Positions 1-64,000 of a DNA stretch of 64,000 bases are shown piece after piece. A program made the position numbers and the translations under genes. The first letter of the stretch is position 1; every line of letters begins with the position of its first letter. The notes beneath the pieces were generated by a model. The model was given only the letters and a program-made list of their open reading frames with translations, was not told the origin of the DNA and did not search any database. Origin of the DNA: Terriglobia bacterium (lineage in GTDB: Bacteria > Acidobacteriota > Terriglobia > Acidiferrales > UBA7541); assembly GCA_020072765.1 (NCBI GenBank), contig JAIQGD010000001.1, positions 62,001-126,000 of the forward strand. The letters are read 5' to 3'.

Positions 1-467
1 GCGCCGACCGGACACACCTGCACACAGGGAGGGTTGGCGCAGTGGTTGCAGAGCTTGGGCACAAAGAAGGTGCGCAGGATGCCCTTTTCGCTGACCGTGG
101 AGGGAAACCCTTCGATTCCGCCATTGGGACTGGTTACCACGGTTTGTCCGTCCGTCGTGATCACGTAGCGCTCCACCCAGGTGCGGAAGTAGAACGGCTC
201 GCGCGGGACATTGTTCTCGGTCTTGCAAGCATCCACGCAACGGCCGCAGCCGATGCACTTGTTCACACTGATGCCCATCCCGTAGTAGTGCTCTTCCGGC
301 TTGTAGTTCGGCTCCTCGGCGCCTGCAGCCACGCCTTCCGCCACGGCGATGGTCGCCAGCAGTAACGGAGCCGCCGCCGCGCACTGCTTCAAAAATTCCC
401 GCCGCTCCTGGGAGACTTGCTCCGGTGCGCCGGCAATAGCTTGAGGAGGCTTCGCTTCAGGGGTCAT
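1..467 (-). CDS. 4Fe-4S ferredoxin-type electron-transfer subunit with Tat-like leader (partial, continues beyond window start)
   Basis: Read from the minus strand: MTPEAKPPQAIAG..QERREFLKQCAAAAPLLLA leader, then KCIGCGRCVDACKTENN and LCNHCANPPCVQVCPVGA cluster motifs. ATG at 467 overlaps the upstream stop (ATGA). Confidence 0.85.
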   Translation of the reverse strand, partial: MTPEAKPPQAIAGAPEQVSQERREFLKQCAAAAPLLLATIAVAEGVAAGAEEPNYKPEEHYYGMGISVNKCIGCGRCVDACKTENNVPREPFYFRTWVERYVITTDGQTVVTSPNGGIEGFPSTVSEKGILRTFFVPKLCNHCANPPCVQVCPVG

Positions 468-1192
468 GGGACCTCCGGAAAATGGGCGTAGTGGCATTGC
501 CAGCAGACGTAGCGCTCCCCATGAGTACTTAGGTCCACGCGCGCAACGTCGGGAGCTCCCTTCGCTCCCTGGGCATGGCACTGCCCGCAGAATTCACGGG
601 TCTGCGGCTTCGTGGGGGTGCTCAACAACGGATTGATCTTGTGCGTTTCCTCGACGTGGTGGCACGTGGTGCAAGGAACCGTGGTGTGCTTCGACAGAGC
701 CTTGGTTCTGGCGATTTCACCGTGGCAGGCGCTGCACTCCTGGGGCGTGTGCGGAGGAACCGGCGCGTGCGGGTTGTGGCAGGTGATGCAGGGCCGCCCG
801 GGGTTGTGGCTGACGGGATCAATTTGCGGAAAGCCGGTCGGCCGCGACGGGTCATAGCCATGGCACAGCGGGCAAAAACCACGCTGGCGAGGGGCCGGGG
901 GCTTGTGATCCGCGGGGGATTCCACATGCGCCGCCTGAGCGCCATGGCAGACCTCGCACGCCACGCTCCGGTGCCGCGCCTCGTCGTGAACCTTGGCGAT
1001 ATCCGGATGGCATAACGCACACGCTTCGTGCCCCGCATAGACTTCGGGCTTGGAAGCATTGGCATCAATCGCGGCGGCTCGGTAATGACCCAAAGCGCCG
1101 AAGGTCTTGGGGACCATGTAATGCCGGGCAACGGTCAAGCTCCCACCCAGGATCAGGAAGACAACCACCAGACGATTCACCTGTTGGGGCAT
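464..1192 (-). CDS. multiheme cytochrome c (8 CxxCH)
   Basis: CALCH, CEVCH, CPLCH, CITCH, CSACH, CTTCH, CGQCH, CWQCH; N-terminal hydrophobic anchor. Confidence 0.9.
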   Translation of the reverse strand: MPQQVNRLVVVFLILGGSLTVARHYMVPKTFGALGHYRAAAIDANASKPEVYAGHEACALCHPDIAKVHDEARHRSVACEVCHGAQAAHVESPADHKPPAPRQRGFCPLCHGYDPSRPTGFPQIDPVSHNPGRPCITCHNPHAPVPPHTPQECSACHGEIARTKALSKHTTVPCTTCHHVEETHKINPLLSTPTKPQTREFCGQCHAQGAKGAPDVARVDLSTHGERYVCWQCHYAHFPEVP

Positions 1193-1252
1193 CGCGTTCG
1201 CCGCCTCGGCAGCATCTCGCGAGCATTTTAGGAGGGTTACGGCCGGCCTTCC

Positions 1253-1266
1253 GTGATGCCGGTCAC
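1253..1266. promoter_or_regulatory. CRP-like palindrome GTGA-tgccgg-TCAC
   Basis: Perfect GTGA-N6-TCAC, 61 bp upstream of the 8-heme cytochrome start. Confidence 0.7.
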
Positions 1267-1275
1267 AGAAAGAAC

Positions 1276-1289
1276 GTGAGCTTTATCAC
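1276..1289. promoter_or_regulatory. CRP-like palindrome GTGA-gcttta-TCAC
   Basis: Perfect GTGA-N6-TCAC, 23 bp from the preceding site. Confidence 0.7.
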
Positions 1290-1403
1290 AGCGGTGCCAT
1301 GGTTCGATCGTACGGCGAAGAATAGTCGTAACCGTGGCAGTTATAGGTACCTGTGCCGGAGTCGTGCTCTGAGCACCAACATGACATCTACGGGGTTTTC
1401 TTC

Positions 1404-2759
1404 TTATTTCGTTTCGCCCGGCTTGGGGGCCTCGATCTTCCGGATCAGGAATGCCAGAGCGATCAGCACGAGCACGATGGCCACGATGGAAGCCACCAGC
1501 CCCTGACGGCGGTACTTCAGCTCCTTCATGGCGGCCAGTCCGGCCTGCCAGGTCTTGTCCGTGACCTTCAGCCCCGCCTGGATATTCTGGTCCACGGCGT
1601 CGGGGCGGGCGGAATGAATCGCGACGCGCGCCTTGGTCAGATCATCCTGCGCTTCGGTCAAGGCCATGGCGGTCTGACCGACTTCGACGCCCGAAACCTG
1701 CGCGCGTTTCAGAATCTCCTCCGAGCGCTGGATCTCCCCGTCCAACTTCACCAGCCCGGCGTGCATGCCAGCAGCTGCCGTGTAGCCCGCGTCTCCTTCC
1801 ACATGGCATCGCACGCAAAACGCGGTGTTTCCGGTCCCGATCGAGCCGTCGCTGGGGTGCTGGATGGCGTGGTTGCTATGGCAGGTGATGCAGCCCGGAA
1901 ACCCCATGGCGCCAAAAGCGGCCTTGTGCGGGCCGGAATCGAACAATTGCTGCTGAAAAACATGACAGGTCGAGCAGACCCGCTCGACCGAAGCCACCCC
2001 GGGAGGCGCGGCGCCATGGCTGCCGTGGCAGGTCGAACAGGTCGGCGCGCTCAAATCGCCGCGGACCGCCAAGGCCTCGTGATGGACGCTAGTCGAGTAG
2101 AGCGCGAACTGGTTCGTGGGAATCTTGTAATCCTTCATGTACTCGGCGTTGGCGTGGCACCTCGCGCAGGTCCGCGCGACGTTCGCCGGGTACACCGAGG
2201 AGCGCGGATCATTTGGCGGATGAATGTTGTGCGTCGTATGACAATCGATGCACACGGCGACGTGGCTATTCCCTTTGGCCAGCATTTTCCCGTGCACGCT
2301 GGTCTGGTACTGGCTGAGCTGATCGGTGCGCACCGAAGGGTTGAATCCGCGCATGTACGCGGCGTCGGAATGGCACTTGCCGCACAGCGCCGGGATTTGC
2401 GCCCGCTCGATGTGTCCCCGGAACCCGGCGGCCTTGCCCATGGCCTGGGTCATGTCGTCGCTGGACGAATCGCCGCCGTGGCAGCTCGTGCACAACAGCC
2501 CCTTCTGCGCATGAATGCTGCCGGCAAATTCCTCGGCGTTGATGCCGAGCGGCGGATCGAACAGCCCGTGACAGTTGATGCAACTATTCTTCGCCTGCGC
2601 AGGAAGTCCCGGTGCCGCGAGCAGGAACAGGCAGCAGGACAGCGCCACCATGATCAGCGCGTTCTTCGCGCCCCGGCAGACCATCCGGCCGCTCGCCCTC
2701 CCGCTCTGTGCCTCCGGCCTTTTCATGTTCCGCTCCGGCTCCTTCCGGGCTCTCTCCAT
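1404..2759 (-). CDS. multiheme cytochrome c (9 CxxCH) with C-terminal membrane anchor
   Basis: CINCH, CTSCH, CGKCH, CIDCH, CARCH, CSTCH, CSTCH, CITCH, CVRCH; C-terminal TM VASIVAIVLVLIALAFLI. Confidence 0.9.
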   Translation of the reverse strand: MERARKEPERNMKRPEAQSGRASGRMVCRGAKNALIMVALSCCLFLLAAPGLPAQAKNSCINCHGLFDPPLGINAEEFAGSIHAQKGLLCTSCHGGDSSSDDMTQAMGKAAGFRGHIERAQIPALCGKCHSDAAYMRGFNPSVRTDQLSQYQTSVHGKMLAKGNSHVAVCIDCHTTHNIHPPNDPRSSVYPANVARTCARCHANAEYMKDYKIPTNQFALYSTSVHHEALAVRGDLSAPTCSTCHGSHGAAPPGVASVERVCSTCHVFQQQLFDSGPHKAAFGAMGFPGCITCHSNHAIQHPSDGSIGTGNTAFCVRCHVEGDAGYTAAAGMHAGLVKLDGEIQRSEEILKRAQVSGVEVGQTAMALTEAQDDLTKARVAIHSARPDAVDQNIQAGLKVTDKTWQAGLAAMKELKYRRQGLVASIVAIVLVLIALAFLIRKIEAPKPGETK

Positions 2760-2762
2760 CGA

Positions 2763-3848
2763 TTATTTTGCGAAATATGCGTATACCGTCATGACCACGA
2801 CATAGCCCAGCGCAAACACGCCGGCGCCGGTGACCCATCGCTGCGCCCGGCCGCCCGGTCCCCGGTCGAAAAACGGCAGCAGCACCCACACGACAAACGC
2901 CGCGTTGAAGCCGAGCACGCCCAGCAGTTCGCCGTCAAAAATCCAGATCTTCGGGGGAATCATTTTCAGAGTCTGAAACATGAACATGAAATACCACTCG
3001 GGCCGGATGCCCGGCGGCGCCGACGCAAATGCATCCGCCTTCGTGCCCAGCTCCCAGGGCTTGAAGGCCGCCAGCCCTCCCAAAATCGCCAGGGCGACAT
3101 ACCAGGCCATGAGCTCGCGCAGCAGAAAGTTCGGGAAAAACCGCATCTCGCGCCGCTCGGACGGCCGGGCCTCCCACTCGGCTTCGACGCTGGGCGGCAC
3201 GCTCATGCCAAACCGCTGCACCAGGAGGACGTGGAGGGCCACCAGCGCGGTGGCGATCCCGGGCAGGACGGCCACGTGAAAGCCGAAAAACCGCGTCAAC
3301 GTCGCGCCGGTCACGTCTTCCCCGCCCCGCAGGAACACCGAAATCCATTTCCCGATCACCGGCACCTGCCCCGCAATATCCGTTCCCACTTTGGTGGCGA
3401 AAAACGACAGCGTGTTCCAGGGCAGCAGGTATCCGCTGAATCCGAATCCCAGCAGCAGGAACAGCAGCAGCATCCCGCTCAGCCAGGTCAGCTCGCGCGG
3501 CTTGCGATACGCCTTCAGGAAAAACACGCTGAACATGTGCACGGACGCGGTGAGGATCATCAGATTCGCGCTCCAGGAGTGGATCGAGCGGATCAGCCAC
3601 CCGAACCGCACCTGGGTCATGATGTATTCCACGCTCTCGTAGGCTTCGTTGGGACTGGGGCGGTAATAGAGAAGCAGCAAAATCCCGGTCAGCACCTGCA
3701 CGCCGAACAGAAACAGCGTCATGCCACCGAAGAAATACCAGTGGGAATAACGGTGCTGCGGGACCTTCTTGTGCTCCATGAATTCAACGAGCCCGTGCAA
3801 TCCAATCCGCTCGTCGAGCCATTTTCGGACGGTCCCCAGCACATCCAT
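2763..3848 (-). CDS. cytochrome b of bc-type complex
   Basis: Cytochrome b helices with [35 protein letters not shown]; adjacent to Rieske gene. Confidence 0.92.
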
Positions 3849-3849
3849 C

Positions 3850-4398
3850 TCAGGCGTTCCCCTGGCGGCGAACGTAAATCTCCTCGCCCTTCAAGAACAC
3901 GTCGTACTTGTCGAGCGGCCGCGGCGGCGGCCCGCTGATATTGCGCCCGTCCGGCGTGTACATCCCGTTGTGGCAGGCGCACCAGACGCTGCGCAGATCG
4001 CTGCGGTATTGCACCGTGCAATTTAAGTGCGTGCAGACCGCCGAGATCGCGGAATATTGACCGTCGGGGGTAAGAATCAGGAGGGCGGGCCGGCTGCCAA
4101 AACGGAAGATTTTCCCGGTGTTCGGCTTCAGGTCTCCGACGCGTCCGGCCAGCACCGTGTCGCTGGTGGCCTCGGCAGTCTCCGGCGGGAAAATGTAACG
4201 CAGCACGGGGTAGAGGAATGACGCCAGCGACGCGGCCACGCCGGCACCCAGGAAGATTTCGACAAAGAGCCGCCGCTTCGGCTGACCCGGCGCGTTCAGG
4301 GATTGCTCGCTCAACGCCTTCCTCCTCGAACGGGGTGAATCGCGCCCTGCGATCCCGTGCAGACTGCATGATAACGTCTTTTCAGGATCGGCCGTCAA
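3850..4398 (-). CDS. Rieske 2Fe-2S protein of bc-type complex (start uncertain)
   Basis: CTHLNCTV ... CACHNGMY Rieske motifs, N-terminal TM. Confidence 0.92.
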
Positions 4399-4572
4399 GC
4401 CGTGTCAAAACGCACCGGCGAAAACATAACCGCGCTGCCGGTGAAGCGATGCACCCCCTCGTTTCGTCTTTCGGCAATCAGCTCTTCTTCCCGAGCACCT
4501 ACTTATCACCCTTGGTTACGTTGTGTGGGTTCCTGGCGTTTCACGCTGCTGCGGCACGTCCTCGAGACAGAA

Positions 4573-4597
4573 GCGGGGAGCCGAGAAGGCTCCCCGC
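4573..4597 (-). terminator. strong hairpin downstream of the MtrB-like gene
   Basis: GCGGGGAGCC-gagaa-GGCTCCCCGC, perfect 10-bp stem, just past the stop at 4603; weak T tract. Confidence 0.6.
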
Positions 4598-4602
4598 CCG
4601 CA

Positions 4603-7281
4603 TCAGAAGGCGTAACGAACCGAGAAGATCGCCGCATTCCCGTTGAAATCCGGCGCCGGAATCGGAGCCAGCGTGAGATACGACGGATTCGGATAGGACG
4701 CCCCGGCGGCGATCGGCAGACTGACGTTCATCGGCGTCTTGGAGTTGTACCCGTAATAGTTCCACTGCACCTTGTAGCTCAGGCCCTTGTACGCGTTGAT
4801 CTCCACCGAGGCGAACGGCTTCTGGTACGTGAAAGCCAGCGTCCCGCCCGGCTGCAACGGATTCAGAAACAGCGTGCTGCCGCCCGCAAAGGCCCCGGAA
4901 TATCCCACGCGTGTGGTGACTTTCTTCGTCGGCTTCCACATCACATCGCTGTAGGCGTAATGCTGCTTGTTGGTATAGAACGCCGTTGCGCCCAGATTGA
5001 TCGCCGGCACCCCTGGGTCGAATATACTGGCGGGGCACGCTGCCCACGTGGGCAACGACGTTCCCGAATTGACGTTCGTCATCGTCCCCCAAGTCTCGCG
5101 GAAACAGACGAACGTCTGCGCGGACAGATCGGTGAAGTTGTATCCGAGCGTGTAAGCAAACTTGGGATTCGGCGCCAGCACGGTCGTAACACTGTACGTC
5201 CGGCCGTGCTCGAGGTTGTTCACGGTGCTCACGTTGTCGCGGTTTTCGTGGATGTCCACCGCTGCGTCCACCGTCGCCCAGGACCGGGGCGTGTACGTCG
5301 CGTGCACTTTGTAGCTCTGGATTTGCCGCGGCCAGATGCGTGTGTACGCGAAATCGTTGTAGCCGAACTGGAAATCGGCGTTTATCCGCAGCGTATCCAT
5401 CGGCCGCAGCGTCACGCCGGCCAGCCCCACGTGTTCACTGATCGTGGAAACATCCCGCGGCGTCGTCAGCTCGGAGCTGAGCTGGGCAGGATCCACAGTC
5501 CATGTGATCGAGCCGTCGATGGGACTCGGTGTGCTGCACGTGCCGCCGGCAGAGGGACCACCCACGTTAGCGAGCGGGCAGTACCCGCGCGCCGCCAGGT
5601 AGTCATTGCCCGCCGCGGCGGTCGAGCCACCGGGATAATAGGTCAGACTCAGAATCTGACCTACCGCGGACGCACCTGTATTAGTGACTGAATCGAGTTC
5701 GAATTCGCTGATCTTTTTGGTCTCATACATATAGCCGATTCGCCCGCTGATGCGCGGGGTGAAATCAGCCTCGACCTGAATCGTGTTCGAGATCAGCCTC
5801 TGCCCCCAAAACTGCGCGTACAGCGTGTTCTTATAGTCCTCGGACGCCGTGGCGGTGTGCTGCGGGCAAGTCGCCGCCGTGTAGGGGCTCGGGCAAATGG
5901 CCGTGAATGTCGGCATGCCCGGTCCGGCCGGAGCCAGGGGCGCGAACGCCGCCACCGGCGACAGGATGTTGTACGTTCCGGTCGCTGCGGCAAACAGGTT
6001 CACGCCCGAATAGTTGAACACGCCGGGCGAACGCCAATTGTCATAACGAACGGCATCGCGGACGCGAACTTTCTGGGTCACCGAATAAACTCCGGCCCAA
6101 TTCGCATGCACGAACACTTCCTTGGCCTCGGCCGGACCCATGACGATCGCGTCGCGAACAAGACTGGCGGCGGAATTGATCCATTCGTTGGCGATGTCGT
6201 TGAGACTCTTGATCTTGTTGTCGCTGGTGCTGTAGCTGGCCGATCCTGACATCTCGAAATTCGTGAAATAGGTGGACTGGAGACTCACCCGCTCGGTCGG
6301 CAGAAAATTCCGCGCCGGGGCCGTCCTCGAATACGACACGTACTGCTTGCAAGTCGGATTCGCGTAGCCGGTTGTCAGGAACGGCGCATTGCAGGGCGCT
6401 GCCGACGTGACGCCTGGCTGATAGTACCAGTTGAGCCCCATATCCACCTTCAGCGGGGGATATTGGGCTGTCGAGACCGTAAACGGGGTGTTGGCCAGCG
6501 TGTCGATGGTGTCCTGCTTGTTATATTCGAGAAACTGATCGTAGGAAATGGTCGTCTTCGGCAGGACACGGAAATCCACCCCGACGTGGTACGCGTTCGT
6601 GGTCATCCGAAAATTCTGCGCCAGCAGAAAATCCGTGGTGCCGTGAAACGAAGTGAGCGACGGGCCTTCGTCCACATCGCGCGAATATCCCACGCGGAAG
6701 CGCACGCGGGATTGTGGCAGCAGCGTCAAATCGTAATCCTGCATGCGCCGCACCAGATTGAGCGAATGCGGCGACCGGGTAACCGGATAGACCGGGTTGG
6801 TGATCGGGAACGTCAGCGGATTTCCCGCCGACGGCATGATCGGAACCTGGTTCAGCGGATTCGCCAGCAGGTTGTAATCCCAAAAATTCTTGTGCCGGCG
6901 GAACACGCCTGAAAAATCGAACCACTTGTTCTTGTCCGCCCGCAGGCGCGAGACGTTGTCCGGGTCGCCTCCATATCCGAAGTTGGTGAAATCGAGCCGG
7001 TCGAAGAGCAGCCCCTGGTGATTGAGCGACCTCACGTGCACGCTGTAATCGAGCACGCGCGGGCCGGTCCTCAGATTCACGAACGTGCCATACGTGTCCT
7101 GGTTGCCGTCGATCCAGGTTCCCCGGTAGCCCAACTCCACCGACTGCTGGATATTATAATTCCCCGTATCGATTCCCTTCACCGCCTCGGAGTCATCCTG
7201 GGCCCGGGACACGGGCGCCAGGAAGAGCGCGGCCACCACCAGCAACAAACCAAGCGGTCTAATTATCAAACGATCTCTCAT
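4603..7281 (-). CDS. MtrB/PioB-family outer-membrane beta-barrel (decaheme-associated porin)
   Basis: Signal peptide MRDRLIIRPLGLLLVVAALFLAPVSRAQ, ~890 aa barrel-like sequence ending in aromatic F, directly downstream of a decaheme cytochrome gene. Confidence 0.82.
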   Translation of the reverse strand: MRDRLIIRPLGLLLVVAALFLAPVSRAQDDSEAVKGIDTGNYNIQQSVELGYRGTWIDGNQDTYGTFVNLRTGPRVLDYSVHVRSLNHQGLLFDRLDFTNFGYGGDPDNVSRLRADKNKWFDFSGVFRRHKNFWDYNLLANPLNQVPIMPSAGNPLTFPITNPVYPVTRSPHSLNLVRRMQDYDLTLLPQSRVRFRVGYSRDVDEGPSLTSFHGTTDFLLAQNFRMTTNAYHVGVDFRVLPKTTISYDQFLEYNKQDTIDTLANTPFTVSTAQYPPLKVDMGLNWYYQPGVTSAAPCNAPFLTTGYANPTCKQYVSYSRTAPARNFLPTERVSLQSTYFTNFEMSGSASYSTSDNKIKSLNDIANEWINSAASLVRDAIVMGPAEAKEVFVHANWAGVYSVTQKVRVRDAVRYDNWRSPGVFNYSGVNLFAAATGTYNILSPVAAFAPLAPAGPGMPTFTAICPSPYTAATCPQHTATASEDYKNTLYAQFWGQRLISNTIQVEADFTPRISGRIGYMYETKKISEFELDSVTNTGASAVGQILSLTYYPGGSTAAAGNDYLAARGYCPLANVGGPSAGGTCSTPSPIDGSITWTVDPAQLSSELTTPRDVSTISEHVGLAGVTLRPMDTLRINADFQFGYNDFAYTRIWPRQIQSYKVHATYTPRSWATVDAAVDIHENRDNVSTVNNLEHGRTYSVTTVLAPNPKFAYTLGYNFTDLSAQTFVCFRETWGTMTNVNSGTSLPTWAACPASIFDPGVPAINLGATAFYTNKQHYAYSDVMWKPTKKVTTRVGYSGAFAGGSTLFLNPLQPGGTLAFTYQKPFASVEINAYKGLSYKVQWNYYGYNSKTPMNVSLPIAAGASYPNPSYLTLAPIPAPDFNGNAAIFSVRYAF

Positions 7282-7378
7282 GATGTTTTCACCCCGCCGA
7301 TTGAGACTTATGATTTCTGTTAGCCAGTTCCATGACTTGCCGTGCCTTCCACATTGGCCGATGGTCGTCATAGTCGGC

Positions 7379-8368
7379 CTACCGGAAGAAATAATTGCTG
7401 AAGTTGGATCCGTGAATTTGCACGTGACACAGCGTGCACGCTTGCTGTTGGGTCGCGTTCTGGGCATCCATGACTTTGTCCATCGATGGCCCGTGTGGCA
7501 ACGCGGCTGTGGTGTGGCACTGCAGGCAGAGCAGGTTGACGTTGCTGTACTTCAGCATGTGCGGATTGGCTCCGCCGTGCGGAATATGGCAGGTCGCGCA
7601 TCCTTCCACCTTTACGGAGGCGTGTGCGAACACGAACGGTCCCTGCTTGTCGGCGTGGCACTTGTAGCAGACAAAATCTCCGGAGTCCGAAGTGCGGAGT
7701 TGCCGTACCAGATGGTCGGACTCCCAGACGCCGCCCGTTCCGTGCTGGTTGTGGCAGTCGGTGCACTGGATCAGGCCCTCGTTTACCCGATGGTGCTCCG
7801 GCATATTGAATTGGGATTTCTGCTGCAAGTGGCAGGAGTAGCAGAGCGCCGGTTGTGACTTGACCAGCAGGCTTTCCTTCACAGTCGCGTGGTGCGGCGA
7901 GTGGCAGTCGATGCAGCTGACGTCGTTCTGCCGGTGGAACGAATTCGGGCTATTGAGGTGCGTGGGGCCCGAAGCGTGACAGGTCAGGCAGCGCGCGTTC
8001 ACCTCGCCCGGCGAGGCCTTCTTGAACAGGAATATTTTGGACTTGTCGCTGGGGTCGGCGGCATGGCTCGCCCCGGCGCCGTGGCAGGCCTCGCACCCCT
8101 GCTTGGAGGGCCCGCCGCGCGTGTCGAGCGTGGTCCTGAAATGGACGCTCTTGGACCAGCTGTCGTAATTTTTCTCGTGGCAGGTCTTGCACCGCTCCGC
8201 ACCGACGTACTCCGAGTCGGCCGGACTCGCAGCGGACTGGCCCGGCTGAGCCGCCGCACTCGGCGTGTCGCCGGCGGCGCCGACGGCTGAGCGGACGAAT
8301 GTCAGCGGAACAACGCTTATAGCAACGAACAAGAAAATAATAGTGCCAATATTATTCAAGCGTCTCAT
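7379..8368 (-). CDS. MtrA/DmsE/PioA-type decaheme cytochrome c
   Basis: Ten CxxCH: CKTCH, CEACH, CLTCH, CIDCH, CYSCH, CTDCH, CYKCH, CATCH, CLQCH, CTLCH. ATG at 8368 preceded by GAGGAG; ORF is open to 8458. Confidence 0.9.
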   Translation of the reverse strand: MRRLNNIGTIIFLFVAISVVPLTFVRSAVGAAGDTPSAAAQPGQSAASPADSEYVGAERCKTCHEKNYDSWSKSVHFRTTLDTRGGPSKQGCEACHGAGASHAADPSDKSKIFLFKKASPGEVNARCLTCHASGPTHLNSPNSFHRQNDVSCIDCHSPHHATVKESLLVKSQPALCYSCHLQQKSQFNMPEHHRVNEGLIQCTDCHNQHGTGGVWESDHLVRQLRTSDSGDFVCYKCHADKQGPFVFAHASVKVEGCATCHIPHGGANPHMLKYSNVNLLCLQCHTTAALPHGPSMDKVMDAQNATQQQACTLCHVQIHGSNFSNYFFR

Positions 8369-8517
8369 AGGCTCCTCGCGAAGCTTCATTGCATTCCCCT
8401 GTTTGACTGGAGCTGGGCCCTCGAAAGACGTTGCACGTCCCATAGCCATTCCAAACACCCTCTCACCCTAAGAACCCCATTGCGCGGCAATTGTGCATTG
8501 CGGTACTACAATTGGCA

Positions 8518-8531
8518 GTGACCGTTATCAC
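8518..8531. promoter_or_regulatory. CRP-like palindrome GTGA-ccgtta-TCAC
   Basis: Perfect match in the divergent region between decaheme and cytochrome c/cox operons. Confidence 0.7.
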
Positions 8532-8540
8532 ACATTTCCT

Positions 8541-8554
8541 GTGATCCTTATCAC
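8541..8554. promoter_or_regulatory. CRP-like palindrome GTGA-tcctta-TCAC (TGTGA-N6-TCACA)
   Basis: Perfect extended match, 23 bp from the preceding site. Confidence 0.75.
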
Positions 8555-8822
8555 ACGGAATACTTCGCCCCGTTCTCGATTTCACCGCTGTTTTTGGCTG
8601 CGGAATGAAAGCCCATTCAGGCTCCGCGGACGTACATAACGGTGGCGAAAACGGACAGGCGGCGGACGACTTCGCACCACAGACGACCCTGCCAGTCGCA
8701 GACTCCCGCGGGGCGTACCCCTTGGGAGACGAGAAAGATAGTTGCTTGTTTTTTCTGGCCGTCGCTGCTACGATTCGCCATTCTTCGGACCTATGACGCC
8801 AGGTCTACACCGCGCTCCGAGA

Positions 8823-9467
8823 ATGACGCGCCCCCGCGCCTCCAGTTGGATACTACCCACGCTCGTTTTAGGGCTGGCCCTTTCCGGCTGTCAGCTCGGC
8901 ACCGCCAGTGTCGCCATTCGGGGCAAAGAGCTTTTCCAAACCTGCGTGCCGTGTCACGGCCCGGCGGGGGCGGGCCGCCATGAAGTCGGCGCGCCCGGCA
9001 TCGCGGGAATGAGCGATTGGTACATCCAGCAGGAACTCCGCAAGTTTGTGTCCGGGGCTCGCGGCACGAATTTCGATGACCTCGAAGGCATGCACATGCA
9101 GCCGATGGCGCTCAGCCTGGCCAGCGACGACGATTTGAAGGCCGTTTCGCAATATGTGTCCAGTCTTCCCCAGCCCAGGCGCATTGCCACAATCCACGGG
9201 GACGCCCAGGCAGGCCAGGCCCTCTACGCCACTTGCATCGCCTGCCATGGCGTGAACGGCCAGGGGAACGAAGCCATGAAGGCGCCGCGCCTGGCCGGCG
9301 TGAAGGACTGGTATCTGGTGGGAACGTTGAAAAAGTTCAAGTCCGGGGTGCGCGGCTCGAATCCCGCGGATCCCGAGGATGTGATGATGCACAGCATGAC
9401 CGCCACCCTGGCTGACGACAAGGCCATTCAGGACGTGGTCGCGTACATCGAAACGCTCAAGCCTTGA
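8823..9467 (+). CDS. diheme cytochrome c (lipoprotein-like signal)
   Basis: CVPCHGPAG and CIACHGVNG; leader LVLGLALSGC; immediately upstream of cox operon. Confidence 0.88.
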   Translation: MTRPRASSWILPTLVLGLALSGCQLGTASVAIRGKELFQTCVPCHGPAGAGRHEVGAPGIAGMSDWYIQQELRKFVSGARGTNFDDLEGMHMQPMALSLASDDDLKAVSQYVSSLPQPRRIATIHGDAQAGQALYATCIACHGVNGQGNEAMKAPRLAGVKDWYLVGTLKKFKSGVRGSNPADPEDVMMHSMTATLADDKAIQDVVAYIETLKP

Positions 9468-9494
9468 CGGAACGATTTCGGAGCTAGGTGCGCC

Positions 9495-9602
9495 ATGGAT
9501 CAAGCGGCCTCATCCTCGGAACAAACGGCGAAAACGGTTTTTTGGATCATCGTGGCCTCCGCGGCGGGGTTCGTCGCGTTGGTGTGGGTCTTCTTGCGGT
9601 AG
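9495..9602 (+). CDS. 35-aa single-TM protein of the cox operon
   Basis: MDQAASSSEQTAKTVFWIIVASAAGFVALVWVFLR, between cytochrome c and coxB; below the length cutoff of the ORF track. Confidence 0.65.
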   Translation: MDQAASSSEQTAKTVFWIIVASAAGFVALVWVFLR

Positions 9603-9614
9603 CGGGAGCTAATA

Positions 9615-10376
9615 ATGCTGGAGCGTTTTTTAACCGGTGCGTCAACCTATTCGCAAAGCATCGACCACCTGATTTTTCTGATTGCGGCCCTGGTGGGCTT
9701 CTGGCTGGTCGTCGCGGAAGGGTTTCTCTTCTGGCTGATTTTCCGGTTTCGCCACCGCGAAGGCCAGCCCTCGCAATACATCACCGGCGAAGAAAAGCAT
9801 CTCAAGCGCTGGATTACCATTCCCCACATGCTGGTGATCGCCTGCGACGTTTTGATTATCGTCGGCGCGGTCAAAGTCTGGATGAACGTCAAGCAGACCA
9901 TGCCCCCGGCCGAGCAGACCGTGCGCGTGTATGCCCAGCAGTGGGCGTGGAGTTTTCAAGACGCGGGCCCCGACGGCATGTTGGACACCGGCGACGACAT
10001 CCGCACGGTCGGTGAACTGCACGTGAAGGTCAACACGACCTATCACTTCGAACTCGTCTCCCGCGACGTGGTGCACAGCTTCTGCGTCCCGTCTTTCCGG
10101 CTGAAGCAGGACGCCGTGCCCGGCCGCACCATCGCCGGATGGTTCCGCGCCACCCGCCCCGGCACCTACGACATTCAGTGCACGCAGATGTGCGGCATCG
10201 GCCACTCCGTCATGGCGGGGCGAGTCATTGTGGAGACCCCGGAACAGCACGCGCGCTGGGTCCAGGCGGCCGGTTCGCCCTACACCGCCCAAGCCGCGAA
10301 TCCGGCAAGCCACACACACGCATCCCTGGATCTTTCGACGGCGCCGGGCGCCGAATTTGCCGAGGTGAGGCCGTGA
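9615..10376 (+). CDS. coxB: cytochrome c oxidase subunit II
   Basis: Two N-terminal TMs and CuA motif VHSFCVPSFRLKQD..DIQCTQMCGIGHSVM. Confidence 0.95.
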   Translation: MLERFLTGASTYSQSIDHLIFLIAALVGFWLVVAEGFLFWLIFRFRHREGQPSQYITGEEKHLKRWITIPHMLVIACDVLIIVGAVKVWMNVKQTMPPAEQTVRVYAQQWAWSFQDAGPDGMLDTGDDIRTVGELHVKVNTTYHFELVSRDVVHSFCVPSFRLKQDAVPGRTIAGWFRATRPGTYDIQCTQMCGIGHSVMAGRVIVETPEQHARWVQAAGSPYTAQAANPASHTHASLDLSTAPGAEFAEVRP

Positions 10377-12049
10377 GCGCAGAGGCCCATCACGCCGAGC
10401 CTGGCTTCTTCCGCAAGTATCTGTTCTCGACCGACCACAAGATGATCGCCATGCAGTATTTGTTCACTGGCATGATCATGGCCGTGATCGGCGGCTATCT
10501 GGCCTACGTGTTCCGCATGCAACTGGCCTATCCGAGCCAGCAAGTGCCCGGCTACGGAGTGGTTTCACCGAACGAATACAATTCGCTGGTCACCATGCAC
10601 GGCACGATCATGATCTTCTGGGTGGCCATGCCGGTCCTGCTGGCCGCCTTCGGCAATTTCCTGATTCCCCTGATGATCGGCTGCGACGACATGGCCTTCC
10701 CGCGCATCAACCGCCTGTCTTATCAAGTCTTTTTTCTCAGCGCGGTTGTGCTGCTCGCTTCATTTCTAGTGCAGGGCGGCGCCTTTGGAGGCGCCTGGAC
10801 CTCGTATCCCCCGCTCTCGGCCAAAGGCGCGTACAACCTGACCCCGGTGGGAGCCTCGATGTGGCTGGTGGCGGTGGCGCTGGAATTTGTGGCCTTCCTG
10901 CTGGGCGGCATCAACTTCGTGGTCACCACAATGAATGGACGCGCCCCGGGCATGAAGATGTACGACATCCCCATCGTGGTGTGGATGATCGTCTTGGCCA
11001 CCATCATGTTCATGTTTTCCGTCGGGCCGCTGATTGCCGGCGCGGTGATGCTGCTGTTTGACCAATTGCTAGGGACCGGTTTCTACGATCCCGGGCGCGG
11101 CGGCGATCCCCTGCTCTGGCAGCACCTGTTCTGGTTCTTCGGCCATCCCGAGGTGTACGTCGTGCTGCTGCCGGCCCTGGGCATCGTGGCCGAAGTGGTG
11201 GCCGTTTTCGCGCGCAAGAAGCTGTTTGGCTACAAGACCATCCTGCACACCGCCTGGGCCGTTTGGGTTTTGAGCTTCGTCGTGTGGGCTCATCATCAGT
11301 TCGTCGCCGGAATCGATCCGCGCATGGCCAATGTGTTTTCCATAACCACCCTGCTCATTTCGATTCCGCTGGCCGAGATGGTTTTCGTCTACATCGCCAC
11401 GCTCTACGGCGGATCGATCCGCCTGGCCACGCCCATGCTGTGGGCGTTGGCGTTCATGGCGGAATTTCTGATCGGTGGCGTCACCGGAATCTTCCTGGGG
11501 GCCTCGGGGACAGACATCTATTTCCACGACACCTACTTTGTAGTCGCGCATTTCCATTACACCTTCGTCCCGATCGCGATTATCGCGGTCTTTGCGGGTC
11601 TCACCTACTGGTATCCCAAGATGTTCGGGCGCATGCTCAACGAGACGCTGGGGAAAATTCACTTTTGGGGCTCCATCATCACCTTCAACGTGATTTTCAT
11701 TCCCCTGTTTATCACCGGCACGGCCGGCGATCAGCGCCGCATCTACAGCTACGCACAATTTGCCGAGCAGGCACGGCCCGCGTTGCAGCACTTGCGCGTG
11801 GTCTCCACGCTGGCGCTGCTCGTGTTCATCGCCTTTCAGCTGATTTTTGTGTTCAATTTTCTCTGGAGCCTGCGCCACGGCCAGCGCGCCGAAGCCAATC
11901 CTTGGATGGCCAACACGCTGGAATGGACCGTGCCATCCCCGCCCCCGCACGGCAATTTCGCCGACATGCCCACCGTGTACCGCGGCCCCTACGAATACGC
12001 CACACCCGGCCGCCGCGAGGATTTCTGGCCGCAGAACGTACCGAATTAG
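10373..12049 (+). CDS. coxA: cytochrome c oxidase subunit I
   Basis: FFGHPEVYVVLLPALGI, HDTYFVVAHFHYT, WAHHQFVAG; GTG start at 10373 overlaps the coxB stop. Confidence 0.95.
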   Translation: MSAEAHHAEPGFFRKYLFSTDHKMIAMQYLFTGMIMAVIGGYLAYVFRMQLAYPSQQVPGYGVVSPNEYNSLVTMHGTIMIFWVAMPVLLAAFGNFLIPLMIGCDDMAFPRINRLSYQVFFLSAVVLLASFLVQGGAFGGAWTSYPPLSAKGAYNLTPVGASMWLVAVALEFVAFLLGGINFVVTTMNGRAPGMKMYDIPIVVWMIVLATIMFMFSVGPLIAGAVMLLFDQLLGTGFYDPGRGGDPLLWQHLFWFFGHPEVYVVLLPALGIVAEVVAVFARKKLFGYKTILHTAWAVWVLSFVVWAHHQFVAGIDPRMANVFSITTLLISIPLAEMVFVYIATLYGGSIRLATPMLWALAFMAEFLIGGVTGIFLGASGTDIYFHDTYFVVAHFHYTFVPIAIIAVFAGLTYWYPKMFGRMLNETLGKIHFWGSIITFNVIFIPLFITGTAGDQRRIYSYAQFAEQARPALQHLRVVSTLALLVFIAFQLIFVFNFLWSLRHGQRAEANPWMANTLEWTVPSPPPHGNFADMPTVYRGPYEYATPGRREDFWPQNVPN

Positions 12050-12068
12050 GCCATGGGAGACCCTAACC

Positions 12069-12644
12069 ATGAGTAGCAAGCCCATTGCGACGTCCCGCAG
12101 CGCCGCCGGACTCCCCACTGCGCGCCTGGTTACCTGGTGGGTGATTGCTTCCGAGATTTTTATTTTCGGCGGCCTGCTGGCTTCGTACGTCATGCACCGG
12201 CTAGGCCATCCCGAGTGGGCGGCCCAGGCCGCGCACACGCATACTTGGGCCGGAGCGCTCAACACTTTCGTGCTGCTCACCTCCAGCTTGTTCGCGGTCC
12301 TGGCGCACAAGGCCGCCGACTCCGGGGACGGCGCCCGCGCCGCCCGGTTTCTGCGGCTGACGGCACTGGGTGGCACCACCTTTTTGTGCATCAAGGCCTT
12401 CGAGTGGACGCACGAAATCGAGGCGGGGTTCGTCCTGTCGTCGGGCGGCTTCTGGTCCTTCTACTACACGGCGGCGGGACTGCACGGGCTGCACGTGTTG
12501 GCGGGCGTGATTATCATGCTGTTCTTCGCCGCCGACGCCGCCCGGAATGAAGAGTTGCAGCGCGTCGAGTGCATTGGCATCTACTGGCATTTCGTCGACA
12601 TCATTTGGATTTTTCTGTTTCCGTTGCTATATATCGCTCGCTGA
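12069..12644 (+). CDS. coxC: cytochrome c oxidase subunit III (copy 1)
   Basis: MSSKPIATSRSAAGLPTARLVTWWVIASEIFIFGGLLASY..; GLHGLHVLAGVI; WHFVDIIWIFLFPLLYI. Confidence 0.9.
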   Translation: MSSKPIATSRSAAGLPTARLVTWWVIASEIFIFGGLLASYVMHRLGHPEWAAQAAHTHTWAGALNTFVLLTSSLFAVLAHKAADSGDGARAARFLRLTALGGTTFLCIKAFEWTHEIEAGFVLSSGGFWSFYYTAAGLHGLHVLAGVIIMLFFAADAARNEELQRVECIGIYWHFVDIIWIFLFPLLYIAR

Positions 12645-12652
12645 GGACGCCT

Positions 12653-13009
12653 ATGAGCTCGCCAACCCACGCGCATCATCCCGCTTACGTCAAAATCTGG
12701 GCCGTCCTGGTGGTCCTGCTGATGGTCAGCGTCCTGGGCCCGCTCACGGGCATTCGCTGGCTGATGCTCCTGCTGGCGTTTGGGATCGCGGTGGTCAAGG
12801 CCTACCTGGTGGCGAAAAATTTCATGCACGTCAATATCGAGCAGCGCTGGATTGCCTATCTCCTGATCGTTAGTCTGGCGCTGATTGTGGTCCTGTTCGC
12901 GGGCGTAGCCCCGGACGTGATGAAGCACCGCGGCCTCCATTGGGAAAATCGGGCCGCGCAGCAGGCCGTCGAGGCCGGGGCGCACGCGGCCGGGCCGGCC
13001 CATGAGTAG
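12653..13009 (+). CDS. cytochrome c oxidase subunit IV
   Basis: Three-TM protein with YVKIWAVLVVLLMVSVLGP..VVKAYLVAKNFMH. Confidence 0.85.
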   Translation: MSSPTHAHHPAYVKIWAVLVVLLMVSVLGPLTGIRWLMLLLAFGIAVVKAYLVAKNFMHVNIEQRWIAYLLIVSLALIVVLFAGVAPDVMKHRGLHWENRAAQQAVEAGAHAAGPAHE

Positions 13010-13604
13010 CCCAAGCCCCTCCGTGGATGCCACCGTGATTATGTCCATCGCCCCAGGCGCGCGTCGCCCTTCCAACGCCGTGCTCGGTACGGCTATTTTC
13101 ATTGCCGCGGAGACCATGTTTTTCGCCGCCCTCATCAGCGCCCACACCATTGCTCGCGCCACGGCGCCGGGAGGCCTCTGGCCGCCGGCGAACCAGCCGC
13201 GCCTCCCCGTGCAGCAAACTGCGGTCAATACCGCGGCTCTGCTGCTGAGCGGCGTCCTGCTGTGGGTGGGCGCCCGCATCGCGGACAAGGCCTCGGAAGT
13301 GGCCAAGCGCTGCGTGCTGGGGGCCATTTTTTTGGGAGTCGCGTTTGTGTCGCTCCAGGGCGCGGAATGGATTCGGCTTCTCCGCCAGGGACTCACGCTG
13401 ACCTCCAGCTCCCATGGCGGTTTTTTCTATCTGATTGTGGGCACGCATGCGCTGCACGTGGCGGGCGCGCTGGTCGCCCTGACCTGGGCTTATTTTGGAA
13501 TGCTCCGCAACAGCGTCTCGCCCGCCGTGTATACGGCCAGCCGTCTTTTCTGGTATTTTGTAGTCCTGCTGTGGCCCGTGCTTTACTTGCGCGTCTACCT
13601 GTGA
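13002..13604 (+). CDS. cytochrome c oxidase subunit III-like protein (copy 2)
   Basis: GTAIFIAAETMFFAALISA, GGFFYLIVGTHALHV, FWYFVVLLWPVLYL. Confidence 0.85.
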   Translation: MSSPSPSVDATVIMSIAPGARRPSNAVLGTAIFIAAETMFFAALISAHTIARATAPGGLWPPANQPRLPVQQTAVNTAALLLSGVLLWVGARIADKASEVAKRCVLGAIFLGVAFVSLQGAEWIRLLRQGLTLTSSSHGGFFYLIVGTHALHVAGALVALTWAYFGMLRNSVSPAVYTASRLFWYFVVLLWPVLYLRVYL

Positions 13605-13620
13605 GGGAGGCTTGCAGTTC

Positions 13621-13818
13621 ATGAATTGCGCCACTCGACTGCTGGCTCTGACGGGGCTCTTGACGCTGACCGCCAAGGCGGCCTCGGCCTGCCCCGCCTG
13701 CATGAGTACCGACCCGAAAACAGCAGGCACCTATTTGGGAATGACGCTCATGATGAGCGCTTTGCCCTTGGGCTTGGTCGGTGGCCTGGCCTACTGGCTC
13801 TGGCGCCACTACTCCTGA
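13621..13818 (+). CDS. small secreted/membrane protein with CPAC motif, end of cox operon
   Basis: MNCATRLLALTGLLTLTAKAASACPACMSTDPKTAGTYLGMTLMMSALPLGLVGGLAYWLWRHYS. Confidence 0.6.
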   Translation: MNCATRLLALTGLLTLTAKAASACPACMSTDPKTAGTYLGMTLMMSALPLGLVGGLAYWLWRHYS

Positions 13819-13939
13819 AATCCGGCAGTCCGCATACCCCGCAGGCTGGACCGGTGCGAACTTATTCTGGCCATTCCGACTAACCATCGAAATACCTTTT
13901 CTTTACGGCCCGCTTACCGCAAGACAAGTCGTTTGTGCA

Positions 13940-13957
13940 ATATGTTGAAGAACATAT
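13940..13957. promoter_or_regulatory. perfect inverted repeat upstream of corrinoid operon
   Basis: ATATGTT-gaag-AACATAT. Confidence 0.35.
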
Positions 13958-14181
13958 AGATGCTCTCTGGAATATATGCAAAGGGCTGCAACCGGGATCA
14001 AAACGGCGTTATACTGACATTGAGATAGACCTGCAGCGTGGGTCGTGCAGTCGCTAGGCGAGGAACACCAAACATAGGGCTAAAGGCACTTATCCCTCTG
14101 GAAGCTCGGACAAGCGCCCGATTACATTTTCATACGGGGCGTGTGCCACGTTCCGTTCCAGAGTAAAACAGGAGGCTGGGC

Positions 14182-14823
14182 ATGGAAGAGAAAAGCAAGC
14201 AGTTGGTGCAGCTGATCGCGGACATGCAGGAAGAAGACGCGGTCCAGCTGGCGCGGCAAATGCTCGATAGCGGCTACGACGCGGTGACACTTCTCGGCCA
14301 TTGCCGGGAAGCCATGGAACTCGTAGGCAAGCGCTATGAGGAAGGCGAATACTTCCTGCCCGAGCTGATGCTGGCCGGCGAAATGCTCACCGCGATCGGA
14401 GACATGGCCAAGCCCCTGATCAAGCAGGATCCGTCGAAAGCCAAGGAAGGCGCCAAGGTCATCATCGGGACGGTCCACGGCGATCTGCACGACATCGGCA
14501 AGAACATCGTGACCTTTATGCTGGAAATCAACGGTTTCCAAGTGATTGATCTGGGCATCGATGTGCCAGCGGCCGTCTTCGTCGACAGCATCAAGACCCA
14601 CCAGGCGAAAGTCGTGGGGCTGAGCGGGTTTCTGACCCTGGCCTTCGACTCCATGAAGAACACGGTCGAAACCATCAAAGCGGCCGGCTTGCGCGACAAC
14701 CTCAAGATCATGATCGGTGGCGGACAGGTGGACGATGCCGTGCGAACCTACACGGGTGCCGACGCCTTCGGCCTCAATGCCATGGAAGCCGTGTCGCTGT
14801 GCAAGAAGTGGATTGCAGCTTGA
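14182..14823 (+). CDS. methyltransferase cognate corrinoid protein
   Basis: B12-binding GTVHGDLHDIGKNIV and GLSGFLTLAFDSMKNTVE; N-terminal helical cap domain. Confidence 0.93.
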   Translation: MEEKSKQLVQLIADMQEEDAVQLARQMLDSGYDAVTLLGHCREAMELVGKRYEEGEYFLPELMLAGEMLTAIGDMAKPLIKQDPSKAKEGAKVIIGTVHGDLHDIGKNIVTFMLEINGFQVIDLGIDVPAAVFVDSIKTHQAKVVGLSGFLTLAFDSMKNTVETIKAAGLRDNLKIMIGGGQVDDAVRTYTGADAFGLNAMEAVSLCKKWIAA

Positions 14824-16082
14824 GTGGAACGGCCCAGGTAACGCCCGCGGCAGAACTCTACGCGCAGCGCGAGAAACGGCTGCTCGACGCCATCGAACTT
14901 CGCCAGCCCGATCGGCTGCCCACGATCCTGTTTTCGCATTTCTGGGTCGCGCGCTATGCCGGAATGAGCTTCCGCGATGCCATGTACGATTACGAGGGCC
15001 TGGCCGCGGCCATGCGCAAGGCCGTCACCGAACTCCAGCCGGACGGCTTTCATCCGGTGCATCCCATGATCGCCATCGGCCCCGCCATGGAGATCCTGGA
15101 CTACAAGCAACTGGAATGGCCGGGGCACAACGGCTTGTCCGAGAACGTGCCCTTCCAGTATCTCGACCGGCAGTACATGGAGGTCGCTGAGTACGACGAG
15201 TATCTCCTGGACCCGACCGGCTTCGTGCTCCACAAATATCTGCCGCGGGTCGCCGGGGCATTTGAGCCCCTGGCCCAACTGCCATCCTATCCGACAACAC
15301 TCCACACACGCATCGTGCAGTCGATGGAGGCTTACGCGCGGCCCGAAGTGCGCGGCGCGCTGGAAAAGCTGATCAAGGCCGGCGAGGAAGTGCAGAAGAT
15401 GCGCGGCACGCTGTCCCGGCTGAATCAGCAGCTCAAGGAACTGGGCTTCCCGTGCATGAACCATGGCACGAGCCACGCTCCGTTCGATGTGGCCTCCGAC
15501 TACCTGCGCGGCTCCAAGGGAGCCATGCTGGACCTGTTCCGCAACAAGGACCGGCTGGTGGCGGTGATGGACCGCCTGGTGGCGATGCTGCCCAAAACAG
15601 CGATCGCCACGGCCCAGGCGACCGGCGGCAACATGCTTTTCATTCCTCTCCACTGGGGCCTGGACGGCTTCATGTCGCCCAAGCAGTTCAGCACGTTCTA
15701 CTGGCCGCAATTCCAGAAGGTGCTGCTGGCGCTGATCGAGGCAGGGCTCTACCCCCACGTGCTGTGGGAAGGAGACTGCACATCCCGTCTGGACGTGATC
15801 AAGGACATTCCCAAGGGCAAGTGCGTCTATTTCTTCGAGCGCACGGACATGTTCAAGGCCAAGCAGGCGCTCCGCGACCAGGTGTGCATCCGCGGCAACG
15901 TTCCGGCGTCCATGTTGATCGCCGGAACGCCGGACGAGGTGCGCGCATACTGCAAGAAGCTGTTTGACGTCGTCGGTGAGGGCGGCGGACTCATCCTGGA
16001 CGCCAGCGTCGGCATTCCCGACGAAGCCAAACCGGAGAACGTGCAGGCCATGTTCGAATACGCCAAGCAGTGCGTCTACTGA
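14799..16082 (+). CDS. uroporphyrinogen decarboxylase-family (MT1-type) corrinoid methyltransferase (GTG at 14799 or TTG at 14820)
   Basis: UroD-fold sequence with LWEGDCTSRLDVIKDIPKGKCVYFFE; overlaps the corrinoid protein gene. Confidence 0.85.
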   Translation: MQEVDCSLSGTAQVTPAAELYAQREKRLLDAIELRQPDRLPTILFSHFWVARYAGMSFRDAMYDYEGLAAAMRKAVTELQPDGFHPVHPMIAIGPAMEILDYKQLEWPGHNGLSENVPFQYLDRQYMEVAEYDEYLLDPTGFVLHKYLPRVAGAFEPLAQLPSYPTTLHTRIVQSMEAYARPEVRGALEKLIKAGEEVQKMRGTLSRLNQQLKELGFPCMNHGTSHAPFDVASDYLRGSKGAMLDLFRNKDRLVAVMDRLVAMLPKTAIATAQATGGNMLFIPLHWGLDGFMSPKQFSTFYWPQFQKVLLALIEAGLYPHVLWEGDCTSRLDVIKDIPKGKCVYFFERTDMFKAKQALRDQVCIRGNVPASMLIAGTPDEVRAYCKKLFDVVGEGGGLILDASVGIPDEAKPENVQAMFEYAKQCVY

Positions 16083-16090
16083 CCACCCCA

Positions 16091-16797
16091 TGCCGGTGCT
16101 TTCCGATCTCCGCGTGTCGGTAACCGCCGAAGACCTCACGCGTTCGTGGGGCCCCCAGCGCGCGCGACTGGTCTCTCCAAAGATGCTCGCGCGGGTCTCC
16201 GAACTCCTGGAACGCATCGAGGCGGAGCGCTGGCTGCAACCGCAGATCAGTTTTCAGTTCTGGCCGGTGACCGCGGTCACACCCGAGGGAATCGAACTGG
16301 CGACCGGCTCGCGGCTGCACGCTCCGCTGGCTTTTGATTACTTCCGGGGTGCCATGCAGGTCGGCATTGGTGTCTGCACCTTGGGGGGCACGCTCGAAAA
16401 GCACGTCGCGGAAGCATTCGAAGCGAGGGACCGCCTGCGCGGCGTGCTCCTGGACGAGATCGGCACGCTGGCGCTGTACCAGCTCAGCGATCGCCTCGAT
16501 GAGCGCATGCAGGAAGATGCCCAGCTCCTGGGTCTGGATATCAGCGGCATCCTCAATCCGGGCGATGACGGCTTCGATTTGAGCGAGCACGGATTGCTGT
16601 TGTCCCTGTCCGGAGGAGCCGAAATCGGCCTTTCCGTGACCACCCTGGGCATGCTGCGGCCGCAAAAGAGCATTTCCCTGGTGGTCGGCCTGGGCAAGGA
16701 CATGCCCAAATGGAATCGGGGCGACCGCTGCGAGCGCTGCGCGATGAAGGACCGCTGCCCGAACCGGCGCTCACTTCTCCAGGAAGTGGCCACATGA
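16091..16797 (+). CDS. MetH activation-domain-like protein of corrinoid operon
   Basis: GVCTLGGTLEKHV, LALYQLSDRLDERM, C-terminal CERCAMKDRCPNR. Confidence 0.72.
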
Positions 16798-18644
16798 GCC
16801 GCGCCCTGGAAAAACCCCGCACGGGCTTTTTGGTCACCTTCGATGCGGCGAAGGAGCCCATCTGGAGCCTGCCCGGCGAAACGATCCTCGACTGCGCGCG
16901 GCGCGCTGGCGTGCGCGTCTCCAGCGTCTGCGGCGGCCGTGGACTCTGCAAATCCTGCGTGATCCGTATCAAGGAAGGGCCCGCGGAAGAAGCCTCGCCT
17001 CAGGACGTCGAATTCTTCTCTCCCGCGGAGATCGCCCACAACTGGCGGCGCGCATGCCAGACGTTTCCGGTGGGCAATTGCACCGTGGAAGTCTCCGCCC
17101 GCGCAGGGGCCGCGCCGCTGCGCACGCAAATTCGCAGCGAGGACGTGTGGGTCCATCCCGACCCCGCCGTGCGCCTTTGCCCCATCACCGTCACGGAAGC
17201 AAGCCTGGAGCATCCCGCAGCCGATGATTACCGCCTGATGCGCGCGTTGAATGAAAAATGGCCGGGCGCCGGCTCGCGGATCGACGTTGAAGTCTTGCGC
17301 ACCCTGCCTTCGGCGATGCGCGCGCCCGACGGCCAATTGGAAGCGGCCGTGCGATTTGGCGAGGTCGTGGGCGTGCTTCGTCCCGAAAAGAAGCCGTTTC
17401 TGGGCTTGGCCATCGACCTGGGTACGACCAACATCGCAGGATTGCTGGTCGATCTGCGCACCGGGCGCACGCTCAAGAGCGAAGGCATCGAGAACCCGCA
17501 GGCCACCTACGGCGCCGACGTCATCAGCCGGATTGCCCACGCGCGCAGCTCCCCCGAAATACTGCGGAACTTGCGTGATCTGGCCGTGCGCGGCATCAAC
17601 GATCTGGCCCGCACGCTGTGCGCGGCAAGGTCGCTCACCACCGATCGCATCGCCGAAATCGTGGTGGTGGGCAATACGGCGATGCACCATCTCTTTCTCG
17701 GATTGCCGGTCACTCACCTGGGCACCGTGCCGTTTGCGCCTGTGGCATCGAGCCCGCTGGACGTCAAGGCCCGCGATACCGGGCTTGAAGCCATGCCCGG
17801 CGCGTACGTGCATCTGCTTTCCAATATTGCGGGGTTTGTCGGCGCCGATCATACCGCCGTGTTGCTCGCCATCGGCAGCGAACACGAGCGCCGCACCATC
17901 CTGGTCCTGGACATCGGCACGAACACTGAAATATCCCTGCTCCACCAGGGAAAACTGACGAGCCTGTCGTGCCCCTCGGGACCGGCCCTGGAAGGCGGGC
18001 ATATCCGCTGCGGGATGCGCTCGGCTCCCGGGGCCATCGAGGCGGTGAAAATCACCGGCGAGGAAGTGCACTTCGAAACCATCGACGGAGCGCACCCGGT
18101 CGGCATCTGCGGCTCGGGAGTTCTGGACGTCACCGCGCAACTCTACCTGGCGGGGATCGTTAATTCCGGGGGCCGTATGCGAGAGGATCATCCGCGCGTG
18201 CGGTCTCGGGCCGGCCAGCGGCAGTTCGTGCTGGCGGACAAGAGCCAAACGCACGGCCGCTCGGTCGTCTTCACCCAGCACGACATCCGCGCCGTGCAGC
18301 TGGCCAAGGGAGCCATCCGCGCCGCCATCGAGGTGCTGCTCCACGATGCCGGCCTGCAGACCGGGCAAATCGATCAGATCATCATCGCCGGGGCGTTCGG
18401 CGCCTACATTGATCTGGCCAACGCCATCGCCATCGGCATGCTGCCCGACGTGCCGCTGGACCGCATCGCGCAGGTGGGCAACGCTGCCGGCATCGGAGCC
18501 AAACTCGCCCTGGTGTCGCATCCTCACCGGGTCACAGCGCAGAACATTGCCGCCAGCAGCCGCTACATCGAAATGTCCGGGCTGGCGGCTTTCAATACGG
18601 CTTTTATGCACTCAATTGCATTTCCTAAAACACGAAAGAACTGA
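16794..18644 (+). CDS. ASKHA/2Fe-2S corrinoid reductive activator (RACo-like)
   Basis: N-terminal 2Fe-2S CGGRGLCKSCVI; GLAIDLGTTNIAGLLVDLRTG, LVLDIGTNTEISL, AGAFGAYIDLANAIAIGMLP. ATGA overlap with upstream gene. Confidence 0.92.
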   Translation: MSRALEKPRTGFLVTFDAAKEPIWSLPGETILDCARRAGVRVSSVCGGRGLCKSCVIRIKEGPAEEASPQDVEFFSPAEIAHNWRRACQTFPVGNCTVEVSARAGAAPLRTQIRSEDVWVHPDPAVRLCPITVTEASLEHPAADDYRLMRALNEKWPGAGSRIDVEVLRTLPSAMRAPDGQLEAAVRFGEVVGVLRPEKKPFLGLAIDLGTTNIAGLLVDLRTGRTLKSEGIENPQATYGADVISRIAHARSSPEILRNLRDLAVRGINDLARTLCAARSLTTDRIAEIVVVGNTAMHHLFLGLPVTHLGTVPFAPVASSPLDVKARDTGLEAMPGAYVHLLSNIAGFVGADHTAVLLAIGSEHERRTILVLDIGTNTEISLLHQGKLTSLSCPSGPALEGGHIRCGMRSAPGAIEAVKITGEEVHFETIDGAHPVGICGSGVLDVTAQLYLAGIVNSGGRMREDHPRVRSRAGQRQFVLADKSQTHGRSVVFTQHDIRAVQLAKGAIRAAIEVLLHDAGLQTGQIDQIIIAGAFGAYIDLANAIAIGMLPDVPLDRIAQVGNAAGIGAKLALVSHPHRVTAQNIAASSRYIEMSGLAAFNTAFMHSIAFPKTRKN

Positions 18645-18656
18645 GAGGACTCCATC

Positions 18657-19553
18657 ATGGCTATTCCAGGCGTAATCATCATCGGTGACCGCATGAATCC
18701 CGAGGGCTTCAAGGCCACGCGGGCTTTGCTGGAAGCCGAGGACTTGCCGGGCATTCAGGCGCTGGCAGTGCGTCAAGTGCAAGCTGGCGCGCAGTATCTG
18801 GACGTCACCATCGGCCCGCGCGGCTACAAAGACTCGAAGTTTCTCACCGAGGTGATCCGCGCGGTGCAGGCCGCCGTGGACGTGCCGCTGTGCTTCGATT
18901 ATCCCAGCGCGCCGGTGCAGGAAATCTGCCTGAAGGCCTACGACCCGGCCAAAGCCAAGGGCCACCGGCCGCTCGTGAACTCTCTGGCCGAGACCCGGCC
19001 GGAGATCCTCGACCTGCTCAAGATCCGGCCGTTCAAGGTGGTGGTGATGGGCTCCGAGCGTCTCGAGGACGGCGCGCCCAAATCCAACAAGAAGCCGGAG
19101 GAAGTGATCGCACTGGCCAGGCGGCTGGTGACGATCCTGCGACGCGATCACCACTTCGATCCCAGCGACATTTTCGTGGACATCACCATTCACAGCATCA
19201 TCTCGGACACCGAGGGACTCTCCCGCATGGCGCTCGATGCCATCCGCGGTATCCGCCAGGAACCCGAACTCAAGGGCGTGCACATCATGGGCGGCATCAC
19301 CAACATCGGCAACATGATGCCCCCGCTCAAATTCGACGGCGTCTCCTTGCGGCAGATGGTGGAAAACGCCTTCCTCACCCTCGCCGTGCCGCTCGGCTTC
19401 GACACCATCATGGGCACGCCCTGGAACAATTTCCAGCTTCTGCCCGACGACAACATCGTCCTGCAAACCTACAAGGACTTCATCGAACTCAAGGGCCTCG
19501 ACGCCATGCGCCGCCTCCGCAAACTCTGGGCCCAGGGCGGGGCTTCTGCGCGG
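18657..19553 (+). CDS. pterin-binding (DHPS-like) methyltransferase, MT2/MeTr type; ORF has no in-frame stop at the domain end and stays open to 21863
   Basis: VIIIGDRMNPEGFKATRALLEAEDL, AGAQYLDVTIGP, DVPLCFDYPS, HIMGGITNIGNMMP. Confidence 0.85.
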
Positions 19554-22325
<2,772 letters not shown>

Positions 22326-22363
22326 GAACCTTTTCTAAAGGCCCTGGGGCAGGCGCCCGGGGG

Positions 22364-23263
22364 TCACCCACAGACGGTGAGGACCGGGCACGTCGCATGG
22401 GCCACAACCTGGTGTGCCGTGGTCCGCTGGACATGCGTGGCCACGCCGACGTGGCCGCCCGCGCTCCGCACGCCCAACACGATCAAGTCGGCGCCGGTTG
22501 CCTTCGCCGTATCGAGAATCCGCTCCCCAGGCTTTCCGTGCTGCACGATCGTTTCCGGGCGGCACCAGAGCTCCGCCTCGGCGGGCACCAGTTCGTGCAG
22601 CCGGCGCGTCACATCGGCAGCTACGTCTTCCGCGCGTTTGTCGCCCGGCGGCTGTTCCGGACCCGGCACGACGTGCAGCAGGATGAGCCGCGCCTGGTTT
22701 TCCTGCGCCATGGACATGGCGTAGGGCGCCGCCGCCAGGGATGCCGGCGAAAAATCGGTGGGAAAGAGCACCCGGCGAAATCGCGCCGCCTGATGCAGGC
22801 CTTTGCGCGCCCACGGACCGATGGTCATCACCGGCACATGCGAACGCCGGAAAATTTCCTCGGCCACCGAACCCAGCAAGAGCCTTGGTGCTCCCGTCCT
22901 CCCGTGCGTGCCCAGGACGATCAGATCGATGCGGTATTCCTTCACGGCATGTTCGAGAGACGGCCAGACGCCAACTCCCCGTTCCACAATGGTTTCGTGC
23001 GTCAGGCCAACCAGCGCCGCGTCCACCTTCTGCATGTTGGCCTGTGCCGCCTCTTCTTCGGCCACGATGCCCAGCGCCGTTCCCTCCGGCGTCGCGTAGA
23101 TCAAGGGGGATGGAATGAGCACATGGAAGGCGTAAATTTTCGCGCCAAATCCCCGGGCGACCTCGGCGGCATAAGGCAAGGCAGCGTCGGACGGCTCCGA
23201 GAAGTCCGTCAGGTACAAGATGTTCTTGAGCGCAATGCGCGCGCCAGCTTGCACGGTTGCCAT
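22364..23263 (-). CDS. universal stress protein, two USP domains
   Basis: ILYLTDFSEPSDAALPYA..VLGTHGRTGAPRLLLGSVAEEI and VLFPTDFSPASLAAAPYA..LIVLGVRSAGG. Confidence 0.92.
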   Translation of the reverse strand: MATVQAGARIALKNILYLTDFSEPSDAALPYAAEVARGFGAKIYAFHVLIPSPLIYATPEGTALGIVAEEEAAQANMQKVDAALVGLTHETIVERGVGVWPSLEHAVKEYRIDLIVLGTHGRTGAPRLLLGSVAEEIFRRSHVPVMTIGPWARKGLHQAARFRRVLFPTDFSPASLAAAPYAMSMAQENQARLILLHVVPGPEQPPGDKRAEDVAADVTRRLHELVPAEAELWCRPETIVQHGKPGERILDTAKATGADLIVLGVRSAGGHVGVATHVQRTTAHQVVAHATCPVLTVCG

Positions 23264-23328
23264 ATGTGCCTCCTTGGGCTCCATCGCGCTGTGGGTCAGC
23301 CGACGGGCCGAGCCTGTGCCGCTTGGAA

Positions 23329-24216
23329 TCAGCCGCCTCGGACCGTCAAGACCGGACAGGACGCGTGCGTCACCACCTGGTGTACCGTCGCCATGGACAA
23401 GTGCGTGGCGGCTCCGGGCACGCCGGTGGGCTTCCGTGCGCCCAACACGATGAGGTCGGCCCGATAACGGGCGGCCACGTCGAGGATCTTTTCGGCAGGT
23501 TTCCCCCGCTCGACCACGCAGCGCGGCTCGCACCAGAACTTCGCTTCATTGGGCACCATGGCGCGGAGCACGGTTTCGGTGGACGTCGCCAGATCCGCCG
23601 GCACCACAAGTTCTCCCGTCTTCGGCTCCTCCAAAACGTGCAGAAGAGTCAGGGCAGCCTGATGCTCCTGGGCCAGGGAGATGGCATAGGGTGCGGCGGC
23701 TTGCGATTCCGGACCAAAGTCCGTGGCATACAGCACGCTCGATAGCCGGGCTTTTTCCGGCTGCGCATGCGGCCCCACCGTCAGAACCGGACAAGGCGCT
23801 CGCCGCAAGATCTCTTCGGCCTGGGAGCCCAGCAGAAGCCTTCCGAGGCCGGTCCGGCCGCGCGTGCCGAGCACGATCATGTCGATCTTGTATTTTTCGA
23901 GAACACCAGCCAGAACATCCCACGCGGTACCATCGGCAATCACGCTTTCGCTCTGAACCCCGGGGAAGGATGTTCCCAGCGACTTGCGCACGCCCTGCAT
24001 CTCGATTTCGCAGGCTTCGTCCACGGTGGTCTGCCAGGCTTGGGCGGGCACCGCGTAGTTCACCGGCGTCTTCGCGTGCACGACGAACAACTTGGCGCCG
24101 TAGCGGGCTGCCAGATCTCCTGCATACGGAAGGGCGGCATCCGCCGAGGGTGAAAAATCCGTGGCAAGCACTATATTATTCAACGTGATGCGCGTGCCGG
24201 TTTCAGCGACTCTCAT
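23329..24216 (-). CDS. universal stress protein, two USP domains (paralogue)
   Basis: IVLATDFSPSADAALPYA..VLGTRGRTGLGRLLLGSQAEEI; second domain VLYATDFGPESQAAAPYA; GAGGAG RBS upstream of ATG at 24216. Confidence 0.92.
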   Translation of the reverse strand: MRVAETGTRITLNNIVLATDFSPSADAALPYAGDLAARYGAKLFVVHAKTPVNYAVPAQAWQTTVDEACEIEMQGVRKSLGTSFPGVQSESVIADGTAWDVLAGVLEKYKIDMIVLGTRGRTGLGRLLLGSQAEEILRRAPCPVLTVGPHAQPEKARLSSVLYATDFGPESQAAAPYAISLAQEHQAALTLLHVLEEPKTGELVVPADLATSTETVLRAMVPNEAKFWCEPRCVVERGKPAEKILDVAARYRADLIVLGARKPTGVPGAATHLSMATVHQVVTHASCPVLTVRGG

Positions 24217-24268
24217 CGTCTCCTCCTCTCCCCGATTCTCATCATGCACGCCTTAGGACGCGGCGGCT

Positions 24269-24282
24269 GTGACCCTCATCAC
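24269..24282. promoter_or_regulatory. CRP-like palindrome GTGA-ccctca-TCAC
   Basis: Perfect match 53 bp upstream of the USP start. Confidence 0.7.
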
Positions 24283-24339
24283 GCTTCGCCGGCATGCGCT
24301 GGGAGTCCCGTTGCGGTGCACCTGCTGTACGCATGGCAC

Positions 24340-24765
24340 TCACGGCTTCCCTCCGTTGGGCATGGGATGGTGCTCGATGCTCTGCCCCGCAACCCCTTGC
24401 TGCAAAATAAGCTCCATAGCCTTGGCCATTTCTGTGGGCTGCGCCTTGTCTACAACGCAGAACATGCCCGGCCCGGCGAAATTGTGGAGATTGGCCCGTT
24501 TATCGTGCGGTTGAACCAGAATTAAACAGGGGTGCGACGGAATCCTGGAAACCTTTTCGATGAACTGGCCGACGTAGAGATCCGGCACATAGTCATCCAC
24601 GACCAGCGCGTCAAAGTGTTTGGATACGATTTCCTGCAGCGCTTCCCTGCCGCTCCAGGTTGTCCACACTCCATAGCCGTCGTGTTCCAGGAGTTCGCGC
24701 AGCGGCGCGAATTGCTGTTCGTCGTTGCTCACAATCAGAATCCGTCTTCTTTTCCCAGCAGCCAT
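24340..24765 (-). CDS. receiver-domain-like protein (single domain, partly degenerate)
   Basis: RRILIVSNDEQQFAPLRELLEHDGYGVWTTWSGREALQEIVSKHFDALVVDDYVPD. Confidence 0.7.
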   Translation of the reverse strand: MAAGKRRRILIVSNDEQQFAPLRELLEHDGYGVWTTWSGREALQEIVSKHFDALVVDDYVPDLYVGQFIEKVSRIPSHPCLILVQPHDKRANLHNFAGPGMFCVVDKAQPTEMAKAMELILQQGVAGQSIEHHPMPNGGKP

Positions 24766-24818
24766 GGGAGGTAGGAGCCTTTTCGCGGATAGAATGGAAC
24801 GAATCGCCTGCTAAATCC

Positions 24819-24832
24819 GTGATCTGCATCAC
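24819..24832. promoter_or_regulatory. CRP-like palindrome GTGA-tctgca-TCAC
   Basis: Perfect match 54 bp upstream of the receiver gene; half-site GTGA 22 bp further at 24841. Confidence 0.7.
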
Positions 24833-24921
24833 CCTTGCTTGTGACGTGTCGGGGGCCAACAAAATGGGCTGCCGGAAAAACCCTCGGCAGACCCGTGAAT
24901 CGCCTTAAATCATGCAGGTCA

Positions 24922-24935
24922 GTGACGTGGGTCAC
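24922..24935. promoter_or_regulatory. CRP-like palindrome GTGA-cgtggg-TCAC
   Basis: Perfect match 47 bp upstream of ATG 24982. Confidence 0.7.
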
Positions 24936-24981
24936 AGCATCGATCGCTGCAAACAATGATAATGGTTTTAAGTTGGATGAC

Positions 24982-25404
24982 ATGCAAAAGGATGAGCGCA
25001 ACTTGCTGGATGTCTTGAGAGCAGAGCTGGAGTTCCTGGAAAAAGGGGGCTATCAGCACACGTCGCTGTTTTCCTGCTGGCCGCCGCTCATCTTTGAGGA
25101 TTCGCCGACGTGTCTGAACTTCCACGCCTTCGACCGCCAGAGACCCTGCTCGGAATGCGCCTTGCTGGAGTTCGTGCCTCCGGATCGCCGGACCGCCAAA
25201 ACTCCCTGCCGTTATATTCCCCTAAACAGCGAGGGGGAAACCGTCGATAACCTATATCGATGGGCGTCCACGGAAGAAACCGAAGCTATTCTTGCCGGCT
25301 GGCTGAAGGCCACGATACGCAAACTTGAAAGCGAGCAGTTCAAGGGGCAGCCTCCGGCAATCACCACTGCCCCGCGTGCGAAATCCGCTTCCGGACAGCT
25401 CTAA
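24982..25404 (+). CDS. conserved hypothetical Cys-containing protein
   Basis: MQKDERNLLDVLRAELEFLEKGGYQHT..FEDSPTCLNF..RPCSECALLEFVPPDRR..PCRYIPLN; CRP-like site just upstream. Confidence 0.6.
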   Translation: MQKDERNLLDVLRAELEFLEKGGYQHTSLFSCWPPLIFEDSPTCLNFHAFDRQRPCSECALLEFVPPDRRTAKTPCRYIPLNSEGETVDNLYRWASTEETEAILAGWLKATIRKLESEQFKGQPPAITTAPRAKSASGQL

Positions 25405-25435
25405 ACGGTCCGCGTGAAAGAAATGAGGCACCCCG

Positions 25436-25690
25436 GTGTTGTCACAATGCGCGAATCCCGCCTGTGCAAGAGAATTTGACCACCGGCACGGACAATTCTT
25501 CCGATTTCCGAGAAGCACCCGCGACGGAGAGCCGCCCGCCAATACCCATTCGGTTCAGCATTTCTGGCTTTGCGGCCACTGCTCCGAGCTTTACACGCTC
25601 AGCTACCGAAGCGATTGCGGCGTGCTCATGACGGAGGCCTTCGCCAACCCGTCCCGCAGCGAAACACCTCGGCTCATCGCGGTCGCCTGA
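25436..25690 (+). CDS. small hypothetical protein with CANPAC and CGHC motifs
   Basis: MLSQCANPACAREFDH..HFWLCGHCSELYTL; GTG start. Confidence 0.5.
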   Translation: MLSQCANPACAREFDHRHGQFFRFPRSTRDGEPPANTHSVQHFWLCGHCSELYTLSYRSDCGVLMTEAFANPSRSETPRLIAVA

Positions 25691-25843
25691 AACCAGAGCG
25701 GCAATTGGACGAGCCGGCGCATTCGGCCGCGCCGGTGCCGAAATTTGTCTTCCCCAGCAGCCTACGGCTCGTCCGCGGGCACCCATCGGTTCCCAAACGG
25801 GGTATTCTTGCTTCCCAAGGGCGAACAGTGCTAGCTTGGTCGC

Positions 25844-28138
25844 ATGGAACGGGTAGCGCTCACGCCCGACCGTTCGGAAGTTAGTCCCGCCGAGGAAAAG
25901 CTCCGCAAACTGCTCAACGGCATACCCGCGGCCCTGCTTCTGGTGGATCGCGAAGGTCTCATCGCCTTGGCCAACGCGCAGGCCGAGCGCATATTCGGGT
26001 ATGCCCCAAATGAACTTGCGGGCCTGGCCATCGAAGTGCTCGTCCCAGAGCAGTTTCGCGAAGCACATCTCCACCATCGCGCCAGCTACTTCCAGACCCC
26101 TGACCTCGGGCCGATGGGCGCGAGGCTGGAACTCAAAGGCCAGCGCAAGGATGGAACTGTTTTCCCCATCGAGGTCAGCCTGAGCCCGGTGGAAGGCGAC
26201 AGCGGCTCTGTCCTAAGCGTGGTCCGGGACATGACCGGCCGCAAGCGGATGGAACAAGCGCTTCTGGTGAGCGAAGAGCGGTTCCGCCGGATTGTTGCTG
26301 AAGTGAAGGATTACGCCATCTTCATGCTGGACCCGCAGGGGCGCGTGCAGACTTGGAATGAAGGCGCGCAACGAATCAAAGGATATGGCGCCGAAGGAAT
26401 CATCGGCCAGCATCTCTCGCGCTTTTACTCCGCCGAGGAGACCGAACGCGGCCAGCCCGAGGAAGCTCTGAAAACTGCCGCGATGGCCGGACGAGTCGAG
26501 ACCGAGGGCTGGCACATCCGCAAAGACGGATCGCGCTACTGGGCCAACATTGTCATCACGGCCATTCACGACCAGGACGGCGAACTCCTCGGTTTCACCG
26601 TCATTGAGCGAGACATCACCGAAGGAAAGCGTGCCCGCGAGGCGTTTCTTCTGGAGATCACCAACACGCTGTTGTCCCAACTGGACGTTTCCGAACTCTT
26701 CTCCGCGATCGCCTCGAGCATCCGCCTGGTGAAGGATTTCGATTATGCCACGCTGGCTCAGTACGATGCGGAAACCAAGATGTTCCGGATCCAGCGGCTC
26801 GATACTTCCACGGACGAGGACGACCCTCCGATCGAAGTGCTGCTGCCAGTTGCCGGATCTCCCGCCGGCTGGGCCTATGCTTCCGGCAAGCCTCTTTTGT
26901 TCAAAGGTGAGCCGGGCGAGCGATTGCCGGTCGAAATGCCGCCTCATCTGCTCTGGCAATCAGTGAAATCCGGCTGCTGGATCCCGCTGCGAGGCCGGGA
27001 AGGCATGCTCGGGACGCTGAACCTCTTCAGCCGGCGCCCAGGCGCCTTTTCCGCCGACGACGTCGGGGCCCTATCGCAATTGGCGAACCAGGTGGGCATT
27101 GCACTCGACAATGCCATGGCCTTCGCGCGCATCTCCGATCTCAATAAAAGCCTGGCGAAAGAAAAGCTCATCCTCGAAGGCGATCTTCGGACCGAACACA
27201 CCTTCGGAGAAATTATCGGCGAGAGCAAGGCTCTGACCAGGGTGTTGAAGCAAGTCGAGACCGTCGCGCCGATCGATTCCACCATCTTGATTCTGGGAGA
27301 GACGGGCACGGGCAAAGAGCTTCTGGCGCGGGCCGCTCATGATCTCAGCCCCCGGCGGGAACGCGCCTTCGTCCGCGTGGATTGCTCGTCCATTCCCGCC
27401 GGACTCCTGGAAAGCGAACTCTTTGGCCATGAAAAGGGTGCTTTTACCGGAGCGATCGCCCAGCAGATTGGAAGGTTCGAGCTGGCCCATCGCGGAACGC
27501 TCTTTCTCGACGAAGTCGGGGAGATCCCCCTCGAGTTGCAGTCCAAACTCTTGCGCATACTCCAGGACAAGCAGTTCGAGCGTCTGGGAAGCGGCCGCAC
27601 GATTACGGTGGACGTACGGATTGTGGCCGCCACCAATCGCGATCTTTCCAAGCTGGTGGCGTCGGGGCATTTCCGCAGCGATCTGTTCTACCGCCTCAGC
27701 GTGTTTCCGGTCGTCATGCCTCCGCTCCGCGAGCGGCCCGAAGATATCCCCATCCTGGCCCACCACTTTCTGTCGAAATTCGCGTCGCGATTAAAGCGGA
27801 ACATTCGCTCCATTCCGCCCGAGTCGCTGGAGGCTCTGCGCCGCTATTCATGGCCCGGCAATGTCAGGGAACTCGAACATCTCATCGAGCGAGCCGTCAT
27901 ACTTTCCCCAGGCTCGACCCTGCGGATTCCCCCGTTTGAACCCGTGCATGCCGATCAGGCCTCTCCCGCGGGGGGTGCCACGTTGACCGAAGTCGAGCGG
28001 GATCACATCCTTCGGGTGCTGCGCGAAACGAAGGGAAAGATCGGAGGGCGGGGCGGCGCCGCCGAGCGCCTGGGGATGAATCGCACCACCCTGAACTCCC
28101 GCCTGCGAAAACTGGGCATTTCTCGCGCCAGCCTGTGA
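25844..28138 (+). CDS. sigma54-dependent transcriptional activator, PAS-PAS-GAF-AAA+-Fis HTH
   Basis: GETGTGKELLARAAHD, ESELFGHEKGAFTGA, RWxGNVREL-type YSWPGNVRELEHLIERAVIL, C-terminal Fis-like helix. Confidence 0.93.
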   Translation: MERVALTPDRSEVSPAEEKLRKLLNGIPAALLLVDREGLIALANAQAERIFGYAPNELAGLAIEVLVPEQFREAHLHHRASYFQTPDLGPMGARLELKGQRKDGTVFPIEVSLSPVEGDSGSVLSVVRDMTGRKRMEQALLVSEERFRRIVAEVKDYAIFMLDPQGRVQTWNEGAQRIKGYGAEGIIGQHLSRFYSAEETERGQPEEALKTAAMAGRVETEGWHIRKDGSRYWANIVITAIHDQDGELLGFTVIERDITEGKRAREAFLLEITNTLLSQLDVSELFSAIASSIRLVKDFDYATLAQYDAETKMFRIQRLDTSTDEDDPPIEVLLPVAGSPAGWAYASGKPLLFKGEPGERLPVEMPPHLLWQSVKSGCWIPLRGREGMLGTLNLFSRRPGAFSADDVGALSQLANQVGIALDNAMAFARISDLNKSLAKEKLILEGDLRTEHTFGEIIGESKALTRVLKQVETVAPIDSTILILGETGTGKELLARAAHDLSPRRERAFVRVDCSSIPAGLLESELFGHEKGAFTGAIAQQIGRFELAHRGTLFLDEVGEIPLELQSKLLRILQDKQFERLGSGRTITVDVRIVAATNRDLSKLVASGHFRSDLFYRLSVFPVVMPPLRERPEDIPILAHHFLSKFASRLKRNIRSIPPESLEALRRYSWPGNVRELEHLIERAVILSPGSTLRIPPFEPVHADQASPAGGATLTEVERDHILRVLRETKGKIGGRGGAAERLGMNRTTLNSRLRKLGISRASL

Positions 28139-28181
28139 GGATGCCCGGGCGCGTCTCGGCCCGACCGCATCACACGCCCTT

Positions 28182-28195
28182 GTGACAAGCGTCAC
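28182..28195. promoter_or_regulatory. CRP-like palindrome GTGA-caagcg-TCAC
   Basis: Perfect match between the sigma54 activator and the small basic ORF; half-site TCAC 22 bp upstream at 28170. Confidence 0.6.
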
Positions 28196-28419
28196 TGCAC
28201 TAGTCCATCCCTTTTTGAGAGCCTCCTTACAAGAGGCGCTGGCGCCCTGGTGATCTGCCAGACCACGCCGCAATTTATACCTCGCGGGCAGACCCGGCAC
28301 CGCCAGCGCCACCCCTTGCGAGAGCGGCAAAGGCCGCCCACAATCTTTTCAGGAACCGCGCCAGAGGGCGCCGTCCGTAGCAGAGAGGGGACTGGATTTC
28401 GGCAGCGGAGGTAGCGCAC

Positions 28420-28560
28420 ATGCCAAGAAAAGCAGCAAAACGCAGAACGAAGAAGGGTCGGGCAGCTCCGCCGGCTAAGGCACGCCACCGGCGCCGGCGG
28501 AAGACGCGCCTGAACGAGACCGCTATCATCCACCAGGATCTCTATCCTGTTGGGGAGTAG
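28420..28560 (+). CDS. 46-aa very basic small protein
   Basis: MPRKAAKRRTKKGRAAPPAKARHRRRRKTRLNETAIIHQDLYPVGE; GGAGG upstream of ATG; below the ORF-track cutoff. Confidence 0.5.
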   Translation: MPRKAAKRRTKKGRAAPPAKARHRRRRKTRLNETAIIHQDLYPVGE

Positions 28561-28644
28561 TTTCCTTCAATAACTCGCCGCCGGAACGCGCGACGCCTTC
28601 CTTCGCGTCAGAGAAGGGGCAACGTGACCGTCGCCAGTTCGTGC

Positions 28645-30432
28645 CTAATTTGCCGCCGAACGAATGGGTGACTCTGGCACCGGGGCCTCCGGACGTCGCA
28701 CTTCCTCCAGGATCTGCTGCACCGACATTCCCGGCCGGCCCGAAAAGTAAGCGTTCATCACATACTGCGCCATCATCCTCTGCGCGTTGAAGAACGATCC
28801 GTTCAACGCAATGGCATGGCGCATGACCTCCAGATACGACCTCTGGCGCCCGTAAAACATCGGCAAAATCCGGTGTTCGAGCTTGTCGTAGAGCGAAGCG
28901 ATTTCTTCGGTGGGCACGTCGGGAACTTCTTCGTGCCCGATATCCCATCCCGTGGCGGACTCGACATGCCCTTCAATCCACCACCCGTCGGGCACGCTGA
29001 AACTGGGAACACCGTTCAGAGCCGCCTTCATGCCGCTGGTCCCGGATGCTTCGTGGGGCCTCTGGGGCGTGTTCAGCCAGAGATCCACGCCGCTGGTCAG
29101 CAATTGAGCCCAGCGCATTTCATAATTCTCCACATACACCACGCGAACCAACTCCTTCACGGTGGCCATCACTTCAAACACTCGCCGGATCATGTTCTTG
29201 GCGGGTTCGTCGCGAGGATGAGCCTTGCCGCCGTAAATCACCTGGAACGGGCCCACATGCCGTGCCATCCACTTCAGGCGATCAATATCGGAGAATAGAA
29301 AGTCCGCTCGCTTGTAGGTGGCGGCACGGCGGGCAAACCCGATGGTGAAAATGGCGGGATCCAGCGCCACGCCGGTTTTTTCCTTGATCGTATCCAGAAG
29401 CGCTCGCTTGGCGTGCTCGTGCGCGGCGTGGATTTCCCCCAGCGTAATGCCGATGGCGTACCGCAGGTAGTTGTTGTCGCGCCGCCATTCGGGGATGTGC
29501 TTGTCGTAGAGCTGCTGAAACGCGGGAGAGGTCCACGTCGCCGCATGCACGCCGTTGGTAATGGCATGGATGGGATACTCGGGAAACATGCCGCGCGATA
29601 CTTCCCCGTGCTGCATGGCCACTCCGTTGATGTAGTGGGAGCCCCGCAATCCCAGATAGGTCATGTTCAGCACATCTCCGCTCAGGCCGTTCATCCGTTC
29701 CAGTGTCGCCAGACGCTCGGGGCCCAATACCTGACGGACCAGGTCGCCGGGAAACTGGTCGAACCCAGCGGGAACCGGCGTGTGGGTGGTAAAAACGCAT
29801 TTTTTGTGCAGAAAAGCGAGATCCTCGGCGGTGACCTGTTCAGCGGGGCGTCCCTGGAGATGGCGGTCGAGGATGGCGAGCGTCAGCAGCGACGAGTGCC
29901 CTTCGTTCATGTGGTACGTCAGGAGGTGGTGGTGACCCAACTCGTGCAGCATTTCCACGCCCCCGATGCCCAGCACCACTTCCTGGCACAGGCGATAGTG
30001 CTCGTCGCCGCCGTAGAGCTGATCCGTCAACGCCTGATCGAAAGGGCTATTCTCGGGCAGGGCGGTATCAAGCAAGTACACCGGGATCACGTGTCCCCCG
30101 ACCCCGCGAATCAAATATTGCCATGCGCGGATTTGCACCGTTCGCCCGTCGATCCGGACCTTCGCCCGCACACCAGTGGGTTGCAACACGGCTTCGGGAC
30201 TCCACACCGAAGGGCTCTCGGTCTGGTTGCCAGTGGCATCCAGATGCTGCTCGAAGTACCCCTTGCGATGCAGCAGCGTGATCCCCACGATCGGCAACCC
30301 CATGTCCGCCGCGGCGCGCAGCGTGTCGCCGGCCAGAATCCCCAGGCCACCGGCGTACGTCGGCATGGCGGGCTCCAGCGCAATTTCCATGGAAAAGTAT
30401 GCCGCGAAGCGCGGATGAAGATTCAGCGTCAT
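28645..30432 (-). CDS. glgP: alpha-glucan (maltodextrin/glycogen) phosphorylase family
   Basis: YAGGLGILAGDTLRAAADMGLP, HMNEGHSSLL, FTTHTPVPAGFDQF, TNGVHAATW, EASGTSGMKAALNGV. Confidence 0.92.
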   Translation of the reverse strand: MTLNLHPRFAAYFSMEIALEPAMPTYAGGLGILAGDTLRAAADMGLPIVGITLLHRKGYFEQHLDATGNQTESPSVWSPEAVLQPTGVRAKVRIDGRTVQIRAWQYLIRGVGGHVIPVYLLDTALPENSPFDQALTDQLYGGDEHYRLCQEVVLGIGGVEMLHELGHHHLLTYHMNEGHSSLLTLAILDRHLQGRPAEQVTAEDLAFLHKKCVFTTHTPVPAGFDQFPGDLVRQVLGPERLATLERMNGLSGDVLNMTYLGLRGSHYINGVAMQHGEVSRGMFPEYPIHAITNGVHAATWTSPAFQQLYDKHIPEWRRDNNYLRYAIGITLGEIHAAHEHAKRALLDTIKEKTGVALDPAIFTIGFARRAATYKRADFLFSDIDRLKWMARHVGPFQVIYGGKAHPRDEPAKNMIRRVFEVMATVKELVRVVYVENYEMRWAQLLTSGVDLWLNTPQRPHEASGTSGMKAALNGVPSFSVPDGWWIEGHVESATGWDIGHEEVPDVPTEEIASLYDKLEHRILPMFYGRQRSYLEVMRHAIALNGSFFNAQRMMAQYVMNAYFSGRPGMSVQQILEEVRRPEAPVPESPIRSAAN

Positions 30433-30539
30433 TTCGCTTTCCGATCCCTTTCGCGGGTCTCGCTCGGCTCACCGCTCCCGCCGTCATGGCGGCAGGTCAT
30501 CTCTTTCCAACAGCATCAAGGTTCGGCCGCCGCGGGGCA

Positions 30540-30553
30540 GTGAGGCGGCTCAC
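30540..30553. promoter_or_regulatory. CRP-like palindrome GTGA-ggcggc-TCAC
   Basis: Perfect match in the divergent glgP/P-type ATPase region. Confidence 0.65.
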
Positions 30554-30561
30554 ATCCGACC

Positions 30562-30575
30562 GTGACTCAGATCAC
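30562..30575. promoter_or_regulatory. CRP-like palindrome GTGA-ctcaga-TCAC
   Basis: Perfect match 22 bp from the preceding site. Confidence 0.7.
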
Positions 30576-30695
30576 ATAGGATCAGGATGGGGCCCAGAGT
30601 ATTGTGAGAAAGCACTGGACTTTCAACTTCGCCAGGAAGCCGGGCACGCATCCGAGGATTTCACGAAGGGGGTAGAATCGGTGAGGAGAACCCCG

Positions 30696-32594
30696 ATGGC
30701 GAACCCGGCCAGAACCCCCGAAGTCGCGGCGGTTACCGCCCGCATACCGGGCCGCGTTTCGTATGCGGGGTGGAAGCTTGGTTCCGCCATTACTGCGGTC
30801 GCGGGCGGCGGGATCGTTCTTCATCTGGTTCTGCGGTTTGCGATCCCTGTTTCACGCCCGGTCTCGCTCGTCCCCCTCTATGCGGTGCTCGTCGTCGGCG
30901 GGCTGCCGCTTTTGTATGGCCTGGCACGCAAGATTCTGGCGCGCGAATTCGGCACCGACCTGCTGGCGGGAATTTCGATTCTGACGGCCGTGGCCGAACG
31001 AGAGTACCTGGTCGGATCCATTGTGGTGTTGATGCTCTCCGGTGGAAGGGCGCTGGAGGACTACGCCGCGCGCCGGGCCTGCTTCGTCCTCGACGCTCTG
31101 GCCAAGCGGATGCCGCAGCACGCGCATCGCCAGAGCGGAGCGGAGGCCGTCGATGTGGCGCTGGACGAAATTCGCGTCGGCGACCGGTTGGTCATCTATC
31201 CCCATGAAATTTGTCCAGCCGACGGAATCGTCGTGGAAGGCCAAGGCATGATGAACGAAGCCTTCCTCACGGGAGAACCCTTCGAGATACCCAAGGCGCC
31301 GGGCTCGCAAGTGATCTCCGGTGCGCTCAACCGCGAGACCGTTTTGACCATGCGCGCCGAAAGACTGCCGGTCGACTCCCGCTATGCGCGCATCATGCGC
31401 GTGATGGAAGATACGCAACAGCGCCGGCCGCGACTCCGGCGTCTGGGAGACCAACTGGGCGCCTGGTATAGTCCCGCGGCCGTCGCGGTCGCGATTGCCG
31501 CGTGGTTGATCGCGGGAGACCCGCATCGCTTCCTGGCCGTGCTCGTCATTGCCACGCCGTGTCCGCTGTTAATCGCCATCCCTATAACGCTGATCGGAGC
31601 CATTTCCCTGGCGGCCAGCCGCGGCATCATCATCAAGAATCCCGCCGTCCTCGAACAGATCGACGCGTGCCGGACGTTTATCTTCGATAAAACAGGCACG
31701 CTCACTTACGGCAAACCAGAACTCACCGAAATCGAATGTGCCGCCGGATTCGAATCACATGACGTGCTGCGCGCCGCCGCCAGTCTGGAACGCTACTCGA
31801 GACATCCTCTGTCGAGCGCCATCCTGGACGCCGCAACCCGCGCCAACCTGCGCCTGGAACCGGCTTCCGAGATCTCCGAGCCGCCCGGCCAGGGACTCCG
31901 GGGGGTCGTCGGCCGCCAAGAGATTGTCCTGACGGCCCGAGGCCGGTTGCGCCAGCAGGACCTGAACATTCCCCCGATTCGACCGGGGCTGGAATGTGTT
32001 GTGCTCATCAATGGCCGGATTGCCGCCGTCCTCCGCTTTCGCGACGAGCCGCGCAAGGAAACGCGCGTCTTTCTCGATCACCTGCATCCCCACCACGGGG
32101 TCGCGCGCGTACTGTTGGTCTCCGGCGACCGCCTGGAAGAGGCTCGCTACCTGGCCTCTCAGGTAGGGATCCGGGAAGTGCATGCCGACAAAAGCCCGGA
32201 AGACAAAGTGCGGATTGTCCGCGCGGAAACCCGGAAGGAAAAGACGCTGTTCGTGGGAGACGGCATCAACGATGCCCCCGCCATGCAGGCCGCGACCATC
32301 GGCGTGGCCTTCGGCCAGACCAATGAAATTGCCGCGGAAGCCGCCGACGCCGTGGTCCTCGAATCTTCCCTCGCCAAGGTGGATGAACTGATTCACATTG
32401 GCCGCCGGGCGCGCTCGATTGCCCTGCAAAGCGCGGTGGGCGGCATGGCTCTGAGCATTATCGGGATGTTGGTCGCCGCCACGGGCCACTTGCCGGCCAT
32501 CGGAGGCGTCATCGCGCAGGAGGTCATCGACTTGCTCGCCGTTCTCAACGCGATTCGCGTCGCGCTTCCTCTCCAGGCGCTCAAAGACTTCTAG
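30696..32594 (+). CDS. P1B-type (heavy-metal-like) P-type ATPase without N-terminal HMA domain
   Basis: DKTGTLTYGKPELTE, TGEPFEIPK, membrane motif ATPCPLLIAIP, GDGINDAPAMQAA. Confidence 0.92.
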   Translation: MANPARTPEVAAVTARIPGRVSYAGWKLGSAITAVAGGGIVLHLVLRFAIPVSRPVSLVPLYAVLVVGGLPLLYGLARKILAREFGTDLLAGISILTAVAEREYLVGSIVVLMLSGGRALEDYAARRACFVLDALAKRMPQHAHRQSGAEAVDVALDEIRVGDRLVIYPHEICPADGIVVEGQGMMNEAFLTGEPFEIPKAPGSQVISGALNRETVLTMRAERLPVDSRYARIMRVMEDTQQRRPRLRRLGDQLGAWYSPAAVAVAIAAWLIAGDPHRFLAVLVIATPCPLLIAIPITLIGAISLAASRGIIIKNPAVLEQIDACRTFIFDKTGTLTYGKPELTEIECAAGFESHDVLRAAASLERYSRHPLSSAILDAATRANLRLEPASEISEPPGQGLRGVVGRQEIVLTARGRLRQQDLNIPPIRPGLECVVLINGRIAAVLRFRDEPRKETRVFLDHLHPHHGVARVLLVSGDRLEEARYLASQVGIREVHADKSPEDKVRIVRAETRKEKTLFVGDGINDAPAMQAATIGVAFGQTNEIAAEAADAVVLESSLAKVDELIHIGRRARSIALQSAVGGMALSIIGMLVAATGHLPAIGGVIAQEVIDLLAVLNAIRVALPLQALKDF

Positions 32595-32683
32595 AAACAG
32601 GGCTTCCGCGCGGCGTCTCCGCCTCTCGCCGGGAGACTCCCGACCGCAAATCTCCCGGAGTATGACGGGTCGTATAAGTCGCG

Positions 32684-32697
32684 GTGACGCGTGTCAC
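32684..32697. promoter_or_regulatory. CRP-like palindrome GTGA-cgcgtg-TCAC
   Basis: Perfect match 75 bp upstream of the VWFA gene. Confidence 0.65.
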
Positions 32698-32771
32698 AGC
32701 CGCCGGCGTGCCCCCTCCGTTAAATTACGTTATAGGAAAAGCACTTGGAGGCTAGGGGGAGGTCCGCAACC

Positions 32772-33866
32772 ATGCGGCCTAGAGGCGCGATCCTGATGGC
32801 AGGACTTGTCCTGTCCACGCTGGCCATGGCCCCGCCGGCAGTATCACCTCGCCCTACTGCCGTGTCCCAGGCGCCGTCCGGGCCTCAGCCACCTTCCGGG
32901 CCGGCCGGACAGCAACCAGTCCCAACGCCTCTTCCCAATGAACAGGCTAGACCCAGCGTAATCACGGTTGAGTCGGCGCTGGTGACCGTGGATGTGCTGG
33001 TCACCGACGACAAGGGGCGCGTGCTGACGGCCCTGAAGAAGGACAACTTCCGCATCCTGGACAACGGGCAACCACAACGAGTCACAACGTTCGCTCCCGT
33101 GAACGCGCCCATCACCATTGTTCTCCTGCTGGAATACAGTGAGGCGGCCAGCGATTACTTCGCGTATAAGTCTGCTTCCTGGGGATCGGACTTCCTCCGC
33201 CATTTGGAAAGCCAGGACTGGGTGGCGCTGGTCACCTATGACATGAACCCCGCCGTCCGTGTGGACTTCACGCGCAACAAAGCCGCGGTCCAGGACGCGC
33301 TCTACAGCCTGGGGTACCCGCCCTTCCACGAAACCAACCTGTTTGATGCCGTCATAGATACACTCGACCGTCTTCAGCCCATCCAGGGGAAGAAGTCGGT
33401 GCTGCTCATCACCACCGGTTACGACACGTTCAGCGAACATACTCTCGACGCCACTTATAAGCGCCTCAAAGAAAGCGATGCCACGGTTTTCTGCATCGGC
33501 ATGGCCGAGAGCGAATACGGGCTGTCCGAAGCGGGAGGACTCAACTATCTTCAGGCGAAAAATCAGCTCGACACGTTTTCCAGGCTGACTGGCGGGCTTG
33601 CCTGGTTCCCTCGCTTCCAAGGCGAACTCCCCAGCATCTTTAAAAGCGTCACCGGCTTCCTGCGCAATCAGTACGCCCTCGGCTTCTCGCCGCTCGAGCC
33701 GGCCCGGGACGGCAAATATCACAAGTTGACCGTGCAAGTGGTGGGCGCAGATGGCCGGCCGCTGACCGTCGTGGACGAAAAGGGGAAGCGCCACAAAGTC
33801 GAAGTCCACGCGCGGGAAGGCTACACGGCTTCCAAACGACCTCCGGAAAATAGGGCCCGAACATGA
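32772..33866 (+). CDS. VWFA-related domain protein (acidobacterial type)
   Basis: VTVDVLVTDDKGRVLTALKKDNFRILDNGQPQRVTTF..LLLEYSE..LLITTGYDTFSEHTLDATYKRLKESDATVFCIG; signal peptide. Confidence 0.85.
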   Translation: MRPRGAILMAGLVLSTLAMAPPAVSPRPTAVSQAPSGPQPPSGPAGQQPVPTPLPNEQARPSVITVESALVTVDVLVTDDKGRVLTALKKDNFRILDNGQPQRVTTFAPVNAPITIVLLLEYSEAASDYFAYKSASWGSDFLRHLESQDWVALVTYDMNPAVRVDFTRNKAAVQDALYSLGYPPFHETNLFDAVIDTLDRLQPIQGKKSVLLITTGYDTFSEHTLDATYKRLKESDATVFCIGMAESEYGLSEAGGLNYLQAKNQLDTFSRLTGGLAWFPRFQGELPSIFKSVTGFLRNQYALGFSPLEPARDGKYHKLTVQVVGADGRPLTVVDEKGKRHKVEVHAREGYTASKRPPENRART

Positions 33867-33927
33867 GGACAACCGCGATGCCAGCTCTTGCACGGCCTGC
33901 GGTGAATGCAACGAAGGGAGAAACACC

Positions 33928-35397
33928 ATGAGAGGACTTGGCCGGCGCATCATGGCCATCTGCCTGTGCGAATGTCTCATCATCCTGCCTGTCGAGAGCG
34001 GCCCTCGCCGCAATGCACCTCCCACAGCTCCCGCCGAGGCGACCTCGCTCCGGGAATATCTGCAGAAGCCCTATCTGCAACTGTTCGAGCTTGCACCCAA
34101 GCTGGAGTTCGGTGCGGGAGAGATTCAAGCCCAGCGGAACGCACTCGAAAGCGGAAAAAAGCTCTGCGTGAATCGATTCAAGGACCACTCCAGGAAATAT
34201 GACAACCAGATCAAAACGGCGCAAAAGGACCTGAAGAAAAAGACCTCTAGCCTGGGCGAGACCGAGCGGAAGCAACTCCACTGCAACATTCAAAATCTCA
34301 GCTTTTTGAAAAGCGAAGCCGACGTCCTGGCCGGGCACGCCATCCCCACGGCGTACGACAATCTCTATGCCAAGCTCGACCTCATCCAAAAGTGGCCGGC
34401 GGCCTACCACCAGGCGCAGCAGGAGCTCAGCAGCGGGGCATACATGCAGCGCCGATGGTCTGACGTGAAGGACATCGGATTCCGCGAGATTGCCTCGGGG
34501 CAGCAGGATGATATCAAGCGCGGCCAGCAAGCCATCGAGGAATTGAAGCGCTCGGGCATGTTGCCGCCGGAATTGGAAAACAAGGCGATTCAGGCGTACG
34601 TGAATTCGGTCGGCCAGCGCGTGGCGAAGTATTCCGATCTCAAGGTCCCCTTGCACATCAGCGTCTTGCAATCGCGCGAAATCAACGCGTTCGCGCTGCC
34701 CGGCGGCTACCTCTTTATCGAGCGCGGCCTGCTCGAAGCCGCCGATGACGAATCGGAGTTGGCGGGCGTGCTGGCGCACGAAATCGCGCACGATACCGCG
34801 CGCCATAGCGCCAAACTGATGAAGCGCGCCACCATCGCCAGCATTTTGTACCAGGCCGCTCAGGTGGCCGCGATTATCTTGACCGGAGGCGTCGTCGGCA
34901 TCGGCCTGTACTACGCGCTGCAGTACGGCTTCTACGGCCTGGGACTCGTGATTAACTTGAAGCTGCTGGGCGTGAGCCGCGACTACGAACTGGAGGCCGA
35001 TCAGCTCGGCGTGCAGTACGCCTGGAACGCGGGATACGATACGACCGGATTTATCCGCTTCTTCGACAAAATGGCCACCGAAAAGGGCTACGTGAATAGC
35101 GTGAGCTGGTTCCGCACGCACCCTCCGTTCTACGAGAGGATGGTGCAGACCGAACGCGAACTCCTCTTCCTCCCCTCAAAACCCAGTGCGATTGTGCAAA
35201 CCTCGGCCTTCGAGGAAATGAAGAAGGCGCTCGTGCCCGTCACGGCGGCTGCGGAAAAAGAGGAGGTCGGAAAGCCAAGCCTGCTGCTCACCCGGGAAGA
35301 AGGGTGCGAACCCCCGCAAAAACTGGAATACAAATCCGGACAACCCGTCGAGGAGCTCTGCGCCACGCCGGTTCGGGCGACGACTCCGTCAAAGTGA
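33928..35397 (+). CDS. M48-family metallopeptidase
   Basis: HEIAHDTARH zinc motif, NAFALPGGYLFIERGLLEAADDESELAGVLAHE, YELEADQLGVQYAWNAGYD. Confidence 0.9.
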   Translation: MRGLGRRIMAICLCECLIILPVESGPRRNAPPTAPAEATSLREYLQKPYLQLFELAPKLEFGAGEIQAQRNALESGKKLCVNRFKDHSRKYDNQIKTAQKDLKKKTSSLGETERKQLHCNIQNLSFLKSEADVLAGHAIPTAYDNLYAKLDLIQKWPAAYHQAQQELSSGAYMQRRWSDVKDIGFREIASGQQDDIKRGQQAIEELKRSGMLPPELENKAIQAYVNSVGQRVAKYSDLKVPLHISVLQSREINAFALPGGYLFIERGLLEAADDESELAGVLAHEIAHDTARHSAKLMKRATIASILYQAAQVAAIILTGGVVGIGLYYALQYGFYGLGLVINLKLLGVSRDYELEADQLGVQYAWNAGYDTTGFIRFFDKMATEKGYVNSVSWFRTHPPFYERMVQTERELLFLPSKPSAIVQTSAFEEMKKALVPVTAAAEKEEVGKPSLLLTREEGCEPPQKLEYKSGQPVEELCATPVRATTPSK

Positions 35398-35527
35398 CCC
35401 GGCCGGTCCCGCACCGTAGGACGCAACAACGCCAGCGGGAAACCCGAGCGCCCTGCAACCGCCGCTCCGGCTTCCCGCTGGCTATATGAAAACCACCACT
35501 GCCGCTCTACTTTCGGTTTCCGAATTG

Positions 35528-36244
35528 CTACGCGACCGCCAGAGCCCGCAATTCGGGCTCATTCCGAATCAGCACGACCGGCCCGCTGGTAAGGATGAGC
35601 TTCTTGTTTTTGAAGTCCGAGAGCGTGCGCGTGACGGTCTCCCGCGAAATACCGATCATCTGGGAAATTTCCTCGTGCGTCAGGCCCAGATGAAAGCGTT
35701 TGCCCTGGTTGGTCTCCTGGGCGCGTTCCGACGACTCCAGCAGAAACTGGGCCACCTTTTCCGTAGCCGTGCGCGAGAGCCCCAGATAGCGGATCTCCTG
35801 GCAGGCCTGGCGGTAGCGTTCGCTCAGCTGACGGATGACGGCGGACGACACGACCGGGTGTTCCCGCATCAGCCGCAGAAAGTCGTCGCGGCGGATAAAG
35901 TCGATCTGGCAGGGCTGGAGAGCCTCGGCCGTCAGTTCGTAGGGGTGCCCCGACAGCGTGGCGTGCAGCCCCAGGATTTCTCCCGATTCGCGGATGCGCA
36001 CGATCAGCGTCTTCCCTTCCGCGGAGTTCATCGTCAATTTCACGCGGCCCCTGCAGAGCACATAGACCCCGCGCGGCGACTGCCCCTCCACAAACAGCAC
36101 GGCGCGAGCCGGATACGCACTGGCATAGGTAACCTTGCCCAGCGCGTCCATCGCGGGGTGGGGCAACTGGCAGAAAAAGCCTTCTTTTCGCATATGGCAA
36201 GCCATGCAATTCTCCACTAGATCCAAATCGTAAGGCGCGTGCAT
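35528..36244 (-). CDS. Crp/Fnr-family transcriptional regulator
   Basis: cNMP-binding fold; HTH LTHEEISQMIGISRETVTRTLSDFKNKKLI; N-terminal CMACHMRKEGFFC. Confidence 0.93.
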   Translation of the reverse strand: MHAPYDLDLVENCMACHMRKEGFFCQLPHPAMDALGKVTYASAYPARAVLFVEGQSPRGVYVLCRGRVKLTMNSAEGKTLIVRIRESGEILGLHATLSGHPYELTAEALQPCQIDFIRRDDFLRLMREHPVVSSAVIRQLSERYRQACQEIRYLGLSRTATEKVAQFLLESSERAQETNQGKRFHLGLTHEEISQMIGISRETVTRTLSDFKNKKLILTSGPVVLIRNEPELRALAVA

Positions 36245-36269
36245 GTCAGTCTCCTTCCTCATTCGCCGT

Positions 36270-36566
36270 TCAGTGAGCTTCGCCCGTGGCCCCTTGTTCC
36301 AAAATAAACCGCAGAAACGCCGAAGGCTCGATAAAGGCCGCCCCTTCCTGTTGCATTCGCAGAAGAAGGGCTTGCCCCCGCGAGTCGACAAAACGCACTC
36401 CTTGCAAATCGACGAGAATCTTCTCACCCAGGTTCTGCCGGGCCGTGCCGAGCCAGACCTTGCTGAGTTCGTCCACCCAGGGGCCCTTCACCGCACCTTC
36501 CAGTTTCAGTACAAGCGCGTCTGCTTGTTCATTGGTTGTGATTTTGAGCATGTTCTGTTGGTCCAA
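36270..36566 (-). CDS. STAS-domain-like small protein
   Basis: ALVLKLEGAVKGPWVDELSKVW..KILVDLQGVRFVDSRGQALLLRMQQEGAAF. Confidence 0.65.
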   Translation of the reverse strand: MDQQNMLKITTNEQADALVLKLEGAVKGPWVDELSKVWLGTARQNLGEKILVDLQGVRFVDSRGQALLLRMQQEGAAFIEPSAFLRFILEQGATGEAH

Positions 36567-36913
36567 TTGTCACAGTGCAATGTGATGACCAATTCGGATC
36601 CGTCAGGTAGGAAATGTCCAAGTGATTACGAAGATTGGCAGATAAATTGAATTTTCAGCAATAATCAATTGTTTCGGCAAACATAATTGGGACGAAATAT
36701 CGTCTTGGGACGGTCTATCACCACGTTCTAGTACCGTTTCGGAGTTGATTTTCCTCTTTTTGATTGCTATCAATTCCGGACTAATCCCTCACCAGTCAAA
36801 ACCATGAGTTCAATATATTAGAGCGCTTTAAGGAAGACTCTTCGAACTTCGGGGAGAAGCCAAGAATATAACCAAACAAGTGAGATGGCTCGAACGGAGA
36901 TGCCTCAGTCCTG

Positions 36914-38536
36914 CTAGGCTTCCGCCATTTCGTGAGGAATATGCTCCTTCTTTTCTTCAGGGATTTCTGTCAGGGTGGCTTCGGTCAATAGCAAGACGCT
37001 GGCTACAGAAACGGCGTTCTCCAGCGCCACCCGCACAACTCTGGCGGGGTCGATAATGCCTGCTTGGACCAGATCGACGTATTGGCCCCGGGCCGCATCG
37101 AATCCATAGTTTCCCTGGCCCGACCGCATGCGGTCGACTACCACGCCCCCGTCAAACGCCGAATTCTCGGCGATCTGTCGTGTGGGCGCCTCCAGGGCTC
37201 GTTTCAGGATGGAGAGCCCGGTGCGTTCGTCGCCGCCGCAGTTAGCTTCCTCCCGCTCAACGGCCTCAATCACACGCAGAAAGGCCAGCCCACCCCCGGG
37301 TACTAGACCTTCGGCCACCGCCGCCTTGGTGGCGCTGATGGCATCCTCGAAGGCTTCTTTCCGGTTCTTCATTTCCGCCTCGGACGGCGCTCCCACGCGA
37401 ATGACGGCCACTCCGCCAGCCAGCTTGGCGAGCCTTTCTTCCAATTTCTCCCGGTCGTAGTCTGACTTGCAATCTTGCATCTGCTTCCGAATATCGTTGC
37501 AACGGGCTTCGATGGACTCCTTCGCGCCAGCGCCTTCCACAATCGTGGTCTTGTCCCGGTCAACGACCACTCGCTTGGCCCTTCCCAACTGTGCGAGCGT
37601 TACATTTTCCATCTTGATGCCGAGTTCTTCGGCAATCACCTGTCCGCTCGTCAGCACCGCAAGGTCCTGCAACATCTCCTTCCGGCGGTCACCGAAGCCG
37701 GGCGCTTTTACGGCGACGGAAGCAAGCGATCCCCGCACCTTGTTCACCACCAGCGTGGCCAGGGCCTCGCCGTCGACATCCTCGGCGATCACGACCAGGG
37801 ACTTTCCGGCCTTGGATATTTCTTCCAGCAGCGGCAGCAGGTCCTGCAGATTCGTGATTCTTTTTTCACAGATCAGGATCACCGGATCGAGGAGCACGGC
37901 CTCCATCTTGGCGGCATCGGTAATGAAGTACGGGGAGATGTACCCTCGATCGAACTGCATCCCTTCCACCAGGTCCAGCGTCGTCTCGGTGGTCTTGGCT
38001 TCTTCGACGCTGATCACTCCCTCGGCCCCCACCTTCTCGACGGCATCGGCCACCATTTCGCCGATGGAGCTGTCGTTGTGAGCCGCGATCGTGGCGACCT
38101 GGCTCTTTTCCAGCCGGCTGGTCACTGGCCGCGCCAAGGCTTTGAGCTCCTGCACGGCCGCGCGGAAACCGCGCTCCAGGCCGCGCTTCAAATCCACGGC
38201 GCTGGCGCCAGCGGCGATGTTGTGCAGCCCTTCTCCGAAAATCGCGCAGGTCAGGATCGCGGAGGTGCTGGTGCCGTCGCCAACCACGTCGCCAGTGCGT
38301 TCCGCCGCCTCGCGAATCATCTGCGCGCCGAGGTTCTCTTCGGCGTTTTCCAGCTCCACTTCTTTCGCAATCGTCACGCCGTCATTGCAGACAACAGGTT
38401 TGCCCCACTTCTTCTGAATCAGCACGCATTTCGACTTAGGACCCAGCGTGATGCGAATAGCGTCGGTGATGGCCGTCGCGCCCCGGAACACTTTCTCTCG
38501 GGCCGCCGATCGAAACAAAAGCTGCTTGCCTGGCAT
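36914..38536 (-). CDS. groEL: chaperonin GroEL (divergent, no adjacent groES)
   Basis: [58 protein letters not shown]-terminus lacks GGM repeat. Confidence 0.93.
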
Positions 38537-38594
38537 GAACGTGCTCCTTGCACACTCAACTCTCTGGGCCTCGTGAATCCTCCCCCTATGCCCG

Positions 38595-39791
38595 TCAAGA
38601 CCGGAATACCGCGGCCAGCGACGCTCCTTCCCGTAGTTCCTCCGGAGGGACGACGTAGACCGGCCCTTCGTGGCGAAGGGTCAGGACGGCGGCCAGATTC
38701 AGCAGTTCGTCGTCGCCAGGCTCTGCCCCTCTGTGCAGATGCACCGTTTCCGGCAGGACCAACGAACCCCACTGCTCGCCCGCCGGCGGCACGAATAGGT
38801 ACCGGACGCGGCCCCGTTCCGCCGCCACCAGGATTTCCCGCAGGTTGCTGGAGGTCCGCTCGGTGTTGACGAGTTTCCTGTACATGTCGAGCGCCGAAAC
38901 TTTCGCCTCTTCCAGATGCGATTCGACCAGTTTCCACGAGGCCGCATGGAGCGCGTCCGGCGAAAGAATATCCGGGTTCGCGTCGATGCCGTTCTCCAGA
39001 AGATGCGCGTAGGTGTTCGCGGTCTTATACAGCGGGAACAGATACTCGAGGGCCGCCACGACCAGGGGTGCTGACTGCCCTTTCAGCACTCGGGCCACCG
39101 TGCGGTCGACGGTCCGGAGGAAGTGAAGAATCCTTTCCTTCTGGTTGATATCCGTGCCGTAGAAGACCGATCCTCTCTTGCCGGTGCTCTTGGGCGCGGC
39201 CGAATGAAACTGAGACTGCCTCTCGAATTCCTGGCCTTCCAGGTCTTCGTGGAGGCTTGCGGGAACCATTTCGATATTGAGTTTGTGAATGCCGTCCCGC
39301 GAGCCCTCAAATAGGGCCACATGCTTTTGACTCACCGCCAGCAGGAAGAAGTGCCCACTGGCCCCCATCACAGGCAGCAACGGCCGCACAAAAAATACCC
39401 GCCCGATCACAGCGCGCTCGGCGACCGGCTCGGCCAGGTGATGACAACCGAAGAAGTTTCCCGCTAGAAAGATGGCGCGCCCCCGGGCATTCTTGTGAGC
39501 CGCGGCGTTTTGCTCCACCAGAGGCCACTGCGACTTTAGTTGCTCTTCGGCCTTCTCGATCGTCATCGACGTGCCTGCCAAGCCAGCCTTGGCCGTTCGC
39601 AATAGCTCCAGCAACTGTGCGAACTCCCCCTTTGCGGATCCTGTCCCGGCAGGCGCGTACAGCGAAATACACGGCGGCTCATGCCCGCCTGTCAGCGCGG
39701 CGAACTGCGATGTCTCGATTGTGCCGGGTGCCGGTGTGGCTGGAGTTTCCGTGTTCATGGTGGCGCTACCTTTCCGCCGGACAAACCACAA
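38595..39791 (-). CDS. bacterial archaeo-eukaryotic release factor (eRF1/baeRF)-like protein
   Basis: [11 protein letters not shown] start, [25 protein letters not shown]-terminal [40 protein letters not shown]. Confidence 0.72.
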
Positions 39792-39932
39792 CCCGGCTCA
39801 TGCGATGTTACCGCGGGCCCATCTGTCGCGCCGGGCCCGCTACACTGCACACATCCTCATTACTGCGCTGCGGCAAGCGGTTGCTGAAACAACGGACGGA
39901 CCGGAGTTCCCGCGGCGCCCGCCTCGCCCACT

Positions 39933-40439
39933 CTACCGAGCCGTCGCCGTGCGCGTCTCCACCAACTGCGGAACCCGCGGCCCATAGATCCTCTGTAGCG
40001 TGACGACAATGTCTCGGGGGGCCAGCTCGGCCGTCTTCCCTGTTCCTGCCGCATCTGCATGCAGAACGATATTGTCCATCGAGAGAATCCCCTCCAAGCG
40101 GCCCTCCTTGTTTACAACCGGCAGGCGCCGAACCCGGTTCCGGGCCATGGTGTCCAGGGCTGCGTGGATATCTTCTTCTGGCCGGCAAGAAACTACGTTT
40201 TGACTCATCACTTCACCCACCTGAACTTGCCCAGCCAACTGATTCCGCGTCCCTAACGCGATGCACAAGTCACGATCGGTAATGACACCGATCACCTTTT
40301 GTTGTGCGTCAACGATGGGAAGGATGCCGCAATTGCGGCTCCACAGTAGTTCCGTTGCCGTCCCCAAGTTGCTCTCGGGACTGCAACACGCCGGCGTGCG
40401 CATCATCACTTCTTCGACTCTCATGACTGGTCTCCTCAT
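39933..40439 (-). CDS. two-CBS-domain protein
   Basis: ELLWSRNCGILPIVDAQQKVIGVITDRDLC and ALDTMARNRVRRLPVVNKEGRLEGILSMDNI. Confidence 0.92.
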   Translation of the reverse strand: MRRPVMRVEEVMMRTPACCSPESNLGTATELLWSRNCGILPIVDAQQKVIGVITDRDLCIALGTRNQLAGQVQVGEVMSQNVVSCRPEEDIHAALDTMARNRVRRLPVVNKEGRLEGILSMDNIVLHADAAGTGKTAELAPRDIVVTLQRIYGPRVPQLVETRTATAR

Positions 40440-40540
40440 TTCCAGAATAATCGGCTCGCGGGCCCTCCCTCATGAACTCCCTCAACGGTTGGCTGCGGCA
40501 AAAGGCTCAGGACCCGCTGGAAGCGGCCCATTGCCGGAGT

Positions 40541-40585
40541 CGGACGGGCCGGGCACATCACGAATCCGCTTCTCCTGCCCGTCCG
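40541..40585 (-). terminator. hairpin downstream of Hsp20 gene
   Basis: CGGACGGGC...GCCCGTCCG, 9-bp perfect arms with ~27 nt loop; no T tract. Confidence 0.3.
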
Positions 40586-40603
40586 GCTGAATTGCTGCCG
40601 ATT

Positions 40604-41134
40604 TCAGGCCGCCTTGGGCTGAATCCGAATCGTGCGTGCCTTGGCCTTGGCTGTTTTCGGCATGTTGAGTTCCAGGATGCCGTTCTTCAGTGTCGCGGTA
40701 GCCTTCTCCGCCTCCACTTCCGCCGGCAGATGAATGATCCTCATCAGTTGGTCCGAGCACGTCTCGCAGTAAACCGTCTTGCCCTTCTTCTCTTCCTTGG
40801 CGGACTCTCGCTTCCCGGTAATGATGATCCGTCGCGGCTCGACGTTGATCTCCAGCTCCTTCTCGCTGAAACCCGGCACCTCGGCTTTGACGGCCAAGGC
40901 ATCATCCGATTCCGCAACATGGATGTGAACCGGGTGAAACAGTTCCCGCTCCGCCTGGAACCAATCCTCCCAGTCGCGGCCCAGCAGGCGGCCGTTTCGT
41001 TCGAAAATATCGTACGCTCGGCGCGAGATCGTATCGAACACCGCATCCATGCGCTCGAAAATACCCTCGAACGTGAGCGGCGTCAGCGTCGTTGGCTCCT
41101 TGGCAAGTTGAACCCCCGTCGATTTTTCCACCAT
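40604..41134 (-). CDS. Hsp20/alpha-crystallin family small heat shock protein
   Basis: VKAEVPGFSEKELEINVEPRRIIITGKRE..AEKATATLKNGILELNMPK. Confidence 0.92.
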   Translation of the reverse strand: MVEKSTGVQLAKEPTTLTPLTFEGIFERMDAVFDTISRRAYDIFERNGRLLGRDWEDWFQAERELFHPVHIHVAESDDALAVKAEVPGFSEKELEINVEPRRIIITGKRESAKEEKKGKTVYCETCSDQLMRIIHLPAEVEAEKATATLKNGILELNMPKTAKAKARTIRIQPKAA

Positions 41135-41275
41135 GACTTTCTCTCCTCGCTTTCCATGCGTGTCAGCGCTGGCCACGGTGACTCGGTCACTTGGCCCTAT
41201 CCTGCAGCCTCGTCGACAAGAAATCCCAGGTCCAGCGCTGTAGCTGTACCATCGCAAACGGGAACAGAAACTACA

Positions 41276-41289
41276 GTGATGGCGGTCAC
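41276..41289. promoter_or_regulatory. CRP-like palindrome GTGA-tggcgg-TCAC
   Basis: Perfect match 142 bp upstream of Hsp20; half-site GTGA 22 bp further at 41298. Confidence 0.65.
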
Positions 41290-41417
41290 ACGCGCGTGTG
41301 ACACTCCGCGCAGTGCCCGGCAGTGACGGGGTGCACGACGGCTACCAGGGGGCTCAGATGAGGCTCTCGGAAGAAAAACAATTGTTGGCGGCCCAGTACC
41401 AATCGGCCGCCCGCAAC

Positions 41418-42818
41418 TCACTCAGGCGGGGCGCCTTCGGCGGCCAGCGATGCCACGGAGTGGGCGCCCTGCAGTCCCGCGTCGCGGCGCGACATGCGCC
41501 GCTGCAGCACACCGATGCTCACCACCGCGATACCCACGACGCAGGGACACACCGCGAAAATCGTGAAGATGGCTTTCACCGGCAGGCGCGATGACAACAC
41601 CATCCCCGGAATCAGCGGCCCAAGGATCGACCCCACCTTAGCCACCGAAGTCGCCCAGCCGGCTCCATTGGCGCGATAGGCGCTGGGATAAAAGATGCCG
41701 GCGATGCTATGCATGCCAAAGTGGGTGCCCACGATGAACATGGTGCTGAAGAAATTCAGCACTAGAAAGGCGCTTCCCGTGAGGTTCGTCAATCCCAGCG
41801 TCAGCAGGATCGGCACCGACACTACGGGAAGCGCCGCGATGCTGATCGCTCCGCGCGTGTCGGTGAAGCGCATCAACAGCAGTCCGCCCAGCGCGCCGCC
41901 CAGCGAATTCACCGCCACGGCCAGAGCCGCTGTCGACCGGCTAAATCCCAGCGTCTGAAGAACCGTCGGCCCCCAGGTGTTGCCGAAAAATACGGCGACC
42001 GAACTCGCCATGTAGGCGGTCCACAGCAGCGGCGTGATCCAGCGCAATTCGTTGCGGAAGAGCATGGATACGGAAAAGCCTTCGCCGCCCCGCCCGGTCT
42101 CGTCGGAGACAACGAATCGATCCGCCCGGTCCACCGGTCTCGCCGGCGCCAGACGCCGCACAATCTTGGCAACCAGCTCCGGTCGCTTGTTTTTCGTCGT
42201 GAGGTACCGGATCGATTCGGGCAGGAAGAGAACCAGAAACCCGGTAGCCAGAAGGGCCGCGCAACCGCCGAAGATAAAAACCGACTGCCAGCCGTGGCGG
42301 GGAACCATCCAAACGGTGAACGGCCCTGCGAAGCTGTTGCCGATCGTGTAGCCGAGCATGATCAGGGTCACCACCGTCGACCGGTAACGCCGCGGCACGT
42401 ATTCGATGTTCAGGACCCAGCAAAGCGGGAGCAGCCCGCCGATGGCGATGCCTTGAATGAGCCGCAAGGCCAGCAGTTGCCCGTAGGTGTGCGGCAGAAC
42501 CAGTCCGAACGTCAGCACGCCGAAGGATGCCGTTGCCAGGATGATCGAAGGACGCCGCCCGATGCGATCCCCCAGATAACCGAACACGAACCCGCCGATC
42601 ATCGTGCCGAACAGCCCCGTGCTGAACACCTTGGCCAGCATGAGCCGGTTGAGATGGAGCAGGGAGGAAAGATCCGGGGCCACGAACGCAATCACGTTCA
42701 TGTCGAATCCATCGAAAAACACCACGATCCAGGACAGGAGAACGAGCCGGATGACAAACGCCGTGAGCCTTTGCTTCTCGATGATTTCCGAAATGTCAGT
42801 GGTCTGACGATCGGCCAT
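41418..42818 (-). CDS. MFS transporter, aromatic acid:H+ symporter-like
   Basis: 12-TM MFS; VFFDGFDMNVIAFVAPDLS, GYLGDRIGRRPSIILA, GGLLPLCWVLNIEYVPRRYRST. Confidence 0.85.
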   Translation of the reverse strand: MADRQTTDISEIIEKQRLTAFVIRLVLLSWIVVFFDGFDMNVIAFVAPDLSSLLHLNRLMLAKVFSTGLFGTMIGGFVFGYLGDRIGRRPSIILATASFGVLTFGLVLPHTYGQLLALRLIQGIAIGGLLPLCWVLNIEYVPRRYRSTVVTLIMLGYTIGNSFAGPFTVWMVPRHGWQSVFIFGGCAALLATGFLVLFLPESIRYLTTKNKRPELVAKIVRRLAPARPVDRADRFVVSDETGRGGEGFSVSMLFRNELRWITPLLWTAYMASSVAVFFGNTWGPTVLQTLGFSRSTAALAVAVNSLGGALGGLLLMRFTDTRGAISIAALPVVSVPILLTLGLTNLTGSAFLVLNFFSTMFIVGTHFGMHSIAGIFYPSAYRANGAGWATSVAKVGSILGPLIPGMVLSSRLPVKAIFTIFAVCPCVVGIAVVSIGVLQRRMSRRDAGLQGAHSVASLAAEGAPPE

Positions 42819-42828
42819 GCCGTTTCCT

Positions 42829-43254
42829 TCAGCCCCGGGATCGTTCCTGCCGCTTCATCACCTTCACGATTCCCTGATCCGCATCCATTTCGATCCAGTC
42901 GCCGGTCTCGATGACTTTCAGCGGGTCCTGGTCCAGATCCGTGATGGCCGGCGCATGCGTCACCACGGCGCCCAGCGCCACTTTCGTGGTCATCTTCTTG
43001 AAGATCATGCCGCTCGGCGCCGCGCCCGCCAGGCGCGCCCGGTGGAAGAACGAGGACCAGCCGGATGACCCTTTCGCTCCCGGGAAAACAAGGATTTTCC
43101 CCTTGAAACTCTGCCCTCGCAATTCGTGCCGCATTTCAATGATCGTGCCCGTCTGCGGATCGATTCCTCCCCAGCCGGAAATGGTTTGCGTGGTGACCAA
43201 GGCCTCCCCCTGCACTGCACCACCAACGACTTTTCGTCCATGCAAGACAATCAT
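42829..43254 (-). CDS. aconitase X swivel (small) subunit, DUF126 type
   Basis: GEALVTTQTISGWGGIDPQTGTIIEMRHELRGQSFKGKILVFPGAKGSSGWSSFF. Confidence 0.85.
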   Translation of the reverse strand: MIVLHGRKVVGGAVQGEALVTTQTISGWGGIDPQTGTIIEMRHELRGQSFKGKILVFPGAKGSSGWSSFFHRARLAGAAPSGMIFKKMTTKVALGAVVTHAPAITDLDQDPLKVIETGDWIEMDADQGIVKVMKRQERSRG

Positions 43255-43255
43255 G

Positions 43256-44557
43256 TCAGTCCAGGCCTCCCGACCAAGTCCCCGTCAGTGCGGCGTCGAT
43301 GCAGTTCTGCAGCGATCCGAACCATGCCTGCACCCCGGTGATCGCCGGCAGGTAGTGGGCCTGCTTGGCGGAATCCGTGGCGACCACGCGCGTGCCCCGC
43401 GGCATCATGCGCGAAATCGCGGGACACGAGTCGCTCACAATGTGGCCGCCCGCCTCTTCCACAATTTTCGTATAGCCACAGCGATCGGCGAGTTCCCGCA
43501 GCGCGCGCGGCGTGTGAATCCAGAGTTCCGTGCCCGCGTGCAGCCGCTTCCCTTCCAGCAAACGGGCGGCCTGCCAAATCTGCTCGATCGTGTCGTGCGG
43601 ACAGCCCAGCATAATGAAATCCACCTTGCGGTCCTTGGCCGTGGAGTTCAGATTCTCGTACGCGATCCGCCGCTCCCGCTTGCCGTACGTGAGCGTCTGC
43701 ACTCCACGGCGAGGGCCCAGGGCCACCTCGACCGTCGGAGCTTCCGGCGTAACGCCCGGAATGTGGTACATCTCGACGCCTCCCGACGAGGACGCCGCCG
43801 CCCCGAAATGTTTCAGCTTGATGAGTTCGGGCTGCGACATCTGCCCGCGGAGCACGGGAATTTCATCCTGAACGATCTCCCCAACGTAGTAGCCGAGCAA
43901 TCCCCAATCCATCATGTCGTCCACCGGCACATCCACGTCCACCAGATGCGTGCCGAACCGGTTTTCCGGCAGATGATAGCCCCAATACGGAATCTTCCCT
44001 GTCAGGCTGGCCGCTCCGGTGCTCTCGGTCCCCTCGGCGTTGGTCCGCGCGCCCAGGACCGAATTGCAGTAAATGACCGCCGAGGATTCCATCCAGGCGC
44101 AATGCTCTCCCTTCACGGGGACATTGCCCACCTGGTAGGGCGTGCAGGTGGCCATGATGTGCATGCCGCGCGCGCCGAAAAAGCTGTCGGCCTGCTTCTG
44201 CAATTCGAGCATCTCGCGCGACCCCTCGTGCAGGCTCGCCGTATCGGGACCAAACTGCTGGATCAGCTGGCAGGTATAGACCTTGACGCGCGGCATCTCG
44301 ATCACTTCATCACTATCGAGATTCATTTCGGAAAAACCGGCGTGCAGCCCCTGCTCCACCCCTCGCTTTTTCGCGATCTCCAGTTTCCAAGGCGAAGGCG
44401 CCGTGGCCGCGCCGCAGACGTTGTTGGTGTCCACCAGGCGTTCGGCGCCCAGCGCTTCGCCGTAGCGGACCAGCAGATCCATGGCCTTCTGGACCGCCGG
44501 GCCCTCGCCTCCGTCCAGCATCGCTTTTTCGGAATCCGTTAGTTTCATGTTGGCCAT
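43256..44557 (-). CDS. aconitase X catalytic (large) subunit
   Basis: MANMKLTDSEKAMLDGGEGPAVQKAMDLLVRYGEALGAERLV..MIMATCTPYQ-type MHIMATCTPYQVGNVPVKGEHCAWMESSAVIYCNSVLGARTN. Confidence 0.88.
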   Translation of the reverse strand: MANMKLTDSEKAMLDGGEGPAVQKAMDLLVRYGEALGAERLVDTNNVCGAATAPSPWKLEIAKKRGVEQGLHAGFSEMNLDSDEVIEMPRVKVYTCQLIQQFGPDTASLHEGSREMLELQKQADSFFGARGMHIMATCTPYQVGNVPVKGEHCAWMESSAVIYCNSVLGARTNAEGTESTGAASLTGKIPYWGYHLPENRFGTHLVDVDVPVDDMMDWGLLGYYVGEIVQDEIPVLRGQMSQPELIKLKHFGAAASSSGGVEMYHIPGVTPEAPTVEVALGPRRGVQTLTYGKRERRIAYENLNSTAKDRKVDFIMLGCPHDTIEQIWQAARLLEGKRLHAGTELWIHTPRALRELADRCGYTKIVEEAGGHIVSDSCPAISRMMPRGTRVVATDSAKQAHYLPAITGVQAWFGSLQNCIDAALTGTWSGGLD

Positions 44558-44589
44558 CGCTTCCGATCGCCCGCAAGATCCGGGCGCTA

Positions 44590-45885
44590 CTAATCTTCGA
44601 CGTTGCGGATCACCCGGCGCAGCAGCGCCGCCAGGTCGATCGCGTGCACGCTGCCGCTGCCCGCCAAATCCAGAGCGTGCGCCGCCGCCGCTCCCATGGC
44701 GATGCACGGCCCCATCACGCGCACGCTCGATAGCGCCGCCGCGTCTCCATCAATACACCGTCCCGCCGCCACGACGTTGTCCGCATCCGCTGGAACAAGG
44801 CTGCCCATCGGTACGTAGTGAACGTGATCCTCTCCGAAGGGCTCCCACACATAGCCTTCCGGCTGGGGATGCAGTTCGATCGGCCAGGCGGTTCGCGCGA
44901 TGGCGTCGCTGAAGCGCGTGCCCGCCCGCACCTCGTCCGCCGTCAGCTGATGTCGCCCGACAATCCAGCGTGTCTGGCGAATTCCGGGCAGGCCATAAGC
45001 GCGCACCGTTGCCTGGCCAAAGGCGCCGGGAAATTCACTCTTGAGAAAGCCGACGACACGGTCCGCCTGCTCCTTGCCTTCGAGGGCCTTCTCGCTGGCT
45101 CCCACCGCATCGAGCGGGGTCTGCACGTGCGTCATATTGATGACTGCCGTTCCCCTCTTGGGGAAGAAGAAGGCAAAACCATCCTGCCGGACCAGCCCGT
45201 ATTCGCGCGCTTTTTTGCGCAGACGCTCGCTGTAATCCGTCGGGCTCGGCTTGTGCTCTTCATTCAGATTTTCGAGCACCACCATTTGCGAGCCGTAAAT
45301 GGGTTGATCGGGCACGCGGCACGGCAGTCCTGCCTGCCAGACCAGCGCCGCGTCTCCCGTCGCTTCCACGTAACCCGTCGCTTGGATTGACAAATCCCCG
45401 TACCGCGTCGCCACCGACAGATCCGCGATCCGGCGATTTTCCAGCCGCGCCCCCCTCAGCACCGCCCCGAGCACCACCTGGATCCCCGCCTTGTGAACCG
45501 CGTTTTCCACCCACCGCCCCAGAGCCACTTCGTCGTAGTAGACGGTGGACGTCATCGCCCCTGCGATCACGTGGGCCGACCCCTGCGCGCCCAGATCGCG
45601 GAGAATGTCGTCGGCAATCCCGTGGGTGAGCTGGCGCCGCGAGGGCGCGTTCGAGAACAGCCCGCAGAACGTGCCGATGATCGAGTTGACCGCCTGGCCT
45701 CCCAGGCTCGGCAGGCCATCGACCAGAATCACCCTGCGCCCCAGGCGGGCTGCCTCCAAAGCGGCGGAGACGCCGGATATGCCAGCGCCCACCACGCAGA
45801 TGTCGGCCTCGATGCGCGGCGCGGGAGTATCCTTGGGTTTAACCGCGACTCGGATGGGCAGGTTGCTCGACACGCCTTCCAGCAT
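44590..45885 (-). CDS. FAD-dependent oxidoreductase
   Basis: ADICVVGAGISGVSAALEAARLGRRVILVDGLPSLGGQAVNS; C-terminal AAGRCIDGDAAALSSVRVMGPCIAMG. Confidence 0.88.
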   Translation of the reverse strand: MLEGVSSNLPIRVAVKPKDTPAPRIEADICVVGAGISGVSAALEAARLGRRVILVDGLPSLGGQAVNSIIGTFCGLFSNAPSRRQLTHGIADDILRDLGAQGSAHVIAGAMTSTVYYDEVALGRWVENAVHKAGIQVVLGAVLRGARLENRRIADLSVATRYGDLSIQATGYVEATGDAALVWQAGLPCRVPDQPIYGSQMVVLENLNEEHKPSPTDYSERLRKKAREYGLVRQDGFAFFFPKRGTAVINMTHVQTPLDAVGASEKALEGKEQADRVVGFLKSEFPGAFGQATVRAYGLPGIRQTRWIVGRHQLTADEVRAGTRFSDAIARTAWPIELHPQPEGYVWEPFGEDHVHYVPMGSLVPADADNVVAAGRCIDGDAAALSSVRVMGPCIAMGAAAAHALDLAGSGSVHAIDLAALLRRVIRNVED

Positions 45886-46162
45886 TCCAGGTTCTCCTTC
45901 CGAAATCTCGCGGGCGTTCGATTCCTCAGGCGTCCAGCGTCCGTCCCCACGCTCGGCGCTTGCCACTAGGAATCACGGGCAAACGCGCCGAAGCCATCCG
46001 CCCACCTCAACGGATCGCGGCGGGACGGATTGTATCACCACTGGCGAACAGTATAGAAAACCGCACCCTTTCGGCGGCGCAGCCGCACTCAACCTGCCGT
46101 GTGACTTTGCCGCGGGAAAACTGCTACACTTTTCCTTTGCACCGGAGCACGCTCGTGCCCGT

Positions 46163-47404
46163 GTGAAGATTTGGCCTTGCCGGTGTACATTGACCCTTGA
46201 TTGCCAAGACGGGAGCGCACGGACCGCGGGGATAGCCGCTCCCTCCCCTGTGGAAGCGGCTCTCGAAGGTGTCGCGCAGGGGCGAATCGCCTCCCGCGAA
46301 GAAGCCCTTCTGCTGCTTGAAACCGCTCCGCTGGCTGCCCTGCTCGAAACCGCCCAAACCGTGCGCGAGCGGGCGAAGGGCCGCACCGTCACCTTCTCAA
46401 AAAAGGTCTTCATCCCCCTGACGCATCTCTGCCGGGACTACTGCGGCTATTGCACCTTCCGGTCCGACCCCGAAGCCGGCGTAGCGCCCTACATGACGCC
46501 GGACGAAGTTCTGGCTGCGGCCGAAGCCGGGCGTCGCGCGGGATGCAAGGAAGCTCTATTCAGCTTGGGCGATCAGCCGGAAGCCATCTTCCCCGAGGCC
46601 AAAGCGTTCCTGAAAAAGCTGGGCTTCGATCGCACGCTCGATTATCTCGCCGCGATGACGCAGCTTGTCCTCGACGAAACCGGCCTGCTCCCGCACTGCA
46701 ATCCCGGCCTGATGAGCGCCGCCGATCTTCGCACGCTGCGGGAATCGAATGTCAGCATGGGGCTGATGCTCGAAACCGCCAGCCCCCGGCTGGCACGCGC
46801 CCAAGGGCCGCACTGGAAGGCTCCGGACAAAGTCCCCTCGCTTCGCTTGCGAACCCTCGAAGACGCCGGGCAACTGTCGATTGCCTTTACGACGGGCCTC
46901 CTCATCGGCATCGGCGAAACGCTCGAAGAGCGCGTCGATTCCCTGCTCGCCATCCGCCGCCTCCACGAGACCTATGGCCACATCCAGGAAGTGATCGTCC
47001 AGCCGTTTCGCACCAAGCCGGGGACGCGCATGTCGCTGGCGCCGGAGCCTTCGACCGAGGATTTGCTGAGGACGCTCGCCATCGCCCGGCTGATTTTCGG
47101 CGGCGAAATGAATCTGCAATCTCCGCCCAACCTCCTCTCGCACGATTACCCCGTGCTGCTTGGCGCGGGGATCAACGACTGGGGCGGCATTTCTCCGGTA
47201 ACCAGGGATTTCATCAATCCCGAGGCGGCCTGGCCGCAGATTCCCGTGCTTACTGAAAAAACTTCCGCCGCGGGATTCGTTCTGCGCGAGCGCCTGGCGA
47301 TTTATCCTGAATTTTCGTCGCGCCCGGAATTTATCGCCGCGCGCGTTCAATCTCATTTGCAACCATTCCGGGCACAGGACGGCTATGCCCAATCGGAAGT
47401 GTGA
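46163..47404 (+). CDS. cofG: 7,8-didemethyl-8-hydroxy-5-deazariboflavin synthase, CofG subunit (start uncertain)
   Basis: Radical SAM LTHLCRDYCGYCTF; LLPHCNPGLMS, GAGINDWGGISPVT; next to cofH. Confidence 0.92.
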   Translation: MKIWPCRCTLTLDCQDGSARTAGIAAPSPVEAALEGVAQGRIASREEALLLLETAPLAALLETAQTVRERAKGRTVTFSKKVFIPLTHLCRDYCGYCTFRSDPEAGVAPYMTPDEVLAAAEAGRRAGCKEALFSLGDQPEAIFPEAKAFLKKLGFDRTLDYLAAMTQLVLDETGLLPHCNPGLMSAADLRTLRESNVSMGLMLETASPRLARAQGPHWKAPDKVPSLRLRTLEDAGQLSIAFTTGLLIGIGETLEERVDSLLAIRRLHETYGHIQEVIVQPFRTKPGTRMSLAPEPSTEDLLRTLAIARLIFGGEMNLQSPPNLLSHDYPVLLGAGINDWGGISPVTRDFINPEAAWPQIPVLTEKTSAAGFVLRERLAIYPEFSSRPEFIAARVQSHLQPFRAQDGYAQSEV

Positions 47405-47407
47405 CCC

Positions 47408-48655
47408 ATGCTGAAGGCATTCCATTCCCGCTGGCAAGACGTTCCCTGGGAGCAGGCGCTCAACGCCGCCACTCCGGCCGTCGCCCGCGCTCTCGAAACA
47501 TCGCTCAACGGAAAGGATCTGACGTTCGAAGAAGGCCTCGTATTGGCCAGCGCCAGCGGAGACGACCTTCGCGCCGTGGTCAAGATTGCCGACGAGCTCC
47601 GCCGCCGTGTGGTGGGCGACCGCGTCACCTACATCGTGAACCGCAACCTGAACTTCACCAATGTCTGCATCGTGGGCTGCGCGTTTTGCGGATTCGGCCG
47701 CGGCCCGCATGCCCCCGACGCCTATTTTCATTCGCCCGAATCGCTCGCCGCCAAAGCCGCCGAGGCGGTTGAGCGCGGCGCCACCGAAGTGTGCATCCAG
47801 GGCGGCCTGCCCCGCTCGCTCGACGGCAACTATTACGCCGAGCTTCTGCGCGCCATCAAATCGCGCCTGCCGGACCTGCATCTGCACGCCTATTCGCCCA
47901 TGGAAATCATGTACGGCGTCGAAAAGACGGGCATGGCCCTGCCCGACTACCTCCGCATGCTCAAGGAAGCCGGACTCGGCAGCATCCCGGGAACCGCGGC
48001 GGAAATCCTCGACGACGACCTGCGCCGGCTCCTGAGCCCCAACAAACTGAAGGTCCCCCAGTGGATCGAGGTGATTCGCGCGGCGCATGCGCTGGGCATT
48101 CCCTCGACTTCCACCATGATGTACGGCCACGCCGAGCAGCCGCACCACTGGGTGCGCCATCTGCTCCTGCTCCGCCAAATTCAAATGGACACCGGCGGAT
48201 TCACGGAATTCGTCCCCTTGGGCTTCATCCATTCCCAGACCCGGCTGTTCCGCTCCGGCCGCGCGCGCGCCGGAAGTTCGCTTGCCGAGCACCTGCTGGT
48301 GCACGCGCTGGCGCGCATCCTTTTGCACGGCCACATTTCCAATATCCAGGTGTCTTGGGTCAAACTCGGTTTTGAAGGCGCCCTGGCCTGCCTTGAAGCC
48401 GGCGCAAACGATTTTGGCGGCACGCTGATGGAGGAAAGCATCTCCAAATCCGCGGGCGCCACCTTCGGCGAGTATGTCTCGCCCGGCGAACTCCGCGCGC
48501 TGATCCGGACGATTCACCGCACGCCCGCCGAGCGCACCACAACCTATAAGATCCGCAAGGTGTTCGAACACGCGGACGCCGGCGAGTTCTTGCCGCTGGA
48601 GCGCATCCCGGCGCAGGCCGAAACTCCCGCGCCTGCGGAGCAAGTGGGCTACTGA
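47408..48655 (+). CDS. cofH: FO synthase, CofH subunit
   Basis: Radical SAM NVCIVGCAFCGFGRG; CIQGGLPRSLDGNYYAELLRAIK; LPGTAAEIL-type SIPGTAAEILDD. Confidence 0.93.
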   Translation: MLKAFHSRWQDVPWEQALNAATPAVARALETSLNGKDLTFEEGLVLASASGDDLRAVVKIADELRRRVVGDRVTYIVNRNLNFTNVCIVGCAFCGFGRGPHAPDAYFHSPESLAAKAAEAVERGATEVCIQGGLPRSLDGNYYAELLRAIKSRLPDLHLHAYSPMEIMYGVEKTGMALPDYLRMLKEAGLGSIPGTAAEILDDDLRRLLSPNKLKVPQWIEVIRAAHALGIPSTSTMMYGHAEQPHHWVRHLLLLRQIQMDTGGFTEFVPLGFIHSQTRLFRSGRARAGSSLAEHLLVHALARILLHGHISNIQVSWVKLGFEGALACLEAGANDFGGTLMEESISKSAGATFGEYVSPGELRALIRTIHRTPAERTTTYKIRKVFEHADAGEFLPLERIPAQAETPAPAEQVGY

Positions 48656-49605
48656 TGGCGATCGTCGCACTGGCCGGGGGCATTGGCGCGTCGAAGCTGT
48701 TGTTGGGGCTCAGCCGCGCGATGGACCCGCGCGAGCTGACCGTCATCGTCAACACCGGCGACGACATCGTTCTGCACGGCCTTTCGATCTCTCCCGATCT
48801 CGATATCGTCACCTATACGCTGGCCGGTTTGGTGAATCCCGACACCGGCTGGGGCTTCCCCGATGAAACCTTTCGCACCCTCGACCAGCTCGCGGTTTAC
48901 GGCCGCCCCGGATGGTTCCATCTCGGCGACCGCGATCTGGCCACGCACATCCATCGCACCGCCCTGCTCCGCGCCGGGTCGCGGCTCTCGGAGGTGGCCG
49001 AATCCATCCGGCAATCGCTGGGTGTCGCATCAACCATCCTCCCCATGAGCGACCAGCCCGTACCCACGATCATCGAAACTGAACTCGGGCGACTTCATTT
49101 TCAGGAATACCTGGTCGAGCGCCGCGCCGAGCCGGTCGTTCGAGCCATCTCGTTCGACGGCATCGAACACGCGCGGCCGGCCCCCGGCGTCCTTGAATCG
49201 ATCGAGCGCGCTTCAAGCATCATCCTCTGCCCGAGCAATCCGCTGATCAGCGTGGGGCCCATTCTCGCGGTCCCGGGCGTGCGCGAAGCCCTGCGCAAGC
49301 GCCGCCGGAATGTTCTCGCCGTCTGCCCCATCGTGGGCGGCAAATCCTTGAAAGGGCCGTCCGACCGGATGCTCGCGCAATTGGGACTGGAAGTTTCCGC
49401 CTGCGGCGTCGCGCGGATGTATCAGGACATTTGCGCCACGTTGGTGATCGATCCCGTCGATAGCGCGCAAAGCGCCATGATCGAATCCCTGGGCATGAAG
49501 GCCCTGGTCTACCCAACGGTGATGCGCACGCTGGATGACAAAGAACGCCTCGCGCGCGAAATTCTGCGCTTCTCCGCAAACCAAGCTACGGGAGTTTCGG
49601 CATGA
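48655..49605 (+). CDS. cofD: 2-phospho-L-lactate transferase-family protein
   Basis: ALAGGIGASKLLLGLSRAMDPRELTVIVNTGDDIVLHGLSISPDLDIV; CPSNPLISVGPILAVPGVREAL. Confidence 0.94.
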   Translation: MAIVALAGGIGASKLLLGLSRAMDPRELTVIVNTGDDIVLHGLSISPDLDIVTYTLAGLVNPDTGWGFPDETFRTLDQLAVYGRPGWFHLGDRDLATHIHRTALLRAGSRLSEVAESIRQSLGVASTILPMSDQPVPTIIETELGRLHFQEYLVERRAEPVVRAISFDGIEHARPAPGVLESIERASSIILCPSNPLISVGPILAVPGVREALRKRRRNVLAVCPIVGGKSLKGPSDRMLAQLGLEVSACGVARMYQDICATLVIDPVDSAQSAMIESLGMKALVYPTVMRTLDDKERLAREILRFSANQATGVSA

Positions 49606-50216
49606 AGGCCATCCTGATACCTGTGAAAGAATTCCGCGAGGCCAAGAAGCGTCTGGCTCCGCATTTCCCTCCCGCCGAACGCGCCGCCCTCGCCGAAGCC
49701 ATGTGTGAGGATTTCTTCCGCGTCGTGGCCGCCACGCGCTGCGCCGACCGCGTGTTCGTCATCAGCAAAGAACCGGGCGCTCTCACGCGGGCGGAAGCAC
49801 TCGGCTGGGAAACGATCGTCGAATCTCACCAGACATCGGAAAGCGACTCGGTGGACGCCGGAGCGCGCTACTGCGCCGAGCAGGGCGTGGAAGCTCTTCT
49901 TCGCCTGCCCGTCGATCTGCCGTTGGTCGAACCCGCGGACATCGAGTCGGTCTTCGCGAACTTGGAAGCCGCGCCCACCGCTGTGCTCGTTCCTTCCAGC
50001 GACGGCACAGGCACCAACGCCCTGCTGCGTTCGCCGGCGGTTCTCATCCGCGTCCTGCGAAACCCGCGCCTGGAATTGGATATTGATGAACTGGAGGATC
50101 TGCGGCAGCTGGCCGACCGGCTCCGCCCCGATTCCGCCACCGCCCGATGGCTCGCCGAATGCGACCTTTCTACGAGCCCGAATTTCTCACCACAAGTTCA
50201 ACAGAACCACCCGTAG
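49602..50216 (+). CDS. cofC: 2-phospho-L-lactate guanylyltransferase-family protein
   Basis: MKAILIPVKEFREAKKRLAPHFPPAERAALAEAM; RLPVDLPLVEPADIE; SSDGTGTNALLRSP. Confidence 0.92.
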   Translation: MKAILIPVKEFREAKKRLAPHFPPAERAALAEAMCEDFFRVVAATRCADRVFVISKEPGALTRAEALGWETIVESHQTSESDSVDAGARYCAEQGVEALLRLPVDLPLVEPADIESVFANLEAAPTAVLVPSSDGTGTNALLRSPAVLIRVLRNPRLELDIDELEDLRQLADRLRPDSATARWLAECDLSTSPNFSPQVQQNHP

Positions 50217-50417
50217 CCGTTGATCCACCAGCGATGCTATTTCTGACAGTTTGCCCGTAGGGACATCCCGCGGATCATGCGGGACCGTGCCCGCATCCAG
50301 CCCACCAGCACCCGCCATTTCGCTTCCCGCGCCCGTGCCATGTCCGATAATCCCCCGGCTGATTTTGGCCACCCTCCCCGGCGAATGAGGGTATAAGCAG
50401 GGAGAGGTGCCTTCACC

Positions 50418-51683
50418 ATGAGTTCTGGCCATCACCACGATCCTCATCCCTTAAGACCTACGACGAAAGTACTGACGGAAGGTTACGATCCACGGCTCTC
50501 GGTCGGCTCGGCGCGCCCCGCCGTCTTTCGCAGCTCGACCTATGTGTTCCCCAGCCCGGAGGCCGCCGAGCGCTCGTTTGACATCGCCACCGGCCGCGCC
50601 CAAGTCGCCGCGGGAGAGAGCACCAACCTGATCTACGCGCGCTTCAACCACCCGAACGCCCAGATCCTTGAAGAACAGATTCTGAATCTCGAGCCGGGCG
50701 CGCATGCCGCGCTGGCCTTCAATTCCGGCATGGCCGCCATCATGACCTCGCTCCTGGCTCTCCTGCGTCCGGGACAATCGGTCGTCTACACCGTTCCGAT
50801 CTACGGCGGCACGCAGCATTTCATTCAGGACTATTTGTCGAAATGGGGCGTGACCGGCATTCCCGTGCTGTCGGGCCGCGGCGATCTGCTCGCCGGCGCC
50901 ATCCACTCCACCAAGGACCTCGGCGCCGTGCTGCTGGAAACCCCCGCCAATCCCACGCTCGTGATGACCGACATCCGCCAGGCCTGCAAAGCCGCCGCAG
51001 CCCGCAAACTTTCGCCCGGCGAAGCGCGTCCCCCGGTGCTCGTCGACAACACGCTGCTTGGCCCCACCTTTCAGCATCCGCTTTCGCTGGGAGCGGACCT
51101 GGTGGTTTATTCCGGAACGAAATATCTTTCGGGCTTCAGCGACATGCTGGCGGGAATCGTGCTGGCGGCGGACCCGGAGCTAATTCGCAAGATCCGGCCG
51201 GCGCGCGGGCTTTTCGGCAACATTCTCCAGCCGGACGAGTGCTGGATGCTGGGCGGCCGCCTGCCCACCGTGCACCTGCGCATGAACCGCGCCAGCAAAA
51301 ACGCCCAGCGCATCGCCGAACGCCTGGCACAGCATCCCAAGCTAAAGCGCGTGCTCTACCCGACGCTTTTCACCGATCCGGAGCAGAAGCGCATTTTCGC
51401 CGAGCAGTGTGATTTCCCTGGCGCGATGTTTTCCATCGAACTGCTGGGCGGCAAGAAGGCGGCCTTCGACTTTCTGCGGAACCTCCACATCGCGCGCAAT
51501 GCCGTCTCGCTCGGAGGCGTGGAAACCCTGGCCTGCCATCCCAAGACCACCACGCATTCCGGCTTCACCGAACAGGAATCCGCCACCGCTGGCATCACCG
51601 ACGGCCTGGTGCGCGTCTCCATCGGCATTGAACATTGGCGCGACCTGCTGGAGGAATTCGAGCAGTCCCTCGCCGCCGTCTGA
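50418..51683 (+). CDS. Cys/Met-metabolism PLP-dependent enzyme (cystathionine gamma-synthase/methionine gamma-lyase family)
   Basis: LIYARFNHPNAQILEEQI, LETPANPTLVMTDI, LVVYSGTKYLSGFSD (PLP Lys). Confidence 0.9.
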   Translation: MSSGHHHDPHPLRPTTKVLTEGYDPRLSVGSARPAVFRSSTYVFPSPEAAERSFDIATGRAQVAAGESTNLIYARFNHPNAQILEEQILNLEPGAHAALAFNSGMAAIMTSLLALLRPGQSVVYTVPIYGGTQHFIQDYLSKWGVTGIPVLSGRGDLLAGAIHSTKDLGAVLLETPANPTLVMTDIRQACKAAAARKLSPGEARPPVLVDNTLLGPTFQHPLSLGADLVVYSGTKYLSGFSDMLAGIVLAADPELIRKIRPARGLFGNILQPDECWMLGGRLPTVHLRMNRASKNAQRIAERLAQHPKLKRVLYPTLFTDPEQKRIFAEQCDFPGAMFSIELLGGKKAAFDFLRNLHIARNAVSLGGVETLACHPKTTTHSGFTEQESATAGITDGLVRVSIGIEHWRDLLEEFEQSLAAV

Positions 51684-51751
51684 CCCGCGAAGCGTGGCCC
51701 CGGGACATTCCCGGTGAACCTCTGGCCGCCATCCTGCATCGCCAATGAGAT

Positions 51752-53521
51752 ATGCTAATGCATGGAGGACCACCGGGAATGAAGGAAGCCGAAAGGCCAT
51801 CCAGCGCAGCTTGGTGGAAGGCACCGCAACGACAGTGGGCTTCGCTTTTGCAGGAGCGTGAAGAGCAAGTCTTCCTGGTCCTGACGCTGCTAATCGGCGC
51901 ATTCGTGGGCGCCATCGTGGTCGCTTTTATTCTGCTCACCGAGCGATTTGGCGCGCGACTTTACCCTGCCGGTGGTGCCGCCTGGCGCCGGCTGCTGGTT
52001 CCGATGATCGGTTCTCTGGGGATGGGTTACCTGCTGTCCCGCTACTTTCCCGATGCTCGCGGCAGTGGCGTGCCGCAAACAAAAGCGGCCTTGTACGCCC
52101 GGGAAGGCCGCATCACGTTGGGCACGGTTTTCGGGAAATTCTTTTGCACCTCAGCGACATTGGCCAGCGGAATCCCCCTGGGACGCGAGGGCCCGGCCGT
52201 GCAGGTGGGCGCGGGACTGGCGTCCGTGCTGGGTCAAAAGCTGGGCCTGCGGCCCGAAAAAGTGAAGGCGCTCCTGCCGGTGGGAGCAGCGGCAGCGATC
52301 GCGGCTGCGTTCAATACGCCTCTCGCGGCCGTGCTGTTCGCTCTCGAGGAAGTCGTCGGCGATCTTCATGCGCCGGTGCTGGGGTCGGTCGTTCTAGCCT
52401 CCGCTACTTCCTGGGCGGTGCTCCGCCTGTTGCTTGGAAACGACCCTCTTTTTCAGATGCCGCAATACCAACTGGTGAGTCCGGTGGAGTTGGTGGTGTA
52501 TGCCGTCCTAGGAGTGGCCGGGGGGCTGCTGTCAGTGGCTTTTACGAAGCTCCTTCTCGGTATGCGCGAGCGCTTTCAGCAATTCCCCCGAAAAACCGTT
52601 TGGTTCCAGCCGCTCGCAGGCGGCTTGGTGGTTGGGATCATGGGCTGGTTTGTGCCTCAAGTGCTCGGTGTAGGCTACAAGCATGTCGGCGGAGCCTTGA
52701 ACGGCGAGATGGCGGTAAGGCTGATGGTTCTGCTGCTGATCCTCAAGCTTCTGGCTGTGACCACCAGCTATGCTTCGGGCAACGCCGGCGGCATATTCGG
52801 ACCGAGCCTGTTTATGGGCGCGATGCTGGGCGGGATCGTGGGCCACGTGGCGCACGGCCTATCGCCAGCTCACGTCGCCAATCCTGGTGCCTATGCCCTC
52901 GTCGGCATGGGAACAGCGTTTGCCGGCATTGTGCGCGCCCCGATGACGTCCGTCGTCATGATTTTCGAGATCACCCGCGACTACGCGGTCATCGTTCCCC
53001 TGATGATTTCCAATTTGGTCAGCTTCTTCATCTCCTCACGCCTGCAACGCCAGCCCATCTACGAAGTCTTGGCGCGTCAGGACGGCATTCATTTACCAAG
53101 CGCCGAAACACGTCAGGAGCAGGGGCAACGCCAGGTGATCCAAGCCATCCGCGCGGCCACCGAGATTCTTGCCGCGCGGATGACCGTCGAGGAGGCTCTC
53201 GCCAAAACACAATCGAGCCGGTATCGCAGTTGGCCCGTGACCGATGAGCGCGGAGTGGTCGGCATGGTTAGCTGGAGCAGTCTCCAGCACGCCCTGGCCG
53301 AAGGCGCCGCTACGAAACGGCTGGCTGAGATGGTTGACTCACGTGATTTTCCCCATGTGCACGCGGATCAGTCGTTTCATTTTGCGCTCGAGCGGATGGG
53401 GGTGGCCCGACTGGACGCCCTGCCGGTAGTCAGCCGCGCCGACGTGCACAAACTGGAAGGCATCGTGACCCTGCACGATGTCTTGAAGTCCTATGGCGTC
53501 GGTCGGCAAGGATCTGATTGA
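51752..53521 (+). CDS. ClC-family chloride channel/antiporter with C-terminal CBS domains
   Basis: GREGPAVQVGAG, DARGSGVPQTKAAL, ASGNAGGIFGPSLFMGAMLGG; CBS-like tail. Confidence 0.92.
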   Translation: MLMHGGPPGMKEAERPSSAAWWKAPQRQWASLLQEREEQVFLVLTLLIGAFVGAIVVAFILLTERFGARLYPAGGAAWRRLLVPMIGSLGMGYLLSRYFPDARGSGVPQTKAALYAREGRITLGTVFGKFFCTSATLASGIPLGREGPAVQVGAGLASVLGQKLGLRPEKVKALLPVGAAAAIAAAFNTPLAAVLFALEEVVGDLHAPVLGSVVLASATSWAVLRLLLGNDPLFQMPQYQLVSPVELVVYAVLGVAGGLLSVAFTKLLLGMRERFQQFPRKTVWFQPLAGGLVVGIMGWFVPQVLGVGYKHVGGALNGEMAVRLMVLLLILKLLAVTTSYASGNAGGIFGPSLFMGAMLGGIVGHVAHGLSPAHVANPGAYALVGMGTAFAGIVRAPMTSVVMIFEITRDYAVIVPLMISNLVSFFISSRLQRQPIYEVLARQDGIHLPSAETRQEQGQRQVIQAIRAATEILAARMTVEEALAKTQSSRYRSWPVTDERGVVGMVSWSSLQHALAEGAATKRLAEMVDSRDFPHVHADQSFHFALERMGVARLDALPVVSRADVHKLEGIVTLHDVLKSYGVGRQGSD

Positions 53522-53598
53522 TAGTCTCGGCGAGACAGACACCTTTCGTTTACCGCGCCTATCGTCGCCAATCCGGAAACAAGTCCGGAACCGGCCCA

Positions 53599-54807
53599 TC
53601 AGATGACTTGATCGCGGCGGAGTGCCGCGATTTCGGCGTCGCCGTAGCCGAGTTCCCGGAGAATCGGCTCGGTGTCCTGTCCCAGGGCGGGAATCGGATC
53701 GAAGCGCACGGGGCTGTCGGACAGCCGCAGCGGGCTTCCCATCACGGGCACGCGCCCCACCGGCGACTCCATCTCCCGGATCATTTTCCGCGCGATCACC
53801 TGCGGGTGGGCCAACACCTCGCCAATCCCGTTGACCTTTCCGTGCGGCAACTGGGCGTCACGCAGGCGGCGCAGCCATTCCTCGTGCGGCCGCTCCAGGA
53901 ACATCTTCTCGATCATCTCTTCCAGAACCGCGCGATTCTGCCGGCGGTCGGGCGCCTTGCGAAACCGCGCATCTTCCAGCAGGTCGGGCCGCTCGATCAC
54001 CTTCCGGCAGAAAATCTCCCAATCCTGCGGCGTGGCCACCGCGAGGTTCACGTACACTCCGTCGCCGGCCAGGTACGGCCCATAGGGCACGATGTAATGA
54101 TGGCGCATGCCCACGCGGGCGGGCTCTTCCCCGCGATGCCAATAGTGGTGCGGAAAATATCCCAGCCAGGCGAGCGCGGATTCAAACATCGAAATATCGA
54201 TCACCTGCCCGCGCCCGGTCTTTTCCCTCTGATACAGGGCCAGCAGAATTCCCACGGCCGCGTACATCGACGAAGACAGGTCGGTGATCGGCACTCCTAC
54301 TTTGGCCGGCTTGTCCGGATAACCCGTCGTGGCGATAATCCCGGCCTCGCCCTGGATCAGCAGGTCGTAGGCCTTCACGTCCCGGTAAGGACCGTCCTGC
54401 CCGTAGCCCGAAAGAGAACAATAGATCAGCCGCGGATTCCGCGCGCAGAGTTCCTCGGCTCCCAAGCCCAGCCGGCCGGCCACTCCCGGCGCAAAATTCT
54501 CGAGGAGCACATCCACGCGCTCGGCCAGGCGCCGGACCGCTTGTAGACCCGCGGGCTTCTTGATGTCCACCGCAAAGCTGCGCTTGTTGCCGTTGAGCCA
54601 AACGAACCCCGACGACAGGCCGTGCACCACGGAGTCCCATGCGCGAATCAAATCGCCGGTCCCCGGCTTTTCGATCTTGACGACCTCCGCGCCCATGTCC
54701 GCCAGCATTTTCGTGCAATGCGGCCCGGACACCGACGCTTCCAGCGCCAGCACGCGCACGCCGGAAAGCGCCAGGGCCTCCTCCTTCTTGGGCTGGGCCT
54801 CCGCCAT
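53599..54807 (-). CDS. CaiB/BaiF (class III) CoA-transferase
   Basis: LSGVRVLALEASVSGPHCTKMLADMGAEVVKIEKPGTGDLIR; NGNKRSFAVDIKKPAG; GYGQDGPYRDVKAYDLLIQGEAGI. Confidence 0.93.
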   Translation of the reverse strand: MAEAQPKKEEALALSGVRVLALEASVSGPHCTKMLADMGAEVVKIEKPGTGDLIRAWDSVVHGLSSGFVWLNGNKRSFAVDIKKPAGLQAVRRLAERVDVLLENFAPGVAGRLGLGAEELCARNPRLIYCSLSGYGQDGPYRDVKAYDLLIQGEAGIIATTGYPDKPAKVGVPITDLSSSMYAAVGILLALYQREKTGRGQVIDISMFESALAWLGYFPHHYWHRGEEPARVGMRHHYIVPYGPYLAGDGVYVNLAVATPQDWEIFCRKVIERPDLLEDARFRKAPDRRQNRAVLEEMIEKMFLERPHEEWLRRLRDAQLPHGKVNGIGEVLAHPQVIARKMIREMESPVGRVPVMGSPLRLSDSPVRFDPIPALGQDTEPILRELGYGDAEIAALRRDQVI

Positions 54808-55307
54808 CAGGAACGAGCCTCCGGAAACATGTCTTTCTTTGGCGCGTGCGCCCGCTTCCACACCATCACGCTGCGGCTGTAGTCGATGACGACCTTGCCT
54901 TCCTGCTGGATTCCCCGCGTGCGCACTTTTACGATGCCCCACTGCGGCTTCGATTTCGATTCCCGCTTCTCCAGCACCTCGGATTCGGAGTAGAGCGTGT
55001 CCCCGGCAAACAGCGAGTTGGGCAGCTTGATTTCGTCCCAGCCCAGGGCAAAGCCGTTTTCGCTGACGTCCGCCACGCCCAGGCCGGCCACGATGGCCAG
55101 CGTGAGGGCGCTGTTGATCAGGCACTTCCCAAACTCGGTGCGCTTGGCGTATTCCGTGTTGAAGTGGATCTGGTTGGTGTTGTTGGTCAGCAGCGTGAAC
55201 CAGATGTTGTCGTTTTCCGTCACCGTCCGCCCCAGGCGGCAGCGGTACACGTCCCCCACTTCGAAATCTTCAAAGAAACGGCCTTCCCAACCCGGTTTGA
55301 CTGCCAT
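54807..55307 (-). CDS. MaoC-like (de)hydratase
   Basis: FFEDFEVGDVYRCRLGRTVTENDNIWFTLLTNNTNQIHFNTEYA; FAGDTLYSESEVLEKRES. Confidence 0.9.
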   Translation of the reverse strand: MAVKPGWEGRFFEDFEVGDVYRCRLGRTVTENDNIWFTLLTNNTNQIHFNTEYAKRTEFGKCLINSALTLAIVAGLGVADVSENGFALGWDEIKLPNSLFAGDTLYSESEVLEKRESKSKPQWGIVKVRTRGIQQEGKVVIDYSRSVMVWKRAHAPKKDMFPEARS

Positions 55308-55387
55308 TTTGATCCCTCCTTAATGCATTGATGGAATGAATTTACCTAGAAATAAAACGTCCTCGCGCCACAAATCCCCTGAACGGC

Positions 55388-56308
55388 CTATGCAGAGGCG
55401 ACGCCCAGCGATTTTGCCAGATCCAGCGTTTGCCGCGCACGGTCCACAATCGGCAGATCGAGCAGTTGGCCGCCAAACGCCACGGCCCCTTCGCCGCGCG
55501 CGTGCGCCTCGTCAAACGCCTTCAGCACGCGCCGGGCGTAGTCGAGCTCATCCGCCGTGGGCGTGAACGCCGCATTCACGTCGTCGGCCTGCGAGGGATG
55601 AATCAGCGACATCCCCGAAAAACCCAGCCGCCGCGACTGCTTGGCGAATACCTTCAGCCCTTCCGGGTCTTGCAGATCCGTCCACACGCCGTCCACGACC
55701 TGCACGTGCGCGCACGCTGCGGCCATCACCAGCGCCGAGCGGGCGTATAGCAGATCGCGAGCTTCGCCTTCGCGCCGCAGAGGCAGACTCAACTCCCTGG
55801 AAAAATCCTCCGCTCCGAACATCAGCCCAATCACGCGCGGCGAGGCGCTGGCGATGGCCAGCGCGTTGTACATGCCCCGCGGGCTTTCGATGGCCACCAG
55901 CAGGCGCACGCTTCCCTTCGCGAGCCCTACTTCGGTTTCGCGGCGATCCAGGATTTCCTCGACCGTCTTGATCTGGCTGGGATTCTCCAGCTTCGGCAGG
56001 ACCAGGCCCTCCAGCCCCGGCCGCAGGACCAAGGCCAAATCGTCGCGCATGCGTTCGTGTCCCACGGCATTGATGCGCACGAACCGCGCCGGCGTGCGCA
56101 CCTTCCCCTCGGCCTTGATGCGTGCGGCCACCTGGTCGAGGCACGCGGCGATTTGTTGCCGGGCGGTATCCTTCTCCGCCGGAGCCACGCCGTCTTCGAT
56201 GTCCATCATCACCGCGTCCACCGCGGTTCCTAGCGACTTCTCCAGCATCCGCTGGCGATTCCCGGGGACGAACATCCACGATCGCAACAACACGTTTTTC
56301 TGGTCCAT
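55388..56308 (-). CDS. HpcH/HpaI/CitE-like CoA-ester lyase
   Basis: RSWMFVPGNRQRMLEKSLGTAVDAVMMDIEDGVAPAEKDTAR; LVLPKLENPSQIKTVEEIL; GLMFGAEDFSREL. Confidence 0.92.
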   Translation of the reverse strand: MDQKNVLLRSWMFVPGNRQRMLEKSLGTAVDAVMMDIEDGVAPAEKDTARQQIAACLDQVAARIKAEGKVRTPARFVRINAVGHERMRDDLALVLRPGLEGLVLPKLENPSQIKTVEEILDRRETEVGLAKGSVRLLVAIESPRGMYNALAIASASPRVIGLMFGAEDFSRELSLPLRREGEARDLLYARSALVMAAACAHVQVVDGVWTDLQDPEGLKVFAKQSRRLGFSGMSLIHPSQADDVNAAFTPTADELDYARRVLKAFDEAHARGEGAVAFGGQLLDLPIVDRARQTLDLAKSLGVASA

Positions 56309-56402
56309 GGCTTTGCCGCGCCTTTCCCTATCTAGAATTTATGAATCCACCACCAAGTGTCCTGAGTCGAAAACCCTCCGCCGATCGAGCCTCTCGTGGA
56401 GT

Positions 56403-56420
56403 GCGGCGGCTCGCCGCCGC
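56403..56420. repeat. GC-rich perfect palindrome (possible dispersed intergenic repeat)
   Basis: GCGGCGGC-tc-GCCGCCGC in non-coding gap. Confidence 0.4.
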
Positions 56421-56500
56421 TTTCTCCCAGCCCAGGCTTGCCTCGGCCGGTATTCCACCCGAGGCCCCTCACTCTAGCAACCTGTCGAAAAGCAAAGAGC

Positions 56501-56560
56501 TGTCATCCCGAACCCGGCCGCGTCCTTTGCGGACGGGGGTGAGGGATCTGCTGTTTCTTC
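56501..56560. repeat. possible dispersed palindromic intergenic repeat (GTCATCCC...GGGATCTGCTGTTTC type)
   Basis: TGTCATCCCGAACCCGGCCGCGTCCTTTGCGGACGGGGGTGAGGGATCTGCTGTTTC; inner CGTCC-tttgc-GGACG hairpin and imperfect outer arms. Confidence 0.45.
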
Positions 56561-56633
56561 GCTTCTCGCGGAATGCAGATTCCTCGTCCCCAGGCAGCCG
56601 GCTTGCGCTTTCTCGGCTCCCGATTTCCTCCGT

Positions 56634-57791
56634 CTAATAAGACTTCGGCATCTTCAACACGTTCTGGCCGACAAACGCCAGGATGAGGTTGTTGTTCACC
56701 GGCGCGATGCTGAGCAGACGCGTCTCGCGGAACTTGCGCTCCACGTCGTAATCGCGCGCAAAAGAGTAGCCGCCATAGGTGTTCATGCAAGCGTTGGCGG
56801 CTTCCCATGAGGCCTCGGTGGCCAAGTACTTCGCCATGTTCGCCTCAGCTCCGCACTTCTCCTTGCGGTCGAATTTCGATGCGGCATCGAACCGCATCAA
56901 GTCGGCCGCCTCGATGTTCGCGTAGGCCTTCGCAATCGGAAACTGCACGCCCTGATTGGTTCCGATGGGCTTCCCGAAGACGACGCGCTCGGACGCGTAG
57001 GAAGACGCGCGTTCGACGAACCAATGGCCATCCCCGATCGCTTCGGAGGCGACCAGGATGCGCTCCGCGTTCCACCCGTCAATGATGTAGCGGAAGCCCT
57101 TGCCTTCCTCACCGATCAGGCTCGACGCGGGAATCTCCACGTCCTCGAAGAACATGCTGGTCGTGTGGTGATTGACCATCATGTCGAGCGGCCGAATTTG
57201 GAGATTACCCTTCAGATGCCGCATGTCCACGACGAACACCGAGATTCCCGCCGTCTTATCCTTCACGTCGGCGTAGGGTGTGGTGCGGGCCAGCAGCAGC
57301 ATCAGGTCGGATTGCTTCGCACGGGAGATGAAAATCTTCGTCCCGTTGACGATGTACTTGTCGCCCTTCCGTTCCGCACGCGTCTCGATCTTCGTGGTTT
57401 CGGAGCCGGCATTCGGTTCGGTCACAGCGAAGGTCTGCAGTCGAAGCTTGCCCTGCGCAATCTGCGGGAGATACAGCTTCTTCTGCTCCTCAGTGCCGTG
57501 CCGCAGGAGCGTGCCCATCGTGTACATCTGTGCGTGGCACGCGCCCGAGGCTCCGCCCGAATGATTGATCTCCTCGAGAATGACGCCCGCCTCGGTGATG
57601 CCAAGTCCCGAGCCGCCGTATTCTTCCGGAATCAGCGCGGCCAGATACCCGCTGTCGGTGAGCGCCTTCACGAAATCGTCCGGATAGGCCTCTTTCTTGT
57701 CGATCTCCCGCCAGTAGGTGTCGGGAAAATCCTTGCACAGCGCCCGCACGTTGTCGCGAATTGCCCGAATATCTTCTGCCGTAGGTGCCAT
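56634..57791 (-). CDS. acyl-CoA dehydrogenase family protein
   Basis: IPEEYGGSGLGITEAGVILEEI, QTFAVTEPNAGSETTKIETRAER, GKPIGTNQGVQFPIAKAYANIEAA, YGGYSFARDYDVERKFRETR. Confidence 0.94.
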   Translation of the reverse strand: MAPTAEDIRAIRDNVRALCKDFPDTYWREIDKKEAYPDDFVKALTDSGYLAALIPEEYGGSGLGITEAGVILEEINHSGGASGACHAQMYTMGTLLRHGTEEQKKLYLPQIAQGKLRLQTFAVTEPNAGSETTKIETRAERKGDKYIVNGTKIFISRAKQSDLMLLLARTTPYADVKDKTAGISVFVVDMRHLKGNLQIRPLDMMVNHHTTSMFFEDVEIPASSLIGEEGKGFRYIIDGWNAERILVASEAIGDGHWFVERASSYASERVVFGKPIGTNQGVQFPIAKAYANIEAADLMRFDAASKFDRKEKCGAEANMAKYLATEASWEAANACMNTYGGYSFARDYDVERKFRETRLLSIAPVNNNLILAFVGQNVLKMPKSY

Positions 57792-57828
57792 TTCGTATCC
57801 TCCGTATCCCTGTCGCTGCGTTCCGGGC

Positions 57829-58842
57829 TTAGTCCAGCCACATCAGCTTGGCTGGGTTGTCCTGCAGCATCACGCGCACCTCTTCCTCCTTGATGCCAAA
57901 CGCGAGCAGCGCGCGGATGAACACCCTCATTCCATCGATGCTGTCCATGTGCAGCACTTGGCCGAAATCGCTGCCGATGATGCACCGCTTGGCTCCGATG
58001 GCCTTGATGGTGTTGATCGTCTCCATGGGATCGGCCACCGGCTGGTACAGGCTGGGAATCATCGGCTGGCAGTAGGTCCCCACGTACACGCCCAGATCGG
58101 CGATCTCCAGCATTTCGTCCAGCAGCAGCTTGTTCAGTTCGAGCAACGGATGATCCAGCGTGGCTCGCACGCCGAGTTCTTTCGCCATCTTGGCTAGCGG
58201 GAGCAGCTCCTGGAAGTCGGTATGCCCGAATCCAATGCCCACCTTCTTGGCGGCGGCCATCTTCATGATCTCGATCACTTCCGGCAACACCTGGCCCGAC
58301 TCGCTCACCAGCCGCACGCCGCCTCGTTCCGGGTGCCCGGCGCCCCGCCAGAAGCCGAACGACGTGAACGAGGGAAACCAGATCATCTTGAAATTCGGAT
58401 ATTGCAGCGCCACGCGGATGGCGTCCGGGTTCATTCCAAAACAGGTCCCCGATCCGCCGTAGACTTCCACGCGGTGCGACAGTTCTCCCTTTTCGATCAG
58501 GTAGTCGATGTGCCGCTGGGCCAGGTAGGCGGCGTTGCAGCTGATGTTCCAGTGGTCCTTGAACGCCAGCGCGCGCATGCCCGCTTTGGAGGCATCGATC
58601 GCCACCTGAATCATGTCCTGCGAACGATACACAAAGTCCGGGAAGGCATGAATGTGGCAGTCGATCGCTCCTTGCAGCAGCTTGTTCTCGATCCCCGGAT
58701 AAATCTTCAGCATTTCCGGGTTGTCCTTCAACATCTGGTAAAAATAGTCCTTGGCATTGAGCTGGCGAACCCGCTCGACCGTCAGGACCCGGCCCACCAG
58801 AAGTTGCCGGGCCGCCTCTCCATCCGCTGCAAAATCGCACAT
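57829..58842 (-). CDS. amidohydrolase-like protein, DUF6282 type
   Basis: AIDCHIHAFPDFVYRSQDMIQVAIDASKAGMRALAFKDHW; GSGTCFGMNPDAIRVALQYPNFKMIWFPSFTS. Confidence 0.78.
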   Translation of the reverse strand: MCDFAADGEAARQLLVGRVLTVERVRQLNAKDYFYQMLKDNPEMLKIYPGIENKLLQGAIDCHIHAFPDFVYRSQDMIQVAIDASKAGMRALAFKDHWNISCNAAYLAQRHIDYLIEKGELSHRVEVYGGSGTCFGMNPDAIRVALQYPNFKMIWFPSFTSFGFWRGAGHPERGGVRLVSESGQVLPEVIEIMKMAAAKKVGIGFGHTDFQELLPLAKMAKELGVRATLDHPLLELNKLLLDEMLEIADLGVYVGTYCQPMIPSLYQPVADPMETINTIKAIGAKRCIIGSDFGQVLHMDSIDGMRVFIRALLAFGIKEEEVRVMLQDNPAKLMWLD

Positions 58843-58869
58843 GATAGCCTCCCAATAAGATTTAGTGTT

Positions 58870-59871
58870 CTAAGAATTTCCCCACGCTTCCACGAACTTG
58901 CGGGCATCGTCGATCACCGGCTCGGTCACCGGCACGTACGGCACGATCAATCGCGTCACGCCCGCTTCCACAAACGGTTGCAGCCGCTCCTTGATTTCCT
59001 TCACCGAAGTCGCCGGGATCACCGGCAGCTTGTCCATGTAGGCATCCGTGATCTTGGCGCTGGCGGCCTTGAATCCGCCCGCCTTGAACGCCTCCTGGAC
59101 CGCGGTCACTTCCGCCTCGAATCCCGACGCCATGAGCATGTCTTTGTAGTGGTCGGCGATGTTGTAAAACGTCAGCACCTGCCGCAGCCGACCCCGGGCC
59201 ATGGCCCGGTCCGGATGCAGCGAAACGCGGACTTTCGCAATGATGTCGATCTTGCTGGGATCGCGGCCTGCCTCCACCGCGCCCGCGCGAACGCGATCGG
59301 CGATGTCGCGAATCTTGGCCGGCGTGGCCATATTGATGAACACCCCGTCGGAAATCTGCCCCACCAGCCGCGTCATCTGCGGGCCCAACCCCGCCAGGTA
59401 AATCGGGAACGACGGATGCGACGGCTTCCACGCAAGCTGAAAACGCTCGCCCGTCGTGTAGATCTCTCCCTTGTATTCCACGCGCTCTCCGGCGGCCGTC
59501 TTGCGAACGATCTCGATGTATTCCTTCGCGCGCCGCAGCGGCCGGTCAAACGTGCCGCCGTGCCACGCGGCGATCGTCTTGTTCGCCACGCCCAGCCCCA
59601 AAAGCAGCCTCCCTCCCGACAGGTCCTGCAACGTGGCCGATTGGATTCCCAGCGTCACCCCGCTGCGGCCGTAGATGTGGTAAATGGCCGTCCCGAGCTT
59701 GAGCTTGCTCGTCCGCGCGGCGATGCCCGAGAGCAGCACCAGAGGATCGGTGCTGTTCGATTCTCCCTTCCAGAAGGCGCTGAAACCCGCCTGTTCAATC
59801 AACGGCGACAATGCCACGATTCCGTCTACCGGATAATGGGCGGCGGAGTTGAGCTCGATGTCATAGACCAC
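58870..59871 (-). CDS. LLM-class (F420-dependent-like) oxidoreductase
   Basis: KLKLGTAIYHIYGRSGVTLGIQSATLQDLSGGRLLLGLGVANK; PIYLAGLGPQMTRLVGQISDGVFINMA. Confidence 0.9.
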   Translation of the reverse strand: MVYDIELNSAAHYPVDGIVALSPLIEQAGFSAFWKGESNSTDPLVLLSGIAARTSKLKLGTAIYHIYGRSGVTLGIQSATLQDLSGGRLLLGLGVANKTIAAWHGGTFDRPLRRAKEYIEIVRKTAAGERVEYKGEIYTTGERFQLAWKPSHPSFPIYLAGLGPQMTRLVGQISDGVFINMATPAKIRDIADRVRAGAVEAGRDPSKIDIIAKVRVSLHPDRAMARGRLRQVLTFYNIADHYKDMLMASGFEAEVTAVQEAFKAGGFKAASAKITDAYMDKLPVIPATSVKEIKERLQPFVEAGVTRLIVPYVPVTEPVIDDARKFVEAWGNS

Positions 59872-59919
59872 GGTCGTTCCTCGCTTTCCATAGGAATACG
59901 GGCTCTGGTAGCCCGCCCC

Positions 59920-60726
59920 TCACCTCAGATATACCCGCTTCGGGTCGATTTCTTCGCGCAAAAGTCGCAATTCCTCCGCCGTCGGAAGCGGCGTCGCGGG
60001 AACCTCCTTGGGGATGTGCAACGGAAATCCCGTGTTCTCGATCAACTCTTCCAGTCGAATCCCCGGATGCAAGGAAACCAGCGCCGCGGAGTGCGTCACC
60101 GAATCAAACCCCAGAACCGCCATATCAGTGATCACGCGCCAGGGCCCTCCCCCGCGCAAGCCCAACTCTTGCCGGCTGCGTCCGCCCACAAAACCCGGGC
60201 TCGTCAGGTGCGCCACGGCCAGGGGAAGCTTTCTCTTTTCGTGCCGCATGATCACCATCACTCGCTTGGCCAACGAGGCCACGTCGTTTCCCCCGGCGCT
60301 TCCATTGATATAGCGAACCTTCCCGGACTCCTGCTTCAGCAGCGTCGTGTTGATGTTGCCGAACCGGTCCAGTTCCAAGGCCCCCAAAAAGCCGGCGTCC
60401 ACCACGCCCCGATGCAGATTCATGCCCATCACATCCAGAAAACCGCTCCAGCACGTAGCCCGGTAAAAAATGCGCGAGTCGGCCAGCCCCACCGGCGTAT
60501 CCTTCGGGACCGAGTTCATCACGCCCACCTCGAGCAGAGCCGCGAGCCGCGGCGCGTGCGTGCGCTTGGCCAGCACCGTCGCCACCTCGGGCAATCCCAG
60601 ACCGACGATGACCACCTCGCCGTCCCGCAGCTCTCTGGCCCCGGCCGCCGCCATGATTTCCGTGGCGCGAATGCCCGGCACCAGCTCCTTGCCTTTCGTC
60701 CCTTCGCTCACCTGCATCGAACTCAC
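59920..60726 (-). CDS. CoA-transferase family I, subunit B (glutaconate/IpdB-like)
   Basis: GEVVIVGLGLPEVATVLAKRTHAPRLAALLEVGVMN; GALELDRFGNINTTLL; GSAGGNDVASLAKRVMVIM. Confidence 0.85.
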   Translation of the reverse strand: MSSMQVSEGTKGKELVPGIRATEIMAAAGARELRDGEVVIVGLGLPEVATVLAKRTHAPRLAALLEVGVMNSVPKDTPVGLADSRIFYRATCWSGFLDVMGMNLHRGVVDAGFLGALELDRFGNINTTLLKQESGKVRYINGSAGGNDVASLAKRVMVIMRHEKRKLPLAVAHLTSPGFVGGRSRQELGLRGGGPWRVITDMAVLGFDSVTHSAALVSLHPGIRLEELIENTGFPLHIPKEVPATPLPTAEELRLLREEIDPKRVYLR

Positions 60727-60757
60727 CCGATCTCTCCCGCTCGCCTGCTTCTTCCCG

Positions 60758-61678
60758 TCAGTAACCCAGCACCGGATCCGCCTTCAACTGTTCCATGCGC
60801 TTCGCGCCGCCGAGCTTTTCAAGATACTCCGAATGATCCCGGCAATCGAACACAAACTTCTTCAAATACTCCTGATACCGCTTCGGCTCCTGCGCGTGCT
60901 CCACGTACAGCCGCAAATGCTCCGCATCGTAGTCGTAGCGGCGGAACACCGCCGTGGGCACGGCGCCGAACGGCTGGTGAATGACGGCCTCCACCCGGTG
61001 TCCCGGTATGATCGTCCGCTCCGGCGAGCGCTGAATGTATTCGGTGGATACAATTTCCTCGGCCACCACGATCAGCCGTCGCCCCGCCTTGGCCTGCTCC
61101 TCGTTCTCCCACCGCGGCCCGTCAATCTGGCAGTTCCCCTCCCGATCGGCCACCTGCACGTGCACCAGCGACACGTCCGGCGTCAGCGCCCGCAAGGCAA
61201 CATACTCTTCCCCAGTGAACGGACACTTCATCCGTTGCACATCTCCCGCACCCGCTCCCGCCTCCAGCCGTTCCAACACCTCGGAGGCAATTAGCGATTT
61301 GATGGGGATAAACGAAAGGCCCAGGGCTCCCGCCAGATACCGGAAGCACATCGAGAGGCTGGTGTAGTCTTCACACACCAGCGACTTCGTTTCCCGCGCG
61401 CGGTTCACGCAGGGGACGGGTCCAAACCGGTCCAGCGAACCCCCGCCCATGATCAGGTGCTTCACCAGGCCGGCTCCCACCAGCAGGTCCGTATCCAGCC
61501 CCACCACTCCCTGGGAAATCGTGAGATCGCGCTTCTGCTGGCGGATTAATTCGTGCACCACGGCAATCACATTGCGGGCAATCGCAAATCCGCCCAAGGC
61601 GATGTGGGCTCCGGAAGGGATCCCCTGTACCACCTCTGCCGCCGATTTGACTTTGCCCACAGTACCCGAAGCGCTCAC
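60758..61678 (-). CDS. CoA-transferase family I, subunit A (glutaconate/IpdA-like); start uncertain, ORF open to 61774
   Basis: KVKSAAEVVQGIPSGAHIALGGFAIARNVIAVVHELIRQQKRDLTI; DVSLVHVQVADREGNCQIDGPRWENEEQAKAGRRLIVVAEEIV. Confidence 0.85.
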   Translation of the reverse strand: MSASGTVGKVKSAAEVVQGIPSGAHIALGGFAIARNVIAVVHELIRQQKRDLTISQGVVGLDTDLLVGAGLVKHLIMGGGSLDRFGPVPCVNRARETKSLVCEDYTSLSMCFRYLAGALGLSFIPIKSLIASEVLERLEAGAGAGDVQRMKCPFTGEEYVALRALTPDVSLVHVQVADREGNCQIDGPRWENEEQAKAGRRLIVVAEEIVSTEYIQRSPERTIIPGHRVEAVIHQPFGAVPTAVFRRYDYDAEHLRLYVEHAQEPKRYQEYLKKFVFDCRDHSEYLEKLGGAKRMEQLKADPVLGY

Positions 61679-61934
61679 CGGATCCTCAGTGCAGCTGAAT
61701 TCGGACTCATTACAAGCTTTCGACAGCGTCGAGACTATAACGAACGTGTAAAAACTGTCAAGACAAAAATACACTGGATTATCATATATCGCGAATTTGG
61801 ATAGCCGTATTCATATTTTCTACCATAAGAAGATAATTCTGTGCTAGCATTAGTGCGCCATGAGAAAGACCCTCAAAACCATTCCCGGGCTCTCGCAGCG
61901 CAGCCGTGCAAGGCACTCGCACACGAGGAACTAG

Positions 61935-62786
61935 GTGAATACCGCAAATCGACTGCTCGGAGTACTCGGCCTCTTCACGGTGGAGAAGTCTGAATGGACC
62001 GTGGAGGAGGCCGCCAAGGAAATCGGTGTTTCCATCAGCACGGCCTACCGATACTTCCGAGATCTGTGCAAGATCGGCCTGCTCGATCCGTTTCCCGGCG
62101 GCAAATATATTCTGGGGCCGGCGGTCATCGAGAACGATCGCAAGATTCGGCTGACCGATCCGCTCATTAAGGTTGGCCGCCCTGCCATGGAGCGCCTGGT
62201 GGTTCGCTCGGGCAGCCTGGGCGTGGCTGTTTTGTGCCGCATTTATCGCCATTGCGTCATGTGCGTGCACCAGGAAGCCAGGATTCTTCCCGAAATCAGC
62301 GTCGGCTATGAGCGCGGCCGGCCCATGCCGATGTTTCAGGGCGCCTCATCCAAGGTTATTTTTGCCAACCTTCCTTCCCGGCAAGCGCGATGGTTTTTCG
62401 AGAAATACGCCGGGGAGATCGCGGCAGCAGGCCTCGGCTCTGACTGGGAAGGCATCAAGGTAACCCTTCGCCAGATCCGTAAGGCGGGTGTGTACGTGAC
62501 GCACGGGGAAGTTGATAGTGGCCGTGTAGGCATCGCGGCGCCGGTATTTGGCCCGGACGGGATCGTGATTGGCAGCATTGCCATGGTCATCCCGCAGACG
62601 GAAGCGACCCCGCAGTTCATCGCCAACGTCTCTGCTCTGGTGCAGGCCGCCGGGCGCGAGATCGACGCGGGCCTGCGGCTGCTATCTTCGGGCGAGATCG
62701 TTCCGGATCCCGGCCAGCCTCCCATGTATCATGAAACGTCCAACTCTGAAACCGCCGGCACAGCTCGTGCCTCGGAGCGCTCGTGA
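61935..62786 (+). CDS. IclR-family transcriptional regulator
   Basis: RLLGVLGLFTVEKSEWTVEEAAKEIGVSISTAYRYFRDLCKIGLL wHTH; IclR effector domain. Confidence 0.9.
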   Translation: MNTANRLLGVLGLFTVEKSEWTVEEAAKEIGVSISTAYRYFRDLCKIGLLDPFPGGKYILGPAVIENDRKIRLTDPLIKVGRPAMERLVVRSGSLGVAVLCRIYRHCVMCVHQEARILPEISVGYERGRPMPMFQGASSKVIFANLPSRQARWFFEKYAGEIAAAGLGSDWEGIKVTLRQIRKAGVYVTHGEVDSGRVGIAAPVFGPDGIVIGSIAMVIPQTEATPQFIANVSALVQAAGREIDAGLRLLSSGEIVPDPGQPPMYHETSNSETAGTARASERS

Positions 62787-62899
62787 TACTCGGGAACCGC
62801 GTCGTCTTGGCACAGGGTCATGCGGATCATGCCCCAACATCCGTGTGGCACCTGCTCTCGGCCTTGGATCTGCATCTCCAGGAAAGGCTCTAGAGCGCC

Positions 62900-63757
62900 A
62901 TGGAGCCGATCTCTCACTTCTTCTACTCCGACCGCCTGAAGCTGCAATTCTGGGATTACGGGCAGGACGGCAAGCCATCGCTGGTCCTCGTGCACGGCGG
63001 ACTCGATCACGCCCGCAGTTGGGACTGGGTGGCCCGATCGCTGCGCGAACACTATCACGTCTACGCCCTCGATCTCCGCGGCCACGGCAACAGCGCCTGG
63101 GCACCCGGGGCGACCTACACCATTGCCGAGCATGTTCTGGATTTGTCGGTGCTGCTGGATATCGTCGCCGAATTCCCCATCCGCCTGATGGGCCACTCGC
63201 TGGGCGGCAGCGTCGTGCTGCATTACGCCGGATTGTATCCGGATCGCGTCTGCAAGGCGGTATCGATCGAAGGGTTCGTGGCGCCACACGAGCCCCGCAT
63301 GCTCGGGCCGGTCCCGGAGCGCTTGCGCTATTGGATCGAGGCGGTGCGCCACGCGGAGAAACACCGCTCGAAGAGTTATGCGACGCTCAACGCCGCCATG
63401 GCGCGCATGAAGGAAGCCAACCCACGCCTCTCCGATGAGGTCGCGCAGCACCTCACGCTCCACGGCACCAACTGGGAGCCCGACGGATCGCTGGTGTGGA
63501 AGTTCGACCATTATCTGCGCGCTGTGGCTCCCTACGGCTACGACGTCGAGGACGCGGTGGAAATCTACCGGCACATCAGTTGTCCGACGCTGCTCTTCAG
63601 CGGGCTGGAGAGCTATTTACCCGTGCCGGATGCCGATCCGCGCACCCAGGCCATTCGCAATTGCCGCCTCGTCCAGGTGCCCAACGCGGGACATTGGGTG
63701 CACCACGATCGGCTGGACATCGTTCTGAAAGAGGCGACGCCGTTCTTGCGGGAGTGA
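62900..63757 (+). CDS. alpha/beta hydrolase
   Basis: LVLVHGGLDHARSWDWVARSLREHYHVYALDLRGHGNSAW; nucleophile elbow LMGHSLGGSVVLHYA. Confidence 0.92.
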   Translation: MEPISHFFYSDRLKLQFWDYGQDGKPSLVLVHGGLDHARSWDWVARSLREHYHVYALDLRGHGNSAWAPGATYTIAEHVLDLSVLLDIVAEFPIRLMGHSLGGSVVLHYAGLYPDRVCKAVSIEGFVAPHEPRMLGPVPERLRYWIEAVRHAEKHRSKSYATLNAAMARMKEANPRLSDEVAQHLTLHGTNWEPDGSLVWKFDHYLRAVAPYGYDVEDAVEIYRHISCPTLLFSGLESYLPVPDADPRTQAIRNCRLVQVPNAGHWVHHDRLDIVLKEATPFLRE

Positions 63758-63782
63758 TTGACGAGACGGATCGGGAGGGACC

Positions 63783-64000
63783 ATGGAAAGAGACAAGATT
63801 GCCATCATCGGAGGAACGGGCGACCTGGGTTTTGGACTGGCCCTGCGCTGGGCGCAGGCCGGAGCTCAGGTGGTAATCGGCTCCCGCGATGAAAAAAAGG
63901 CTCAGGATGCCGCGCGGCGCGTCGAGGACGCGCTGAAAGCACACGCGCCGACCGCATCGGCCGCCATTTCCGTCAGCGGACTCCAGAACCCGCAGGCCGC
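63783..64000 (+). CDS. F420-dependent NADP oxidoreductase (NpdG/Fno-like), partial
   Basis: MERDKIAIIGGTGDLGFGLALRWAQAGAQVVIGSRDEKKAQDAARRV; runs off window end. Confidence 0.85.
   Translation, partial: MERDKIAIIGGTGDLGFGLALRWAQAGAQVVIGSRDEKKAQDAARRVEDALKAHAPTASAAISVSGLQNPQA

Follow-up and report, generated by a model that had tools for sequence, protein, structure and literature searches.

A candidate four-cysteine Crp/Fnr regulator with a CRP-type DNA box beside low-oxygen genes of an acidobacterium

The window analysed here, a 64 kb stretch from the genome of a Terriglobia bacterium, encodes a Crp/Fnr-family regulator of 238 amino acids that may switch on a neighbouring set of genes for survival at low oxygen. 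The protein makes a good candidate in this respect, since it lacks the pocket residues that bind cAMP, carries the DNA code of CRP and has four cysteines that are inherited together and probably ligate an oxygen-sensitive iron-sulfur cluster. The explanation that the sequence analysis somewhat favours as a whole is that the protein acts as a four-cysteine [4Fe-4S] activator of the low-oxygen genes of the island through GTGAY-N4-RTCAC boxes.

The regulator and its recognition helix

The gene and its DNA-recognition segment lie at the following positions.

35528..36244, minus strand: Crp/Fnr-family regulator, 238 aa (ORF, Pfam, AlphaFold2 model)
35618..35653, minus strand: recognition helix G198-ISRETVTRTL, with R201, E202 and R206 (alignments)

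The reading frame was recovered by an ORF check of the window and starts with the ATG at 36244; the protein begins MHAPYDLDLVENCMACHMRKEGFFC, and relatives that likewise open with MRGPYGLEL or MHVPYGL support this start. The Pfam matches, to cNMP_binding (PF00027, 1.9e-17) and HTH_Crp_2 (PF13545, 7.7e-18), are both well over the cut-off, and the protein has the marks of the Crp/Fnr superfamily, namely a cNMP-binding-like beta-roll, a Crp-type winged HTH and a matching fold. An earlier note, made from the sequence alone, had described a Crp/Fnr regulator with an N-terminal cysteine cluster here, and the reading frame, the domains and the C-x2-C-x8-C spacing of that cluster all bear it out. The scores against the NCBIfam models for CRP (77.8 bits, cut-off 266) and Fnr (56.5 bits, cut-off 228) are so far under their cut-offs that the regulator falls outside both named groups. 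Its AlphaFold2 model, built with 73 sequences and having a mean pLDDT of 90.9, aligns with holo-FNR crystals over 238 columns (TM 0.82) and with a disordered apo form over 199; the top PDB matches by both sequence and fold are actinobacterial CRPs.

The helix GISRETVTRTL is CRP-like, as had been proposed from the sequence: in alignment, R201, E202 and R206 fall on the three recognition residues of E. coli CRP (RETVGR), and all three are invariant in alignment A1. A published rule links R180 to position G3 of the half-site and E181 to position A6 (PMC1274295), and the half-site predicted for R201 and E202 is therefore GTGA.

The DNA box and the island of sites

The box preferred by the family was sought with no prior choice of sequence: each of the 256 possible palindromic half-sites, with a spacer of 6 bp, was counted within 300 bp upstream of the family's genes. 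GTGA ranks first, being present upstream of 33 of the 105 triad-bearing genes (those whose products carry the N-terminal cysteine triad described below), against a median of 0 for all half-sites. Permutations of GTGA used as the half-site give 0-1, the enrichment appears only at a spacing of 6, and within the coding bodies of family genes GTGA-N6-TCAC occurs in 4 of 107. The half-site in second place, CACA with 12, would be expected from tandem GTGA boxes spaced by 22 bp. Relatives that lack the cysteines also have the box upstream (9/33), so the box is independent of the cysteines.

The abundance of GTGAY-N4-RTCAC also follows the family in near genomes. Within the genus its density is 6.8-17.7/Mb in genomes with the family and 3.8-8.0/Mb in those without it (p 5.6e-5), and within family f11 the corresponding ranges are 3.7-21.9/Mb and 2.4-3.6 (p 0.001); these p-values are generous, since neither the genomes of a single genus nor the promoters of related genes are fully independent of one another. 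Presence of the regulator family was scored at E < 1e-35, and some of the scored genomes are incomplete. Phylum-wide there is no informative contrast outside the class, the box also being common in genomes without the regulator family, probably because other Crp/Fnr proteins read similar boxes. The assignment of GTGA-N6-TCAC as the DNA specificity of the regulator family is well supported, and the CRP-like specificity that had been predicted from the helix is thus upheld by the commonest palindrome, by a wide distance, upstream of family genes, by its tracking of the family in near genomes, and by its presence at matching island promoters in two relatives.

In the window there are 14 GTGA-N6-TCAC sites, an excess over the remainder of the genome (Poisson p 5e-8), compared with 1 in the 62 kb to the left and 2 in the 28 kb to the right. 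Twelve of the 14 are intergenic, against 16.9% expected (p 3e-8), a count that takes the start of the P-type ATPase gene to be downstream of 30562, following homology to the related genome G001; gene starts are approximate, since genes were called simply by choosing ORFs on their codon-position composition. Three tandem pairs with separations of 22-23 bp occur in the window, and seven such pairs in the genome. The site noted earlier at 8541, TGTGATCCTTATCACA, is confirmed; it has a tandem neighbour at 8518, and the window holds 12 sites beyond these two.

1253..1289: tandem pair (separation 23 bp) upstream of a gene for a multihaem cytochrome c (464-1192, minus strand)
8518..8554: tandem pair (separation 23 bp) upstream of a gene for cytochrome c (8742), with a gene for a COX1-type oxidase (10139) after it
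16267..16280: site preceding the gene for the corrinoid activase RACo
24269..24282: site just beyond the 3' end of a response-regulator gene (24340-24765, minus strand)
24819..24832: site upstream of the same response-regulator gene
24922..24935: site within a doubtful ORF
28182..28195: site 44 bp after a PAS/sigma-54 activator gene, with a counterpart at this position in both G001 and G007
30540..30575: tandem pair (30540/30562) between divergent phosphorylase and P-type ATPase genes
32684..32697: site upstream of the ORF 32745-33866, which looks VWA-type
41276..41289: site upstream of Hsp20-CBS-baeRF-GroEL, which shares the regulator's strand and lies 5' of the regulator
57658..57671: match inside an acyl-CoA dehydrogenase gene, without the Y/R inner bases and probably due to chance

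The divergent genes at 30540..30575 encode an alpha-glucan phosphorylase and a heavy-metal-type P-ATPase, and G001 has a single site at the place of the tandem pair, between the same two genes. In both G001 and G007 the site that follows the PAS/sigma-54 gene precedes Hsp20 or CBS. Elsewhere in the genome, sites precede genes for multihaem cytochromes and adjoin genes for cbb3-type cytochromes, malic enzyme and a pyridine-nucleotide disulfide oxidoreductase.

Two gene groups of the window may be described in their own right. Between 14182 and 21863 lie genes for a corrinoid protein, a URO-D-type methyltransferase, the RACo activase, preceded by its GTGA box, and a pterin-binding methyltransferase; these form an anaerobic demethylation-type cluster. 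Between 22364 and 41257, genes for Hsp20, CBS, baeRF, USP, GroEL and P-type ATPase proteins occur together, and the Hsp20, USP, CBS, baeRF and P-ATPase genes recall the mycobacterial DosR dormancy set. A further tandem GTGA-N6-TCAC pair elsewhere in the genome (L017, G000:C78:36565-36602) stands upstream of a NiFe hydrogenase small subunit gene, near a gene for a NapC/NirT-type cytochrome.

The genome encodes three Crp/Fnr proteins with a cNMP domain, and it must be asked which of them the sites serve. Besides the window regulator there is a paralogue on contig C144, with a C-x2-C-x8-C motif and the helix TTRESVTRAF, and another on contig C76, with no cysteine site and the helix AARETVSRLL. 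R-E-x3-R is thus common to all three, the cysteine-free C76 protein included. The comparison with paralogues that the earlier note had proposed accordingly does not single out the window protein, and with two paralogues carrying the same R-E-x3-R helix the GTGA-N6-TCAC sites are not assignable to one protein. A contig-end fragment in the same genome (G000:C38:10-84) represents a further relative and is 52% identical to residues 3-27. That the genome is acidobacterial agrees with a scan of genome contigs, in which a Candidatus Acidiferrales MAG was the sole relative.

The control region of the regulator gene itself also bears on the question.

36270..36566, minus strand: STAS-domain protein directly upstream of the regulator (STAS_2, 3e-6, just under the cut-off)
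36760..36773: TTGATTGCTATCAA, a perfect FNR-type box (TTGAT-N4-ATCAA), 193 bp upstream of the STAS ORF

The STAS gene and the regulator probably form one operon, and a STAS gene also stands beside the regulator in L010, L043, L044, L046, L048 and L050 (L010 and L044 being on the same contig), which represent several genera. No GTGA box was found in the region upstream of this pair, and TTGATTGCTATCAA at 36760 is the only perfect FNR-type box of the genome. It was considered as a conserved operator and rejected, since it was not found upstream of the relatives checked and about one perfect box is expected by chance in this genome (an estimate).

It could be proposed that the boxes of the window are served mainly by the C144 or C76 paralogue and that the window protein has other, perhaps FNR-type, targets. 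The shared R-E-x3-R, the perfect TTGAT-N4-ATCAA upstream of the operon and the lack of a GTGA box there would suit such an arrangement, which is nevertheless less likely than not, because the regulator gene lies inside the hot spot of sites, and this hot spot is partly conserved around the orthologues in G001 and G007. In addition, a box stands 75 bp ahead of the start of the orthologue L045, and G005 is box-rich at 13/Mb, with the triad in both of the family members found there. A second family member, L052, has a GTGA box 52 bp upstream, and such boxes in front of orthologues and other family members suggest, on sequence grounds, autoregulation elsewhere in the family.

The cysteines and the putative cofactor

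The evidence for a cofactor site comes from the cysteines, whose codons are located as follows.

36170..36208, minus strand: N-terminal triad C13-x2-C16-x8-C25 (triad in 105/138 relatives on the tree)
36053..36055, minus strand: C64, the co-inherited fourth cysteine, in V-L-C-R-G on model strand 59-65, aligned with E. coli FNR R72 (alignment, tree and model)
35909..35911, minus strand: C112, near the FNR Cys122 position and untied to the triad (alignments and tree)

In the regulator the triad reads C13-M-A-C16-HMRKEGFF-C25. Relatives were gathered from 41 near genomes and from 297 across the phylum and then aligned, and the co-inheritance of cysteines was counted over the 138 near-full-length Acidobacteriota rows. 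The triad, which is conserved across the phylum, takes the form C-x2-C-x7/8-C in the relatives, and each row that has it also shows the cysteine of position 64, within the motif [VIL]C.G: both are present in 105 rows and neither in 29, C64 occurs with a degraded triad in 4, and the triad never occurs alone (0).

Changes were also counted on a tree from which the N-terminus and the columns of C64 and C112 had been left out: the triad changes 11 times, C64 9 times and C112 21 times. Among 7 independent supported pairs that differ in the triad, C64 differs in the same direction in 5.2 on average and in the opposite direction never; the median p of the sign test is 0.06, so that co-inheritance on the tree is suggestive. 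The cysteine first considered as the counterpart of FNR Cys122 was C112, which sits within a few residues of that position, the exact distance varying with gap placement. It was dropped because it fails to track the triad: its changes on the tree are unrelated to those of the triad, and it is missing in about half of the triad-bearing proteins.

The co-inheritance of the triad with C64, and not with C112, suggests a four-cysteine [4Fe-4S] or other metal site whose fourth ligand is unlike that of FNR. In the model C64 is on beta-roll strand 59-65, and C112 opens strand 112-118. These two strands are neighbours in the Crp beta-roll, and C64 could therefore contact a cluster at roughly the position that the cluster occupies in FNR. 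A four-cysteine metal site that includes C64 is fairly well supported, and an Fe-S cluster that senses O2 or NO is moderately supported. The candidacy of the protein as a redox or oxygen sensor, raised in the earlier note, is strengthened by the phylum-wide triad, the co-inherited fourth cysteine and the position of the sites beside respiratory and anaerobic genes.

The same cysteine pattern would be seen in the sequence if the four residues formed a structural zinc site or disulfides, in a regulator that is thiol-redox responsive or constitutive and reads a CRP-type box, and CxxC...C...C suits zinc as well. This alternative is rather improbable, since the N-terminal placement of the cysteines, the whole-length match to the holo-FNR fold and the respiratory neighbours all resemble FNR. 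That the protein is a cAMP-responsive CRP with incidental cysteines, as the actinobacterial CRPs among its best PDB matches and its CRP-type box might imply, is very improbable: cAMP binding was rejected because the residues of CRP that contact cAMP are not preserved in the alignments, and the cysteines are conserved in the phylum and co-inherited. Least credible of all is a haem-based sensor acting through CMACH, for which C13-M-A-C16-H17 would supply a CxxCH in this one protein, because H17 is replaced by P, K, R or another residue in most relatives while the cysteines are retained.

Proposed mechanism and known regulators

According to the favoured explanation, the regulator would be a homodimeric Crp/Fnr activator, rather than a repressor, of low-oxygen or redox-stress genes, in which the N-terminal C13, C16 and C25, together with C64 of the beta-roll, would hold an oxygen-labile [4Fe-4S] cluster rather than zinc. 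With the cluster intact, the dimer would bind GTGAY-N4-RTCAC boxes via R201, E202 and R206, often with two dimers bound 22-23 bp apart, and the bound regulator, presumably the window protein rather than a paralogue, would switch on the island with its genes for respiration, chaperones, baeRF and corrinoid enzymes. Destruction of the cluster by O2 or NO would then release the DNA.

The regulator resembles the FNR of E. coli and A. fischeri in its Crp/Fnr fold, its N-terminal CxxC...C with one later cysteine, its whole-length match to the holo form and, as judged here from neighbouring genes, in having genes of low-oxygen metabolism as putative targets. It differs in the spacing of the third cysteine (C-x2-C-x5-C in FNR, C-x2-C-x8-C here), in the fourth cysteine (Cys122 in FNR; position 64, equivalent to FNR R72, here), in the box (TTGAT-N4-ATCAA in FNR, GTGA-N6-TCAC in the regulator family), and in the recognition helix, which has E-x2-SR in FNR (E209, S212, R213) and RETVTR in the regulator, with R201 replacing FNR V208. 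In E. coli FNR it is the oxygen-labile [4Fe-4S] cluster that controls dimerisation. E. coli CRP shares the R-E-x3-R recognition residues (R180/E181/R185) and the GTGA-N6-TCAC box, but it has no cysteine site, and the regulator lacks the cAMP contacts of the phosphate-binding cassette.

Fnr of the Bacillus type offers a partial precedent for joining an Fe-S sensor to a CRP-type box: the Fnr of Bacillus subtilis and B. cereus has a [4Fe-4S] ligand set unlike that of E. coli FNR (PMC3520743), and a CRP-like box is described for a T. tengcongensis orthologue of the B. subtilis protein (PMC1274295). Bacillus Fnr, however, carries its cysteines on a C-terminal extension and uses Asp141 as the fourth ligand, whereas the regulator has no such extension and no cysteine after residue 148. 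HcpR of the Desulfovibrio type, a regulator of anaerobes with R180, the box wTGTGAnnnnnnTCACAw (PMC1274295) and hcp/frdX as its chief targets, is similar in its CRP-like box but is without the FNR-type cysteine motif (PMC1274295) that the regulator possesses; the HcpR of P. gingivalis uses haem (PMC12750200).

Acidobacteriota rank among the most common bacteria of soil, and text searches of the open literature turned up no described oxygen regulator of this kind for them. If the explanation is correct, it represents another way, besides those of E. coli FNR and Bacillus Fnr, to place an Fe-S cluster on the Crp fold, and the box could be used to predict low-oxygen regulons in many uncultured acidobacterial genomes. 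The broader proposal that the Acidobacteriota have a separate Crp/Fnr oxygen-sensor branch, with its own Fe-S ligand set, CRP-type boxes and a DosR-like hypoxia island, tuned by cysteine-free and sensor-only relatives, is tentative and falls a little short of probable.

One relative from another phylum, encoded on a Bernardetia plasmid (L200, Bacteroidota), has the C-x2-C-x8-C N-terminus and a cysteine in the strand that bears C64, suggesting that the four-cysteine type reaches beyond Acidobacteriota; it differs from the regulator in that the strand cysteine is two residues earlier (VHCIYEG) and the helix is TATESAIRYL. Sensor-only relatives of about 150-190 aa, with no HTH, were also observed directly beside a full-length regulator, at L091 (+1803), at L093 (+2337), and at G232:C128:48054-48524 and G281:C1:188594-189034. 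The two sensor-only relatives that were read retain the four cysteines and are preceded, at 25 bp, by a GTGA box, and such proteins are possible heterodimer partners or antagonists.
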